A stretch of DNA of 64,000 nt from assembly GCA_964019135.1 (NCBI GenBank), contig OZ025250.1, positions 48,577,174 to 48,641,173 on the forward strand, in the 5' to 3' direction. The notes beneath the pieces were generated by a model that was given only the letters and a program-made list of their open reading frames with translations, was not told the origin of the DNA and made no database searches. Positions 1-64,000 of this stretch are shown in pieces (within the stretch, counting starts at the first letter, position 1; each line of letters starts with the position of its first letter). The DNA comes from Arenicola marina (lineage: Eukaryota > Annelida > Polychaeta > Arenicolidae). A program made the position numbers and the translations under genes.

Positions 1-436
1 CAGAGAGTGGGCTATATTAGCATAGCTCCAGCCTATTGGACAGGCACCCGCCAGTCTATTGCTTGGACCGAGCATACATCAAGGTACATTAAATTACGTC
101 ACCGTCTGACCTCTGACCTTTGCTGGCTGAGCATATCGATGAGAGATACGAGCCGCAAATGTCACTGACTCGACAAACAGCGATTTCCGTCCTCGCCGTT
201 TGGGGAAGTTTCAAATGCCAAGTTCACATTTCATAAGCGAAAACGCCTCTGAATGTGTTTTTAAGTGGTGGAATGTGGAATTTGAACCATCCTTCATGGA
301 GACCACAGCGATCTGGGTCAGTTAATTATAATATCAACGTCAACTCCCCGATGACTAAACATCGAATTTGTCTTTGTAAACCGGTTGATTAAATGGTTTC
401 TTATGAAGGGGTCTTGCTGAGTGTCAAGCCTATATT
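1..436. other. Intergenic, nothing recognised
   Basis: No open frame, RNA gene or tandem repeat that I can support. AT-rich, ordinary-looking sequence leading into the LINE remnant that follows. Confidence 0.5.
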
Positions 437-660
437 TGTCTAGATTGTGACTCAGGGGGTATAGAAACTGAGGGGCATTTTCTATTCAATTGTAAACTAT
501 ATTAGGATTTACGGAGCATGTATTTGTCAAATATATTAGTGACAGTGATTAATGCCATTACGAACAAGTTTATTGATTAGTTGCTCAATTATAGTAAATC
601 TGCAAGTACTCTATGAGATATTAGTAAATATAAAGTTTTGGCAGCGCAAATTTAAGAGAA
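437..660 (+). mobile_element. LINE remnant, C-terminal zinc-knuckle region
   Basis: Read on the plus strand from 437, the frame gives CLDC, then IETEGHFLFNC and KLY, i.e. a C-x2-C-x9-H-x4-C knuckle followed by a short hydrophobic stretch. This is the pattern at the C-terminal end of many non-LTR retrotransposon polyproteins (Jockey/CR1/RTE-like). Several in-frame stops follow, so this is an inactive 3' fragment. No reverse transcriptase is visible upstream in the window. The clade cannot be named from so short a piece. Confidence 0.5.
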
Positions 661-713
661 GGGAGAAACGTTGTCTGATAGTAAAGCCACGCTAAACTGT
701 GTTAACATACTTA

Positions 714-1549
714 GGTTACACACCAATAGCAACCATCTCCATCATAAGTTATAGAAAAACCCAAATTTTCAACCCCATGTCAGAGAAAAAATCGGTACTC
801 ATGTTTGACTATGTGGGCCATAGGATATTATAGAGCAAGTATCCAACTTTAATTTAAAAAGAAGCAGAACATAGTCACAGCCCATAGTATGACACCCCCC
901 CCCCCCCCTCCACCCCTCGGTACTCATGTTTGACTATGTGGGCCATAGGATATTATAGAGCAAGTATCCAACTTTAATTTAAAAACAAGCAGAACATAGT
1001 CACAGCCCATAGTATGACACCCCCCCCCCTCCACCCCTCGGTACTCATGTTTGACTATGTGGGCCATAGGATATTATAGAGCAAGTATCCAACTTTAATT
1101 TAAAAACAAGCAGAACATAGTCACAGCCCATAGTATGACACCCCCCCCCCCCTCCACCCCTCGGTACTCATGTTTGACTATGTGGGCCATAGGATATTAT
1201 AGAGCAAGTATCCAACTTTAATTTAAAAACAAGCAGAACATAGTCACAGCCCATAGTATGACACCCCCCCCCCTCCACCCCTCCCTAGCGCAACCCGCCG
1301 AAAATTAAAGACCCTGCGAATCAGCATGTGATGAGGTCGACCGAACCACGCACCCGTAACATCCGCATGCATGATTAAATACGTCGCAGAATAATTAAAC
1401 AGATATTAACCTGGCCAAACATTAGTTAAAGAAACAATATATATAAAGACAGTAATAATTGGTAGCCATATTACCCTGATACACGACCACATTGTAGGCA
1501 CTACTTAACGACATATACTTTTCTACGCACGACCTATTGGTGTGTGACC
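714..1549 (+). mobile_element. Non-autonomous DNA transposon (MITE-like), copy A
   Basis: The element begins GGTTACACACCAATAG (714-729) and ends CTATTGGTGTGTGACC (1534-1549), a 16-bp terminal inverted repeat matching at 15 of 16 bases. It has no transposase frame. It is the reverse complement of the element at 5546-6007, but longer, because an internal segment of about 123 bp is present four times. Flanking bases do not form a clear target duplication here (CTTA left, TTTT right), unlike copy B. Confidence 0.75.
794..1290 (+). repeat. Internal tandem repeat, about 123 bp x 4, inside MITE copy A
   Basis: Units start at 794, 919, 1040 and 1163, giving spacings of 125, 121 and 123 bp. Each ends in a poly-C tract followed by TCCACCCCTC. 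Length differences lie in the poly-C run, which suggests slippage. Copy B of the same transposon has only one unit, so the amplification happened after copy A inserted or in its lineage. Confidence 0.85.
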
Positions 1550-2829
1550 TTTTACATCGGGCTTATGATATGGGCCAGAGGCATTAAATCACTGTTTGTT
1601 ACATGTGTTCATGACATATTGGGACGAATAAAGGGATGTATGAACGTATATATAAGTTCATATTAAGTGATTCGAATTGAATTTCTTAGCGTCTGGGGAA
1701 GATGTATGTATATATATATATATGTATGTCCCTTGGATGCCAATGGCCTGTGCAGCCTAATCCATTACATGGCGACGTACCCGTCCCTCACCCCCCACCC
1801 CTGCCACCCCCCCCCCCCCTCGCCTTCACTCAGCAGCAATCATCGCTGCCCACCCCTAACCAGTGACGGAGGTGAGTAACAGCTGTGACACTTACTCTAT
1901 TGGCGGTAGCGTAATCAGACCAACTCGTACATAGCGCCTCCTGAAGGTCAACCGATTCAATTGAAGGTCACACTTCCCAGTTCATACAACCCCCCTACCC
2001 CTTTCCATGCCCACCCCCAGACACACACACCTCTCTCCACCCCACCCTAACAGACACCCCACCCCCCTCCTGCCCCACACCCACCCCCACAGACACCCAC
2101 TCCTCCTTCCCCACGCCCATCCCCCCACAGACACACCCTTCCCCCTCCCCACCCTAACCCCCACAGACACACCCTTCCCCCTCCTCACCCCCCCCCCTCC
2201 CCCACAGACACCCCCTCTTCCCACCCCACCCCCTCCCCCCACAGATCCGTTGTGCTGGGGTTGACCTCGCTCATCTGCTACCCTGCCATCATTGCTACAG
2301 GGACATCTTCATCAACCCCTACCCCCACCATGTCATTCCCATAACGAGGAATACGATAGGTCTACTTAATAGTAAACAATTGCTTCAGACTTAATGACGA
2401 ATAGGTGGATGGATGGGTTGGCCCTCTAGGGCCTTTTTTTTAATTATTCGTTCTAATTGTGGATACTATCAAGATATATTTGTTCTGATGTGGATAATAT
2501 CATTAAATATTTGTTCTATTTGTTGATACTGATATTAAATCTTTGTTCTAATGAGGATGTCCTTAAGTATGTGTTCCCTTTGAGAGTTTCTTCGTTCCGT
2601 TTTATGCCCGGAAGACCGGTATTATGCCCGCGTTGGTAATTTTTATAATCGAGTAACAGTTCTGTGTAAGTTGATTTTCGTCTTGCACCGTCCAATGGCA
2701 GGAAGTGTAACGAATTAAAGCACCTTTACACATTTTCTCTCTTTTTTGTTCACGGTTTAAGTTAAGTCAAGTAAAATGTGCATTACCCCCCCCCCCCCCC
2801 ACACACACCCTTGTGCGATGTGATAGACG
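1531..2829 (+). repeat. Left copy of a 1.3-kb segment duplicated across the gap
   Basis: This segment, from GACCTATTGGTGTGTGACC to GTGATAGACG, is nearly identical to 3030-4301. It contains a TA microsatellite (about 1707-1726), a long C-rich stretch (1785-1825), and a degenerate C-rich minisatellite with CCCCACAGACACACCC-like units (about 1985-2245). Open frames over the C-rich stretch are low-complexity and I do not regard them as coding. The match stops where the N-run begins. Confidence 0.85.
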
Positions 2830-3029
2830 NNNNNNNNNNNNNNNNNNNNNNNNNNNNNNNNNNNNNNNNNNNNNNNNNNNNNNNNNNNNNNNNNNNNNNN
2901 NNNNNNNNNNNNNNNNNNNNNNNNNNNNNNNNNNNNNNNNNNNNNNNNNNNNNNNNNNNNNNNNNNNNNNNNNNNNNNNNNNNNNNNNNNNNNNNNNNNN
3001 NNNNNNNNNNNNNNNNNNNNNNNNNNNNN
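2830..3029. other. Assembly gap (200 N)
   Basis: Exactly 200 N. The round length indicates a scaffold placeholder. Sequence on both sides comes from the same 1.3-kb segment. Confidence 0.98.
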
Positions 3030-4301
3030 GACCTATTGGTGTGTGACCTTTTACATCGGGCTTATGATATGGGCCAGAGGCATTAAATCACTGTTTGTTA
3101 CATGTGTTCATGACATATTGGGACGAATAAAGGGATGTATGAACGTATATATAAGTTCATATTAAGTGATTCGAATTGAATTTCTTAGCGTCTGGGGAAG
3201 ATGTATGTATATATATATATATATATGTCCCTTGGATGCCAATGGCCTGTGCAGCCTAATCCATTACATGGCGACGTACCCCCCCCCCTCACCCCCCACC
3301 CCTGCCACCCCCCCCCCCGGCCTCGCCTTCACTCAGCAGCAATCATCGCTGCCCACCCCTAACCAGTGACGGAGGTGAGTAACAGCTGTGACACTTACTC
3401 TATTGGCGGTAGCGTAATCAGACCAACTCGTACATAGCGCCTCCTGAAGGTCAACCGATTCAATTGAAGGTCACACTTCCCAGTTCATACAACCCCCCTA
3501 CCCCTTTCCATGCCCACCCCCAGACACACACACCTCTCTCCACCCCACCCTAACAGACACCCCCCCCCTCCTGCCCCACACCCACCCCCACAGACACACC
3601 CTTCCCCCTCCCCACCCTAACCCCCACAGACACACCCTTCCCCCTCCTCACCCCCCCCTCCCCCACAGACACCCCCTCTTCCACCCCACCCCCTCCCCCC
3701 ACAGATTCGTTGTGCTGGGGTTTACCTCGCTCATCTGCTACCCTGCCATCATTGCTACAGGGACATCTTCATCAACCCCTACCTCCACCATGTCATTCCC
3801 ATAACGAGGAATACGATAGGTCTACTTAATAGTAAACAATTGCTTCAGACTTAATGACGAATAGGTGGATGGATGGGTTGGCCCTCTAGGGCCTTTTTTA
3901 AAATTATTCGTTCTAATTGTGGATACTATCATGATATATTTGTTCTGATGTGGATAATATCATTAAATATTTGTTCTATTTGTTGATACTGATATTAAAT
4001 CTTTGTTCTAATGAGGATGTCCTTAAGTATGTGTTCCCTTTGAGAGTTTCTTCGTTCCGTTTTATGCCCGGAAGACCGGTATTATGCCCGCGTTGGTAAT
4101 TTTTATAATCGAGTAACAGTTCTGTGTAAGTTGATTGCACCGCCTTGCACCGCCCAATGGCAGGAAGTGTAAGGAATTAAAGCACCTTTACACATTTTCT
4201 CTCTTTTTTGTTCACGGTTTAAGTTAAGTCAAGTAAAATGTGAATTACCCCCCCCCCCCCCCCCCCCCCACACTTGACACCCTTGTGCGATGTGATAGAC
4301 G
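3030..4301 (+). repeat. Right copy of the 1.3-kb segment duplicated across the gap
   Basis: This repeats 1531-2829 with small differences: length changes in C runs and the TA tract, loss of part of the C-rich minisatellite, and scattered substitutions. It starts exactly inside the right terminal repeat of MITE copy A. It could be a true tandem duplication, but two haplotypes placed on either side of a gap fit at least as well. Confidence 0.85.
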
Positions 4302-4381
4302 CGTATATATTGAGACAAGTAAGTGATTCATTAACTTGTTTATACATAAATTTGGTCGATATCGACAGAGATGGTAAATCT

Positions 4382-4741
4382 AGCGGCTGGGGTACCCATC
4401 AAACCAGACTACTGCAGCCTTTAAGGGCCACAGTGAAGGCCAGCGGCGTTATATAGCGGCTGGAGTACCCACCAAACCAGACTACTGCAGCCCTTAAGGG
4501 CCACAGTGAAGGCCAGCGGCGTTATATAGCGGCTGGAGTACCCACCAAACCAGACTACTGCAGCCCTTAAGGGCCACAGTGAAGGCCAGCGGCGTTATAT
4601 AGCGGCTGGAGTACCCATCAAACCAGACTACTGCAGCCCTTAAGGGCCACAGTGAAGGCCAGCGGCGTTATATAGCGGCTGGAGTACCCATCAAACCAGT
4701 CTATTGCAGCCCTTAAGGGCCACAGTGAAGGCCAGCGACAG
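4382..4741 (+). repeat. 73-bp minisatellite x 5
   Basis: Units begin AGCGGCTGGAGTACCC at 4382, 4455, 4528, 4601 and 4674. Copies differ by a few substitutions (for example CCCATC/CCCACC). Each contains the palindromic core CTTAAG. The last unit diverges into unique sequence after GTGAAGGCCAGCG. Confidence 0.9.
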
Positions 4742-5399
4742 TAAATTAATTAATTGGACCGTGCACACTAATCAGTGGGGTGAGATTGGCGCTGTCATCC
4801 ACACCACAGTCGAATGTGGCTAAAGTTCAGTCATTACCCCCCCCCCCCTTCCCCCGCCTCCACCCCCGCGCCCTCCCCTCTACATAAGAGAGCAGGACTT
4901 GATTTAATGGCAAAAATGCGAGGATGTTAATTTCATGAACAATTGGGAATTTCATGTTAAATCTTCTTCTCTACCACCACTCGCCATCCAAATCCGGCAC
5001 AGTTCGACCAAATTTCCGGATCTCACACCTTGAAATTAATTATTGGAAGAGAAAAATTACCATCACGAATCCTTATATTGTTGCAGAGGTATTTCTTTGG
5101 TAAAGTTGGCCCGCTTCATGGTATCCCCCAACCAACCCGCTCCCCGACCTTCACATCACACCCAATTGCGTCAATGATTCTGCCCCAGACTGCGACTCCG
5201 CTCGTTACCCGCATTAACCTTTGATATCACAGGCGACTGTCAGCTCTGACACAATTTACATGGAGCAGTTTCAATCTGTCTCACCCTATGAACGGGGACG
5301 CAGCTCAACAGCTGTTGCCAGTGGAGGGATATTATCTCGACGGTGTGCAGCGCTTGGGTAGATATATCGAAGGTCAGAACCCCGAATATTGAAGACCTG
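4742..5399. other. Intergenic, nothing recognised
   Basis: Contains a short poly-C tract near 4838 and no credible gene. A 64-codon frame at 5030-5224 has no recognisable domain or supporting signals. Confidence 0.5.
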
Positions 5400-5451
5400 C
5401 GGTAGGCCATAGAAGGATGCAGATCAACAGGTCGTGGGTTCGAGCCGTGGC
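5400..5451 (+). mobile_element. tRNA-like SINE fragment
   Basis: Contains TGCAGATCAACAGGTCG directly followed by TGGGTTCGAGCC, a good Pol III B box (GGTTCGAGCC). The same string, slightly changed, is the core of the 89-bp array at 13.6-16.0 kb and, reversed, of the 35-bp array at 18.0-18.5 kb. No clear A box is left upstream. This single dispersed copy shows that the family exists outside the arrays. Confidence 0.5.
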
Positions 5452-5545
5452 ATCTGTACCTGTGGCATCACATTGGCCAATTTAGCCTTCGATCATGGTC
5501 AAATATAAATACCAACTTTTCATTTCAGTTTACAAGTTAAATTCA

Positions 5546-6007
5546 GGTTACACACCAATAGGTGGTGCGTAGAAAAGTATAGAGCGTGAAGTAGTGCCTA
5601 AAATATGGTCGTAAATCAGGGTTATATGTTACTGATTATTTTTGTCATGGCATGTATTGTTTCTTTTACTAATGTTTGGCCTGTTCAATTAATCTGTGAC
5701 GTATTTAATCATGCATGCGGATGTTACGGGTGCGTGGTTCGGTCGACCTCATCACATGCTGATTCGCAGGGTTTTCGGCGGGTTGCGCTAGGGGGGGGGG
5801 GGGGGTCATACTATGGGCTGTAGCAAAACAATATCGCACGTCAACCTATGTTCTGCTTGTTTTTAAAGTAAAGTTGGATAATAATTGAGCTATAATTCCC
5901 TATGGCCCACATAGTCAAACATGGTTACCGATTTGTCTCGGGCATGGGGTTGAAAGTTGGGTTTTTCCATTGCTTATCATGGGGATGGTTTCTATTGGTG
6001 TGTTACC
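5546..6007 (-). mobile_element. Non-autonomous DNA transposon (MITE-like), copy B
   Basis: Bounded by GGTTACACACCAATAG (5546-5561) and CTATTGGTGTGTTACC (5992-6007), with a 4-bp target duplication TTCA on both sides (5542-5545 and 6008-6011). Its 462 bp are the reverse complement of copy A with one instead of four internal units, including the poly-G tract near 5790. No transposase is encoded. The short target duplication and TIR show cut-and-paste transposition; the superfamily cannot be fixed from ends alone. Confidence 0.8.
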
Positions 6008-6011
6008 TTCA

Positions 6012-6944
6012 GACTGGAGCAGCAACGAGTCATTGGCAAGGCCAAACCAAGATCGGCTATTTGATCAGTTCGGTCCTATTTTAGGACGAACGCCGAATAT
6101 AAAAGTGGTGGCAATTCAGGTTGCGTCACTGTGTCTGACATGTTGTGATATTTTAAACCGCATATGTCACAGACAGAGAAAGTTGATTGAGCTGTTTATT
6201 TGGTCCTAAAGCTGCGCGTTAAGCGGTCAAGATTTGACATTTGAGAAGACACGCTTCCACAATAGAAATGTTGATACGTGTAACAAATAAATAGTGACCT
6301 ATAAGAAAACATATCGATTTTCTCCTGAGAACCCAATTAGTTTGGATTCCTAGCTCGACCGACCTATAATTTTTAACCCACCGGCATTTCATAACTATCA
6401 TATTCCCACGAACGGGTGTACCATCACATATAAGATATGTAGTGATGTAAATTGTTTATTTCGCATTTTAGGCCCACAGCCTCTGGGGCATACACAACGT
6501 AAATGATCGCAAAACGAAACAGTGCAGTAAGCAACCGAGTTATTGCAAGTAAACCGTATAGAGATCTTACTAATTTACCATACATAAATTGATATACAAA
6601 CTTCGTTTTCAAGAAAGTGAAGTCTTTCTTTAAACGCTGCGTTTACATACGTTGCTAAGTTTGTTATTTCTACGTCACATCCGGATATCATCAGCAACCA
6701 AATAACATATAAAATGTATCTGGCTTAGGTTCGCCTCTCGCCGTGCTTCTTCCATTTATCGATTATTTGAGCGAAAACTCGACGCGAGTGGTACGTGAGG
6801 TATTTTTAATTACTCAATGGCACAGATGCACTATTTCAAGCTGAGGTAGCCATGTTAACAATGTGTATCACTTTCGTTCACATTGTTGAGGTTCCGGGAT
6901 TGGTGTGTGTGGGAAGGTTACTTAATATTTATGCGTTTTGTATT
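6012..6944. other. Intergenic, nothing recognised
   Basis: Only short open frames without domains (for example minus 6219-6401 and 6424-6612). No repeat or RNA gene seen. Confidence 0.5.
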
Positions 6945-7755
6945 TGTGATATGGTAATGAAGGATCCCTTACTGATTGTTGTATATGTGATGTGGTAATG
7001 AAGGATCCCTTACTGATTGTTGTGTATGTGATGTGGTAATGAAGGATCCCTTACTGATTGTTGTATATGTGATGTGGTAATGAAGGATCCCTTACTGATT
7101 GTTGTGTATGTGATGTGGTAATGAAGGATCCCTTACTGATTGTTGTATATGTGATGTGGTAATGAAGGATCCCTTACTGATTGTTGTATATGTGATGTGG
7201 TAATGAAGGATCCCTTACTGATTGTTGTGTATGTGATGCGGTAATGAAGGATCCCTTACTGATTGTTGTGTATGTGATGCGGCAATGAAGGATCCCTTAC
7301 TGATTGTTATATGTGATGCGGTAATTAAGGATCCCTTACTGATTGTTGTATATGCGATGCGGGTAATGAAGGATCCCTTACTGATTGTTGTGTATGTGAT
7401 GCGGTAATGAATGATCCCTTACTGATTGTTGTATAGGTGATATGGTAATGAAGGATCCCTTACTGATTGTTGTATTTGTGATGTGATAATGAAGGGTCCC
7501 TTACAGATTGTTGTAGATGTGGTGTGGTAATGAAGGATCCCTTACTGATTGTTGTATATGTGATGCGGTAATGGATGATCCCTTATTGATTGTTATATGT
7601 GATGCGGTAATTGAGGATCCCGTACTGATTGTTGTATATGCGATGCGGGTAATGAAGGATCCCTTACTGATTGTTGTGTATGTGATGCGGCAATGAAGGA
7701 TCCCGTACTGATTGTTGTGTATATATGATGTGGTAATGAAGGATCCCTCATTGAT
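6945..7755 (+). repeat. 41-bp minisatellite, about 20 copies
   Basis: The unit contains AATGAAGGATCCCTTACTGA and recurs at 41-bp spacing (GGATCCC at 6962, 7003 and onward). Units drift towards the right end, with GATGTGG, GATGCGG and GATGCGGG variants and small indels. An 87-codon minus-strand frame across it is a by-product of the repeat. Confidence 0.92.
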
Positions 7756-8918
7756 GCAGACCACATGTGATACTGAGTGGTCCTTAGACGGAACCGGAGG
7801 TAGTTAGGCAGGAAGCAATAAGTGCAGTCTGCAAAATATGGCGTCCTTTGTACCGACCGGCCGGCAATAAAAGAATGGAATGAATAGCTAGGCTACAAGC
7901 TGACTGAGTTATTTCTATCGTTAGCGCATCGTTACAACATCTTTATATATATTGTTGGGGGTTGAACAAGGTGACTTGTGCCGTGTATGCTCCCTATGCT
8001 ATCGCAATCCACATGATTCCGTAAACTACCCTGAGGGGGTGGGGGGGTACCCCCTCTGAATCGCAAATCTCCAAGAATTCGGAAGAGCAGTATCGAATCT
8101 CCAAGATTAGGACATGTTAAAGCTGGGCGAAAACAAAACCCCTTAATGGTGATATCGCGTGAATGTCGAGGAATTCACAGGCTGCTATAACGGATCGCAG
8201 TAAATAGGCAAAAGGGGTTAGGGTTGAACCAGGAATTGTACGGATAACGTTCCTCAAAAATTACCAACAGCTGATCGCGAATCTCCAAGAATGCCTGGAT
8301 GCCAATTGGGGAGATCCGAAAAGGTACCCACCCCCCCCCCCCCCCCACCCACCTCTACCCTCGATCCTGGTTGGTACAGGTGAGAGTAATATATATCCTG
8401 TTTCGCATAGCACAGGAGTGATTGGAGCGCATTATGACGACCACTGTTGAGGACTATATATCTGTTCAGATAATCAATCTCTATATACTTTATCACGAAA
8501 AATGTCAGTATATATATTAGATGCCTGTATTAACGACCAGTTTCTGTCAGTGTCAAGTTTACATGCCTTTTTCAACCATAACAATTTCTCTCTCAATGAC
8601 CACCACAAAATCGAGCACTTTTCTCTCGTTGTCCAGATGGTCTCTATGGCATGGGCGACAACCCTCACCACCACCCCGGGCGCCCTCTTTTTAAAATTTT
8701 GAAGTTCCCGTACATTACAGGACAATATAGATCATAGATCGCGTTAATTACCGATACTGAGGGTGAGGGCAGAAAAGCATAACATTAATTGCCAGTGAGC
8801 CAATGACATGACTCGATTGATGTCAGAGGTGTTAATAAAGCTATTTGTAACACATTTCAATGACGCAATGCACCTCCCGTCAATTGGACCATGGGTCCGC
8901 CATTTTGATTACTTAAGG
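7756..8918. other. Intergenic, nothing recognised
   Basis: Holds poly-G (about 8037) and poly-C (about 8330) tracts. Overlapping 66-83 codon frames on both strands near 8254-8725 have no recognisable domain and no coding-like character. Confidence 0.5.
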
Positions 8919-8976
8919 GTGCCTCTCTGGTGTAGTGGTAGGTTTTAATTGGGTTCAAACCCGGGCTCGCGGGCAC
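8919..8976 (+). mobile_element. tRNA-like element (truncated tRNA pseudogene or SINE head)
   Basis: Starts GTGCCTCTCTGGTGTAGTGG, which resembles a tRNA acceptor strand plus A box, and has a perfect B box GGTTCAAACCC at about 8952-8962. The ends GTGCC and GGCAC can pair as an acceptor stem. The A-to-B spacing is only about 24 bp, too short for a working tRNA, so the anticodon arm is missing. It is unrelated in sequence to the TGCAGATCAAC family. Confidence 0.5.
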
Positions 8977-9159
8977 TTATTATGGGGCATGGTTCATCCA
9001 TTCATCGTCCTAGACGGTGTATTATAAGCAGTTTACATTATAAGAGTTTTAATGAAGACATGGTCAAAACAGTTATTGAAGACCTAGAGCCGCAAGTGTG
9101 AATCCGCCACTGGATCAGTGGCTAAATTAAAATAAATAATAAACACTTCATTACAACAT

Positions 9160-9165
9160 TTTATT
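9160..9165 (-). promoter_or_regulatory. Candidate poly(A) signal AATAAA
   Basis: AATAAA on the minus strand about 310 bp downstream of the stop of the small membrane-protein frame at 9476-9733. The surrounding DNA is AT-rich, so chance occurrence is possible. Confidence 0.35.
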
Positions 9166-9475
9166 AATGACAAATAAAATGGCCCAAAAAGAGTTGATAT
9201 AGATATTACGATGAATATTAATTATTTCGATTTAAATGACACAAATGTTTTCTTTAAGTAGTTTTACACCATTTATATCATGTTCAATACACAAGATGAA
9301 ACAATATATTCACGATTTTAAAACAAATATTCACGATTTTAAACAAATATTCGGTCATACAAATTGATAATATTTATGCGCAGATAAATGCTAGAGCAGT
9401 TTAACATTCACACAACATAAGGAAACTCAGACGATTCCTATTTCTTTTTATCCATTCGTGGGCTGGTTCCACTGC

Positions 9476-9733
9476 CTACTTGCCCCAGAAGGGACCCCAC
9501 ACCAGCCTGCCCATGACCCAGAGCGCTGCACACGGCCCGCTACAGAAGATATCCGCAGTCGCCGCCAGGACCAGGAGTAGTGTCAGCGGGCGCCACTTGG
9601 GGGCGCTCTCGGTGATGACGAGCCGCAGGACGCCGATGACGCAAGGGAGGATGATGGCGAGGAGGACAACCAGCACCAGGAGGGTCACTACCCCGTCGAG
9701 GGGGGGTGGGGAGGGAGGGTACACGGCGGCCAT
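9476..9733 (-). CDS. Predicted small two-helix membrane protein (85 aa)
   Basis: An 85-residue frame with a short proline-rich head (MAAVYPPSPPPLDG) and two long hydrophobic segments, about residues 15-40 and 49-75, separated by a polar turn (TESAPKWRP). It ends in WGPFWGK. The ATG sits in a favourable context (G at -3, G at +4), an in-frame TGA lies 6 bases upstream, and an AATAAA lies about 310 bp beyond the stop. The GC content is much higher than the AT-rich DNA on its 3' side, as expected of a coding exon. I do not recognise the family and assign no function. A plus-strand frame over the same bases (9480-9902) is arginine-rich and low-complexity and looks like a shadow. It could be a single-exon gene, or a terminal exon with a non-coding 5' exon elsewhere. 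Confidence 0.5.
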   Translation of the reverse strand: MAAVYPPSPPPLDGVVTLLVLVVLLAIILPCVIGVLRLVITESAPKWRPLTLLLVLAATADIFCSGPCAALWVMGRLVWGPFWGK

Positions 9734-9739
9734 GACTCA

Positions 9740-12700
9740 GTGTGGGGGGAGGGGGCGGCTAGGGAAAGGCAGTGGGGGTGGGTGGTACGGGGTGGCGGGG
9801 GGAAGGCGGGCGGGGGCGTGGGGAAGGGTGGAGGGCGGGGCACTTGTCTCAAGTTTTTTCCGACGTGGGTCTGGTCACAAGTGTATTCCGATGTGGGTCT
9901 GATCACAAGTTTTGGATGTACTTGTCGCCAATTCTGGGCGGAGACAAGATGGTTAAAGATTTTGGATGTACTCAGACCTGTCACAAGTCACGAGTGTACA
10001 TTAATAATTATATGCTATAGGCCTATAGTACATCAAAGGCGGGCACATTTAGTCTGGTCGCCGCCTACGCTTATTTTACAGGTCAGCAGACACACGCATA
10101 TTTAGTGGTCCGGGCATTGCTAAAAGCACAGGCAGCAGGATCACTTGCTTATAATGGGTGACAGATAAACTACTGTCAATCCCACCAGACACCAGAAGAC
10201 AAAATGGTGAGATTACAGGTTTCTGAGATGACAACTTTGGCGAAAGGACAGTCTGTTAGTTCAGTTTAAAATAAGGCGTCGGTCGCAACACAAAATATCC
10301 ACTTCAGCGCGTTGGTGACAGCGGGAACCAGGCAGTCCACAGGATACCAGCTCAAACGTGCTACATGTAGCCAGGATCAGATCCAGGGCCAGTGGCTTCC
10401 TGCCACGAACACAATCTCCTGGTAGAGGGCGCCAGCACCATATCCTCAATATCCCAACCTGAGTTATGTCTCGTACCAAGTGGCTGCTCTTATCTTCCCG
10501 CGAGATCGTGCCGCGCGAAATGAACGTTGAAAGACACTGTACAGACGTTTGACGTCATATGATGTGGCTTAATATCCCGTTTGCAGCCAAGTCGCTGAAG
10601 TAGGCGGTCGCTATATACGTGTATATCCCGAAGGCAGCCAAGTGATATCACCTCTTGCATTCCATAGCGTCACACTTGTCCTTTGTGACCCACATCTACG
10701 CCCAAGAAAACCGACTAGAGTAGCTTCGATCTGCCCTGACGACGGCGGTAGCGTATAAGGCTATATATGTAGGCCTACTTACAGTGGATGTTAATACTCA
10801 TCGGGACGTTTACACGAATAGTCCATTGAGCACTCAGTCAGATATGATACATGGATCTAATCCATCAGTCTGGGTTCTCATCCTTGCCAGATACCATGTT
10901 CGCCAGAAGAATGTAGGCCTACCTTTACCAAAGCAATTGTAAGGTGAGGGTCGCCTTTTGTAAGGTTGTCCAGACCTTCTTCAGGCCTTAATGTTGCTGC
11001 GAATGTGACTTCAAAGCGGGTGAAGACTTTACAAACACGTTAATATTTAGCTATATTTCGGCTTCATGGCGACATCATGCTATAAATATATATGATAGTC
11101 CATGGCAACACTGTCATATAGTGTGTTAAATAAGCCTTACATATGTGTACATAATGCCGCGGCCTGCCCTCTAGCGGGAGACAGATCTGAATGTCTACAT
11201 ATAGGTGGCGCTGACCACTTAGTATTAATTAATGATGGGGCAGCGACAGCGTAGGCCACAAGTGGATTTGGTGACCCGCATGTTGAGAGCACGCCGGTCT
11301 GCCCCCCCCCCCCCGTGCACACACACAGAATGCCCCACCCCCCGACTCCACCCTCCACCGGGAAGTCAGGTTACTACCGCGCGTAGTCCATGTAACCAAT
11401 ATGGCGGCCCGCGCGGCCTATATTTACCAGTTATAGGGCGTTAAAGGCGACATTACACATTGACACAATAACATGCTGTCACTCGCGTTATGGCTACCAA
11501 TAATAAGTAACCCCCCCCCCTCTCCACTGTCTCTCTGCGCCACCCCCGCCCCCACCTCCCCTATTCTTCTTCCTACTTCTAGGTCCAGCTACCCCCTCCC
11601 CTCCCCTTCCCCTGGTGTCCACGCCCCCCCCCTCCCTCTCCCGAGCTACCACCCGTAGGCCTATACCGTTTACATGTTTCAACGCTATTTTTGAATAGGA
11701 TTAATTAACTTGTCTCGCGACAGCGTATACAAAGCAATGCGGCTTTAGCCGGGGTCGAGGGAGGGGCAGGGGGGGGGGGCGGGTGTCATTGAATCAAGCC
11801 GATAATTAGGGGCATGGTGGTGGGGGGGGGGGGTGGCACCGTTTTTATGCTGTGGTGCGTTAATTGTACAAGTATATCAGAGAGGGGGGGTTGGGTATGG
11901 ATAGTTTTCACAGTGTATCAGAGAGGGGCGGGTGGTATGAAATGTTTTCACAGTTATCACAGCTAGAAGTTGACACTCAGTTAGATCAACAACCAGATTT
12001 AAAAGTGCTAACAATGCATTAACATTATGCCATCCATTGGGTCTGAGTGCGCGAATGGCGCGAATGGTCGTCGGGCATAAAGACCAAAACTAAATTTGCA
12101 ACTAAATGCAAACCACCGAACCGTCATTTGAACAAATATCCCGGTGATTCTTGAGTTATGATTGACTACCGTTGAGGATATCATATCTATATCCGCTTAA
12201 ATAAAGGTTGCTGCCATCATTGAAAGCGAAAAAAAAGGGAAAAAAGTCCGAGCTCTGCACGGAATGTAGGGGCTTCCATGCGCCTGCATTGAAGCTCAGG
12301 ACATCATCATCGCTATATGTGTGCGGGTTCCCTCGTTCAAGGTTTGCGTTTTGTTGAAATAGTAACCTTGCTTACACAATAGAGTCGATTGACGATGTAT
12401 AATTCAGGGTCGCATCCAGATATGCTGGATAGTGTGTGTGTGTGTAGGGGGGGGGGGGTATTCATATGTTAAATGGTAACCCCCCCACCCCTCTGGATCC
12501 GCCCCTGTTATCACCGCAGTGACCTGGTGGATACACACATGAAATGCCACAAACGACAGGTAAAGTGGCTGTCGTAGTTACGACTATGACTAAGCAATAG
12601 TAGTGGTGCCACATACCATTGTTATGGGATACACTGTTATAGGCAGGTAAGCTAATGCGGCCGACTCCAAAAAGAAGCCCCTGTTGCCCTGTCAAACCAA

Positions 12701-13381
12701 TTAGGCAGGACACCATTGTCCCACAGCTATTACCAGATTGTTATTACTGGAGATAATCATTGGCATAGAGAGGCAGATGCATAGGGGTTGGGGTGGGGGG
12801 TTAGCCCAGTGCTATCGCAACACGAAAGCACGATATGGTTGACCCAATAATACCTGGGGTAGACCTGCAAACACTTCACGAGGCTGTGCGGCCAGTCCGT
12901 TAGGGCCCCGTGGGGGGAGGGGGGAGGAGGAGGAGGGCTAGTGAGGCATCTAGTCGTTGCCAAGGTTACGCGCAATACTGGTACACAATGCCGAGTATTA
13001 TGAATCCCATCAACACACAGATCTCGGGTAGGTCCAGTGTTTACTGATCCACGCCCGGGAGGTACTTAATACATTGCTGGGTCTGGGATGGGTTCCGCAC
13101 CACACCACAAAAATCCGCTCGAAAGGGGTATTTTTCCGCGGCAATCCCTCTCAAAGAACGCACATATTTAGAGCCCCCCACCCCCCTCCTTATAGCGGTC
13201 TTTTCGTCCGCTCTCTCAGGCATCAAGACCCCCCACGGAACCCCCACCAGTTTTGTATAATAGTGCCCCCCCCCCCCGGATCTACATGCCACAGTTATGT
13301 TGGTGTCTGAAAGGGGTAAATGGCGACACGCGACAAAGGCATATTTGTAACTGAGTTCCCCACCAACGCCTCCTATCGAAG
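9740..13381. other. Intergenic 3.6 kb, no supported gene
   Basis: Many poly-C and poly-G tracts (about 11300, 11510, 11770, 11825, 12445, 13267), short degenerate repeats near 9845-9985 (CACAAGT-containing) and 11880-11960, and scattered frames under 125 codons without recognisable domains. Nothing convincing on either strand. Confidence 0.5.
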
Positions 13382-13498
13382 TTAAACAGCTACGCGCTAT
13401 CAGGAGACCTCCATGCTTGGATCCAACAATTCCTCCTCGGCCGCAAACAAAGAGTGAGGATAAATGCCGACTACTCCCCATGGGCAAAACCCATGTGA
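13382..13498 (+). mobile_element. LINE reverse-transcriptase fragment
   Basis: The plus-strand frame from 13382 reads LNSYALSGDLHAWIQQFLLG, then RKQRVRINADYSPWAKP, then a stop. This matches the conserved stretch of non-LTR retrotransposon reverse transcriptases between the catalytic-fingers region and the PQGSVLGP motif (typical form: LxxYGIxGxLxxWIxxFLxxRxQxVxxxGxxS). Only about 38 residues survive. The catalytic YADD block and endonuclease are absent, so it is a dead fragment. Probably Jockey/CR1-type, but the clade is uncertain. Confidence 0.75.
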
Positions 13499-13572
13499 AC
13501 TTACATGTTAACCTCCCCAAGCAAACCATTAGGGAACATGCTCAGTGGGCTTGATTTACAAGGAACGTCCCC

Positions 13573-15975
13573 GGCTCAGTTGGTAAGGCAGCTGAGCTGC
13601 AGATCAACGGGTTGTGGGTTCGCGCCCCGGCACGGCGCCTTTATCTGGGGCAAGTCTTCCCGGCTCAGTTGGTAAGGCAGCTGAGCTGCAGATCAACGGG
13701 TTGTGGGTTCGCGCCCCGGCACGGCGCCTTTATCTGGGGCAAGTCTTCCCGGCTCAGTTGGTAAGGCAGCTGAGCTGCAGATCAACGGGTTGTGGGTTCG
13801 CGCCCCGGCACGGCGCCTTTATCTGGGGCAAGTCTTCCCGGCTCAGTTGGTAAGGCAGCTGAGCTGCAGATAAACGGGTTGTGGGTTCGCGCCCCGGCAC
13901 GGCGCCTTTATCTGAGGCAAGTCTTCCCGGCTCAGTTGGTAAGGCAGCTGAGCTGCAGATCAACGGGTTGTGGGTTCGCGCCCCGGCACGGCGCCTTTAT
14001 CTGGGGCAAGTCTTCCCGGCTCAGTTGGTAAGGCAGCTGAGCTGCAGATCAACGGGTTGTGGGTTCGCGCCCCGGCACGGCGCCTTTATCTGAGGCAAGT
14101 CTTCCCGGCTCAGTTGGTAAGGCAGCTGAGCTGCAGATCAACGGGTTGTGGGTTCGCGCCCCGGCACGGCGCCTTTATCTGGGGCAAGTCTTCCCGGCTC
14201 AGTTGGTAAGGCAGCTGAGCTGCAGATCAACGGGTTGTGGGTTCGCGCCCCGGCACGGCGCCTTTATCTGAGGCAAGTCTTCCCGGCTCAGTTGGTAAGG
14301 CAGCTGAGCTGCAGATCAACGGGTTGTGGGTTCGCGCCCCGGCACGGCGCCTTTATCTGGGGCAAGTCTTCCCGGCTCAGTTGGTAAGGCAGCTGAGCTG
14401 CAGATCAACGGGTTGTGGGTTCGCGCCCCGGCACGGCGCCTTTATCTGAGGCAAGTCTTCCCGGCTCAGTTGGTAAGGCAGCTGAGCTGCAGATCAACGG
14501 GTTGTGGGTTCGCGCCCCGGCACGGCGCCTTTATCAGGGGCAAGTCTTCCCGGCTCAGTTGGTAAGGCAGCTGAGCTGCAGATCAACGGGTTGTGGGTTC
14601 GCGCCCCGGCACGGCGCCTTTATCTGGGGCAATTCTTCCCGGCTCAGTTGGTAAGGCAGCTGAGCTGCAGATCAACGGGTTGTGGGTTCGCGCCCCGGCA
14701 CGGCGCCTTTATCTGGGGCAAGTCTTCCCGGCTCAGTTGGTAAGGCAGCTGAGCTGCAGATCAACGGGTTGTGGGTTCGCGCCCCGGCACGGCGCCTTTA
14801 TCTGGGGCAAGTCTTCCCGGCTCAGTTGGTAAGGCAGCTGAGCTGCAGATCAACGGGTTGTGGGTTCGCGCCCCGGCACGGCGCCTTTATCTGGGGCAAG
14901 TCTTCCCGGCTCAGTTGGTAAGGCAGCTGAGCTGCAGATCAACGGGTTGTGGGTTCGCGCCCCGGCACGGCGCCTTTATCTGGGTCAAGTCTTCCCGACT
15001 CAGTTGGTAAGGCAGCTGAGCTGCAGATCAACGGGTTGTGGGTTCGCGCCCCGGCACGGCGCCTTTATCTGAGGCAAGTCTTCCCGGCTCAGTTGGTAAA
15101 GCAGCTGAGCTGCAGATCAACGGGTTGTGGGTTCGCGCCCCGGCACGGCGCCTTTATCTGGGGCAAGTCTTCCCGGCTCAGTTGGTAAGGCAGCTGAGCT
15201 GCAGATCAACGGGTTGTGGGTTCGCGCCCCGGCACGGCGCCTTTATCTGGGGCAAGTCTTCCCGGCTCAGTTGGTAAGGCAGCTGAGCTGCAGATCAACG
15301 GGTTGTGGGTTCGCGCCCCGGCACGGCGCCTTTATCTGAGGCAAGTCTTCCCGGCTCAGTTGGTAAGGCAGCTGAGCTGCAGATCAACGGGTTGTGGGTT
15401 CGCGCCCCGGCACGGCGCCTTTATCTGGGGCAAGTCTTCCCGGCTCAGTTGGTAAGGCAGCTGAGCTGCAGATCAACGGGTTGTGGGTTCGCGCCCCGGC
15501 ACGGCGCCTTTATCTGGGGCAAGTCTTCCCGGCTCAGTTGGTAAGGCAACTGAGCTGCAGATCAACGGGTTGTGGGTTCGCGCCCCGGCACGGCGCCTTT
15601 ATCTGAGGCAAGTCTTCCCGGCTCAGTTGGTAAGGCAGCTGAGCTGCAGATCAACGGGTTGTGGGTTCGCGCCCCGGCACGGCGCCTTTATCTGAGGCAA
15701 GTCTTCCCGGCTCAGTTGGTAAGGCAGCTGAGCTGCAGATCAACGGGTTGTGGGTTCGCGCCCCGGCACGGCGCCTTTATCTGAGGCAAGTCTTCCCGGC
15801 TCAGTTGGTAAGGCAGCTGAGCTGCAGATCAACGGGTTGTGGGTTCGCGCCCCGGCACGGCGCCTTTATCTGGGGCGAGTCTTCCCGGCTCAGTTGGTAA
15901 GGCAGCTGAGCTGCAGATCAACGGGTTGTGGGTTCGCGCCCCGGCACGGCGCCTTTATCTGGGGCGAGTCTTCCT
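13573..15975 (+). repeat. 89-bp tandem array of a tRNA-like unit, 27 copies
   Basis: Units start at 13573 and recur every 89 bp up to 15887. Each holds an A-box-like GGCTCAGTTGGTAAGG (consensus TRGCNNAGYNGG) and, 44 bp later, a B-box-like GGTTCGCGCCC, the spacing of a type-2 Pol III promoter. GCTC and GAGC can pair as a D-stem. The core TGCAGATCAACGGGTTG is shared with the SINE fragment at 5400-5451. Copies are almost identical; the main variable base is G/A in ATCTGGGGC/ATCTGAGGC, which alternates strictly over units 3-10, giving a 178-bp dimer there. No TTTT occurs inside the array. Short frames of 70-94 codons reading MGSRPGTAPLS are by-products. Confidence 0.95.
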
Positions 15976-16000
15976 CTGCCTCATTCGCTTTCTTCAAGGG

Positions 16001-16008
16001 TTTTTTTT
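16001..16008 (+). terminator. T8 tract, candidate Pol III terminator after the 89-bp array
   Basis: Eight T residues about 26 bp beyond the last 89-bp unit and on the same strand. Pol III terminates at runs of four or more T. No such run exists inside the 2.4-kb array, so this is the first stop signal for a transcript started in any unit. Whether the array is transcribed is unknown. Confidence 0.4.
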
Positions 16009-16086
16009 CCGCTTACGGCAGGTTGATACAATAAATATTCCACGTTCAATCCCCTGATCTTGGGATGTAACTGTCGCCACGGCTTC

Positions 16087-16325
16087 TGATTGGTTGGTTG
16101 GTTGGTTATTCAGGACGCTTTAACCACTTTTGGTCATATCGCGTCAATGGGGGAAGGGAGGGAGAGTGGAGCCATGTCCCCGGGGGTAACCCCCTACTCT
16201 TTACGAAGAAAGACTACACAGACATGACCACAGCAGGGCTCGAACCATCGACCCACGTGCCGTTAGGCTCTCAGGTGACCAGAGGACTCAATGCGAGCGC
16301 TCCAGCCCTCTGAGCTGAACAAACC
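16087..16325 (-). mobile_element. tRNA-derived SINE with (AACC)n tail
   Basis: On the minus strand a tRNA-like head has an A-box-like CAGCTCAGAGGGCTGG near 16315 and a perfect B box GGTTCGAGCCC near 16240. The long spacing is like that of tRNAs with a long variable arm (Leu/Ser type). A non-tRNA body follows (through TTACCCCCGGGGACATGG), then TTAAAGCGTCCTGAAT and a short (AACC)n tail at 16091-16106. Head, body and simple-repeat tail are the standard SINE layout. It looks nearly full length, about 240 bp. Confidence 0.7.
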
Positions 16326-16715
16326 GCTACAACCAGGAAAATTCGGGGTTTCATACGTACTACTCAATATCGAAGCCCTCTACTCACCTGATCATTGCGC
16401 GTGGACTGCCGATGAGAGAAAAGGGTTACTAAACTCTCACCTTTGATAGCTTCACTCCCAGAATCCGACCAAATTTCCAAAAATGTCAGGGGTAATTATT
16501 TAAGGTTTCGTTATCCCCAGTATTCACTCCCCACTTGTTGGCCTGCCCCCCTCAGCACGCCCCCCCCCCCGTCCACTCAATACCACACACATACACAGGT
16601 AACGGAGATTGGCCTTGCATGTGCAAGGAGAAGTATATAATATTGAATGAATAAGTACAATACAATGAATAACCATAGACCAAAACACTTACAAACAGAT
16701 ATAAATAATATTAAT
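16326..16715. other. Intergenic, 3' side of PROSER3
   Basis: No gene seen. Contains a short poly-C tract near 16561. Frames of 65 codons here carry no recognisable domain. Confidence 0.5.
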
Positions 16716-16721
16716 TTTATT
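16716..16721 (-). promoter_or_regulatory. Candidate PROSER3 poly(A) signal AATAAA
   Basis: AATAAA on the minus strand about 415 bp past the PROSER3 stop codon at 17134-17136, implying a 3' UTR of about 0.4 kb. Confidence 0.45.
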
Positions 16722-17133
16722 GCCGTATAAAAGCAGCAAGTATCACAGACAATACATTCTGTACAGATCACCATGCGGACCTAGTTCAACATTAAGTGTA
16801 GGAGTCTCCCAAGGTCAGGAGTTCCGATAAATTAACGTCAGGTAAGGTTATCGAAGCTCACTTTGATTCGGTAATTAATCGTCCCTCGCGATAAACAAAT
16901 ATGATAAGACCAGCAAATATGTTTAAACTAAACAGTTAAATGTGCATTGCACGCGACAAGAGAACTTAGCTTTCTTTTAAATGTATTGCAATAGGAGTGA
17001 ACTAACTGATAACCGTGAATCAGGGCGATAAAAGGGCGAAGCAAATTCACGTGGCTATCAATACAGTCAACGAGCGATGATCGGGAAAACAAAACCACGT
17101 GGCAATCGACGCAGTCAATGAGCGATAATTGGG

Positions 17134-17282
17134 TCATTTTGCAGCGTTGTCAGCAGCCCCTCCAAGCAGGCGGTCGATGGCCAGCAGACGCTCGAGGTGA
17201 GACGCTCGGCGCTGGCGGAGATCTCGCAAAATCTCGTCTTCGGGAAACTCGTCCTCGTCGGACAAATCAACCGCATCGTCTT
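17134..17282 (-). CDS. PROSER3: PROSER3 exon 13, C-terminus and stop
   Basis: 149 bp with TGA at 17136-17134. Acceptor TTTCTTCAAG. Encodes an acidic stretch (DLSDEDEFPEDE) followed by an amphipathic helix (ILRDLRQRRASHLERLLAID) and ends GGAADNAAK. Phase 1 entry matches exon 12. Confidence 0.85.
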
Positions 17283-20200
17283 CTTGAAGAAATAAAATAA
17301 TTGATAAAAGAAAGTCAAAAATCAAAACCACCGGAATTTCGTATTTAAATACAAAGAACCAATTATACTATACAAAATTTCCCAAGAAAATGTAACCACA
17401 GTATAATCTGTGTAGTTGTATAATCAATATAGGCGAAGTGTAATCAATTATATATAACAGGGATCAAGCTTTACTTTACTTTACAAAATATCTGCTTAAA
17501 CTGCCGCATTAAGACCTGACAGCAGTTTTTTTTTGTGGCCGCGCACTGCTGATGATTTAAATGAATTTCGTGTATATTCTCTACAAACCAATCCCTGCAT
17601 AAAAGTTGTAACTGCCATACAATGGCCGCGTGCTCCACAGTGGGGTCATAATAGCGAGAGTTTTTTGCACGTACCATTGAATCTCAAGTCGTCAAGGTCC
17701 GCGTGCCCTGTTTTATACCCAGAACGAGGCTCCTCAGCAGACGCGGCGGCCTGAGAGGTGGTGCCCTCTGCCGGTCTCTCCGTACACTGGCCGTCATCAG
17801 TGGTGTCCAGGGAGCTGGTGAACAGATGGGCCCCAACCACCTGCAAATACAGGCCCAAAAAAAACGAGAATATTTTTGTGCACATGCGGGTTGAATGGGC
17901 CGGGAAATATCCCGAATGGGCCGGGGAATCCCAGGGCAATGACATGGGGTTGGAGGACACGTGCCCCAGATGTAGGTGCTAGGGCGCGAACCCACGACCT
18001 GTTGGTCTGCAGCCCAGGGCGCGAACCCACGACCTGTTGGTCTACAGCCCAGGGCGCGAACCCACGACCTGTTGGTCTGCAGCCCAGGGCGCGAACCCAC
18101 GACATGTTGCTCTGCAGCCCAGGGCGCGAACCCACGACCTGTTGATCTGCAGCCCAGGGCGCGAACCCACGACCTGTTGGTCTGCAGCCCAGGGCGCGAA
18201 CCCACAACCTGTTGCTCTGCAGCCCAGGACGCGAACCCACGACCTGTTGCTCTGCAGCACAGGGCGCGAACCCACGACCTGTTGTCTTGCAGCCCAGGGC
18301 GCAAATCTACGACCTGTTGGTCTGCAACCCAGGGCGCGAACCAACGACCTGTGGCTCTGCAGCCCAGGGCGCGAACCCACGACCTGTTGCTCTGCAGTCC
18401 AGGGCGCGAACCCACGACCTGTTGTCTTGCAGCCCAGGGCGCGAATCCACGACCTGTTGGTCTGCAACCCAGGGCGCGAACCCACGACCTGTTGCTCTGC
18501 AGCCCAGGGCGCGAACCCACGACCCGTTGATCTGCAGCACATCATGGATATTACCTGAGCTAGCGAGGCTCTAGTTTGAGCAAGCTCAAGTGTCACTAAC
18601 GTATCTTATCATAAGGCGACCCAAAGGCAGGTCTTCCAGCGTTAACTTACTATTGCATGATTGATACAAATTGTCTGTTATGCATAATTGCTGGTCTAAC
18701 CACCACAATCGGCCAGTTTAATTCTTAAGAGCTTCAGATATGTACAGATCATTGAAATTTGTGTCACATGCTGGATGATGTGTCACATGCTAGATGATGT
18801 GTCACATGCTAGATGTGTCACATGCTAGATGATGTGTCACATGCTAGATGATGTGTCACATGCTAGATGATGTGTCACATGCTAGATGATGTGTCACATG
18901 CTAGATGATGTGTCACATGCTAGATGTGTCACATGATAGATGATGTGTCACATGCAAGATGATGTGTCACATACTAGATAATATGTGTCATACGCCAGAT
19001 ATTAATTATAAGGGTCATTAGGGATGACAAGGCACATGGCTACCACATCATGTACTTCTAGAGCAAGATGCACACGTCGAACATTTTTGCATTGGTAATT
19101 GCAGTATAACACCAGCTTGGTAAAATAGACCTGGATCCACAATTATACAGGAATTGTAATCAACGGGTCACATGTTTCTTGGTACATCCCTGGTCTCCCT
19201 TTTACATTATAACAAGGATAATAGCTGAAGTGTTGCTAACTCATACCTAGACTAATAGGCAAGGGTTGTGAATATTAAAAAATCACAGACACAGAGTGAC
19301 AACAAATCAAAACAATGGATTGAGGCATTACTTATTTTATATTGTCCAAGTAATTATTGTTGAACCGCAGTTGAATTTGTATTTGCAGTATTTTTGTGCA
19401 ATCAATGTTGAATTTTTTTTTTCATTGTTGAACCACTAAAACATGCGTTATCCATATCTTTGATGAGGAGACAGAACTGTCTCCCACGATATCAGTTGCA
19501 ACTAGAGTTGGCACTACCAACACGGTGTTTGTGTGTTGGTTGCACGCGGGATGCAGCGATTCTGATAGGTACGTGTCCTGCGTCATTTGTCGCACAAAAA
19601 TGACGCATTACATTGAGCTGTGAGGGGACATGGTGACGCATTGTAAATATATAGTGAGCAGACTATTTAATATTTCATTTAGGTTAATGTCCCATTATTT
19701 TTTCGGATGTCCCATTATTTTTTCGGATGTCCCATAATTTTTTTGGAGCTCTGGGACACTGGGACTGACCCACTGGCAAACCTATCAGAATCACTGCTTT
19801 AAGATCTCGTTGCTGGATATGGGAGGGTCGCCGTCGCACAGACACCTACCTCGCCAATGGTCGAGCTGAGGGGTCGCACAGGGCTGCTGGCGTGCTGCGG
19901 GGAGGGCAGGGTATGGCGGAGGGGTCGGGGTGGGGGGTGATCCGGTAAGGATGTCCTGACCGTCCCCCTAAGCCCGGACGCTGCGCCAGACGAAGGTTTG
20001 TCACGTGTCGACCGTTTAACCCCGAACGCCACTTCCGGCCTCGGGATATCCTCAAGGTCACTCACTTCGGTAAAGGTCATTTGGTCGTCGGATAATGCGT
20101 CGGAAGGAACTGGGGGTTTGACCTTTGACCCACGTTTCTTCGAAGGCCATTTGTCCTTGTGCGCTGGGATATCCGACTGCATTTGACCTTTGACTTTGGA

Positions 20201-23200
20201 TTTGTGTCTAGAACGGCGGCCATTTTGTTTGGCTGTGACGTCACTGGCGTCGCTATCATGGGGGTAGTCCCTCTCCGGGATGACTTGCGGCTCGTGACCT
20301 CCACGATCCGCGTCCGCAAGTCTCTCCGAATCCGGCCTTGCCTCAAGGTCAGGGTCATTATTATCCTCAACGCTGGAGAGCTGTTCCTCCCTAATGTTCC
20401 GGAGATGCTTGGCTTTCATTAACTCAAAGCTTTCATCTTCTTCGTCCTCCGCTTGAGTGACCAGCTCCCCGCGCCCTGACAGACTCGTTCCCTGCGCCCT
20501 CTCAACAGCTGCTGGTTCCCGACTTCTTCGCTCTGAACCTTGAGTTGACCTTGAAGGGTCACGGTTCGACCTCCCAGGCGGCCGAGCCGATCCCGCCGCG
20601 CAGTCTTTCCCTTTGAGGGGCGCATGGGTCTCTCCGGTAGGGGGATCACCGCTCAAGCTTGTCAAGTCCGGGGCAGCGCTCTTAACGTCTTTAACGGACC
20701 CCCCACACCCACGTCCCTCAGCCGGCCTCCCGCCTCCACCTCCCTCAGCCGACCTCCCACCCCCACGTCCCTCAGCCGGCCTCTCACCCTTTATGGGCCG
20801 CCCACCTCCACCACCCTCAGGCTGTCTCCCACCCCCACTACCTTCAGGCTGTCTCCCACCCCTCCCGTGCTCCGGACAGGGAAGGATGTCACACGACAGG
20901 TGTGAGTGGGGCTTCACCCCCTCAAAGTCCTGGGTCAGGGACGGACCCCCAGTCACCCCAGGGGTAGCAGACGGGTGATGGAAACAGGGGGGAGAGAGGG
21001 GCGCTTGACTGTGGTGGAGGGGTTGATAAACTGGGTCACTGAGCGTAGTATCGGCAGCCGAGCACCCCTCTCCACACACGGAGGGTCCTACCCCCTGCAA
21101 TCAAATATTAACAGTGGTAATGTCTGTAACGAACTTACAAGCATAGCCGGCAGAGCATATTTCTCCAATAATTAAATAAATAGATATATTTTAGACAATT
21201 ATTTTCGCGATAATCTATCATTAGAGACGTCTATCAGATTAAAGATATGAACATAAGAACATATATACAAAAATATATCCTTTAACTAATTTCTCACCGT
21301 ACTATTTGTTATTATATCCTGCTGTTATCCCCATAACTATTCCGGATTCGGTATTACAGATGTTTCATGTTAATTATCCAAGAACTATTATACTAATCGA
21401 GCATCGATATAATTGAGAAACCTATGAAATAAAAACCGTTTGAGGCCTGGAAACCTGTGTCGTGTATTGACTGACCTGAGGGGGTCGCGTTGGCCTGGAA
21501 ACCTAAGTCGTGTATTGACTGAACTGAGGGGGTCGCGTTGGCCTGGAAACCTAAGTCGTGTATTGACTGACCTGAGGAGGTCGCGTTGGCCTGGAAACCT
21601 AAGTCGTTTATTGACTGACCTGAGGGGGTCGCGTTGGCCTGGAAACCTAAGTCGTGTATTGACTGACCTGACGGGGTCGCGTTGGCCTGGCAACCGCAGT
21701 ACGCGTCGGGGGTTCCCCTTCGTGTCGACCTGGGTAGGCAGTAGGCCCCAGGCCCGGTCCCTGCTCCACGCTCTGCCCCAGGCGCGGCCCCTGACCCACG
21801 CTCTGCCCCAGACCCTGCCCCAGCCCCCGGGCCAGCTGCCGCCGAAACTCAGCAAGCCTGACATCCACATTGGCCTCCGTCACCTGTAGTCATGAATAAA
21901 TAAAGCCTGACATCCACATTGGCCTATGTCACCTGTAGTCATGAATAAATAAAGCCTGACATCCACATTGGCCTCCGTCACCTGTAGTCATGAATAAATA
22001 AAGCCTGACATCCACATTGGCCTATGTCACCTGTAGTCATGAATAAATAAAGCCTGACATCCACATTGGCCTATGTCACCTGTAGTCATGAATAAATAAA
22101 GCCTGACATCCACATTGGCCTATGTCACCTGTAGTCATGAATAAATAAAGCCTGACATCCACATTGGCCTCCGTCACCTGTAGTCATGAATAAATAAAGC
22201 CTGACATCCACATTGGCCTCCGTCACCTGTAGTCATGAATGAATAAAGCCTGACATCCACATTGGCCTCCGTCACCTGTAGTCATGAATAAATAAAGCCT
22301 GACATCCACATTGGCTTCCGTCACCTGTAGTCATGAATAAATAAAGCCTGACATCCACATTGGCCTCCGTCACCTGTAGTCATGAATAAATAAAGCCTGA
22401 CATCCACATTGGCCTCCGTCACCTGTAGTCATGAATAAATAAAGCCTGACATCCACATTGGCCTATGTCACCTGTAGTCATGAATAAATAAAGCCTGACA
22501 TCCACATTGGCCTCCGTCACCTGTAGTCATGAATAAATAAAGCCTGACATCCACATTGGCCTCCGTCACCTGTAGTCATGAATAAATAAAGCCTGACATC
22601 CACATTGGCCACCGTCACCTGTAGTCACGAATAAATAAAGCAATTTTCTTGAAGGAAACCTTGGGACTAAACTGGGCCAAAGATAAGATAAGAAAAGAAG
22701 AGATAAAGCTTATTAAACGTCGTAATAAAAGTAAACAAAAACAAATCCACTAGGGTCTGTAAGTGACGTCAAAGACAGCACACACTGGCCGCTTGGGTTA
22801 GTCTAGCAGAACGCACTCGGTAACAGCCAAGCCCGCTGCCTACCAGGCCACGGGGTGACCCCGGAGGCTCAGGTAGGGAGACATGTCACATAGACAACGT
22901 GTAATAATAATATATTCATCCAAACTACTTTATTTAGGTTTATTAGTGATTCATTTCCACTCACAGCATAATTCCACGGCATCCAAATTTAGATAATATC
23001 CCACGTGAAAAGAGGCAGAAAAAAACCCAGCAAAACAAGACTCACCTTGCCCGACAGTCCCGTTGACCTTGGCAAGGTCATCCCGCCGGACCCCTTGGCA
23101 CGTATCGCCTCCAGCTTCCGCCTCATGCGCCACTGCTGCAGGATGTCGTCTCCGGAGTCCCCGAGCGGCCTCTGGAGCCGGACTCCGCGCTCGTCCAGAC

Positions 23201-26200
23201 CTGGAACAGCATCGCTGGGGGTCTTAGGTCATGGCACTATGCCTAGGAGTATCCATGTACCGTTATCAATGTAGGACTGTTTATCGCTATTTTATACGGA
23301 TTCCCTGTGAGTGGGGAATCCGTAGGTTAGGGTGACAGCCTGACACAGGCTCCGTCACCGATGGGGTTTTGAACGTTGGCATGTACAGTTCTAAAATTTC
23401 AAAGGTTATGTCAACAGCATATTATGAAAAAGGACTTTATCAGTCAGCTAAAAACCTGTTTATCACTCAGTCTAGGACATGTTGATCACTCCGATTATCA
23501 CTGTTTTTCAATCAGTTTATCTGTCGCTGTTTAACCGTTTTGTCAGTCAGTTTATGACCGTTGATCAGTAACTTTATGACAGTTTATCACTCACTGTATG
23601 ACGGTTATCAGTAACTTTATGAGTTTATCACTCATTACATGACTGATATCAGTCATGACAGCCTATCCTTCAGTTTTTGTTTGTATGACGTTCTGGCCGT
23701 GAAGCATTGCTGGTGTACCATGGCGACTCGGCGGCCGTACCTTCGTCCCGGACCCTGGTGAAGCCCGGCCTGACGGGGTCCTCAGAGAAGTACGACCCCC
23801 CGGAGGTGTTACTGCTCAGCAGACCGTCCGTGCTGACGATAGGCTCGGAGGAGTTGAGGCTGCTCTCCCTACAACCGTCACCATTACACCGTATCATAAC
23901 ACACACCATAGCATTGTGCTGACGATAGGCTCTGAGGAGTGGAGGCTGCTTTCCCTACAACCGTCACCATTACACCGTATCATAACACACACCATAGCAT
24001 TGTGCTGACGATAGGCTCTGAGGAGTGGAGGCTGCTCTCCCTACAACCGTCAACATTACACCACATCATAACACACACCATAGCATTGTGCTGACGATAG
24101 GCTCTGAGGAGTGGAGGCTGCTCTCCCTACAACCGTCAACATTACACCACATCATAACACACACCATAGCGTTGTGCTGACGATAGGCTCTGAGGAGTGG
24201 AGGCTGCTCTCCCTACAACCGTCAACATTACACCACATCATAACACACACCATAGCATTGTGCTGACGATAAGCTCTGAGGAGTGGAGGCTGCTCTCCCT
24301 ACAACCGTCACCATTACACCGTATCATAACACACACCATAGCATTGTGCTGACGATAGGCTCTGAGGAGTGGAGGCTGCTCTCCCTACAACCGTCAACAT
24401 TACACCACATCATAACACACACCATAGCATTGTGCTGACGATAGGCTCTGAGGAGTGGAGGCTGCTCTCCCTACAACCGTCACCATTACACCGTATCATA
24501 ACACACACCATAGCATTGTGCTGACGACAGGCTCGGAGGAGTTGAGGCTGCTCTCCCTACAACCGTCACCATTACACCACATCATAACACACACCATAGC
24601 ATTGTGCTGACGATAGGCTCTGGGGAGTGGAGGCTGCTCTCCCTCCAACCGTCAACCTTACACCACATCATAACACACACCATAGCATTGTGCTGACGAC
24701 AGGCTCTGAGGAGTTGAGGCTGCTCTCCCTACAACCGTCAACATTACACCACATCATAACACACACCATAGCATTGTGCTGACGATAGGCTCTGAGGAGC
24801 TGAGGCTGCTCTCCCTACAACCGTCACCATTACACCACATCATTACACACACCACAGCATTGTGCTGACGATAGGCTCTGAGGAGTGGCGGCTGCTCTCC
24901 CTTACAACCGTCACCATTACACCGTATCATAACACACACCAAAGCATTGTGCTGACGACAGGCTCTGAGGAGTGGAGGTTGCTCTCCCTACAACCGTCAC
25001 CATCACACAGTATCATAACACACACCATAGCATTGTGCTGACGATAGGCTCTGAGGAGTGGAGGCTGCTCTCCCTACAACCATCACCATTACACCGTATC
25101 ATAACACACACCATAGCATTGTGCTGACGATAGGCTCTGAGGAGTGGAGGCTGCTCTCCCTACAACCGTCACCATTACACCGTATCATAACACACACCAT
25201 AGCATTGTGCTGACGATAGGCTCTGAGGAGTGGAGGCTGCTCTCCCTACAACCGTCACCATTACACCGTATCATAACACACACCATAGCATTGTGCTGAC
25301 GATAGGCTCTGAGGAGTTGAGGCTGCTCTCCCTACAACCGTCACCATTACACCGTATCATAACACACACCATAGCATTGTGCTGACGATAGGCTCTGAGG
25401 AGTGGAGGCTGCTCTCCCTACAACCGTCAACATTACACCGTATCATAACACACACCATAGCATTGTGCTGACGATAGGCTCTGAGGAGTTGAGGCTGCTC
25501 TCCCTACAACCGTCACCATTACACCGTATCATAACACACACCATAGCATTGTGCTGACGATAGGCTCTGAGGAGTGGAGGCTGCTCTCCCTACAACCGTC
25601 ACCATTACACCGTATCATAACACACACCATAGCATTGTGCTGACGATAGGCTCTGAGGAGTGGAGGCTGCTCTCCCTACAACCGTCACCATTACACCGTA
25701 TCATAACACACACCATAGCATTGTGCTGACGATAGGCTCTGAGGAGTGGAGGCTGCTCTCCCTACAACCGTCACCATTACACCGTATCATAACACACACC
25801 ATAGCATTGTGCTGACGATAGGCTCTGAGGAGTTGAGGCTGCTCTCCCTACAACCGTCACCATTACACCGTATCATAACACACACCATAGCATTGTGCTG
25901 ACGATAGGCTCTGAGGAGTGGAGGCTGCTCTCCCTACAACCGTCACCATTACACCGTATCATAACACACACCATAGCATTGTGCTGACGATAGGCTCTGA
26001 GGAGTGGAGGCTGCTCTCCCTATAACCATCACCATTACACCGTATCATAACACATACCATAGCATTGTGCTGACGATAGGCTCTGAGGAGTGGAGGCTGC
26101 TCTCCCTATAACCGTCACCATTACACCGTATCATAACACACACCATAGCATTGTGCTGACGATAGGCTCTGAGGAGTGGAGGCTGCTCTCCCTACAACCA

Positions 26201-29200
26201 TCACCATTACACCGTATCATAACACATACCATAGCATTGTGCTGACGATAGGCTCTGAGGAGTGGAGGCTGCTCTCCCTACAACCATCACCATTACACCG
26301 TATCATAACACATACCATAGCATTGTGCTGACGATAGGCTCTGAGGAGTGGAGGCTGCTCTCCCTACAACCGTCAACATTACACCGTATCATAACACACA
26401 CCATAGCATTGTGCTGACGATAGGCTCTGAGGAGTGGAGGCTGCTCTCCCTACAACCATCACCATTACACCGTATCATAACACATACCATAGCATTGTGC
26501 TGACGATAGGCTCTGAGGAGTGGAGGCTGCTCTCCCTATAACCGTCACCATTACACCGTATCATAACACACACCATAGCATTGTGCTGACGATAGGCTCT
26601 GAGGAGTTGAGGCTGCTCTCCCTACAACCGTCACCATTACACCGTATCATAACACACACCATAGCATTGTGCTGACGATAGGCTCTGAGGAGTGGAGGCT
26701 GCTCTCCCTACAACCGTCACCATTACACCGTATCATAACACACACCATAGCATTGTGCTGACGATAGGCTCTGAGGAGTTGAGGCTGCTCTCCCTACAAC
26801 CGTCACCATTACACCGTATCATAACACACACCATAGCATTGTGCTGACGATAGGCTCTGAGGAGTGGAGGCTGCTCTCCCTACAACCGTCACCATTACAC
26901 CGTATCATAACACACACCATAGCATTGTGCTGACGATAGGCTCTGAGGAGTGGAGGCTGCTCTCCCTACAACCGTCACCATTACACCGTATCATAACACA
27001 CACCATAGCATTGTGCTGACGATAGGCTCTGAGGAGTGGAGGCTGCTCTCCCTACAACCGTCACCATTACACCGTATCATAACACACACCATAGCATTGT
27101 GCTGACGATAGGCTCTGAGGAGTGGAGGCTGCTCTCCCTACAACCGTCACCATTACACCGTATCATAACACACACCATAGCATTGTGCTGACGATAGGCT
27201 CTGAGGAGTTGAGGCTGCTCTCCCTACAACCGTCACCATTACACCGTATCATAACACACACCATAGCATTGTGCTGACGATAGGCTCTGAGGAGTTGAGG
27301 CTGCTCTCCCTACAACCGTCACCATTACACCGTATCATAACACACACCATAGCATTGTGCTGACGATAGGCTCTGAGGAGTGGAGGCTGCTCTCCCTACA
27401 ACCGTCACCATTACACCGTATCATAACACATACCATAGCATTGTGCTGACGATAGGCTCTGAGGAGTTCAGGCTGCTCTCCCTACAACCGTCAACATTAC
27501 ACCACATCATAACACACACCATAGCATTGTGCTGACGATAGGCTCTGAGGAGTGGAGGCTGCTCTCCCTACAACCGTCACCATTACACCGTATCATAACA
27601 CACACCACAGCATTGTGCTGACGATAGGCTCTGAGGAGTGGAGGCTGCTCTCCCTACAACCGTCACCATTACACCGTATCATAACACACACCATAGCATT
27701 GTGCTGACGATAGGCTCTGAGGAGTGGAGGCTGCTCTCCCTACAACCGTCACCATTACACCGTATCATAACACACACCATAGCATTGTGCTGACGATAGG
27801 CTCTGAGGAGTTGAGGCTGCTCTCCCTACAACCGTCACCATTACACCGTATCATAACACACACCATAGCATTGTGCTGACGATAGGCTCTGAGGAGTTGA
27901 GGCTGCTCTCCCTACAACCGTCACCATTACACCGTATCATAACACACACCATAGCATTGTGCTGACGATAGGCTCTGAGGAGTGGAGGCTGCTCTCCCTA
28001 CAACCGTCACCATTACACCGTATCATAACACATACCATAGCATTGTGCTGACGATAGGCTCTGAGGAGTTCAGGCTGCTCTCCCTACAACCGTCAACATT
28101 ACACCACATCATAACACACACCATAGCATTGTGCTGACGATAGGCTCTGAGGAGTGGAGGCTGCTCTCCCTACAACCGTCACCATTACACCGTATCATAA
28201 CACACACCACAGCATTGTGCTGACGACAGGCTCTGAGGAGTTGAGGCTGCTCTCCCTACAACCGTCACCATTACACCGTATCATAACACACACAAGGGCA
28301 CATAGCATTGTGAGATGGGGCTGTACAGTCAATACGGGATCTGATCGAGAACTCACAAAGCAGGGATATTTATGCTCTATGTCAATGCCTAGCATCAACG
28401 GCCTGTACGTGCTGCCTAAAACTGTCCTTGGACGCACAACTAACCACTGAAGTTAGGTGCATATCAGAATTGGGCGCTTATTTTAAGAGCACGTGTTTTT
28501 TTTGTTGGTCTCTAAAGGACTTAAACCGGAAATAGAACCCGCCAGAACTGTACGGCCCTATTGCCGGGAAGTCGCTCGTCGCCAGCAATGAAGGCATTTC
28601 CCCCTTTTCCGAGCAGTATATTCAGTGGCCTATTTCACGTATAGATTAGAGCCACCTGAGCGTAGTCTCTATAGGTACTCACGACTTCGCCAGCAGTTTC
28701 TCAGCCCTTTGTTGTAGTTTCTCGGTTTCTTCATCACCCTGTTGGAGTCTGTCGTGGTCTTGCAGGCTCCCCTTGTTAACGACAGAAGATGGCGGAGACA
28801 GTTACGGGACATACCTTCACTCAGTCACTTCTACACCAGTATTGCTGCAGATTCAGCGCGCAATGAGTATGTTAAGCAAAGTGGCCTGCACACAACCTCG
28901 ATATCAAATTGTCTACATAAGAAAGTAATATACAAAAATCTCGTAAACGCGAGAGGGAAGAGTTCATCCTGCCTATTAGTAGTGAGGGTTTCCGTCCATG
29001 CAAAGCCAATACCCATGACAATTTTCCGAAGACAAAATTTTAGGCTGTGTCTTGCTATATTGGTGACATAACAAAATAAAATTATAGCCAATAAATGAAC
29101 GAACTATATAGTACTCGACATAAATAAAAGGCGGGGGGGGGGGCGTCTTTTGATCTCATTGCCGAATACTGAATACCGCGTGGTATGTATACGGCATCAG

Positions 29201-29941
29201 TCATGCACAATAGTACAGTACATGTACCACCTTTGACTACTGCAGCACTGGGCGCATCTCTTTCTGGTAACCCGGGTGTATCCCTACGGTGGACCGAATA
29301 CGCACATTACGCATCGGTTTACCGCCCGACACTTCTTTCACCCTCTATTCGGGTATGCCGATATGCCCCGTTCAAAACAGGACGGGCCATTCGGGAGAAG
29401 ATGGCGGCTGATTGCAAAGTGACTGTTTAGGCTTGTTCCATGTCGCCCAAATGAACCGGACATGACCGGTGTGAACATTGACATTCGGCGTAGCCCTATC
29501 GGCAGGTCCGGTAGAGCTCGAGTATACCGGGTGGCCTACCGCTCCTGGCCCAAAGAAATGCGCCCACTGCTCCTACTGCATTCGGCACCAAAATCAAAGT
29601 TATGGTAGAGGCAATGCCAACAGATCAACTCGCTACCTCTCTATGAGATCATGCAGAAACATGAACTGCTCATAATAATCAGCAACAATTTAGTCGCCAT
29701 CGAGATATTATTGATCCATAAGAAGCCACTCTCACTGACCTTTGTCAGGTTCCTTCCATGGGTGGACGCCGAGCCGCTGGATTCGTCTGGATCTCTCTTC
29801 CGGAGCCACCAGAAATCCTTGGGATCTGTCGCCCGCTTGTGTTCCCGATCAGCTCGGCTCTGTGGCATTCCGGAGCGAAATCTCTCAATGTATCTTAAAT
29901 TAAAGACAACATAATGGTAACTAGATCGATAGATTTATAAA

Positions 29942-29974
<33 letters not shown>

Positions 29975-32758
29975 AATACATAACAAATATGCAAATTTTA
30001 GTATTTAGATCTTTAAAAAAATATGTGTACAAATAAATATAAAAATGATAGAAATTAAATACTTTGACAGGGTGGAAGTCCCACGGCCAGGCGCCCCATC
30101 CTTGGCAGCGGCCTTCTCATCCGGACCATTCCCGTCCTGGTATCGGTCAATGTTGAGCCGACTCCTGAAGGATCCCAGGACTGTTATTGGCGAGGAGCTC
30201 CTGGGTTCTGAAGAGGATTCGGCAAGAGCGCCGCCAGGGACGCGTCTGGAGCCGGACACGACAGGACTTCCAAGGTCATCTGGGTCGATAATGCTGTAAC
30301 ATAATTACGATAATAAAATATATTTCAAAAACTAATAATAAAAATAAAAAATAATAATAAACGAAAGATTATGAGAACGCCTTCCTCAGTTTTTGGACTT
30401 GAAATTATATGTGCCAGAAGCTATACTACAGACCAGTAATTACTCATGCAAAAATTATAAGCATTTACAAAAAAATTGGAAATGGAGGTATTAATTACAA
30501 TTCTACACAACAGTGGATATATATATATTTTCAAAAAGTAATACAAAATTTTTCAAACTATACAAGTTGATGTATGTGGATAATTATATTACAAGACTAC
30601 AGTGGGTTTGCTACCTTATTGTTGACGGCCGCTCACTGGCCGGCCATGACTCGTCAAACTTCTCAGGACTTGCATCCAGCTCTCCAACTGACGGCAACTG
30701 AGACAGTTTGCCAAATCTGGGCATCCCCTTCAGAAAATCTTTATCCCCAGCATGTAGGTCCCCATCGCGATCAGCCGCCCTCAAGCGACTGGGGCTAAGA
30801 TGCACCTGCAGGGTCATTTGCAGACGGATTAAACATTTAGTGGCCGTGTGAGCACCTGCAAAACCATAATCTGACAATCAAATGCCTTTGTTCTAATGTT
30901 CCATGTAATGAGTCAGTCTTAGCTTTTGAATAAGTCTCAATATGGTCACTAGGAATATACAGTGAAAGATTAAGGCTTGCCATATATATATGTATATATG
31001 TAAGTAACCAGGTAATATGAGACACCAGTGACATACAAGAGGAAAAAGGCTCAGCTTCTTACCTGTTTCTGTTGCAATGACAGATCTCTCAGAGGCGACG
31101 GATGATAAAATGTTTTTGGAAGTGGCTGTTCATAAAAAGGGTCCTTGCTGGAAAAGAATAATGATATCAAAATTCAGTATAAAATTGTGAGCATCAAACC
31201 ATTTCAGCGAAAATTTGATAAGTCAGTTAATTAAAGATAACTTAATCAAGATATGATGTTAATAAGGGACATCACGCACGCTTTGCCCGGAACTGCTGAA
31301 CATGGCGCATGACGGGTTGCATCTACAACCCAGATGGACTTCTGCAGCTAAATCCCTTGCAGATACGATTCATACCTTGTCCAAAGCAGTGACACAGTTG
31401 CCTCCACTGCTTCCCCCCCTACCAGTCTCCACCTCCCCCAACCCCCCACCACCTCCCCCCACCTACTGCTGCCTACCCCCCTCCCATCTTCTACTGTACT
31501 CCTGTTAATAATGGGTGCAGATATCAGTGTATGGACAATAGCCTCAGTGTTCATTCCCTGTGAATGCTTATTCAATACGGCATGGCAAGCAAATATAAAT
31601 ATGCTTGAAAATGACACCCAAAATACAGATCATTTGACAACATAAGAAGGGCATGAGCACCGAGGCGTGTATGCGTCACCAAGTATATTCGCACATGAGC
31701 GAACTGCCATATTTGCTAATCATTGCGCACAGCGAGACAGTTGAAGCAGCAGACTAAATCACCTTGCGTACCTTTATAATATGAGCAAAACATGTCAACT
31801 AAAAGGTTAGATAATAGATTAAGTTTCATAGAATACGGAAATGGTAAGGTCTATGCATACTACTACCAGAAAGTAATTTGAATTTATTTATTTTTAATAA
31901 CCCATTTGATTTTGGCGGCAGCGTCAATGCGCTGCTTCAGGACCCTTACTGGCCTTATCCTAGGTCAGTAAAGAGGAGCTTGTGACTCCTGGGTCCCTCG
32001 GGGCTAGGTGTGAATGGTGTGGTTGGGAAACTCCACAGGCGCCGCAGATCAACTGACACTAGCCCTGGAACATGGCCCACCGGCCGCAGGGCGGACAGAA
32101 GGGCCATGGATTAACGATCCAGCCTGTCGTCCAATAGCAGGGGGTGGTGACAATGATTTCTGGATTTCACAAAAACGTGATGGAGACGGCACATATCATT
32201 CACATATTCATGTCCAGTATACAATTATGAAGAGTTACGCACAAAGATTGAAGACCCTACGCGCTACTTCCGAATTCATCAGTCCACCAAAGTTCAACCA
32301 AAACAACCCCCCCCCCCGCCTGTGTCAGTCGATCTGCGGTGCCTGCGCCTGTGGCCAGTGTGGGTCGTGGGAAACACGTTCTGACTTGCTAAATAGGCCT
32401 ATTTGTAAGCTTAGATCTAAACTTACACAATTAGATACAAAAACAAACGATATGCCGTTAAGTTTACCATGAATATGTCGCATTTGCGTCTTGTTATACC
32501 TAGTTGTCATGTCGTTCAGCTTGAACAATGCAATAACAGGCTGCAATGACACCCATTAACACAGCAGACACCAGAATCTTTCAAACTCTTGGTTGTTTCC
32601 CTCCATGTTGACACTCGACGCAGAACGAGGCTAGGGAGCGGTTGTTAATTCAGCGACAACGTCAATCTCCAGAAGTATGGCGCTAGTCGTATCCCCAAGC
32701 CCATCGTATCCCCAAGCGTAACCTCAGTTTTACAGGCGGCGTCGTCATCAGACGCCAT
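17134..32758 (-). CDS. PROSER3: PROSER3 ortholog (proline and serine rich 3), 13 coding exons, 961 aa predicted
   Basis: Thirteen minus-strand exons with GT-AG borders join without breaking frame: 36+41+85+191+231+154+89+128+155+216+1245+166+149 bp = 2886 bp, 961 residues plus stop. The identification rests on short blocks that match, in order, the vertebrate PROSER3 (C19orf55) sequence as I remember it: FDESWP (104-109; human FEESWP), KYIERF (195-200; human KYINRF), DFWWL (221-225; identical), LQQRAEKLL (265-273; human LQSRAARLL), and DDILQQWRMRRKLE (336-349; human DDILYQWRQRRKLE). The rest is disordered, rich in Ser, Pro, Gly and acidic residues, with no membrane segment or enzyme fold. As I recall, the human protein is roughly half as long; the extra length is mostly the 415-residue exon 11. 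I know of no established biochemical role. Introns are loaded with minisatellites, three of which overlap splice sites. The 5' end is the least certain part: a shorter start at ATG 32510 is possible. Confidence 0.85.
17675..17840 (-). CDS. PROSER3: PROSER3 exon 12
   Basis: 166 bp, phase 0 to 1. Acceptor TATTTGCAG, donor ATG|GTACGT. Encodes VVGAHLFTSSLDTTDDGQCT and onward to LDDLRFN. Acidic and Ser/Thr-rich. The 35-bp tRNA-like array begins about 140 bp upstream in the preceding intron. Confidence 0.8.
17982..18541 (-). repeat. 35-bp tandem array of a tRNA-like half unit, 16 copies, in PROSER3 intron 11
   Basis: Units start at 17982 and recur every 35 bp. On the minus strand each reads TGCAGACCAACAGGTCG then TGGGTTCGCGCCC: the anticodon-side and T-arm part of the tRNA-like unit found at 13.6 kb, with the B box kept and the A box lost. 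The right-most unit (TGCAGATCAACGGGTCG) is closest to the 89-bp unit. All six frames are almost free of stops here (up to 278 codons), which is a repeat artefact. Confidence 0.93.
18761..18973 (+). repeat. 19-bp minisatellite in PROSER3 intron 11
   Basis: Units of GATGATGTGTCACATGCTA, some shortened to 16 bp by loss of GAT, about 11 copies, decaying on the right (ATACTAGATAATATG). Confidence 0.9.
18974..19849. other. PROSER3 intron 11, remaining part
   Basis: Nothing coding. Contains a 20-bp direct repeat (ATGTCCCATTATTTTTTCGG) three times at 19687-19746, and otherwise AT-rich intronic sequence. Confidence 0.6.
19850..21094 (-). CDS. PROSER3: PROSER3 exon 11, large 415-codon disordered exon
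   Basis: 1245 bp, phase 0 to 0. Acceptor TTGATTGCAG, donor GAG|GTAGGT. Residues about 519-574 are a glycine repeat (GGGRQPEG/GGGRSAEG type). Residues about 658-685 combine an acidic run (EDEEDES) with a predicted helix (FELMKAKHLRNIREEQLSS). The rest is Ser/Pro/Arg-rich with basic patches (RRSRHKSKVK, KKRGSKVK). It is probably disordered throughout. Confidence 0.85.
20699..20866 (-). repeat. Coding 24-27 bp minisatellite in exon 11
   Basis: Encodes successive GGGR-x-x-EG units (about six, 8-9 residues each; one interrupted by PIKGE). Period is a multiple of three, so copy-number change keeps frame. It is a length-variable region candidate. Confidence 0.75.
21445..21690 (-). repeat. 48-bp minisatellite x 5 carrying the exon 10 donor site
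   Basis: Units begin at 21445, 21493, 21541, 21589 and 21637, with the exon 10 edge as a sixth partial copy. On the minus strand each contains CCAACGCGACCCC, then the donor CTCAG|GTCAGTCAA, then ACGACTTAGGTTTCCAGG. In the coding frame the intronic part meets a stop (TAG) after six codons, so use of a downstream copy of the donor would end translation. Confidence 0.93.
21668..21883 (-). CDS. PROSER3: PROSER3 exon 10, flanked by splice-site repeats on both sides
   Basis: 216 bp, phase 0 to 0, 72 residues. Acceptor ATGACTACAG, donor CAG|GTCAGTCAA. Encodes VTEANVDVRLAEFRRQLARG, then an internal 10-residue repeat (LGQSVGQGPR, LGQSVEQGPG), then a Pro/Thr/Arg tail. Its 5' border lies in the 49-bp array and its 3' border in the 48-bp array. 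Confidence 0.82.
21856..22639 (-). repeat. 49-bp minisatellite x 16 carrying the exon 10 acceptor site
   Basis: Units start at 21856 and recur every 49 bp. On the minus strand each contains TTCATGACTACAG| and 28 bp of exon 10 sequence (GTGACGGAGGCCAATG...GTCAGGC). The unit nearest the exon supplies the real acceptor at 21884; 15 more lie upstream. The junction CAG|GTGACG also fits a 5' splice site. Variation is slight, mainly CTCCGTC/CTATGTC. Confidence 0.95.
23046..23200 (-). CDS. PROSER3: PROSER3 exon 9, DDILQQWRMRRKLE block
   Basis: 155 bp, phase 1 to 0. Acceptor CTGTTCCAG, donor AAG|GTGAGT. Encodes LDERGVRLQRPLGDSG, then DDILQQWRMRRKLEAIRAKG. A basic helix with Trp at its centre; the vertebrate block is DDILYQWRQRRKLEQAQ. 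Confidence 0.9.
23201..23740. other. PROSER3 intron 8, degenerate short repeats
   Basis: From about 23420 to 23680 the plus strand is full of variants of TTTATCACTCA and CAGTTTATGAC at irregular spacing, an old decayed minisatellite. No coding potential seen. Confidence 0.6.
23741..23868 (-). CDS. PROSER3: PROSER3 exon 8, whose acceptor is inside the 86-bp array
   Basis: 128 bp, phase 2 to 1. Acceptor GGTTGTAG, donor GAAG|GTACGG. Encodes ESSLNSSEPIVSTDGLLSSN and onward to TRVRDEG; the SSxxSxDGLS pattern matches the vertebrate Ser-rich block. The first 38 bp and the intron bases before them are the last unit of a 52-copy tandem repeat, so the real acceptor has 51 near-identical upstream copies. 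A second in-frame AG lies 9 bp further in. Confidence 0.85.
23831..28299 (-). repeat. 86-bp minisatellite x 52 carrying the exon 8 acceptor site
   Basis: The 86-bp unit runs for 4.5 kb. On the minus strand it reads ATGGTGACGGTTGTAG| then GGAGAGCAGCCTCCACTC and on to TCGTCAGCA: 48 bp of intron end plus 38 bp of exon start. The unit at 23831 is the real exon 8 border; 51 others lie upstream in intron 7. Variation is mostly CACTCC/AACTCC in the exon-derived part and AACATTACACCACATC/ACCATTACACCGTATC in the intron part. Long runs of identical units suggest recent homogenisation. Confidence 0.96.
28683..28771 (-). CDS. PROSER3: PROSER3 exon 7
   Basis: 89 bp, phase 0 to 2. Acceptor GTTAACAAG, donor TC|GTGAGTACC. 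Encodes GSLQDHDRLQQGDEETEKLQ followed by QRAEKLLAKS, a likely amphipathic helix equivalent to LSLQSRAARLLKRS in vertebrates. Confidence 0.85.
28772..29739. other. PROSER3 intron 6
   Basis: No repeat array. Poly-G tract near 29132. Frames on both strands (28742-29071, 29185-29430) have no recognisable domain and lie inside an intron whose flanking exons join in phase, so I treat them as non-coding. Confidence 0.6.
29740..29893 (-). CDS. PROSER3: PROSER3 exon 6, KYIERF and DFWWL blocks
   Basis: 154 bp, phase 2 to 0. Acceptor TTTAATTTAAG, donor AAAG|GTCAGT. Encodes YIERFRSGMPQSRADREHKR and TDPKDFWWLRKRDPDESS. These are the most distinctive PROSER3 blocks and the main basis for the gene name. 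Confidence 0.9.
29941..29964. repeat. TA microsatellite in PROSER3 intron 5
   Basis: About twelve TA units in an AT-rich short intron. Confidence 0.85.
30063..30293 (-). CDS. PROSER3: PROSER3 exon 5
   Basis: 231 bp, phase 2 to 2. Acceptor TATGTTACAG, donor AAA|GTATTT. Starts SIIDPDDLGSPVVSGSRR and is rich in Ser, Gly and Asp; low complexity is expected for this family. Its split last codon joins exon 6 to make KYIERF. Confidence 0.82.
30615..30805 (-). CDS. PROSER3: PROSER3 exon 4, FDESWP block
   Basis: 191 bp, phase 0 to 2. Acceptor ACCCTGCAG; donor ATAAG|GTAGCA. Encodes LSPSR near the start and SPEKFDESWPAS near the end, corresponding to LSPSR and SPELFEESWPSS in the vertebrate protein. 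An alternative AG 51 bp upstream would put a stop in frame. Confidence 0.88.
31063..31147 (-). CDS. PROSER3: PROSER3 exon 3
   Basis: 85 bp, phase 2 to phase 0, acceptor CTTTTCCAG, donor CAG|GTAAGAA. Encodes (S)KDPFYEQPLPKTFYHPSP and RDLSLQQKQ. Matches the human pattern of SPF, a Pro/aromatic stretch, and Y-x-P-S. Confidence 0.8.
31148..32499. other. PROSER3 intron 2
   Basis: About 1.35 kb. Contains a C-rich stretch (31400-31500) and a poly-C run near 32309. A plus-strand frame of 152 codons (32014-32472) has a few protein-like stretches but no recognised domain and overlaps PROSER3 on the opposite strand. Confidence 0.55.
32500..32540 (-). CDS. PROSER3: PROSER3 exon 2
   Basis: Acceptor CATTGCAG and donor AG|GTATAAC. 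Encodes PVIALFKLNDMTT and ends in phase 2. PVIALFKLND followed by exon 3's KDPF resembles PVFSIQDSPF at the human N-terminus, which supports including this exon. Confidence 0.6.
32723..32758 (-). CDS. PROSER3: PROSER3 exon 1 (putative start exon)
   Basis: ATG at 32758 followed by MASDDDAACKTE, then donor GAG|GTTACG. GC-rich, with a G at +4. It ends in phase 0, which fits exon 2. It is short and its donor departs from consensus at +3, so the assignment is tentative. If it is wrong, translation would start at the in-frame ATG at 32510 in exon 2 (MTT). Confidence 0.45.
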
Positions 32759-33213
32759 ATAGGATGTGGAACATTGCATAAAGAGGGGGGTAAGAGGGGT
32801 ATCTCATCTCGGATCACAGAAATAAAATTCCTCAATCCCGCATCACGAAATAAGCATCACGGCAGTTCACGATCCCGGAAATAAAGTGCCCATGATCGAC
32901 AGATCACGGAAATAAGCAGACTTGATTTTTATGTAACGTTAATTATTCAAATTCGCCCGCCATATTGTGACACAAAGCTGGCATGGTAACAGTTTGTTCA
33001 CATAAATATCTACGGAGAAAAACTTTGAACCGTATGACAACGGTTTCGTCCTTACTAAGCGAATACAAAGAGTTCAATATAGTCTTGATTCTCTAAAATC
33101 CCCATTCATCAGTTATCAGGGCCGAATACATACCTACTGTAGCTGTATTACCTAAATTCCATATATAAACGCAATTAACACGAGGGTTCATGTACTAAAC
33201 AAACAACAGGTTT
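32759..33213 (-). promoter_or_regulatory. Likely PROSER3 5' flank, promoter not resolved
   Basis: Immediately upstream of the putative first exon. No TATA box at a convincing distance. 32818-32925 has several loose copies of ATCACGGAAATAA. The transcription start cannot be placed from sequence alone. Confidence 0.35.
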
Positions 33214-33552
33214 AGCCCAGCAAGCACGATCGTCGAAATGACGTGAAAATCACGTCGAAATCTGGTCCCTGCCAACACGTGCGCCACACACGTGAATTCA
33301 CCATCAATATGACGTGATGCATTTGACGTGTGCGAACGACGTGTTTATTGTCACGTCGATAACTGGTGTCCTAAATCACGTAAAGTTCACGTGTTTATTG
33401 TCACGTCGATAACTGGTGTCCCAACGAAATCACGTAAAGTTCTCGTGATTTTTTCCCGATTAGAAAGACGTGCGATGTCTAACGTCGTTATCACGTGTTA
33501 AGAACCACGTGTTCCGCTCACGGTTAAAGAAAATCACGTAGTTTTTACGCCT
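33214..33552. repeat. ACGT-rich element with about 17 ACGT cores
   Basis: Begins GCCCAGCAAGCACG and contains about seventeen ACGT tetramers in 340 bp, many as CACGTG, TGACGTG or TCACGTC, and a 50-bp direct repeat (GTGTTTATTGTCACGTCG at 33341 and 33391). It may be a short interspersed element: similar sequences beginning CCAGCAA and studded with ACGTT are, from memory, common in many invertebrate genomes. It could equally act as a cluster of bHLH/bZIP binding sites. Confidence 0.55.
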
Positions 33553-33930
33553 TGACGATGTGAATACCATTATTTATTTTCATATTAGAAGGCTTTATAT
33601 CGACTTGAAAAGAACCGTGCAAAACTGCTCATGTCGAGATAACATTCCATTTATTATTTATTATTTAGGTTATTTTTACGTATACGTTGTGCATATATAC
33701 AATAAAGCGCATAAGCACGAATATGTATACGGAGACGTCGAATAGGTTCAAATGAGTCAACAAGCAGCCGGTTAAGTGCTAAATATACAATTAAAAAGGC
33801 TAGCTGTAACAAAACAATTGACAAAAACGTTTGCTTAAATAACTTTAATCTAGTCATAAAGAACAAAAACGCTACTTGATGCCCTAAAGGGTGGACACTT
33901 GTGATGAAAAAGATACCCGTATAGATATAG
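33553..33930. other. Unique AT-rich spacer before the satellite
   Basis: No gene or repeat recognised. Ends at the first satellite unit. Confidence 0.55.
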
Positions 33931-36900
33931 AGGCCATCCCCTGACGCCCATGACATGGCGATCCCCTGCCGCCCATGACATGGCCATCCCCTGCCGCCCA
34001 TGACATGGCCATCCCCTGCCGCCCATGACATAGCCATCCCCTGCCGCCCATGCATGACATGGCGATCCCCTGCCGCCCATGACATGGCCATCCCCTGACG
34101 CCCATGACATGGCGATCCCCTGCCGCCCATGACATGGCCATCCCCTGCCGCCCATGACATGGCCATCCCCGGCCGCCCATGACATGGCCCTCCCCTGCCG
34201 CCCATGACATGGCCCTCCCCTGCCGCCCATGGCATGGCCATCCCCAGCCACCCATAACATGGCCATCCCCTGCCGCCCATGACATGGCCATCCCCTGCCG
34301 CCCATGACATGCCCATCCCCTGCCGCCCATGACATGGCATGACATGGTCATCCCCTGCCGCCCATGACATGAGACAACCCCTGCCGCCCATGACATGGCC
34401 ATCCCCTACCGCCCATGACATGAGACAACCCCTATCGCCAATGACATGAGACAACCCCTATCGCCAATGATATGGCAATCCCCATGACATGGCCATCCTC
34501 TGCGCCCATGACATGGCCATCCCCTGACGCCCATGACATGGTCATCGACTGCCGCCCATGACATGGCCATCTCCTGCGGCCCATCACATGGCCATCCCCT
34601 GCCGCCCATCACATGGCCATCCCCTGCCGCCCATGACAAGGCCATCCCCTGCCGCCCATGACATGGCCATCTGCCGCCGCCCATGACATGGCGATCCCCT
34701 GCCGCCCATGACATGGCCATCCCCTGCCGCCCATGACATGGTCATCCCCTGCCGCCCATGACATGGCCATCCCCTGCCGCCCATGACATGGCCATCCCCT
34801 GCCGCCCATGACATGGCCATCCCCTGCCGCCCATGACATGGCCATCCCCTGCCGCCCATGACATGGTCATCCCCTGCCGCCCATGACATGGCCATCCCCT
34901 GCCGCCCATGACATGGCCATCCCCTGCCGCCCATGACATGGTCATCCCCTGCCGCCCATGACATGGCCATCCCCTGCCGCCCATGACATGGCCATCCCCT
35001 GCCGCCCATGACATGGCCATCACCTACCGCCCATGACATGGACATCCTCTGCCGCCCATGACATGGACATCGTCTGCCGCCCATAACATGGCCATCCCCT
35101 GCCGCCCATGACATGGCCATCCCCTGCCGCCCATGACATGGCCATCCCCTGCCGCCCATGACATGGTCATCCCCTGCCGCCCATGCATGACATGGCCATC
35201 CCCTGCCGCCCATGACATGGCCATCCCCTGCCGCCCATGACATGGCCATCACCTACCGCCCATGACATGGACATCCTCTGCCGCCCATGACATGGACATC
35301 GTCTGCCGCCCATGACATGGCCATCCCCTGCCGCCCATGACATGGCCATCCCCTGCCGCCCATGACATGGCCATCCCCTGCCGCCCATGACATGGCCATC
35401 CCCTGCCGCCCATGACATGGCCATCCCCTGCCGCCCATGATATGGCCATTCCCTGCCGCCCATGACATGGCCATTCCCTGCCGCCCATGACATGGCCATC
35501 CCCTGCCGCCCATGACATGGCCATCCCCTGCCGCCCATGACATGGTCATCCCCTGCCGCCCATGACATGGTCATCCCCTGCCGCCTATGACATGGCAATC
35601 TCCTGCCGCCCATGACATGGCCATCCCCTGCCGCCCATGCATGACATGGCCATCCCCTGCCGCCCATGCATGACATGGCCATCCCCTGTCGCCTATGCAT
35701 GACATGGCCATCCCCTGCCGCCTATGCATGACATGGCCATCCCCTGCCGCCCATGCATGACATGGCCATCCCCTGCCGCCCATGCATGACATGGCCATCC
35801 CCTGCCGCCCATGCATGGCATGGCCATCCCCTGCCGCCCATGACATGGCCATCCCCTGCCGCCCGTGACATGGCCATCCCCTGCCGCCCATGACATGGCC
35901 ATCCCCTGCCGCCCATGACATGGCCATCCCCTGCCGCCCATGACATGGCCATCCCCTGCCGCCCATGACATGGCCATCCCCTGCCGCCCATGACATGGCC
36001 ATCCCCTGCCGCCCATGACATGGCCATCCCCTGCCGCCCATGACATGGTCATCCCCTGACGCCCATGACATGGCCATTCCCTGCCGCCCATGACATGGCC
36101 ATCCCCTGCCGCCCATGACATGGCCCTCCCCTGCCGCCCATGACATGGCCATCCCCTGACGCCCATGACATGGCCCTCCCCTGCCGCCCATGACATGGCC
36201 AATCCCTGCCGCCCATGACATGGCCATTCCCTGCCGCCCATGACATGGCCATCCCCTGCCGCCCATGACATGGCCATCCCCTGCCGCCCATGACATGGTC
36301 ATCCCCTGCCGCCCATGACATGGCCATCCCCGGCCGCCCATGACATGGCCATCCCCTGCCGCCCATGACATGGCCATCCCCTGCCGCCCATGATATGGCC
36401 ATTCCCTGCCGCCCATGACATGGCCATTCCCTGCCGCCCATGACATGGCCATCCCCTGCCGCCCATGACATGGCCATCCCCTGCCGCCCATGACATGGTC
36501 ATCCCCTGCCGCCCATGACATGGTCATCCCCTGCCGCCTATGACATGGCAATCTCCTGCCGCCCATGACATGGCCATCCCCTGCCGCCCATGACATGGTC
36601 ATTCCCTGCCGCCCATGACATGGCCATCCCCTGCCGCCCATGCATGACATGGCCATCCCCTGCCGCCCATGACATGGCCATCCCCTGCCGCCCATGACAT
36701 GGTCATCCCCTGCCGCCCATGCATGACATGGCCATTCCCTGCCGCCCATGACATGGCCATTCCCTGCCGCCCATGACATGGCCATTCCCTGCCGCCCATG
36801 ACATGGCCATCCCCGGCCGCCCATGACATGGCCATCCCCTGCCGCCCATGACATGGTCATCCCCTGCCGCCCATGACATGGCCATCCCCTGCCGCCCATG

Positions 36901-37399
36901 ACATGGCCATCCCCTGCCGCCCATGACATGGCCATCCCCGGCCGCCCATGACATGGTCCTCCCCTGCCGCCCATGACATGGCCATTCCCTGCCGCCCATG
37001 ACATGGCCATCCCCTGCCGCCCATGCATGACATGGCCATCCCCTGCCGCCCATGACATGGCCATCCCCTGCCGCCCATGACATGGTCATCCCCTGCCGCC
37101 CATGCATGACATGGCCATCCCCTGCCGCCCATGACATGGTCATCCCCTGCCGCCCATGACATGGCCATCTCCTGCGGCCCATCACATGGCCATCCCCTGC
37201 CGCCCATCACATGGCCATCCCCTGCCGCCCATGACAAGGCCATCCCCTGCCGCCCATGACATGGCCATCTGCCGCCGCCCATGACATGGCGATCCCCTGC
37301 CGCCCATGACATGGTCATCCCCTGCCGCCAATGCATGACATGGCCATCCCCTGCCGCCCATGACATGGCCATCCCCTGCCGCCCATGACATGGCCATCC

Positions 37400-39965
37400 C
37401 CTGCCGCCCATGACATGGCCATCACCTACCGCCCATGACATGGACATCCTCTGCCGCCCATGACATGGACATCGTCTGCCGCCCAAGACATGGCCATCCC
37501 CTGCCGCCCATGACATGGCCATCCCCTGCCGCCCATGACATGGACATCCCCTGCCGCCGATGACATGGCCATCTCCTGCCACCCATGACATGGCCATCCC
37601 CTGCCGCCCATGACATGGACATCCTCTGCCGCCCATGACATGGCCATCCCCGGACGCCCATGACATGGCCATCCCCTGCCGCCCATCACATGGCCATCCC
37701 ATGCCGCCCATGACATGGTCATATGCATCCCCTGGTGCCCATGACATGGCCATCCCCCGCCGCCCATGACAATGCCATTCCCGGCTGCCCATGACATGAC
37801 CATCCCCTGCCGCCCATGACATGGCCATTCCCTGCCGCCTATGACATGGCCATCCCCTGCCGCCCATGGACATGGCCATCCCCCGCCGCCCATGACAAGG
37901 CCATTCCCGGCCGCCCATGACATGGTCATCCCCTGCCGCCTATAATATGGCCATCCCCTGCCGCCCATGACATGGCCATCCCCTGCCGCCCATGACATGG
38001 TCATCCCCTGCCGCCCATGACATGGCCATCCCCTGCCGCCCATGACATGGCAATCCCCTGCCGCCTAAGACATGGCAATCCGCCGCCGCCCATGACATGG
38101 CCCTCCCCTGCCGCCCATGACATGGCCAATCCCTGCCGCCCATGACATGGCCATTCCCTGCCGCCCATGACATGGCCATCCCCTGCCGCCCATGACATGG
38201 CCATCCCCTGCCGCCCATGACATGGTCATCCCCTGCCGCCCATGACATGGCCATCCCCGGCCGCCCATGACATGGCCATCCCCTGCCGCCCATGACATGG
38301 CCATCCCCTGCCGCCCATGATATGGCCATTCCCTGCCGCCCATGACATGGCCATTCCCTGCCGCCCATGACATGGCCATCCCCTGCCGCCCATGACATGG
38401 CCATCCCCTGCCGCCCATGACATGGTCATCCCCTGCCGCCCATGACATGGTCATCCCCTGCCGCCTATGACATGGCAATCTCCTGCCGCCCATGACATGG
38501 CCATCCCCTGCCGCCCATGACATGGTCATTCCCTGCCGCCCATGACATGGCCATCCCCTGCCGCCCATGCATGACATGGCCATCCCCTGCCGCCCATGAC
38601 ATGGCCATCCCCTGCCGCCCATGACATGGTCATCCCCTGCCGCCCATGCATGACATGGTCATCCCCTGCCGCCAATGCATGACATGGCCATTCCCTGCCG
38701 CCCATGACATGGCCATTCCCTGCCGCCCATGACATGGCCATCCCCTGCCGCCCATGACATGGCCATCACCTACCGCCCATGACATGGACATCCTCTGCCG
38801 CCCATGACATGGACATCGTCTGCCGCCCAAGACATGGCCATCCCCTGCCGCCCATGACATGGCCATCCCCTGCCGCCCATGACATGGACATCCCCTGCCG
38901 CCGATGACATGGCCATCTCCTGCCACCCATGACATGGCCATCCCCTGCCGCCCATGACATGGACATCCTCTGCCGCCCATGACATGGCCATCCCCGGACG
39001 CCCATGACATGGCCATCCCCTGCCGCCCATCACATGGCCATCCCATGCCGCCCATGACATGGTCATATGCATCCCCTGGTGCCCATGACATGGCCATCCC
39101 CCGCCGCCCATGACAATGCCATTCCCGGCTGCCCATGACATGACCATCCCCTGCCGCCCATGACATGGCCATTCCCTGCCGCCTATGACATGGCCATCCC
39201 CTGCCGCCCATGGACATGGCCATCCCCCGCCGCCCATGACAAGGCCATTCCCGGCCGCCCATGACATGGTCATCCCCTGCCGCCTATAATATGGCCATCC
39301 CCTGCCGCCCATGACATGGCCATCCCCTGCCGCCCATGACATGGTCATCCCCTGCCGCCCATGACATGGCCATCCCCTGCCGCCCATGACATGGCAATCC
39401 CCTGCCGCCTAAGACATGGCAATCCGCCGCCGCCCATGACATGGCCCTCCCCTGCCGCCCATGACATGGCCAATCCCTGCCGCCCATGACATGGCCATTC
39501 CCTGCCGCCCATGACATGGCCATCCCCTGCCGCCCATGACATGGCCATCCCCTGCCGCCCATGACATGGTCATCCCCTGCCGCCCATGACATGGCCATCC
39601 CCGGCCGCCCATGACATGGCCATCCCCTGCCGCCCATGACATGGCCATCCCCTGCCGCCCATGATATGGCCATTCCCTGCCGCCCATGACATGGCCATTC
39701 CCTGCCGCCCATGACATGGCCATCCCCTGCCGCCCATGACATGGCCATCCCCTGCCGCCCATGACATGGTCATCCCCTGCCGCCCATGACATGGTCATCC
39801 CCTGCCGCCTATGACATGGCAATCTCCTGCCGCCCATGACATGGCCATCCCCTGCCGCCCATGACATGGTCATTCCCTGCCGCCCATGACATGGCCATCC
39901 CCTGCCGCCCATGCATGACATGGCCATCCCCTGCCGCCCATGACATGGCCATCCCCTGCCGCCCA
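37400..39965 (-). repeat. Higher-order repeat, 1,344 bp x 2, inside the 25-bp array
   Basis: The same order of variant units recurs at 1,344-bp spacing, for example the boundaries at 37661/39005, 37918/39262, 38043/39387, 38404/39748 and 38429/39773. The two blocks are adjacent and nearly identical, which indicates a recent block duplication. Confidence 0.85.
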
Positions 39966-41599
39966 TGACATGGTCATCCCCTGCCGCCCATGCATGACAT
40001 GGCCATTCCCTGCCGCCCATGACATGGCCATTCCCTGCCGCCCATGACATGGCCATTCCCTGCCGCCCATGACATGGCCATCCCCGGCCGCCCATGACAT
40101 GGTCATCCCCTGCCGCCCATGACATGGCCATCCCCTGCCGCCCATGACATGGCCATCCCCCACCGCCCATGACATCAGACAACCCCTATCGCCATGCATG
40201 ACATGGCCATCCCCTGCCGCCCATGACATGGCCATCCCCTGCCGCCCATGACATGATCATCCCCTGCCGCCCATGACATGGCCATTCCCTGCCGCCTATG
40301 ACATGGCCATCCCCTGCCGCCCATGACATGGCCATCCCCTGCCGCCCATGACATGGCCATCCCCTGCCGCCCATGACATGGCCATTCCCTGCCGCCTATG
40401 ACATGGCCATCCCCTGCCGCCCATGACATGGCCATCCCCTGCCGCCCATGACATGGTCATCCCCTGCCGCCCATGACATGGCCATTCCCTGCCGCCTATG
40501 ACATGGCCATTCCCTGCCGCCCATGACATGGCCATTCCCTGCCGCCTATGACATGGCCATTCCCTGCGGCCCATGACATGGCCATCCCCTGCCGCCCATG
40601 ACATGGCCCTCCCCTGCCGCCCATGCATGACATGGCCATCCCCTGCCGCCCATGACATGACCATCCCCTGCCGCCCATGCATGACATGGCCATCCCCTGC
40701 CGCCCATGACATGACCATCCCCTGCCGCCCATGCATGACATGGCCATCCCCTGCCGCCCATGACATGACCATCCCCTGCCGCCCATGACATGGCCATCCC
40801 CTGCCGCCCATGACATGGCCCTCCCCTGCCGCCCATGCATGACATGGCCATCCCCTGCCGCCCATGACATGACCATCCCCTGCCGCCCATGACATGGCCA
40901 TCGCCTGCCGCCCATGACATGGCCCTCCCCTGCCGCCCATGACATGGCCATCCCGAGCCGCCCATGACATGGCCATCCCCTGCCGTCCATCACATGGCCA
41001 TCCTCTGCCGCCCATGACATGGCCATCCCCTGCCGCCCATGACATGGCCATCCCCCACCGCCCATGACATGGCGATCCCCTGCCGCCCATGACATGGTCA
41101 TCCCCTGCCGCCCATGCATGACATGGCCATCCCCTGCCGCCCATGACATGGCCATCCCTTGCAGCCCATGACATGGCCATCCCCTGCCGCCCATGACATG
41201 GCCATCCCCTGCCGCCCATGACATGGCAATCCCCTGCCGCCCATGACATGGTCATCCCCTGCCCCCTATGACATGGCCATCGCCTGACACCCATGACATG
41301 GCCATCCCCTGGCGCCCATGACATGGTCATCCCCTGCCGCCCATGACATGGCCATCCTCTGCCGCCCATGACATGGTCATCCCCTGCCGCCCATGACATG
41401 GCCATCTCCTGCCGCCCATGATATGGCCATCCACTGCCGCCCAAGACATGGCCATCCCCTGCCGCCCAAGACATGGCAATCCCCTGCCGCCCATGACATG
41501 GTCATCCCCTGCCCCCTATGACATGGCCATCGCCTGACGCCCATGACATGGCCATCCCCTGGCGCCCATGACATGGCCATCCCCTGCCGCCCATGACAT

Positions 41600-44500
41600 G
41601 GTCATCCCCTGCCGCCCATGTCATGGCCATCCCCAGCCGCCCATGACATGGTCATCCCCTGCCGCCCATGACATGGCCATCCCCTACCGCCCATGACATG
41701 GCCATCCCCTGCCGCCCATGACATGGCCATCCCCTGCCGCCCATGACATGGCCATCCCCTGCCGCCCATGACATGGCAATCCCCTGCCGCCCATGACATG
41801 GTCATCCCCTGCCCCCTATGACATGGCCATCGCCTGACACCCATGACATGGCCATCCCCTGGCGCCCATGACATGGTCATCCCCTGCCGCCCATGACATG
41901 GCCATCCTCTGCCGCCCATGACATGGTCATCCCCTGCCGCCCATGACATGGCCATCTCCTGCCGCCCATGATATGGCCATCCCCTGCCGCCCAAGACATG
42001 GCCATCCCCTGCCGCCCATGACATGGCAATCCCCTGCCGCCCATGACATGGTCATCCCCTGCCCCCTATGACATGGCCATCGCCTGACGCCCATGACATG
42101 GCCATCCCCTGGCGCCCATGACATGGCCATCCCCTGCCGCCCATGACATGGTCATCCCCTGCCGCCCATGTCATGGCCATCCCCTGCGCCCATGACATGA
42201 CCATCCCCAGCCGCCCATGACATGGTCATCCCCTGCCGCCCATGACAAGGCCATCCCCTGCCGCCCATGACATGGCCATCCCCTGCCGCCCATGACATGG
42301 ACATCCCCTGCCGCCGATGACATGGCCATCTCCTGCCACCCATGACATGGCCATCCCCTGCCGCCCATGACATGGACATCCTCTGCCGCCCATGACATGG
42401 CCATCCCCTGACGCCCATGACATGGCCATCCCCTGCCGCCCATCACATGGCCATCCCATGCCGCCCATGACATGGCCATATGCATCCCCTGGTGCCCATG
42501 ACATGGCCATCCCCTGCCGCCCATGACAATGCCATTCCCGGCTGCCCATGACATGACCATCCCCTGCCGCCCATGACATGGCCATACCCTGCCGCCCATG
42601 CATGACATGACCATCCCCTGACGCCCATGACATGGCCATCCGCTGCCGCCCATCACATGGCCATCCCATGCCGCCCATGACATGGTCATATGCATCCCCT
42701 GGTGCCCATGACATGGCCATCCCCTGCCGCCCATGACAATGCCATTCCCGGCTGCCCATGACATGACCATCCCCTGCCGCCCATGACATGGTCATCCCCT
42801 GCCGCCCATGACATGGCCATCCCCTGCCGCCCATGACATGGCCCTCCCCTGCCGCCCATGACATGGCCCTCCCCTGCCGCCCATGACATGGCCATCCCGA
42901 GCCGCCCATGACATGGCCATCCCCTGCCGTCCATCACATGGCCATCCTCTGCCGCCCATGACATGGCCATTCCCGGCCGCCCATGACATGGCCATCCCCT
43001 GCCGCCCATGCATGACATGGCCATCCCCTGCCGCCCATGACATGGCCATCCCCGGCCGCCCATGACATGGCCATTCCCGGCCGCCCATGCATGACATGGC
43101 CATCCCCTGCCGCCCATGACATGACCATCCCCTCCCGCCCATGACATGGCCATCCCCTGCCGCCCATGACATGACCATCCCCTCTCCGCCCATGACATGG
43201 CCATCCCCTGCCGCCCATGACATGGCCCTCCCCTGCCTCCCATGACATGGCCCTCCCCTGCCGCCCATGACATGGCCATCCCGAGCCGCCCATGACATGG
43301 CCATCCCCTGCCGTCCATCACATGGCCATCCTCTGCCGCCCATGACATGGCCATATGCATCTCCTGCCGCCCATGACAGGGCCATCCCCTACCGCCCATG
43401 ACATGGCCATCCCCTGCCGCCCATGACATGGCCATCCCCTGCCGTCCATGACATGGCCATCCCCTGCCGCCCATGACATGGCCATCCCCTGCCGTCCATG
43501 ACATGGCCATCCCCTGCCGCCCATGACATGGCCATCCCTTGCAGCCCATGACATGGCCATCCCCTGCCGTCCATCACATGGCAATCCCCTGCCGCCCATG
43601 ACATGGCCATCCCCTAGCCGCCCATGACATGGCCATCCCCTGCCGTCCATCACATGGCCATCCTCTGCCGCCCATGACATGGCCATATGCATCTTCTGCC
43701 GCCCATGACAGGGCCATCCCCTACCGCCCATGACATGGCCATCCCCTGCCGCCCATGACATGGCCATCCCCTGCCGCCCATGACATGGCAATCCCCTGCC
43801 GCCCATGACATGGTCATCCCCTGCCCCCTATGACATGGCCATCGCCTGACACCCATGACATGGCCATCCCCTGCCGCCCATGACATGGCCATCCCCTGCC
43901 GTCCATGACATGACCATCCCCTGCCGCCCATGACATGGCAATCCCCTGCCGCCCATGACATGGCCATCCCCTGCCGCCCATGACATGGCCATCCCCAACC
44001 GCCCATGACATCAGACAACCCCTATCGCCATGCATGACATGGCCATCCCCTGCCGCCCATGACATGGCCATCCCCTGCCGCCCATGACATGGTCATCCCC
44101 TGCCGCCCATGACATGGCCATCCCCTGCCGCCCATGACATGGCCCTCCCCTGCCGCCCATGCATGACATGGCCATCCCCTGCCGCCCATGACATGACCAT
44201 CCCCTGCCGCCCATGACACGGCCATCGCCTGCCGCCCATGACATGGCCCTCCCCTGCCGCCCATGACATGGCCATCCCGAGCCGCCCATGACATGGCCAT
44301 CCCCTGCCGTCCATCACATGGCCATCCTCTGCCGCCCATGACATGGCCACCCCCTGCCGCCCATGACATGGCCATCCCCTGCCGCCCATGACATGGCCAT
44401 CCCCCACCGCCCATGACATGGCGATCCCCTGCCGCCCATGACATGGTCATCCCCTGCCGCCCATGACATAGCCATCCCCCACCGCCCATGACATAGCCAT

Positions 44501-47500
44501 CCCCTGCCGCCCATGACATGGCCATCCCCTGCCGCCCATGACATAGCCATCCCCTGCCGCCCATGCATGACATGGCCATCCCCTGCCGCCCATGACATGG
44601 CCATCCCTTGCAGCCCATGACATGGCCATCCCCTGCCGCCCATGACATGGCCATCCCCTGCCGTCCATGACATGACCATCCCCTGCCGCCCATGACATGG
44701 TCATCCCCTGCCCCCTATGACATGGCCATCGCCTGACACCCATGACATGGCCATCCCCTGGCGCCCATGACATGGTCATCCCCTGCCGCCCATGACATGG
44801 CCATCCTCTGCCGCCCATGACATGGTCATCCCCTGCCGCCCATGACATGGCCACCCCCTGCCGCCCATGACATGGCCATCCCCTGCCGCCCATGACATGG
44901 CCATCCCCCACCGCCCATGACATGGCGATCCCCTGCCGCCCATGACATGGTCATCCCCTGCCGCCCATGCATGACATGGCCACCCCCTGCCGCCCATGAC
45001 ATGGCCATCCCCTGCCGCCCATGACATGGCCATCCCCCACCGCCCATGACATGGCGATCCCCTGCCGCCCATGACATGGTCATCCCCTGCCGCCCATGCA
45101 TGACATGGCCATCCCCTGCCGCCCATGACATGGCCATCCCTTGCAGCCCATGACATGGCCATCCCCTGCCGCCCATGACATGGCCATCCCCTGCCGTCCA
45201 TGACATGACCATCCCCTGCCGCCCATGACATGGTCATCCCCTGCCCCCTATGACATGGCCATCGCCTGACACCCATGACATGGCCATCCCCTGGCGCCCA
45301 TGACATGGTCATCCCCTGCCGCCCATGACATGGCCATCCTCTGCCGCCCATGACATGGTCATCCCCTGCCGCCCATGACATGGCCACCCCCTGCCGCCCA
45401 TGACATGGCCATCCCCTGCCGCCCATGACATGGCCATCCCCCACCGCCCATGACATGGCGATCCCCTGCCGCCCATGACATGGTCATCCCCTGCCGCCCA
45501 TGCATGACATGGCCATCCCCTGCCGCCCATGACATGGCCATCCCTTGCAGCCCATGACATGGCCATCCCGTGCCGCCCATGACATGGCCATCCCCTGCCG
45601 TCCATGACATGACCATCCCCTGCCGCCCATGACATGGTCATCCCCTGCCCCCTATGACATGGCCATCGCCTGACACCCATGACATGGCCATCCCCTGGCG
45701 CCCATGACATGGTCATCCCCTGCCGCCCATGACATGGCCATCCTCTGCCGCCCATGACATGGTCATCCCCTGCCGCCCATGACATGGCCATCTCTTGCCG
45801 CCCATGACATGGCCATCCCCTGCCGCCCAAGACATGGCCATCCCCTGCCGCCCAAGACATGGCAATCCCCTGCCGCCCATGACATGGTCATCCCCTGCCC
45901 CCTATGACATGGCCATCGCCTGACGCCCATGACATGGCCATCCCCTGGCGCCCATGACATGGCCATCCCCTGCCGCCCATGACATGGTCATCCCCTGCCG
46001 CCCATGTCATGGCCATCCCCAGCCGCCCATGACATGGTCATCCCCTGCCGCCCATGACATGGCCATCCCCTACCGCCCATGACATGGCCATCCCCTGCCG
46101 CCCATGACATGGCCATCCCCTGCCGCCCATGACATGGCCATCCCCTGCCGCCCATGACATGGCAATCCCCTGCCGCCCATGACATGGTCATCCCCTGCCC
46201 CCTATGACATGGCCATCGCCTGACACCCATGACATGGCCATCCCCTGGCGCCCATGACATGGTCATCCCCTGCCGCCCATGACATGGCCATCCTCTGCCG
46301 CCCATGACATGGTCATCCCCTGCCGCCCATGACATGGCCATCTCCTGCCGCCCATGATATGGCCATCCCCTGCCGCCCAAGACATGGCCATCCCCTGCCG
46401 CCCATGACATGGCAATCCCCTGCCGCCCATGACATGGTCATCCCCTGCCCCCTATGACATGGCCATCGCCTGACGCCCATGACATGGCCATCCCCTGGCG
46501 CCCATGACATGGCCATCCCCTGCCGCCCATGACATGGTCATCCCCTGCCGCCCATGTCATGGCCATCCCCTGCGCCCATGACATGACCATCCCCAGCCGC
46601 CCATGACATGGTCATCCCCTGCCGCCCATGACAAGGCCATCCCCTGCCGCCCATGACATGGCCATCCCCTGCCGCCCATGACATGGACATCCCCTGCCGC
46701 CGATGACATGGCCATCTCCTGCCACCCATGACATGGCCATCCCCTGCCGCCCATGACATGGACATCCTCTGCCGCCCATGACATGGCCATCCCCTGACGC
46801 CCATGACATGGCCATCCCCTGCCGCCCATCACATGGCCATCCCATGCCGCCCATGACATGGTCATATGCATCCCCTGGTGCCCATGACATGGCCATCCCC
46901 TGCCGCCCATGACAATGCCATTCCCGGCTGCCCATGACATGACCATCCCCTGCCGCCCATGACATGGCCATACCCTGCCGCCCATGCATGACATGACCAT
47001 CCCCTGACGCCCATGACATGGCCATCCGCTGCCGCCCATCACATGGCCATCCCATGCCGCCCATGACATGGTCATATGCATCCCCTGGTGCCCATGACAT
47101 GGCCATCCCCTGCCGCCCATGACAATGCCATTCCCGGCTGCCCATGACATGACCATCCCCTGCCGCCCATGACATGGTCATCCCCTGCCGCCCATGACAT
47201 GGCCATCCCCTGCCGCCCATGACATGGCCCTCCCCTGCCGCCCATGACATGGCCCTCCCCTGCCGCCCATGACATGGCCATCCCGAGCCGCCCATGACAT
47301 GGCCATCCCCTGCCGTCCATCACATGGCCATCCTCTGCCGCCCATGACATGGCCATTCCCGGCCGCCCATGACATGGCCATCCCCTGCCGCCCATGCATG
47401 ACATGGCCATCCCCTGCCGCCCATGACATGGCCATCCCCGGCCGCCCATGACATGGCCATTCCCGGCCGCCCATGCATGACATGGCCATCCCCTGCCGCC

Positions 47501-47690
47501 CATGACATGACCATCCCCTCCCGCCCATGACATGGCCATCCCCTGCCGCCCATGACATGACCATCCCCTCTCCGCCCATGACATGGCCATCCCCTGCCGC
47601 CCATGACATGGCCCTCCCCTGCCTCCCATGACATGGCCCTCCCCTGCCGCCCATGACATGGCCATCCCGAGCCGCCCATGACATGGCCAT
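41600..47690 (-). repeat. Higher-order repeat pair at 4,386-bp spacing
   Basis: Unit order in about 41600-43420 recurs in about 45990-47690, with matching landmarks at 42024/46410, 42130/46516, 42418/46804, 42770/47156 and 42909/47295. The intervening DNA is the same satellite in a different unit order. Confidence 0.8.
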
Positions 47691-50600
47691 CCCCAGCCGC
47701 CCATGACATGACCATCCCCTCCCGCCCATGACATGGCCATCCCCTGCCGCCCATGACATGACCATCCCCTCTCCGCCCATGACATGGCCATCCCCTGCCG
47801 CCCATGACATGGCCCTCCCCTGCCTCCCATGACATGGCCCTCCCCTGCCGCCCATGACATGGCCATCCCGAGCCGCCCATGACATGGCCATCCCCTGCCG
47901 CCCATGACATGGCCATCCCTTGCAGCCCATGACATGGCCATCCCCTGCCGTCCATCACATGGCCATCCTCTGCCGCCCATGACATGGCCATATGCATCTC
48001 CTGCCGCCCATGACAGGGCCATCCCCTACCGCCCATGACATGGCCATCCCCTGCCGCCCATGACATGGCCATATGCATCTCCTGCCGCCCATGACAGGGC
48101 CATCCCCTACCGCCCATGACATGGCCATCCTCTGCCGCCCATGACATGGCCATATGCATCTCCTGCCGCCCATGACAGGGCCATCCCCTACCGCCCATGA
48201 CATGGCCATCCTCTGCCGCCCATGACATGGCCATATGCATCTCCTGCCGCCCATGACAGGGCCATCCCCTACCGCCCATGACATGGCCATCCCCTACCGC
48301 CCATGACATGGCCATCCCCTGCCGCCCATGACATGGCCATCCCCTGCCGCCCATGACATGACCATCCCCTCTCCGCCCATGACATGGCCCTCCCCTGCCG
48401 CCCATGACATGGCCATCCCCTGCCGCCCATGACATGGCCATCCCCGGCCGCCCATGACATGGCCATCCCCGGCCGCCCATGACATGGCCATTCCCGGCCG
48501 CCCATGCATGACATGGCCATCCCCTGCCGCCCATGACATGGCCATCCCCGGCCGCCCATGACATGGCCATTCCCGGCCGCCCATGCATGACATGGCCATC
48601 CCCTGCCGCCCATGACATGACCATCCCCTCCCGCCCATGACATGGCCATCCCCTGCCGCCCATGACATGACCATCCCCTCTCCGCCCATGACATGGCCAT
48701 CCCCTGCCGCCCATGACATGGCCCTCCCCTGCCTCCCATGACATGGCCCTCCCCTGCCGCCCATGACATGGCCATCCCGAGCCGCCCATGACATGGCCAT
48801 CCCCTGCCGTCCATCACATGGCCATCCTCTGCCGCCCATGACATGGCCATATGCATCTCCTGCCGTCCATGACATGGCCATCCCCTGCCGCCCATGACAT
48901 GGCCATCCCCTACCGCCCATGACATGGCCATCCCCTGCCTCCCATGACATGGCCCTCCCCTGCCGCCCATGACATGGCCATCCCGAGCCGCCCATGACAT
49001 GGCCATCCTCTGCCGCCCATGACATGGCCATATGCATCTCCTGCCGCCCATGACAGGGCCATCCCCTGCCGCCCATGACATGGCCATCCCCTACCGCCCA
49101 TGACATGGCCATCCCCTGCCGCCCATGACATGGCCATCCCCTGCCGCCCATGTCATGGCCATCCCTTGCAGCCCATGACATGGCCATCCCCTGCCGCCCA
49201 TGACATGGCAATCCCCTGCCGCCCATGACATGGCCATCCCCTGCCGCCCATGACATGGCCATCCCCTACCGCCCATGACATGGCCATCCCCTGCCGCCCA
49301 TGACATGGCCATCCCCTGCCGTCCATGACATGGCCATCCCCTGCCGCCCATGACATGGCCATCCCCTGCCGTCCATGACATGGCCATCCCCTGCCGCCCA
49401 TGACATGGCCATCCCTTGCAGCCCATGACATGGCCATCCCCTGCCGTCCATCACATGGCCATCCTCTGCCGCCCATGACATGGCAATCCCCTGCCGCCCA
49501 TGACATGGCAATCCCCTGCCGCCCATGACATGGTCATCCCCTGCCCCCTATGACATGGCCATCGCCTGACACCCATGACATGGCCATCCCCTGCCGCCCA
49601 TGACATGGCCATCCCCTGCCGTCCATGACATGACCATCCCCTGCCGCCCATGACATGGCAATCCCCTGCCGCCCATGACATGGCCATCCCCTGCCGCCCA
49701 TGACATGGCCATCCCCCACCGCCCATGACATCAGACAACCCCTATCGCCATGCATGACATGGCCATCCCCTGCCGCCCATGACATGGCCATCCCCTGCCG
49801 CCCATGACATGGTCATCCCCTGCCGCCCATGACATGGCCATCCCCTGCCGCCCATGACATGGCCCTCCCCTGCCGCCCATGCATGACATGGCCATCCCCT
49901 GCCGCCCATGACATGACCATCCCCTGCCGCCCATGACACGGCCATCGCCTGCCGCCCATGACATGGCCCTCCCCTGCCGCCCATGACATGGCCATCCCGA
50001 GCCGCCCATGACATGGCCATCCCCTGCCGTCCATCACATGGCCATCCTCTGCCGCCCATGACATGGCCACCCCCTGCCGCCCATGACATGGCCATCCCCT
50101 GCCGCCCATGACATGGCCATCCCCCACCGCCCATGACATGGCGATCCCCTGCCGCCCATGACATGGTCATCCCCTGCCGCCCATGCATGACATGGCCATC
50201 CCCTGCCGCCCATGACATGGCCATCCCTTGCAGCCCATGACATGGCCATCCCCTGCCGCCCATGACATGGCCATCCCCTGCCGTCCATGACATGACCATC
50301 CCCTGCCGCCCATGACATGGTCATCCCCTGCCCCCTATGACATGGCCATCGCCTGACACCCATGACATGGCCATCCCCTGGCGCCCATGACATGGTCATC
50401 CCCTGCCGCCCATGACATGGCCATCCTCTGCCGCCCATGACATGGTCATCCCCTGCCGCCCATGACATGGCCATCTCTTGCCGCCCATGACATGGCCATC
50501 CCCTGGCGCCCATGACATGGCCATCCCCTGCCGCCCATGACATGGTCATCCCCTGCCGCCCATGTCATGGCCATCCCCAGCCGCCCATGACATGGTCATC

Positions 50601-53600
50601 CCCTGCGGCCCATGACATGGCCATCCCCTACCGCCCATGACATGGCCATCCCCTGCCGCCCATGACATGGCCATCCCCTGCCGCCCATGACATGGCCATC
50701 CCCTGCCGCCCATGACATGTCAATCCCCTGCCGCCCATGACATGGTCATCCCCTGCCCCCTATGACATGGCCATCGCCTGACACCCATGACATGGCCATC
50801 CCCTGGCGCCCATGACATGGTCATCCCCTGCCGCCCATGACATGGCCATCCTCTGCCGCCCATGACATGGTCATCCCCTGCCGCCCATGACATGGCCATC
50901 TCCTGCCGCCCATGATATGGCCATCCCCTGCCGCCCAAGACATGGCCATCCCCTGCCGCCCAAGACATGGACATCCCCTGCCGCCGATGACATGGCCATC
51001 TCCTGCCACCCATGACATGGCCATCCCCTGCCGCCCATGACATGGACATCCTCTGCCGCCCATGACATGGCCATCCCCTGACGCCCATGACATGGCCATC
51101 CCCTGCCGCCCATCACATGGCCATCCCATGCCGCCCATGACATGGTCATATGCATCCCCTGGTGCCCATGACATGGCCATCCCCTGCCGCCCATGACAAT
51201 GCCATTCCCGGCTGCCCATGACATGACCATCCCCTGCCGCCCATGACATGGCCATACCCTGCCGCCCATGCATGACATGACCATCCCCTGACGCCCATGA
51301 CATGGCCATCCCCTGCCGCCCATCACATGGCCATCCCATGCCGCCCATGACATGGTCATATGCATCCCCTGGTGCCCATGACATGGCCATCCCCTGCCGC
51401 CCATGACAATGCCATTCCCGGCTGCCCATGACATGACCATCCCCTGCCGCCCATGACATGGTCATCCCCTGCCGCCCATGACATGGCCATCCCCTGCCGC
51501 CCATGACATGGCCCTCCCCTGCCGCCCATGACATGGCCCTCCCCTGCCGCCCATGACATAGCCATCCCGAGCCGCCCATGACATGGCCATCCCCTGCCGT
51601 CCATCACATGGCCATCCTCTGCCGCCCATGACATGGCCATTCCCGGCCGCCCATGACATGGCCATCCTCTGCCGCCCATGCATGACATGGCCATCCCCTG
51701 CCGCCCATGACATGGCCATCCCCGGCCGCCCATGACATGGCCATTCCCGGCCGCCCATGCATGACATGACCATCCCCTGCCGCCCATGACATGACCATCC
51801 CCTCCCGCCCATGACATGGCCATCCCCTGCCGCCCATGACATGACCATCCCCTGCCGCCCATGACATGGCCATCCCCTGCCGCCCATGACATGGCCCTCC
51901 CCTGCCGCCCATGACATGGCCCTCCCCTGCCGCCCATGACATGGCCATCCCGAGCCGCCCATGACATGGCCATCCCCTGCCGTCCATCACATGGCCATCC
52001 TCTGCCGCCCATGACATGGCCATATGCATCTCCTGCCGCCCATGACAGGGCCATCCCCTACCGCCCATGACATGGCCATCCCCTGCCGCCCATGACATGG
52101 CCATCCCTTGCAGCCCATGACATGGCCATCCCCTGCCGCCCATGACATGGCCATCCCCTGCCGCCCATGACATGGCAATCCCCTGCCGCCCATGACATGG
52201 TCATCCCCTGCCCCCTATGACATGGCCATCGCCTGACACCCATGACATGGCCATCCCCTGGAGCCCATGACATGGTCATCCCCTGCCGCCCATGACATGG
52301 CCATCCTCTGCCGCCCATGACATGGTCATCCCCTGCCGCTCATGACATGGCCATCTCCTGCCGCCCATGACATGGCCATCCCCTGGCGCCCATGACATGG
52401 CCATCCCCTGCCGCCCATGACATGGTCATCCCCTGCCGCCCATGTCATGGCCATCCCCAGCCGCCCATGACATGGTCATCCCCTGCCGCCCATGACATGG
52501 CCATCCCCTACCGCCCATGACATGGCCATCCCCTGCCGCCCATGACATGGCCATCCCCTGCCGCCCATGACATGGCCATCCCCTGCCGCCCATGACATGG
52601 CAATCCCCTGCCGCCCATGACATGGTCATCCCCTGCCTCCTATGACATGGCCATCGCCTGACACCCATGACATGGCCATCCCCTGGCGCCCATGACATGG
52701 TCATCCCCTGCCGCCCATGACATGGCCATCCTCTGCCGCCCATGACATGGTCATCCCCTGCCGCCCATGACATGGCCATCTCCTGCCGCCCATGATATGG
52801 CCATCCCCTGCCGCCCAAGACATGGCCATCCCCTGCCGCCCAAGACATGGCAATCCCCTGCCGCCCATGACATGGTCATCCCCTGCCCCCTATGACATGG
52901 CCATCGCCTGACGCCCATGACATGGCCATCCCCTGGCGCCCATGACATGGCCATCCCCTGCCGCCCATGACATGGTCATCCCCTGCCGCCCATGTCATGG
53001 CCATCCCCTGCGCCCATGACATGACCATCCCCAGCCGCCCATGACATGGTCATCCCCTGCCGCCCATGACAAGGCCATCCCCTGCCGCCCATGACATGGC
53101 CATCCCCTGCCGCCCATGACATGGACATCCCCTGACGCCGATGACATGGCCATCTCCTGCCACCCATGACATGGCCATCCCCTGCCGCCCATGACATGGA
53201 CATCCTCTGCCGCCGATGACATGGCCATCCCCTGACGCCCATGACATGGCCATCCCCTGCCGCCCATCACATGGCCATCCCATGCCGCCCATGACATGGT
53301 CATATGCATCCCCTGGTGCCCATGACATGGCCATCCCCTGCCGCCCATGACAATGCCATTCCCGGCTGCCCATGACATGACCATCCCCTGCCGCCCATGA
53401 CATGGCCATACCCTGCCGCCCATGCATGACATGACCATCCCCTGACGCCCATGACATGGCCATCCCCTGCCGCCCATCACATGGCCATCCCATGCCGCCC
53501 ATGACATGGTCATATGCATCCCCTGGTGCCCATGACATGGCCATCCCCTGCCGCCCATGACAATGCCATTCCCGGCTGCCCATGACATGACCATCCCCTG

Positions 53601-56600
53601 CCGCCCATGACATGGTCATCCCCTGCCGCCCATGACATGGCCATCCCCTGCCGCCCATGACATGGCCCTCCCCTGCCGCCCATGACATGGCCCTCCCCTG
53701 CCGCCCATGACATGGCCATCCCGAGCCGCCCATGACATGGCCATCCCCTGCCGTCCATCACATGGCCATCCTCTGCCGCCCATGACATGGCCATTCCCGG
53801 CCGCCCATGACATGGCCATCCCCTGCCGCCCATGCATGACATGGCCATCCCCTGCCGCCCATGACATGGCCATCCCCGGCCGCCCATGACATGGCCATTC
53901 CCGGCCGCCCATGCATGACATGGCCATCCCCTGCCGCCCATGACATGACCATCCCCTCCCGCCCATGACATGGCCATCCCCTGCCGCCCATGACATGACC
54001 ATCCCCTGCCGCCCATGACATGGCCATCCCCTGCCGCCCATGACATGGCCCTCCCCTGCCGCCCATGACATGGCCCTCCCCTGCCGCCCATGACATGGCC
54101 ATCCCGAGCCGCCCATGACATGGCCATCCCCTGCCGTCCATCACATGGCCATCCTCTGCCGCCCATGACATGGCCATATGCATCTCCTGCCGCCCATGAC
54201 AGGGCCATCCCCTACCGCCCATGACATGGCCATCCCCTGCCGCCCATGACATGGCCATCCCCTGCCGCCCATGACATGGCCATCCCCTGCCGCCCATGAC
54301 ATGGCAATCCCCTGCCGCCCATGACATGGTCATCCCCTGCCCCCTATGACATGGCCATCGCCTGACACCCATGACATGGCCATCCCCTGGCGCCCATGAC
54401 ATGGCAATCCCCTGCCGCCCATGACATGGCCATCCCCTGCCGCCCATGACATGGCCATCCCCCACCGCCCATGACATCAGACAACCCCTATCGCCATGCA
54501 TGACATGGCCATCCCCTGCCGCCCATGACATGGCCATCCCCTGCCGCCCATGACATGGTCATCCCCTGCCGTCCATGACATGACCATCCCCTGCCGCCCA
54601 TGACATGGCCATCCCCCACCGCCCATGACATCAGACAACCCCTATCGCCATGCATGACATGGCCATCCCCTGCCGCCCATGACATGGCCATCCCCTGCCG
54701 CCCATGACATGGTCATCCCCTGCCGCCCATGACATGGCCATCCCCTGCCGCCCATGACATGGCCATCCCCCACCGCCCATGACATCAGACAACCCCTATC
54801 GCCATGCATGACATGGCCATCCCCTGCCGCCCATGACATGGCCATCCCCTGCCGCCCATGACATGGTCATCCCCTGCCGCCCATGACATGGCCATTCCCT
54901 GCCGCCTATGACATGGCCATCCCCTGCCGCCCATGACATGGCCATCCCCTGCCGCCCATGACATGGCCATCCCCTGCCGCCCATGACATGGCCATTCCCT
55001 GCCGCCTATGACATGGCCATCCCCTGCCGCCCATGACATGGCCATCCCCTGCCGCCCATGACATGGTCATCCCCTGCCGCCCATGACATGGCCATTCCCT
55101 GCCGCCTATGACATGGCCATTCCCTGCCGCCCATGACATGGCCATTCCCTGCCGCCTATGACATGGCCATTCCCTGCCGCCCATGACATGGCCATCCCCT
55201 GCCGCCCATGACATGGCCCTCCCCTGCCGCCCATGCATGACATGGCCATCCCCTGCCGCCCATGACATGACCATCCCCTGCCGCCCATGCATGACATGGC
55301 CATCCCCTGCCGCCCATGACATGACCATCCCCTGCCGCCCATGCATGACATGGCCATCCCCTGCCGCCCATGACATGACCATCCCCTGCCGCCCATGACA
55401 TGGCCATCCCCTGCCGCCCATGACATGGCCCTCCCCTGCCGCCCATGCATGACATGGCCATCCCCTGCCGCCCATGACATGACCATCCCCTGCCGCCCAT
55501 GACATGGCCATCGCCTGCCGCCCATGACATGGCCCTCCCCTGCCGCCCATGACATGGCCATCCCGAGCCGCCCATGACATGGCCATCCCCTGCCGTCCAT
55601 CACATGGCCATCCTCTGCCGCCCATGACATGGCCACCCCCTGCCGCCCATGACATGGCCATCCCCTGCCGCCCATGACATGGCCATCCCCCACCGCCCAT
55701 GACATGGCGATCCCCTGCCGCCCATGACATGGTCATCCCCTGCCGCCCATGACATGGCCATCCCTTGCAGCCCATGACATGGCCATCCCCTGCCGCCCAT
55801 GACATGGCCATCCCTTGCAGCCCATGACATGGCCATCCCCTGCCGCCCATGACATGGCAATCCCCTGCCGCCCATGACATGGTCATCCCCTGCCCCCTAT
55901 GACATGGCCATCGCCTGACACCCATGACATGGCCATCCCCTGGCGCCCATGACATGGTCATCCCCTGCCGCCCATGACATGGCCATCCTCTGCCGCCCAT
56001 GACATGGTCATCCCCTGCCGCCCATGACATGGCCATCTCCTGCCGCCCATGATATGGCCATCCACTGCCGCCCAAGACATGGCCATCCCCTGCCGCCCAA
56101 GACATGGCAATCCCCTGCCGCCCATGACATGGTCATCCCCTGCCCCCTATGACATGGCCATCGCCTGACGCCCATGACATGGCCATCCCCTGGCGCCCAT
56201 GACATGGCCATCCCCTGCCGCCCATGACATGGTCATCCCCTGCCGCCCATGACATGGTCATCCCCTGCCGCCCATGACATGGCCATCCCCTACCGCCCAT
56301 GACATGGCCATCCCCTGCCGCCCATGACATGGCCATCCCCTGCCGCCCATGACATGGCCATCCCCTGCCGCCCATGACATGGCAATCCCCTGCCGCCCAT
56401 GACATGGTCATCCCCTGCCCCCTATGACATGGCCATCGCCTGACACCCATGACATGGCCATCCCCTGGCGCCCATGACATGGTCATCCCCTGCCGCCCAT
56501 GACATGGCCATCCTCTGCCGCCCATGACATGGTCATCCCCTGCCGCCCATGACATGGCCATCTCCTGCCGCCCATGATATGGCCATCCCCTGCCGCCCAA

Positions 56601-59600
56601 GACATGGCCATCCCCTGCCGCCCAAGACATGGCAATCCCCTGCCGCCCATGACATGGTCATCCCCTGCCCCCTATGACATGGCCATCGCCTGACGCCCAT
56701 GACATGGCCATCCCCTGGCGCCCATGACATGGCCATCCCCTGCCGCCCATGACATGGTCATCCCCTGCCGCCCATGTCATGGCCATCCCCTGCGCCCATG
56801 ACATGACCATCCCCAGCCGCCCATGACATGGTCATCCCCTGCCGCCCATGACAAGGCCATCCCCTGCCGCCCATGACATGGCCATCCCCTGCCGCCCATG
56901 ACATGGACATCCCCTGCCGCCGATGACATGGCCATCTCCTGCCACCCATGACATGGCCATCCCCTGCCGCCCATGACATGGACATCCTCTGCCGCCCATG
57001 ACATGGCCATCCCCTGACGCCCATGACATGGCCATCCCCTGCCGCCCATCACATGGCCATCCCATGCCGCCCATGACATGGTCATATGCATCCCCTGGTG
57101 CCCATGACATGGCCATCCCCTGCCGCCCATGACAATGCCATTCCCGGCTGCCCATGACATGACCATCCCCTGCCGCCCATGACATGGCCATACCCTGCCG
57201 CCCATGCATGACATGACCATCCCCTGACGCCCATGACATGGCCATCCCCTGCCGCCCATCACATGGCCATCCCATGCCGCCCATGACATGGTCATATGCA
57301 TCCCCTGGTGCCCATGACATGGCCATCCCCTGCCGCCCATGACAATGCCTTTCCCGGCTGCCCATGACATGACCATCCCCTGCCGCCCATGACATGGTCA
57401 TCCCCTGCCGCCCATGACATGGCCATCCCCTGCCGCCCATGACATGGCCCTCCCCTGCCGCCCATGACATGGCCCTCCCCTGCCGCCCATGACATGGCCA
57501 TCCCGAGCCGCCCATGACATGGCCATCCCCTGCCGTCCATCACATGGCCATCCTCTGCCGCCCATGACATGGCCATTCCCGGCCGCCCATGACATGGCCA
57601 TCCCCTGCCGCCCATGCATGACATGGCCATCCCCTGCCGCCCATGACATGGCCATCCCCGGCCGCCCATGACATGGCCATTCCCGGCCGCCCATGCATGA
57701 CATGGCCATCCCCTGCCGCCCATGACATGACCATCCCCTCCCGCCCATGACATGGCCATCCCCTGCCGCCCATGACATGACCATCCCCTGCCGCCCATGA
57801 CATGGCCATCCCCTGCCGCCCATGACATGGCCCTCCCCTGCCGCCCATGACATGGCCCTCCCCTGCCGCCCATGACATGGCCATCCCGAGCCCCCATGAC
57901 ATGGCCATCCCCTGCCGTCCATCACATGGCCATCCTCTGCCGCCCATGACATGGCCATATGCATCTCCTGCCGCCCATGACAGGGCCATCCCCTACCGCC
58001 CATGACATGGCCATCCCCTGCCGCCCATGACATGGCCATCCCCTGCCGCCCATGACATGGCAATCCCCTGCCGCCCATGACATGGTCATCCCCTGCCCCC
58101 TATGACATGGCCATCGCCTGACACCCATGACATGGCCATCCCCTGCCGCCCAAGACATGGCCATCCCCTGCCGCCCAAGACATGGCAATCCCCTGCCGCC
58201 CATGACATGGTCATCCCCTGCCCCCTATGACATGGCCATCGCCTGACGCCCATGACATGGCCATCCCCTGGCGCCCATGACATGGCCATCCCCTGCCGCC
58301 CAAGACATGGCAATCCCCTGCCGCCCATGACATGGTCATCCCCTGCCCCCTATGACATGGCCATCGCCTGACGCCCATGACATGGCCATCCCCTGGCGCC
58401 CATGACATGGCCATCCCCTGCCGCCCATGACATGGTCATCCCCTGCCGCCCATGTCATGGCCATCCCCTGCGCCCATGACATGACCATCCCCAGCCGCCC
58501 ATGACATGGTCATCCCCTGCCGCCCATGACAAGGCCATCCCCTGCCGCCCATGACATGGCCATCCCCTGCCGCCCATGACATGGACATCCCCTGCCGCCG
58601 ATGACATGGCCATCTCCTGCCACCCATGACATGGCCATCCCCTGCCGCCCATGACATGGACATCCTCTGCCGCCCATGACATGGCCATCCCCTGACGCCC
58701 ATGACATGGCCATCCCCTGCCGCCCATCACATGGCCATCCCATGCCGCCCATGACATGGTCATATGCATCCCCTGGTGCCCATGACATGGCCATCCCCTG
58801 CCGCCCATGACAATGCCATTCCCGGCTGCCCATGACATGACCATCCCCTGCCGCCCATGACATGGCCATACCCTGCCGCCCATGCATGACATGACCATCC
58901 CCTGACGCCCATGACATGGCCATCCCCTGCCGCCCATCACATGGCCATCCCATGCCGCCCATGACATGGTCATATGCATCCCCTGGTGCCCATGACATGG
59001 CCATCCCCTGCCGCCCATGACAATGCCTTTCCCGGCTGCCCATGACATGACCATCCCCTGCCGCCCATGACATGGTCATCCCCTGCCGCCCATGACATGG
59101 CCATCCCCTGCCGCCCATGACATGGCCCTCCCCTGCCGCCCATGACATGGCCCTCCCCTGCCGCCCATGACATGGCCATCCCGAGCCGCCCATGACATGG
59201 CCATCCCCTGCCGTCCATCACATGGCCATCCTCTGCCGCCCATGACATGGCCATTCCCGGCCGCCCATGACATGGCCATCCCCTGCCGCCCATGCATGAC
59301 ATGGCCATCCCCTGCCGCCCATGACATGGCCATCCCCGGCCGCCCATGACATGGCCATCCCCTGCCGCCCATGACATGGCCATTCCCGGCCGCCCATGCA
59401 TGACATGGCCATCCCCTGCCGCCCATGACATGACCATCCCCTCCCGCCCATGACATGGCCATCCCCTGCCGCCCATGACATGACCATCCCCTGCCGCCCA
59501 TGACATGGCCATCCCCTGCCGCCCATGACATGGCCCTCCCCTGCCGCCCATGACATGGCCCTCCCCTGCCGCCCATGACATGGCCATCCCGAGCCGCCCA

Positions 59601-62600
59601 TGACATGGCCATCCCCTGCCGTCCATCACATGGCCATCCTCTGCCGCCCATGACATGGCCATATGCATCTCCTGCCGCCCATGACAGGGCCATCCCCTAC
59701 CGCCCATGACATGGCCATTCCCTGCCGCCCATGACATGGCCATTCCCTGAAGCCCATGACATGGCCATCCCTTGCCGCCCATGACACGGCCATCGCCTGC
59801 CGCCCATGACATGGCCATCCCCTGCCGCCCATGACATGGCAATCCCCTGCCGCCCATGACATGGCCATCCCCTGCCGCCCATGACATGGCCATCCCCTGC
59901 CGCCCATGACATGGCAATCCCCTGCCGCCCATGACACGGCCATCGCCTGCCGCCCATGACATGGCCATCCCCTGCCGCCCATGACATGGCAATCCCCTGC
60001 CGCCCATGACATGGCCATCCCCTGCCGCCCATGACATGGCCATCCCCTACCGCCCATGACATGGCCATCCCCTGCCGCCCATGACACGGCCATCGCCTGC
60101 CGCCCATGACATGGCCATCCCCTGCCGCCCATGACATGGCAATCCCCTGCCGCCCATGACATGGCCATCCCCTGCCGCCCATGACATGGCCATCCCCTGC
60201 CGCCCATGACATGGCAATCCCCTGCCGCCCATGACATGGTCATCCCCTGCCCCCTATGACATGGCCATCGCCTGACACCCATGACATGGCCATCCCCTGG
60301 CGCCCATGACATGGTCATCCCCTGCCGCCCATGACATGGCCATCCTCTGCCGCCCATGACATGGTCATCCCCTGCCGCCCATGACATGGCCATCTCCTGC
60401 CGCCCATGATATGGCCATCCCCTGCCGCCCAAGACATGGCCATCCCCTGCCGCCCAAGACATGGCAATCCCCTGCCGCCCATGACATGGTCATCCCCTGC
60501 CCCCTATGACATGGCCATCGCCTGACGCCCATGACATGGCCATCCCCTGGCGCCCATGACATGGCCATCCCCTGCCGCCCATGACATGGCCATCCTCTGC
60601 CGCCCATGACATGGTCATCCCCTGCCGCCCATGACATGGCCATCTCCTGCCGCCCATGATATGGCCATCCCCTGCCGCCCAAGACATGGCCATCCCCTGC
60701 CGCCCAAGACATGGCAATCCCCTGCCGCCCATGACATGGTCATCCCCTGCCCCCTATGACATGGCCATCGCCTGACGCCCATGACATGGCCATCCCCTGG
60801 CGCCCATGACATGGCCATCCCCTGCCGCCCATGACATGGTCATCCCCTGCCGCCCATGTCATGGCCATCCCCTGCGCCCATGACATGACCATCCCCAGCC
60901 GCCCATGACATGGTCATCCCCTGCCGCCCATGACATGGCCATCCCCTGCCGCCCATGACATGGACATCCCCTGCCGCCCATGACATGGTCATCCCCTGCC
61001 GCCCATGTCATGGCCATCCCCTGCGCCCATGACATGACCATCCCCAGCCGCCCATGACATGGTCATCCCCTGCCGCCCATGACATGGTCATCCCCTGCCG
61101 CCCATGTCATGGCCATCCCCTGCGCCCATGACATGACCATCCCCAGCCGCCCATGACATGGTCATCCCCTGCCGCCCATGACATGGCCATCCCCTGCCGC
61201 CCATGACATGGTCATCCCCTGCCGCCCATGACAAGGCCATCCCCTGCCGCCCATGACATGGCCATCCCCTGCCGCCGATGACATGGCCATCTCCTGCCAC
61301 CCATGACATGGCCATCCCCTGCCGCCCATGACATGGACATCCTCTGCCGCCCATGACATGGCCATCCCCTGACGCCCATGACATGGCCATCCCCTGCCGC
61401 CCATCACATGGCCATCCCATGCCGCCCATGACATGGTCATATGCATCCCCTGGTGCCCATGACATGGCCATCCCCTGCCGCCCATGACAATGCCATTCCC
61501 GGCTGCCCATGACATGACCATCCCCTGCCGCCCATGACATGGCCATCCCCTGCCGCCCATGACATGGCCATATGCATCCCCTGGTGCCCATGACATGGCC
61601 ATCCCCCGCCGCCCATGACAATGCCATTCCCGGCTGCCCATGACATGACCATCCCCTGCCGCCCATGACATGGCCATACCCTGCCGCCCATGCATGACAT
61701 GACCATCCCCTGACGCCCATGACATGGCCATCCCCTGCCGCCCATCACATGGCCATCCCATGCCGCCCATGACATGGTCATATGCATCCCCTGGTGCCCA
61801 TGACATGGCCATACCCTGCCGCCCATGCATGACATGACCATCCCCTGACGCCCATGACATGGCCATCCCCTGCCGCCCATCACATGGCCATCCCATGCCG
61901 CCCATGACATGGTCATATGCATCCCCTGGTGCCCATGACATGGCCATCCCCTGCCGCCCATGACAATGCCATTCCCGGCTGCCCATGACATGACCATCCC
62001 CTGCCGCCCATCACATGGCCATCCCCTGCCGCCCATGACATGGCCATCCCCTGCCGCCCATGACAATGCCATTCCCGGCTGCCCATGACATGACCATCCC
62101 CTGCCGCCCATGACATGGCCATCCCCTGCCGCCCATGCATGACATGGCCATCCCCTGCCGCCCATGACATGGTCATCCCCTGCCGCCCATGCATGACATG
62201 GCCATCCCCTGCCGCCCATGACATGACCATCCCCTGCCGCCCATGACATGGCCATCCCCTGCCGCCCATGACATGGCCATCCCCTGCCGCCCATGACATG
62301 GCCATCCCCTGACGCCCATGACACGGCCATACCCTGCCGCCCATGACATGGCCATCCCCTGCCGCCCATGACATGGCCATCCCCTGCCGCCCATGACATG
62401 GCAATCCCCTGCCGCCCATGACATGGCCATCCCCTGCCGCCCATGCATGGCCATCCCCTGCCGTCCATGACATGGCCATCCCCTGCCGCCCATGACATGG
62501 CCATCCCCTGCCGCCCATGACATGGCCATCCCCTGCCGCCCATGGCATGGCCATCCCCTGCCGCCCATGACATGGCCATCCCCTGCCGCCCATGACATGG

Positions 62601-62979
62601 CCATCCCCTGCCGCCCATGCATGGCCATCCCCTGCCGCCCATGACATGGCCATCCCCTGCCGCCCATTACATGGCCATCCCCTGCCGTCCATGACATGGC
62701 CATCCCCAGCCGCCCATGACATGGCCATCCCCTGCCGCCCATGGCATGGCCATCCCCTGCCGCCCATGACATGGCCATCCCCTGCCGCCCATGACATGGC
62801 CATCCCCTGCCGCCCATGACATGGCCCTCCCCTGCCGCCCATGACATAGCCATCCCCTGCCGCCCATGACATGGCCATCCCCTGCAGCCCATGACATGGC
62901 GATCCCCTGCCGCCCATGACATAGCCATCCCCTGCCGCCCATGACATGGCCATCCCCTGCAGCCCATGACATGGCCATC

Positions 62980-63290
62980 CCCTGCCGCCCATGACATGGC
63001 CATCCCCTGCCGCCCATGACATGGCCATCCCCTGCCGCCCATGACATGGCCATCCCCTGCCGCCCATGACATGGCCATCCCCTGCCGCCCATGACATGGC
63101 CATCCCCTGCCGCCCATGACATGGCCATCCCCTGCCGCCCATGACATGGCCATCCCCTGCCGCCCATGACATGGCCATCCCCTGCCGCCCATGACATGGC
63201 CATCCCCTGCCGCCCATGACATGGCCATCCCCTGCCGCCCATGACATGGCCATCCCCTGCCGCCCATGACATGGCCATCCCCAGCCGCCC
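62980..63290 (-). repeat. Most uniform stretch of the 25-bp array
   Basis: About twelve consecutive units identical to the consensus, unlike the mixed units elsewhere. Suggests the youngest or most recently homogenised part of the visible array. Confidence 0.75.
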
Positions 63291-64000
63291 ATGACATGGC
63301 AATCCGCTTGCCGCCCATGACATGGCCATCCCCTGCCGCCCATGACATGGCAATCCCCTGCCCCCATGACATGGTCATCCCCTGCCGCCCATGACATGGC
63401 CATCCCCTGCCGCCCATGACATGGCCATCCCCTGCCACCCATGACATGGCCATCCCCTGCCGCTCATGTCATGGCCATTCCCTGCCGCCCATGACATGGC
63501 CATCCCCTGCCGCCCATGACATGGCCATCCCCTGCCGCCCATGACCACCCCCTGCCGCCCATGACATGGACACCCCCTGCCGCCCATGACATGGACATCC
63601 CCTGCCGCCCATGACATGGCCATCCCCTGCCGCCCATGACATGGCCATCCCCTGCCGCCCATGACATGGCCATCCCCCGCCGCCCATGACATGGCCATCC
63701 CCCGCCGCCCATGACATGGCCATCCCCTGCCGCCCATGACATGGCCATCACCTGCCGCCCATGACATGGCCATCCCCTGCCGCCCATGACATGGCCATCT
63801 CCTGCCGCCCATGACATGGCCATCCCCTGCCGCCCATGTCATGGCCATCCCCTGCCGCCCATGACATGGCCATCCCCTGCCGCCCATGACATGGCGATCT
63901 CCTGCCGCCCATTACATGGCCATCCCCTGCCGCCCATGTCATGGCCATCCCCTGCCGCCCATGACATGGCCATTCCCTGCCGCCCATGACATGGCCATCC

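Follow-up and report, generated by a model that had tools for sequence, protein, structure and literature searches.

A 52-copy minisatellite carrying a 3' splice site in a putative PROSER3 gene of Arenicola marina, and arrays at other exon boundaries

The closest described systems are the lancelet mirages, minisatellites of Adh3, the BflGb6 and BflGb9 globins, TnC and PGBD5 whose tandem unit spans an exon-intron boundary. In the cited portions of those reports they occur at both 5' and 3' boundaries, are unstable in length, have copies that carry splice signals, and are reported not to disturb regular splicing (PMC3087553, PMC3902484). For earthworm metallothionein, the portion of the report cited here describes exon-4 duplications in one clone that were not seen in the transcript (PMC12783039). 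Our literature searches found no annelid case of a mirage minisatellite. The choice of the spliceosome among identical sites is usually studied with engineered duplications. Here we describe a 64,000-nucleotide stretch of the Arenicola marina genome (the window), in which one gene has three of its exon boundaries spanned by tandem arrays.

Three arrays in one gene

The preliminary description of this DNA reported a 52-copy, 86-bp minisatellite in a gene named PROSER3, with 51 near-perfect copies of an acceptor standing ahead of the true one, and this structure is real (Table 1). TRF gives array 1 a period of 86, 51.9 copies and 97% matches. On the minus strand there are 51 decoy units, 50 of 86 bp and one of 87, and the acceptor AG is intact in all 52 copies. 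The exon-derived part of the unit, previously put at 38 bases, comes to 36-39 nt, the range being set by a CAC microhomology at the junction. A GT stands 48 nt past the decoy acceptor in 51 of 51 units; the donor-like GTGTGT assigned to this place is accurate except in six units, which read GTATGT. The 48-nt insert thus delimited stays in frame without a stop in every unit, as had been proposed, and read-through from a decoy acceptor hits a stop at 55-58 nt, also in every unit. The donor-like site sits at the 7-nt difference from the copy at the upstream edge, where TGCCCTT, absent from the listed units, is found. All 24 matches to the array 1 sequence fell at its own locus.

Table 1. Features of the host gene in the window; slashes mark splice junctions
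Feature	Position	Strand	Description
Array 1	23830..28293	-	52 copies (51 decoys and the true site) of an 86-bp unit; TRF, unit listing, AG in 52/52
Array 1 unit			about 48 intron-derived nt including the acceptor, and about 38 exon-derived nt
Upstream edge of array 1	28294..28312	-	partial unit CACAATGCTATG, then 7 nt TGCCCTT
Array 2	21854..22641	-	16 acceptors (15 decoys and the true site), 49-bp unit, ACTACAG/GTGACGG
Array 3	21444..21695	-	five donor copies (the true site and 4), 48-bp unit, CCGTCAG/GTCAGT
Probable exon further upstream, less certain	30063..30293	-	acceptor TTACAG, donor AAA/GTATTT, weak U1 pairing (-1.8)
Exon further upstream	29740..29893	-	
Exon upstream of array 1	28683..28771	-	ends GAAGTC/GTGAGT, phase 2
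Exon with the copied acceptor	23741..23868	-	128 nt, ends GACGAAG/GTACGG; phases join neighbours, frame open
Exon downstream of 23741..23868	23046..23200	-	CCAG/GTCTGG ... GGCAAG/GTGAGT
Exon with array 2 at one end and array 3 at the other	21668..21883	-	216 nt, phase 0/0
Last exon read	19799..21094	-	open to TAA

In the predicted gene model, which has six exons and is open for 678 codons, an intact copy of the array 1 acceptor adjoins the exon in the correct phase, and the model supports the phase-2 entry at 23868 from the exon ending at 28683 that had been suggested. All four exon matches fell at the gene's own locus, and no second copy of the gene was found. A Pfam scan of eight host-gene frames gave no informative match, six or seven of the eight being without a family up to E 1 and one giving two weak families below the cut-offs; a PDB search with one exon frame yielded no gene name. 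Positions 2830-3029 of the window are a stretch of 200 N.

Arrays 2 and 3, absent from the preliminary description, span boundaries of the same gene and border a single exon, array 2 at its acceptor and array 3 at its donor. Boundary-spanning arrays are found at 3 of the 13 modelled boundaries of the gene. All three junctions share microhomology, of 3, 4 and 7 nt (CAC in array 1, GCTT in array 2 and CCAGGCC in array 3). An in-frame TAG is present in 5 of the 15 decoys of array 2, and one decoy GT of array 3 reads TT.

The 51 units of array 1 fall into 23 types in an ordered pattern, in which a seven-unit block, B-C-D-E-E-D-F, is followed by B-C-D-E-E-D-D, a block duplication. Variable positions number 22 of 86 and are spread about evenly over the exon-derived (9/38) and intron-derived (13/48) parts of the unit. 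Given that number of variable positions, it is not unlikely that the 52 AGs and 51 GTs are intact by chance.

Among six acceptors of the host gene scored with generic weights, not trained on the species, that of array 1 is the weakest (-2.15 versus 0.82 to 4.35 for the other five). That of array 2 is the strongest (4.35), so weakness cannot explain the tolerance of array 2. U1 pairing of the array 1 decoy donor is worth -4.2 kcal/mol (-4.8 where it reads GTATGT), compared with -5.8 for the true donor. The idea that RNA folding hides the decoy acceptors was unsupported in a rough test, the mean unpaired probability being 0.379 (SD 0.044) for decoys and 0.27 for the true site.

Boundary-crossing arrays at motor-protein exons

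The frequency of such arrays was sampled at 107 exons of motor-protein genes (30 myosin, 25 kinesin and 52 dynein), drawn from the best 30 of 77 myosin matches, the best 30 of 133 kinesin matches and 52 of 78 dynein matches (rows 1-51 and 53, row 52 being skipped for four stops in the match). Five of the 60 myosin and kinesin loci (L042, L043, L045, L046 and L051) were dropped for unplaced contigs and in-frame TAA or TAG. The sample is non-random, exons of the same gene are not independent, and neighbouring flanks overlap in places. Flanks were 1500, 500 or 250 bases long, and the copy numbers of arrays running off a flank are lower bounds. Exon borders were inferred without transcripts, from match edges and case-by-case reading; this replaced an automatic refinement by splice-site scores, which had left many borders unresolved.

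By the curated count, an array crosses the donor boundary at 14 of the 107 exons and the acceptor boundary at 1 or 2 (Fisher p 0.0007 or 0.003, with exons that are not independent). A positional count, in which the array lies over a point 10 bp inside the match, also gives 14 donors, and 2 acceptors, from a different set, as it takes in L036 and L048 and misses L097. Left uncounted in the curated set were arrays in an intron covered by an over-long match (L036, L048 and L059), arrays that abut a site without carrying it, on the donor side (L014, L033, L065, L068 and L086) or the acceptor side (L076, L087, L088, L094, L112, L120 and L121), and a possible coding repeat (L102). L067, with 2.3 copies found on just one strand, is borderline.

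In the flanks of 67 of the 107 exons, arrays take up 45,790 of 177,000 bases. Array 1 is not isolated. It is part of a widespread class of arrays that make up about a quarter of the exon-adjacent sequence sampled, some of them straddling splice sites, and this small survey suggests that repeats commonly cross exon edges in the Arenicola marina genome. In the first 67 exons, coverage climbs with distance from the exon, from 8.2% at a point 10 bp within the match to 18.7% at +100 and 34.5% at +1100; an interior control gives 25.5% (3970 of 15556 points). Boundaries are therefore less covered than deep intron, not more.

The single clear acceptor-crossing array of the survey keeps none of its five decoy AGs intact. 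The sample rarely shows an acceptor array whose decoys are intact, so the acceptor type is not tolerated as a rule. The excess of donor arrays fits the view that decoys transcribed ahead of a true acceptor are costlier than those transcribed behind a true donor. Across nine survey arrays the decoy GT has a mean conservation rank of 0.70, in an ungapped comparison that favours near-anchor columns and in which L039 is off register; this is no basis for extra conservation of the decoy GTs.

Origin and consequences of array 1

Array 1 is probably a boundary-spanning minisatellite of the mirage kind, duplicated via microhomology, expanded and mostly ignored by the spliceosome. To judge by the junction, a stretch reaching across the intron end into the exon would have been tandemly duplicated between two CAC triplets, after which 7 nt may have been lost from one copy or gained by the copy at the edge. 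Slippage or unequal exchange could then have expanded the unit, block duplication being visible in the array, which would survive since the copy adjoining the exon stays intact. The decoys would mostly be passed over, with the weakest acceptor in the gene, a weak GT and 38 of the 128 exon nt, so that they lack most of what defines an exon. The effect may be near neutral, perhaps with slight splicing noise. Against this account stands the integrity of all 52 AGs and 51 decoy GTs, which a functional decoy would need as well. The preliminary description was right about the repeated 3' splice site and its in-frame 48-nt insert, but of the three functions it offered harmless filler fits best, in view of the weak acceptor and decoy donor, the even variation and the similar arrays at other exon edges.

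It is considerably less plausible, though still the leading alternative, that the array lowers or regulates output, its decoys engaging U2AF and U1 and thereby delaying intron removal or triggering nonsense-mediated decay, with copy number setting expression like a rheostat. The stop met by every read-through would suit such a role, as would the rarity of acceptor arrays and the loss of all five decoy AGs in the one clear case, which suggest that intact ones are consequential, and human decoy exons promoting intron retention, in OGT and others, are described in the cited portion of one report (PMC12017769). However, the sites are weak, there is no sign of constraint on the decoys, and arrays of this class are common at the donors of conserved genes, where regulation of this kind is unlikely in every case. 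A length-variable protein, built from units spliced in as 48-nt exons of 16 residues each, is improbable even though a GT at +48 and an open, frame-keeping insert are present in all 51 units. The gap of 38 nt between adjacent units is probably too short for an intron, and only non-adjacent units could then be combined; the donor is weak, a multiple of three is a one-in-three chance, coding sequence supplied about 38 of the 48 nt, and variation is as high in the exon-derived part as elsewhere in the unit. The idea can be entertained for array 1 but not for array 2, with its in-frame stops in a third of decoys (5/15).

We give a similarly low standing to the proposal that minisatellites arise preferentially at splice sites in this genome, for example through breaks linked to transcription or splicing, with arrays aimed there. 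The proportion of affected boundaries in the host gene (3/13) and of donor-crossing exons in the survey (14/107) would be expected under it, but the rise of coverage away from the first 67 exons runs the other way. Least probable of all is an assembly artefact that inflated or invented the copy number. The data come from a single assembly, and the window has its run of N, but the 23 ordered unit types with a block duplication, the unique flanks on a chromosome-length contig and the similar arrays elsewhere in this assembly speak for a genuine array.

A more speculative extension, doubtful as it stands, is that acceptor arrays whose AGs are intact can last only if each decoy offers an exit of its own, forming self-correcting splice ladders. 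In array 1, a chosen decoy would end 48 nt later at the GT, from which splicing could continue in frame. Each decoy of array 2 reads AG/GTGAC; joined to the upstream exon, which ends in AAG, it would rebuild a donor, AAG/GTGACG (U1 pairing of -6.6 kcal/mol), and splicing could advance step by step in the manner of recursive splicing. The other fate would be that of the one clear acceptor array in the survey, whose five decoy AGs are all lost. If ladders exist, array length would tune the time needed for intron removal.

These arrays, each of 2 to 52 near-identical sites and spread over several genes of one animal, provide a natural test of how a true site is told from its copies. The true site stands first in donor arrays and last in acceptor arrays, and the imbalance of 14 to 1 or 2 is what first-come, first-served splicing with selection predicts.

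Comparison with described systems

Human decoy exons (OGT, SF3B1 and ARGLU1), as presented in the cited portion of the report, resemble the array in being intronic splice-site pairs that are rarely spliced in; they are characterised at the RNA level, whereas here dozens of copies of a gene's own site are known from sequence (PMC12017769). Decoy exons are expected to bring a stop on inclusion or read-through, and in array 1 read-through is always stopped, yet inclusion of the 48 nt leaves the frame open in 51/51. Human variable internal tandem repeats at exon-intron boundaries likewise demonstrate that boundary minisatellites can change gene structure; those treated in the cited portion alter exons or are tied to new introns, in contrast to the array copies, which appear intronic (PMC2812944). 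Earthworm metallothionein shares with Arenicola an annelid host and large intronic minisatellites, but the cited portion places the repeats inside intron 1 and does not present them as a tandem splice-site array (PMC12783039).

The lancelet mirages come closest. Like them, arrays 1-3 have a tandem unit that holds the exon-intron boundary of the host gene. They differ in scale, with 52 copies in array 1 as against 3 and 6 in two BflGb6 haplotypes in the cited portions of those reports (PMC3087553, PMC3902484), and in the presence of three arrays in one gene, the sampled rate of 14 in 107 donors and the asymmetry between donors and acceptors. Mirages were moreover described in cephalochordates, and the present host is an annelid; the gene order and genetic code of its mitochondrial contig fit annelids, and a lancelet host was rejected on that contig. 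A search for green fluorescent protein was negative here and in the control genomes alike and carries no weight. Array 1 would work like a mirage, and whether annelid arrays should bear the name depends on definition rather than descent. What had been known from lancelets is thereby extended to another phylum, which bears on the route from such repeats to new introns proposed in the cited portion of the lancelet work (PMC3087553).

Repeated splice sites of a single gene

The window occupies positions 48,577,174-48,641,173 of contig OZ025250.1 (C3) in an 867-Mb assembly, and the gene that bears the arrays was modelled from six phase-compatible minus-strand exons whose joint frame is open for 678 codons. 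The preliminary description named this gene PROSER3, a putative identity. Seven of the eight frames scanned against Pfam gave no family, and the eighth gave two, both under the cut-off. A second copy of the gene was not found in the assembly with a 195-residue query, the four matches all being exons of the window locus. With the less certain exon counted, the model has 13 borders, seven of them acceptors and six of them donors, and three are repeated as minisatellites.

Features of the window
Feature	Position	Strand	Basis or content
Less certain exon of the array gene	30293-30063	minus	
Exon	29893-29740	minus	phase and open frame
Exon	28771-28683	minus	phase and open frame
Exon, acceptor copied by array 1	23868-23741	minus	phase and open frame
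Exon	23200-23046	minus	phase and open frame
Exon, acceptor copied by array 2, donor by array 3	21883-21668	minus	phase and open frame
Exon	21094-19799	minus	phase and open frame
Array 1, acceptor of exon at 23868	23830-28293	minus	52 acceptors
Array 2, acceptor of exon at 21883	21854-22641	minus	49-bp unit, 16 copies
Array 3, donor of exon 21883-21668	21444-21695	minus	48-bp unit, five copies
Array	13570-15974		27 x 89 bp
Array	17981-18538		16 x 35 bp
25-bp-period array	33932-64000		about 1185 copies (TRF)

The preliminary description had reported a 52-copy acceptor array with an 86-bp unit, and this is borne out: AG is present at 52 of 52 acceptors, and 50 of the 51 decoy units (copies of the site other than the true one) are 86 bp long, the other being 87 bp. 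That account was incomplete in having missed the border-spanning arrays 2 and 3, in which AG is intact in 16 of 16 copies and GT in four of five, respectively. The decoy units of array 1 fall into 23 types, with 22 variable positions across the 50 units of 86 bp. Array 1 DNA was not found elsewhere in the assembly by a search that may undercount repeats, all 24 matches lying inside the array. Repeats with 27- and 30-bp units also lie within exons of the gene (20702-20862 and 21745-21821), where the protein may likewise be variable in length.

At all three unit junctions the ends of the duplicated segment have sequence in common, namely CAC in array 1 (exon GTCAG-CAC, intron CAC-AATGC), GCTT in array 2 and CCAGGCC in array 3, which suggests that the arrays were born by tandem duplication at microhomology. 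The order of unit types in array 1, where units 2-8 equal units 9-15 except for one difference, is the mark of a block duplication. The partial unit at its upstream edge has 7 nt extra relative to the listed units, at the same spot where these carry GTGTGT; the donor-like site would therefore be a by-product of an indel.

Potential outcomes of decoy use

Read-through from an array 1 decoy acceptor meets a stop at 55-58 nt in 51 of 51 cases, and exit at the GT 48 nt past that acceptor is in frame and stop-free, again in all 51. The 48-nt in-frame insert proposed earlier is thus present in every decoy, and, as far as sequence can tell, array 1 would permit a destructive or an in-frame outcome alike. 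Its acceptor is the weakest among the six scored in the gene with generic weights. Predicted U1 pairing is -4.2 kcal/mol for the decoy GT and -4.8 kcal/mol for the GTATGT decoy donors (6/51), compared with -5.8 kcal/mol at the true donor. Variable positions are similar in the exon-derived (9/38) and intron-derived (13/48) parts, and five of 15 array 2 decoys have an in-frame TAG inside the exon-derived part. The earlier reading holds for the repeated acceptor and the in-frame insert; the sequences give no sign that the decoys are maintained for coding.

Border-crossing arrays at motor-protein exons

We surveyed a non-random sample of 107 exons from genes for myosins, kinesins and dyneins, five loci on foreign-looking contigs being left out. 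Minisatellites are dense in the surveyed introns, making up 25.9% of flanking bases at the first 67 exons, and a share of them straddle splice sites. Listing by position followed by case-by-case reading identified an array carrying exon sequence and the donor at 14 of the 107 exons (loci L019, L026, L039, L040, L052, L058, L080, L081, L088, L089, L094, L097, L101 and L111). GT is kept in 121 of the 122 donor-decoy copies found with search patterns that favour donor-like copies; at L088, four of eight donor decoys read CAT|GT. Acceptor crossing is clear at one exon (L111) and doubtful at another (L067), and several arrays reach near an acceptor and end before it. L111, a dynein-gene exon, has arrays on both sides, and its donor decoys keep GT. 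At its acceptor, AG is lost in all five decoys seen (four AT, one GG) and kept at the true site. The excess of donor over acceptor crossing gives a Fisher p of 0.0007 (14 vs 1) or 0.003 (14 vs 2), uncorrected for relatedness among exons. In the curated set, arrays no more than 10 bp outside the match edge cross the site in 14/20 cases at donors and in 1/9 at acceptors (p 0.005), the uncurated positional count being 14/20 and 2/9 (p 0.04).

Targeting of arrays to splice sites would be one explanation, but array coverage at the first 67 exons is smaller at exon borders than deep in introns, which argues against it. Array 1 looks like something that an unusual genome would ordinarily produce. In a donor-straddling array the true site is transcribed first and little harm should follow; in an acceptor-straddling array the copies are transcribed ahead of the true site. 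Few arrays in the sample straddle an acceptor, and in the sole clear one the copies are disabled. The window gene departs from this, its 51 and 15 decoy acceptors being intact. Array 1 is likely tolerated since its acceptor is weak and depends on the remaining part of its exon. The acceptor of array 2 has a good score, and there a recursive splicing route via AG|GTGAC is possible. The apparent wider pattern of border-crossing arrays, resting on 107 non-random exons, is the most useful result.

Other sequences and known systems

The 25-bp-period array fills 30 kb and runs to the window end. The units of the 89- and 35-bp arrays contain sequence resembling tRNA promoter boxes (GGCTCAGTTGG, GGGTTCGCGCCC); ARAGORN called no tRNA at either, and the arrays may have grown from a tRNA-derived element. 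A stretch of 200 N (2830-3029) is flanked by near-identical translations (about 1466-1879 and 3030-3369), which could reflect either a true duplication or a join made in assembly. Kinesin-like frames at L042, L043, L045, L046 and L051, on contigs C390, C536 and C504, contain in-frame TAA/TAG without TGA, and a dynein match on C390 likewise has TAA. This is the pattern of the ciliate nuclear code, and the contigs possibly come from a ciliate that accompanies or inhabits the animal.

Contig C762 (15,942 bp) is mitochondrial, with cox1 identified by Pfam, the other protein genes named by eye from invertebrate-code translations and tRNAs called by ARAGORN; atp8, cox3, rrnS and rrnL were placed from gaps between tRNAs. 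Three ARAGORN calls were set aside as false (Ser within nad4L and two on the opposite strand). The order, on one strand, is cox1 N cox2 D atp8 Y G cox3 Q nad6 cob W atp6 R H nad5 F E P T nad4L nad4 C M rrnS V rrnL L A S L nad1 I K nad3 S nad2, which we take to be the typical annelid order.

The window arrays are the same kind of structure as the mirages of lancelets, minisatellites whose unit spans an exon-intron boundary, and lancelet Adh3 was reportedly the subject of a 2002 paper. We found no annelid instance of tandemly repeated splice sites in searches of open-licence papers, which does not prove absence. Two lancelet papers describe mirages in globin genes, Adh3, troponin C and PGBD5, BflGb6 having 3 units in one haplotype and 6 in another, with regular splicing reportedly undisturbed and an intron-gain model offered (PMC3087553, PMC3902484). 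The nearest annelid case is that of earthworm metallothionein genes, with repeats within an intron and exon-4 duplications that were not observed in the transcript (PMC12783039). The closest functional analogue to the window decoys is provided by the decoy exons of human retained introns (PMC12017769).
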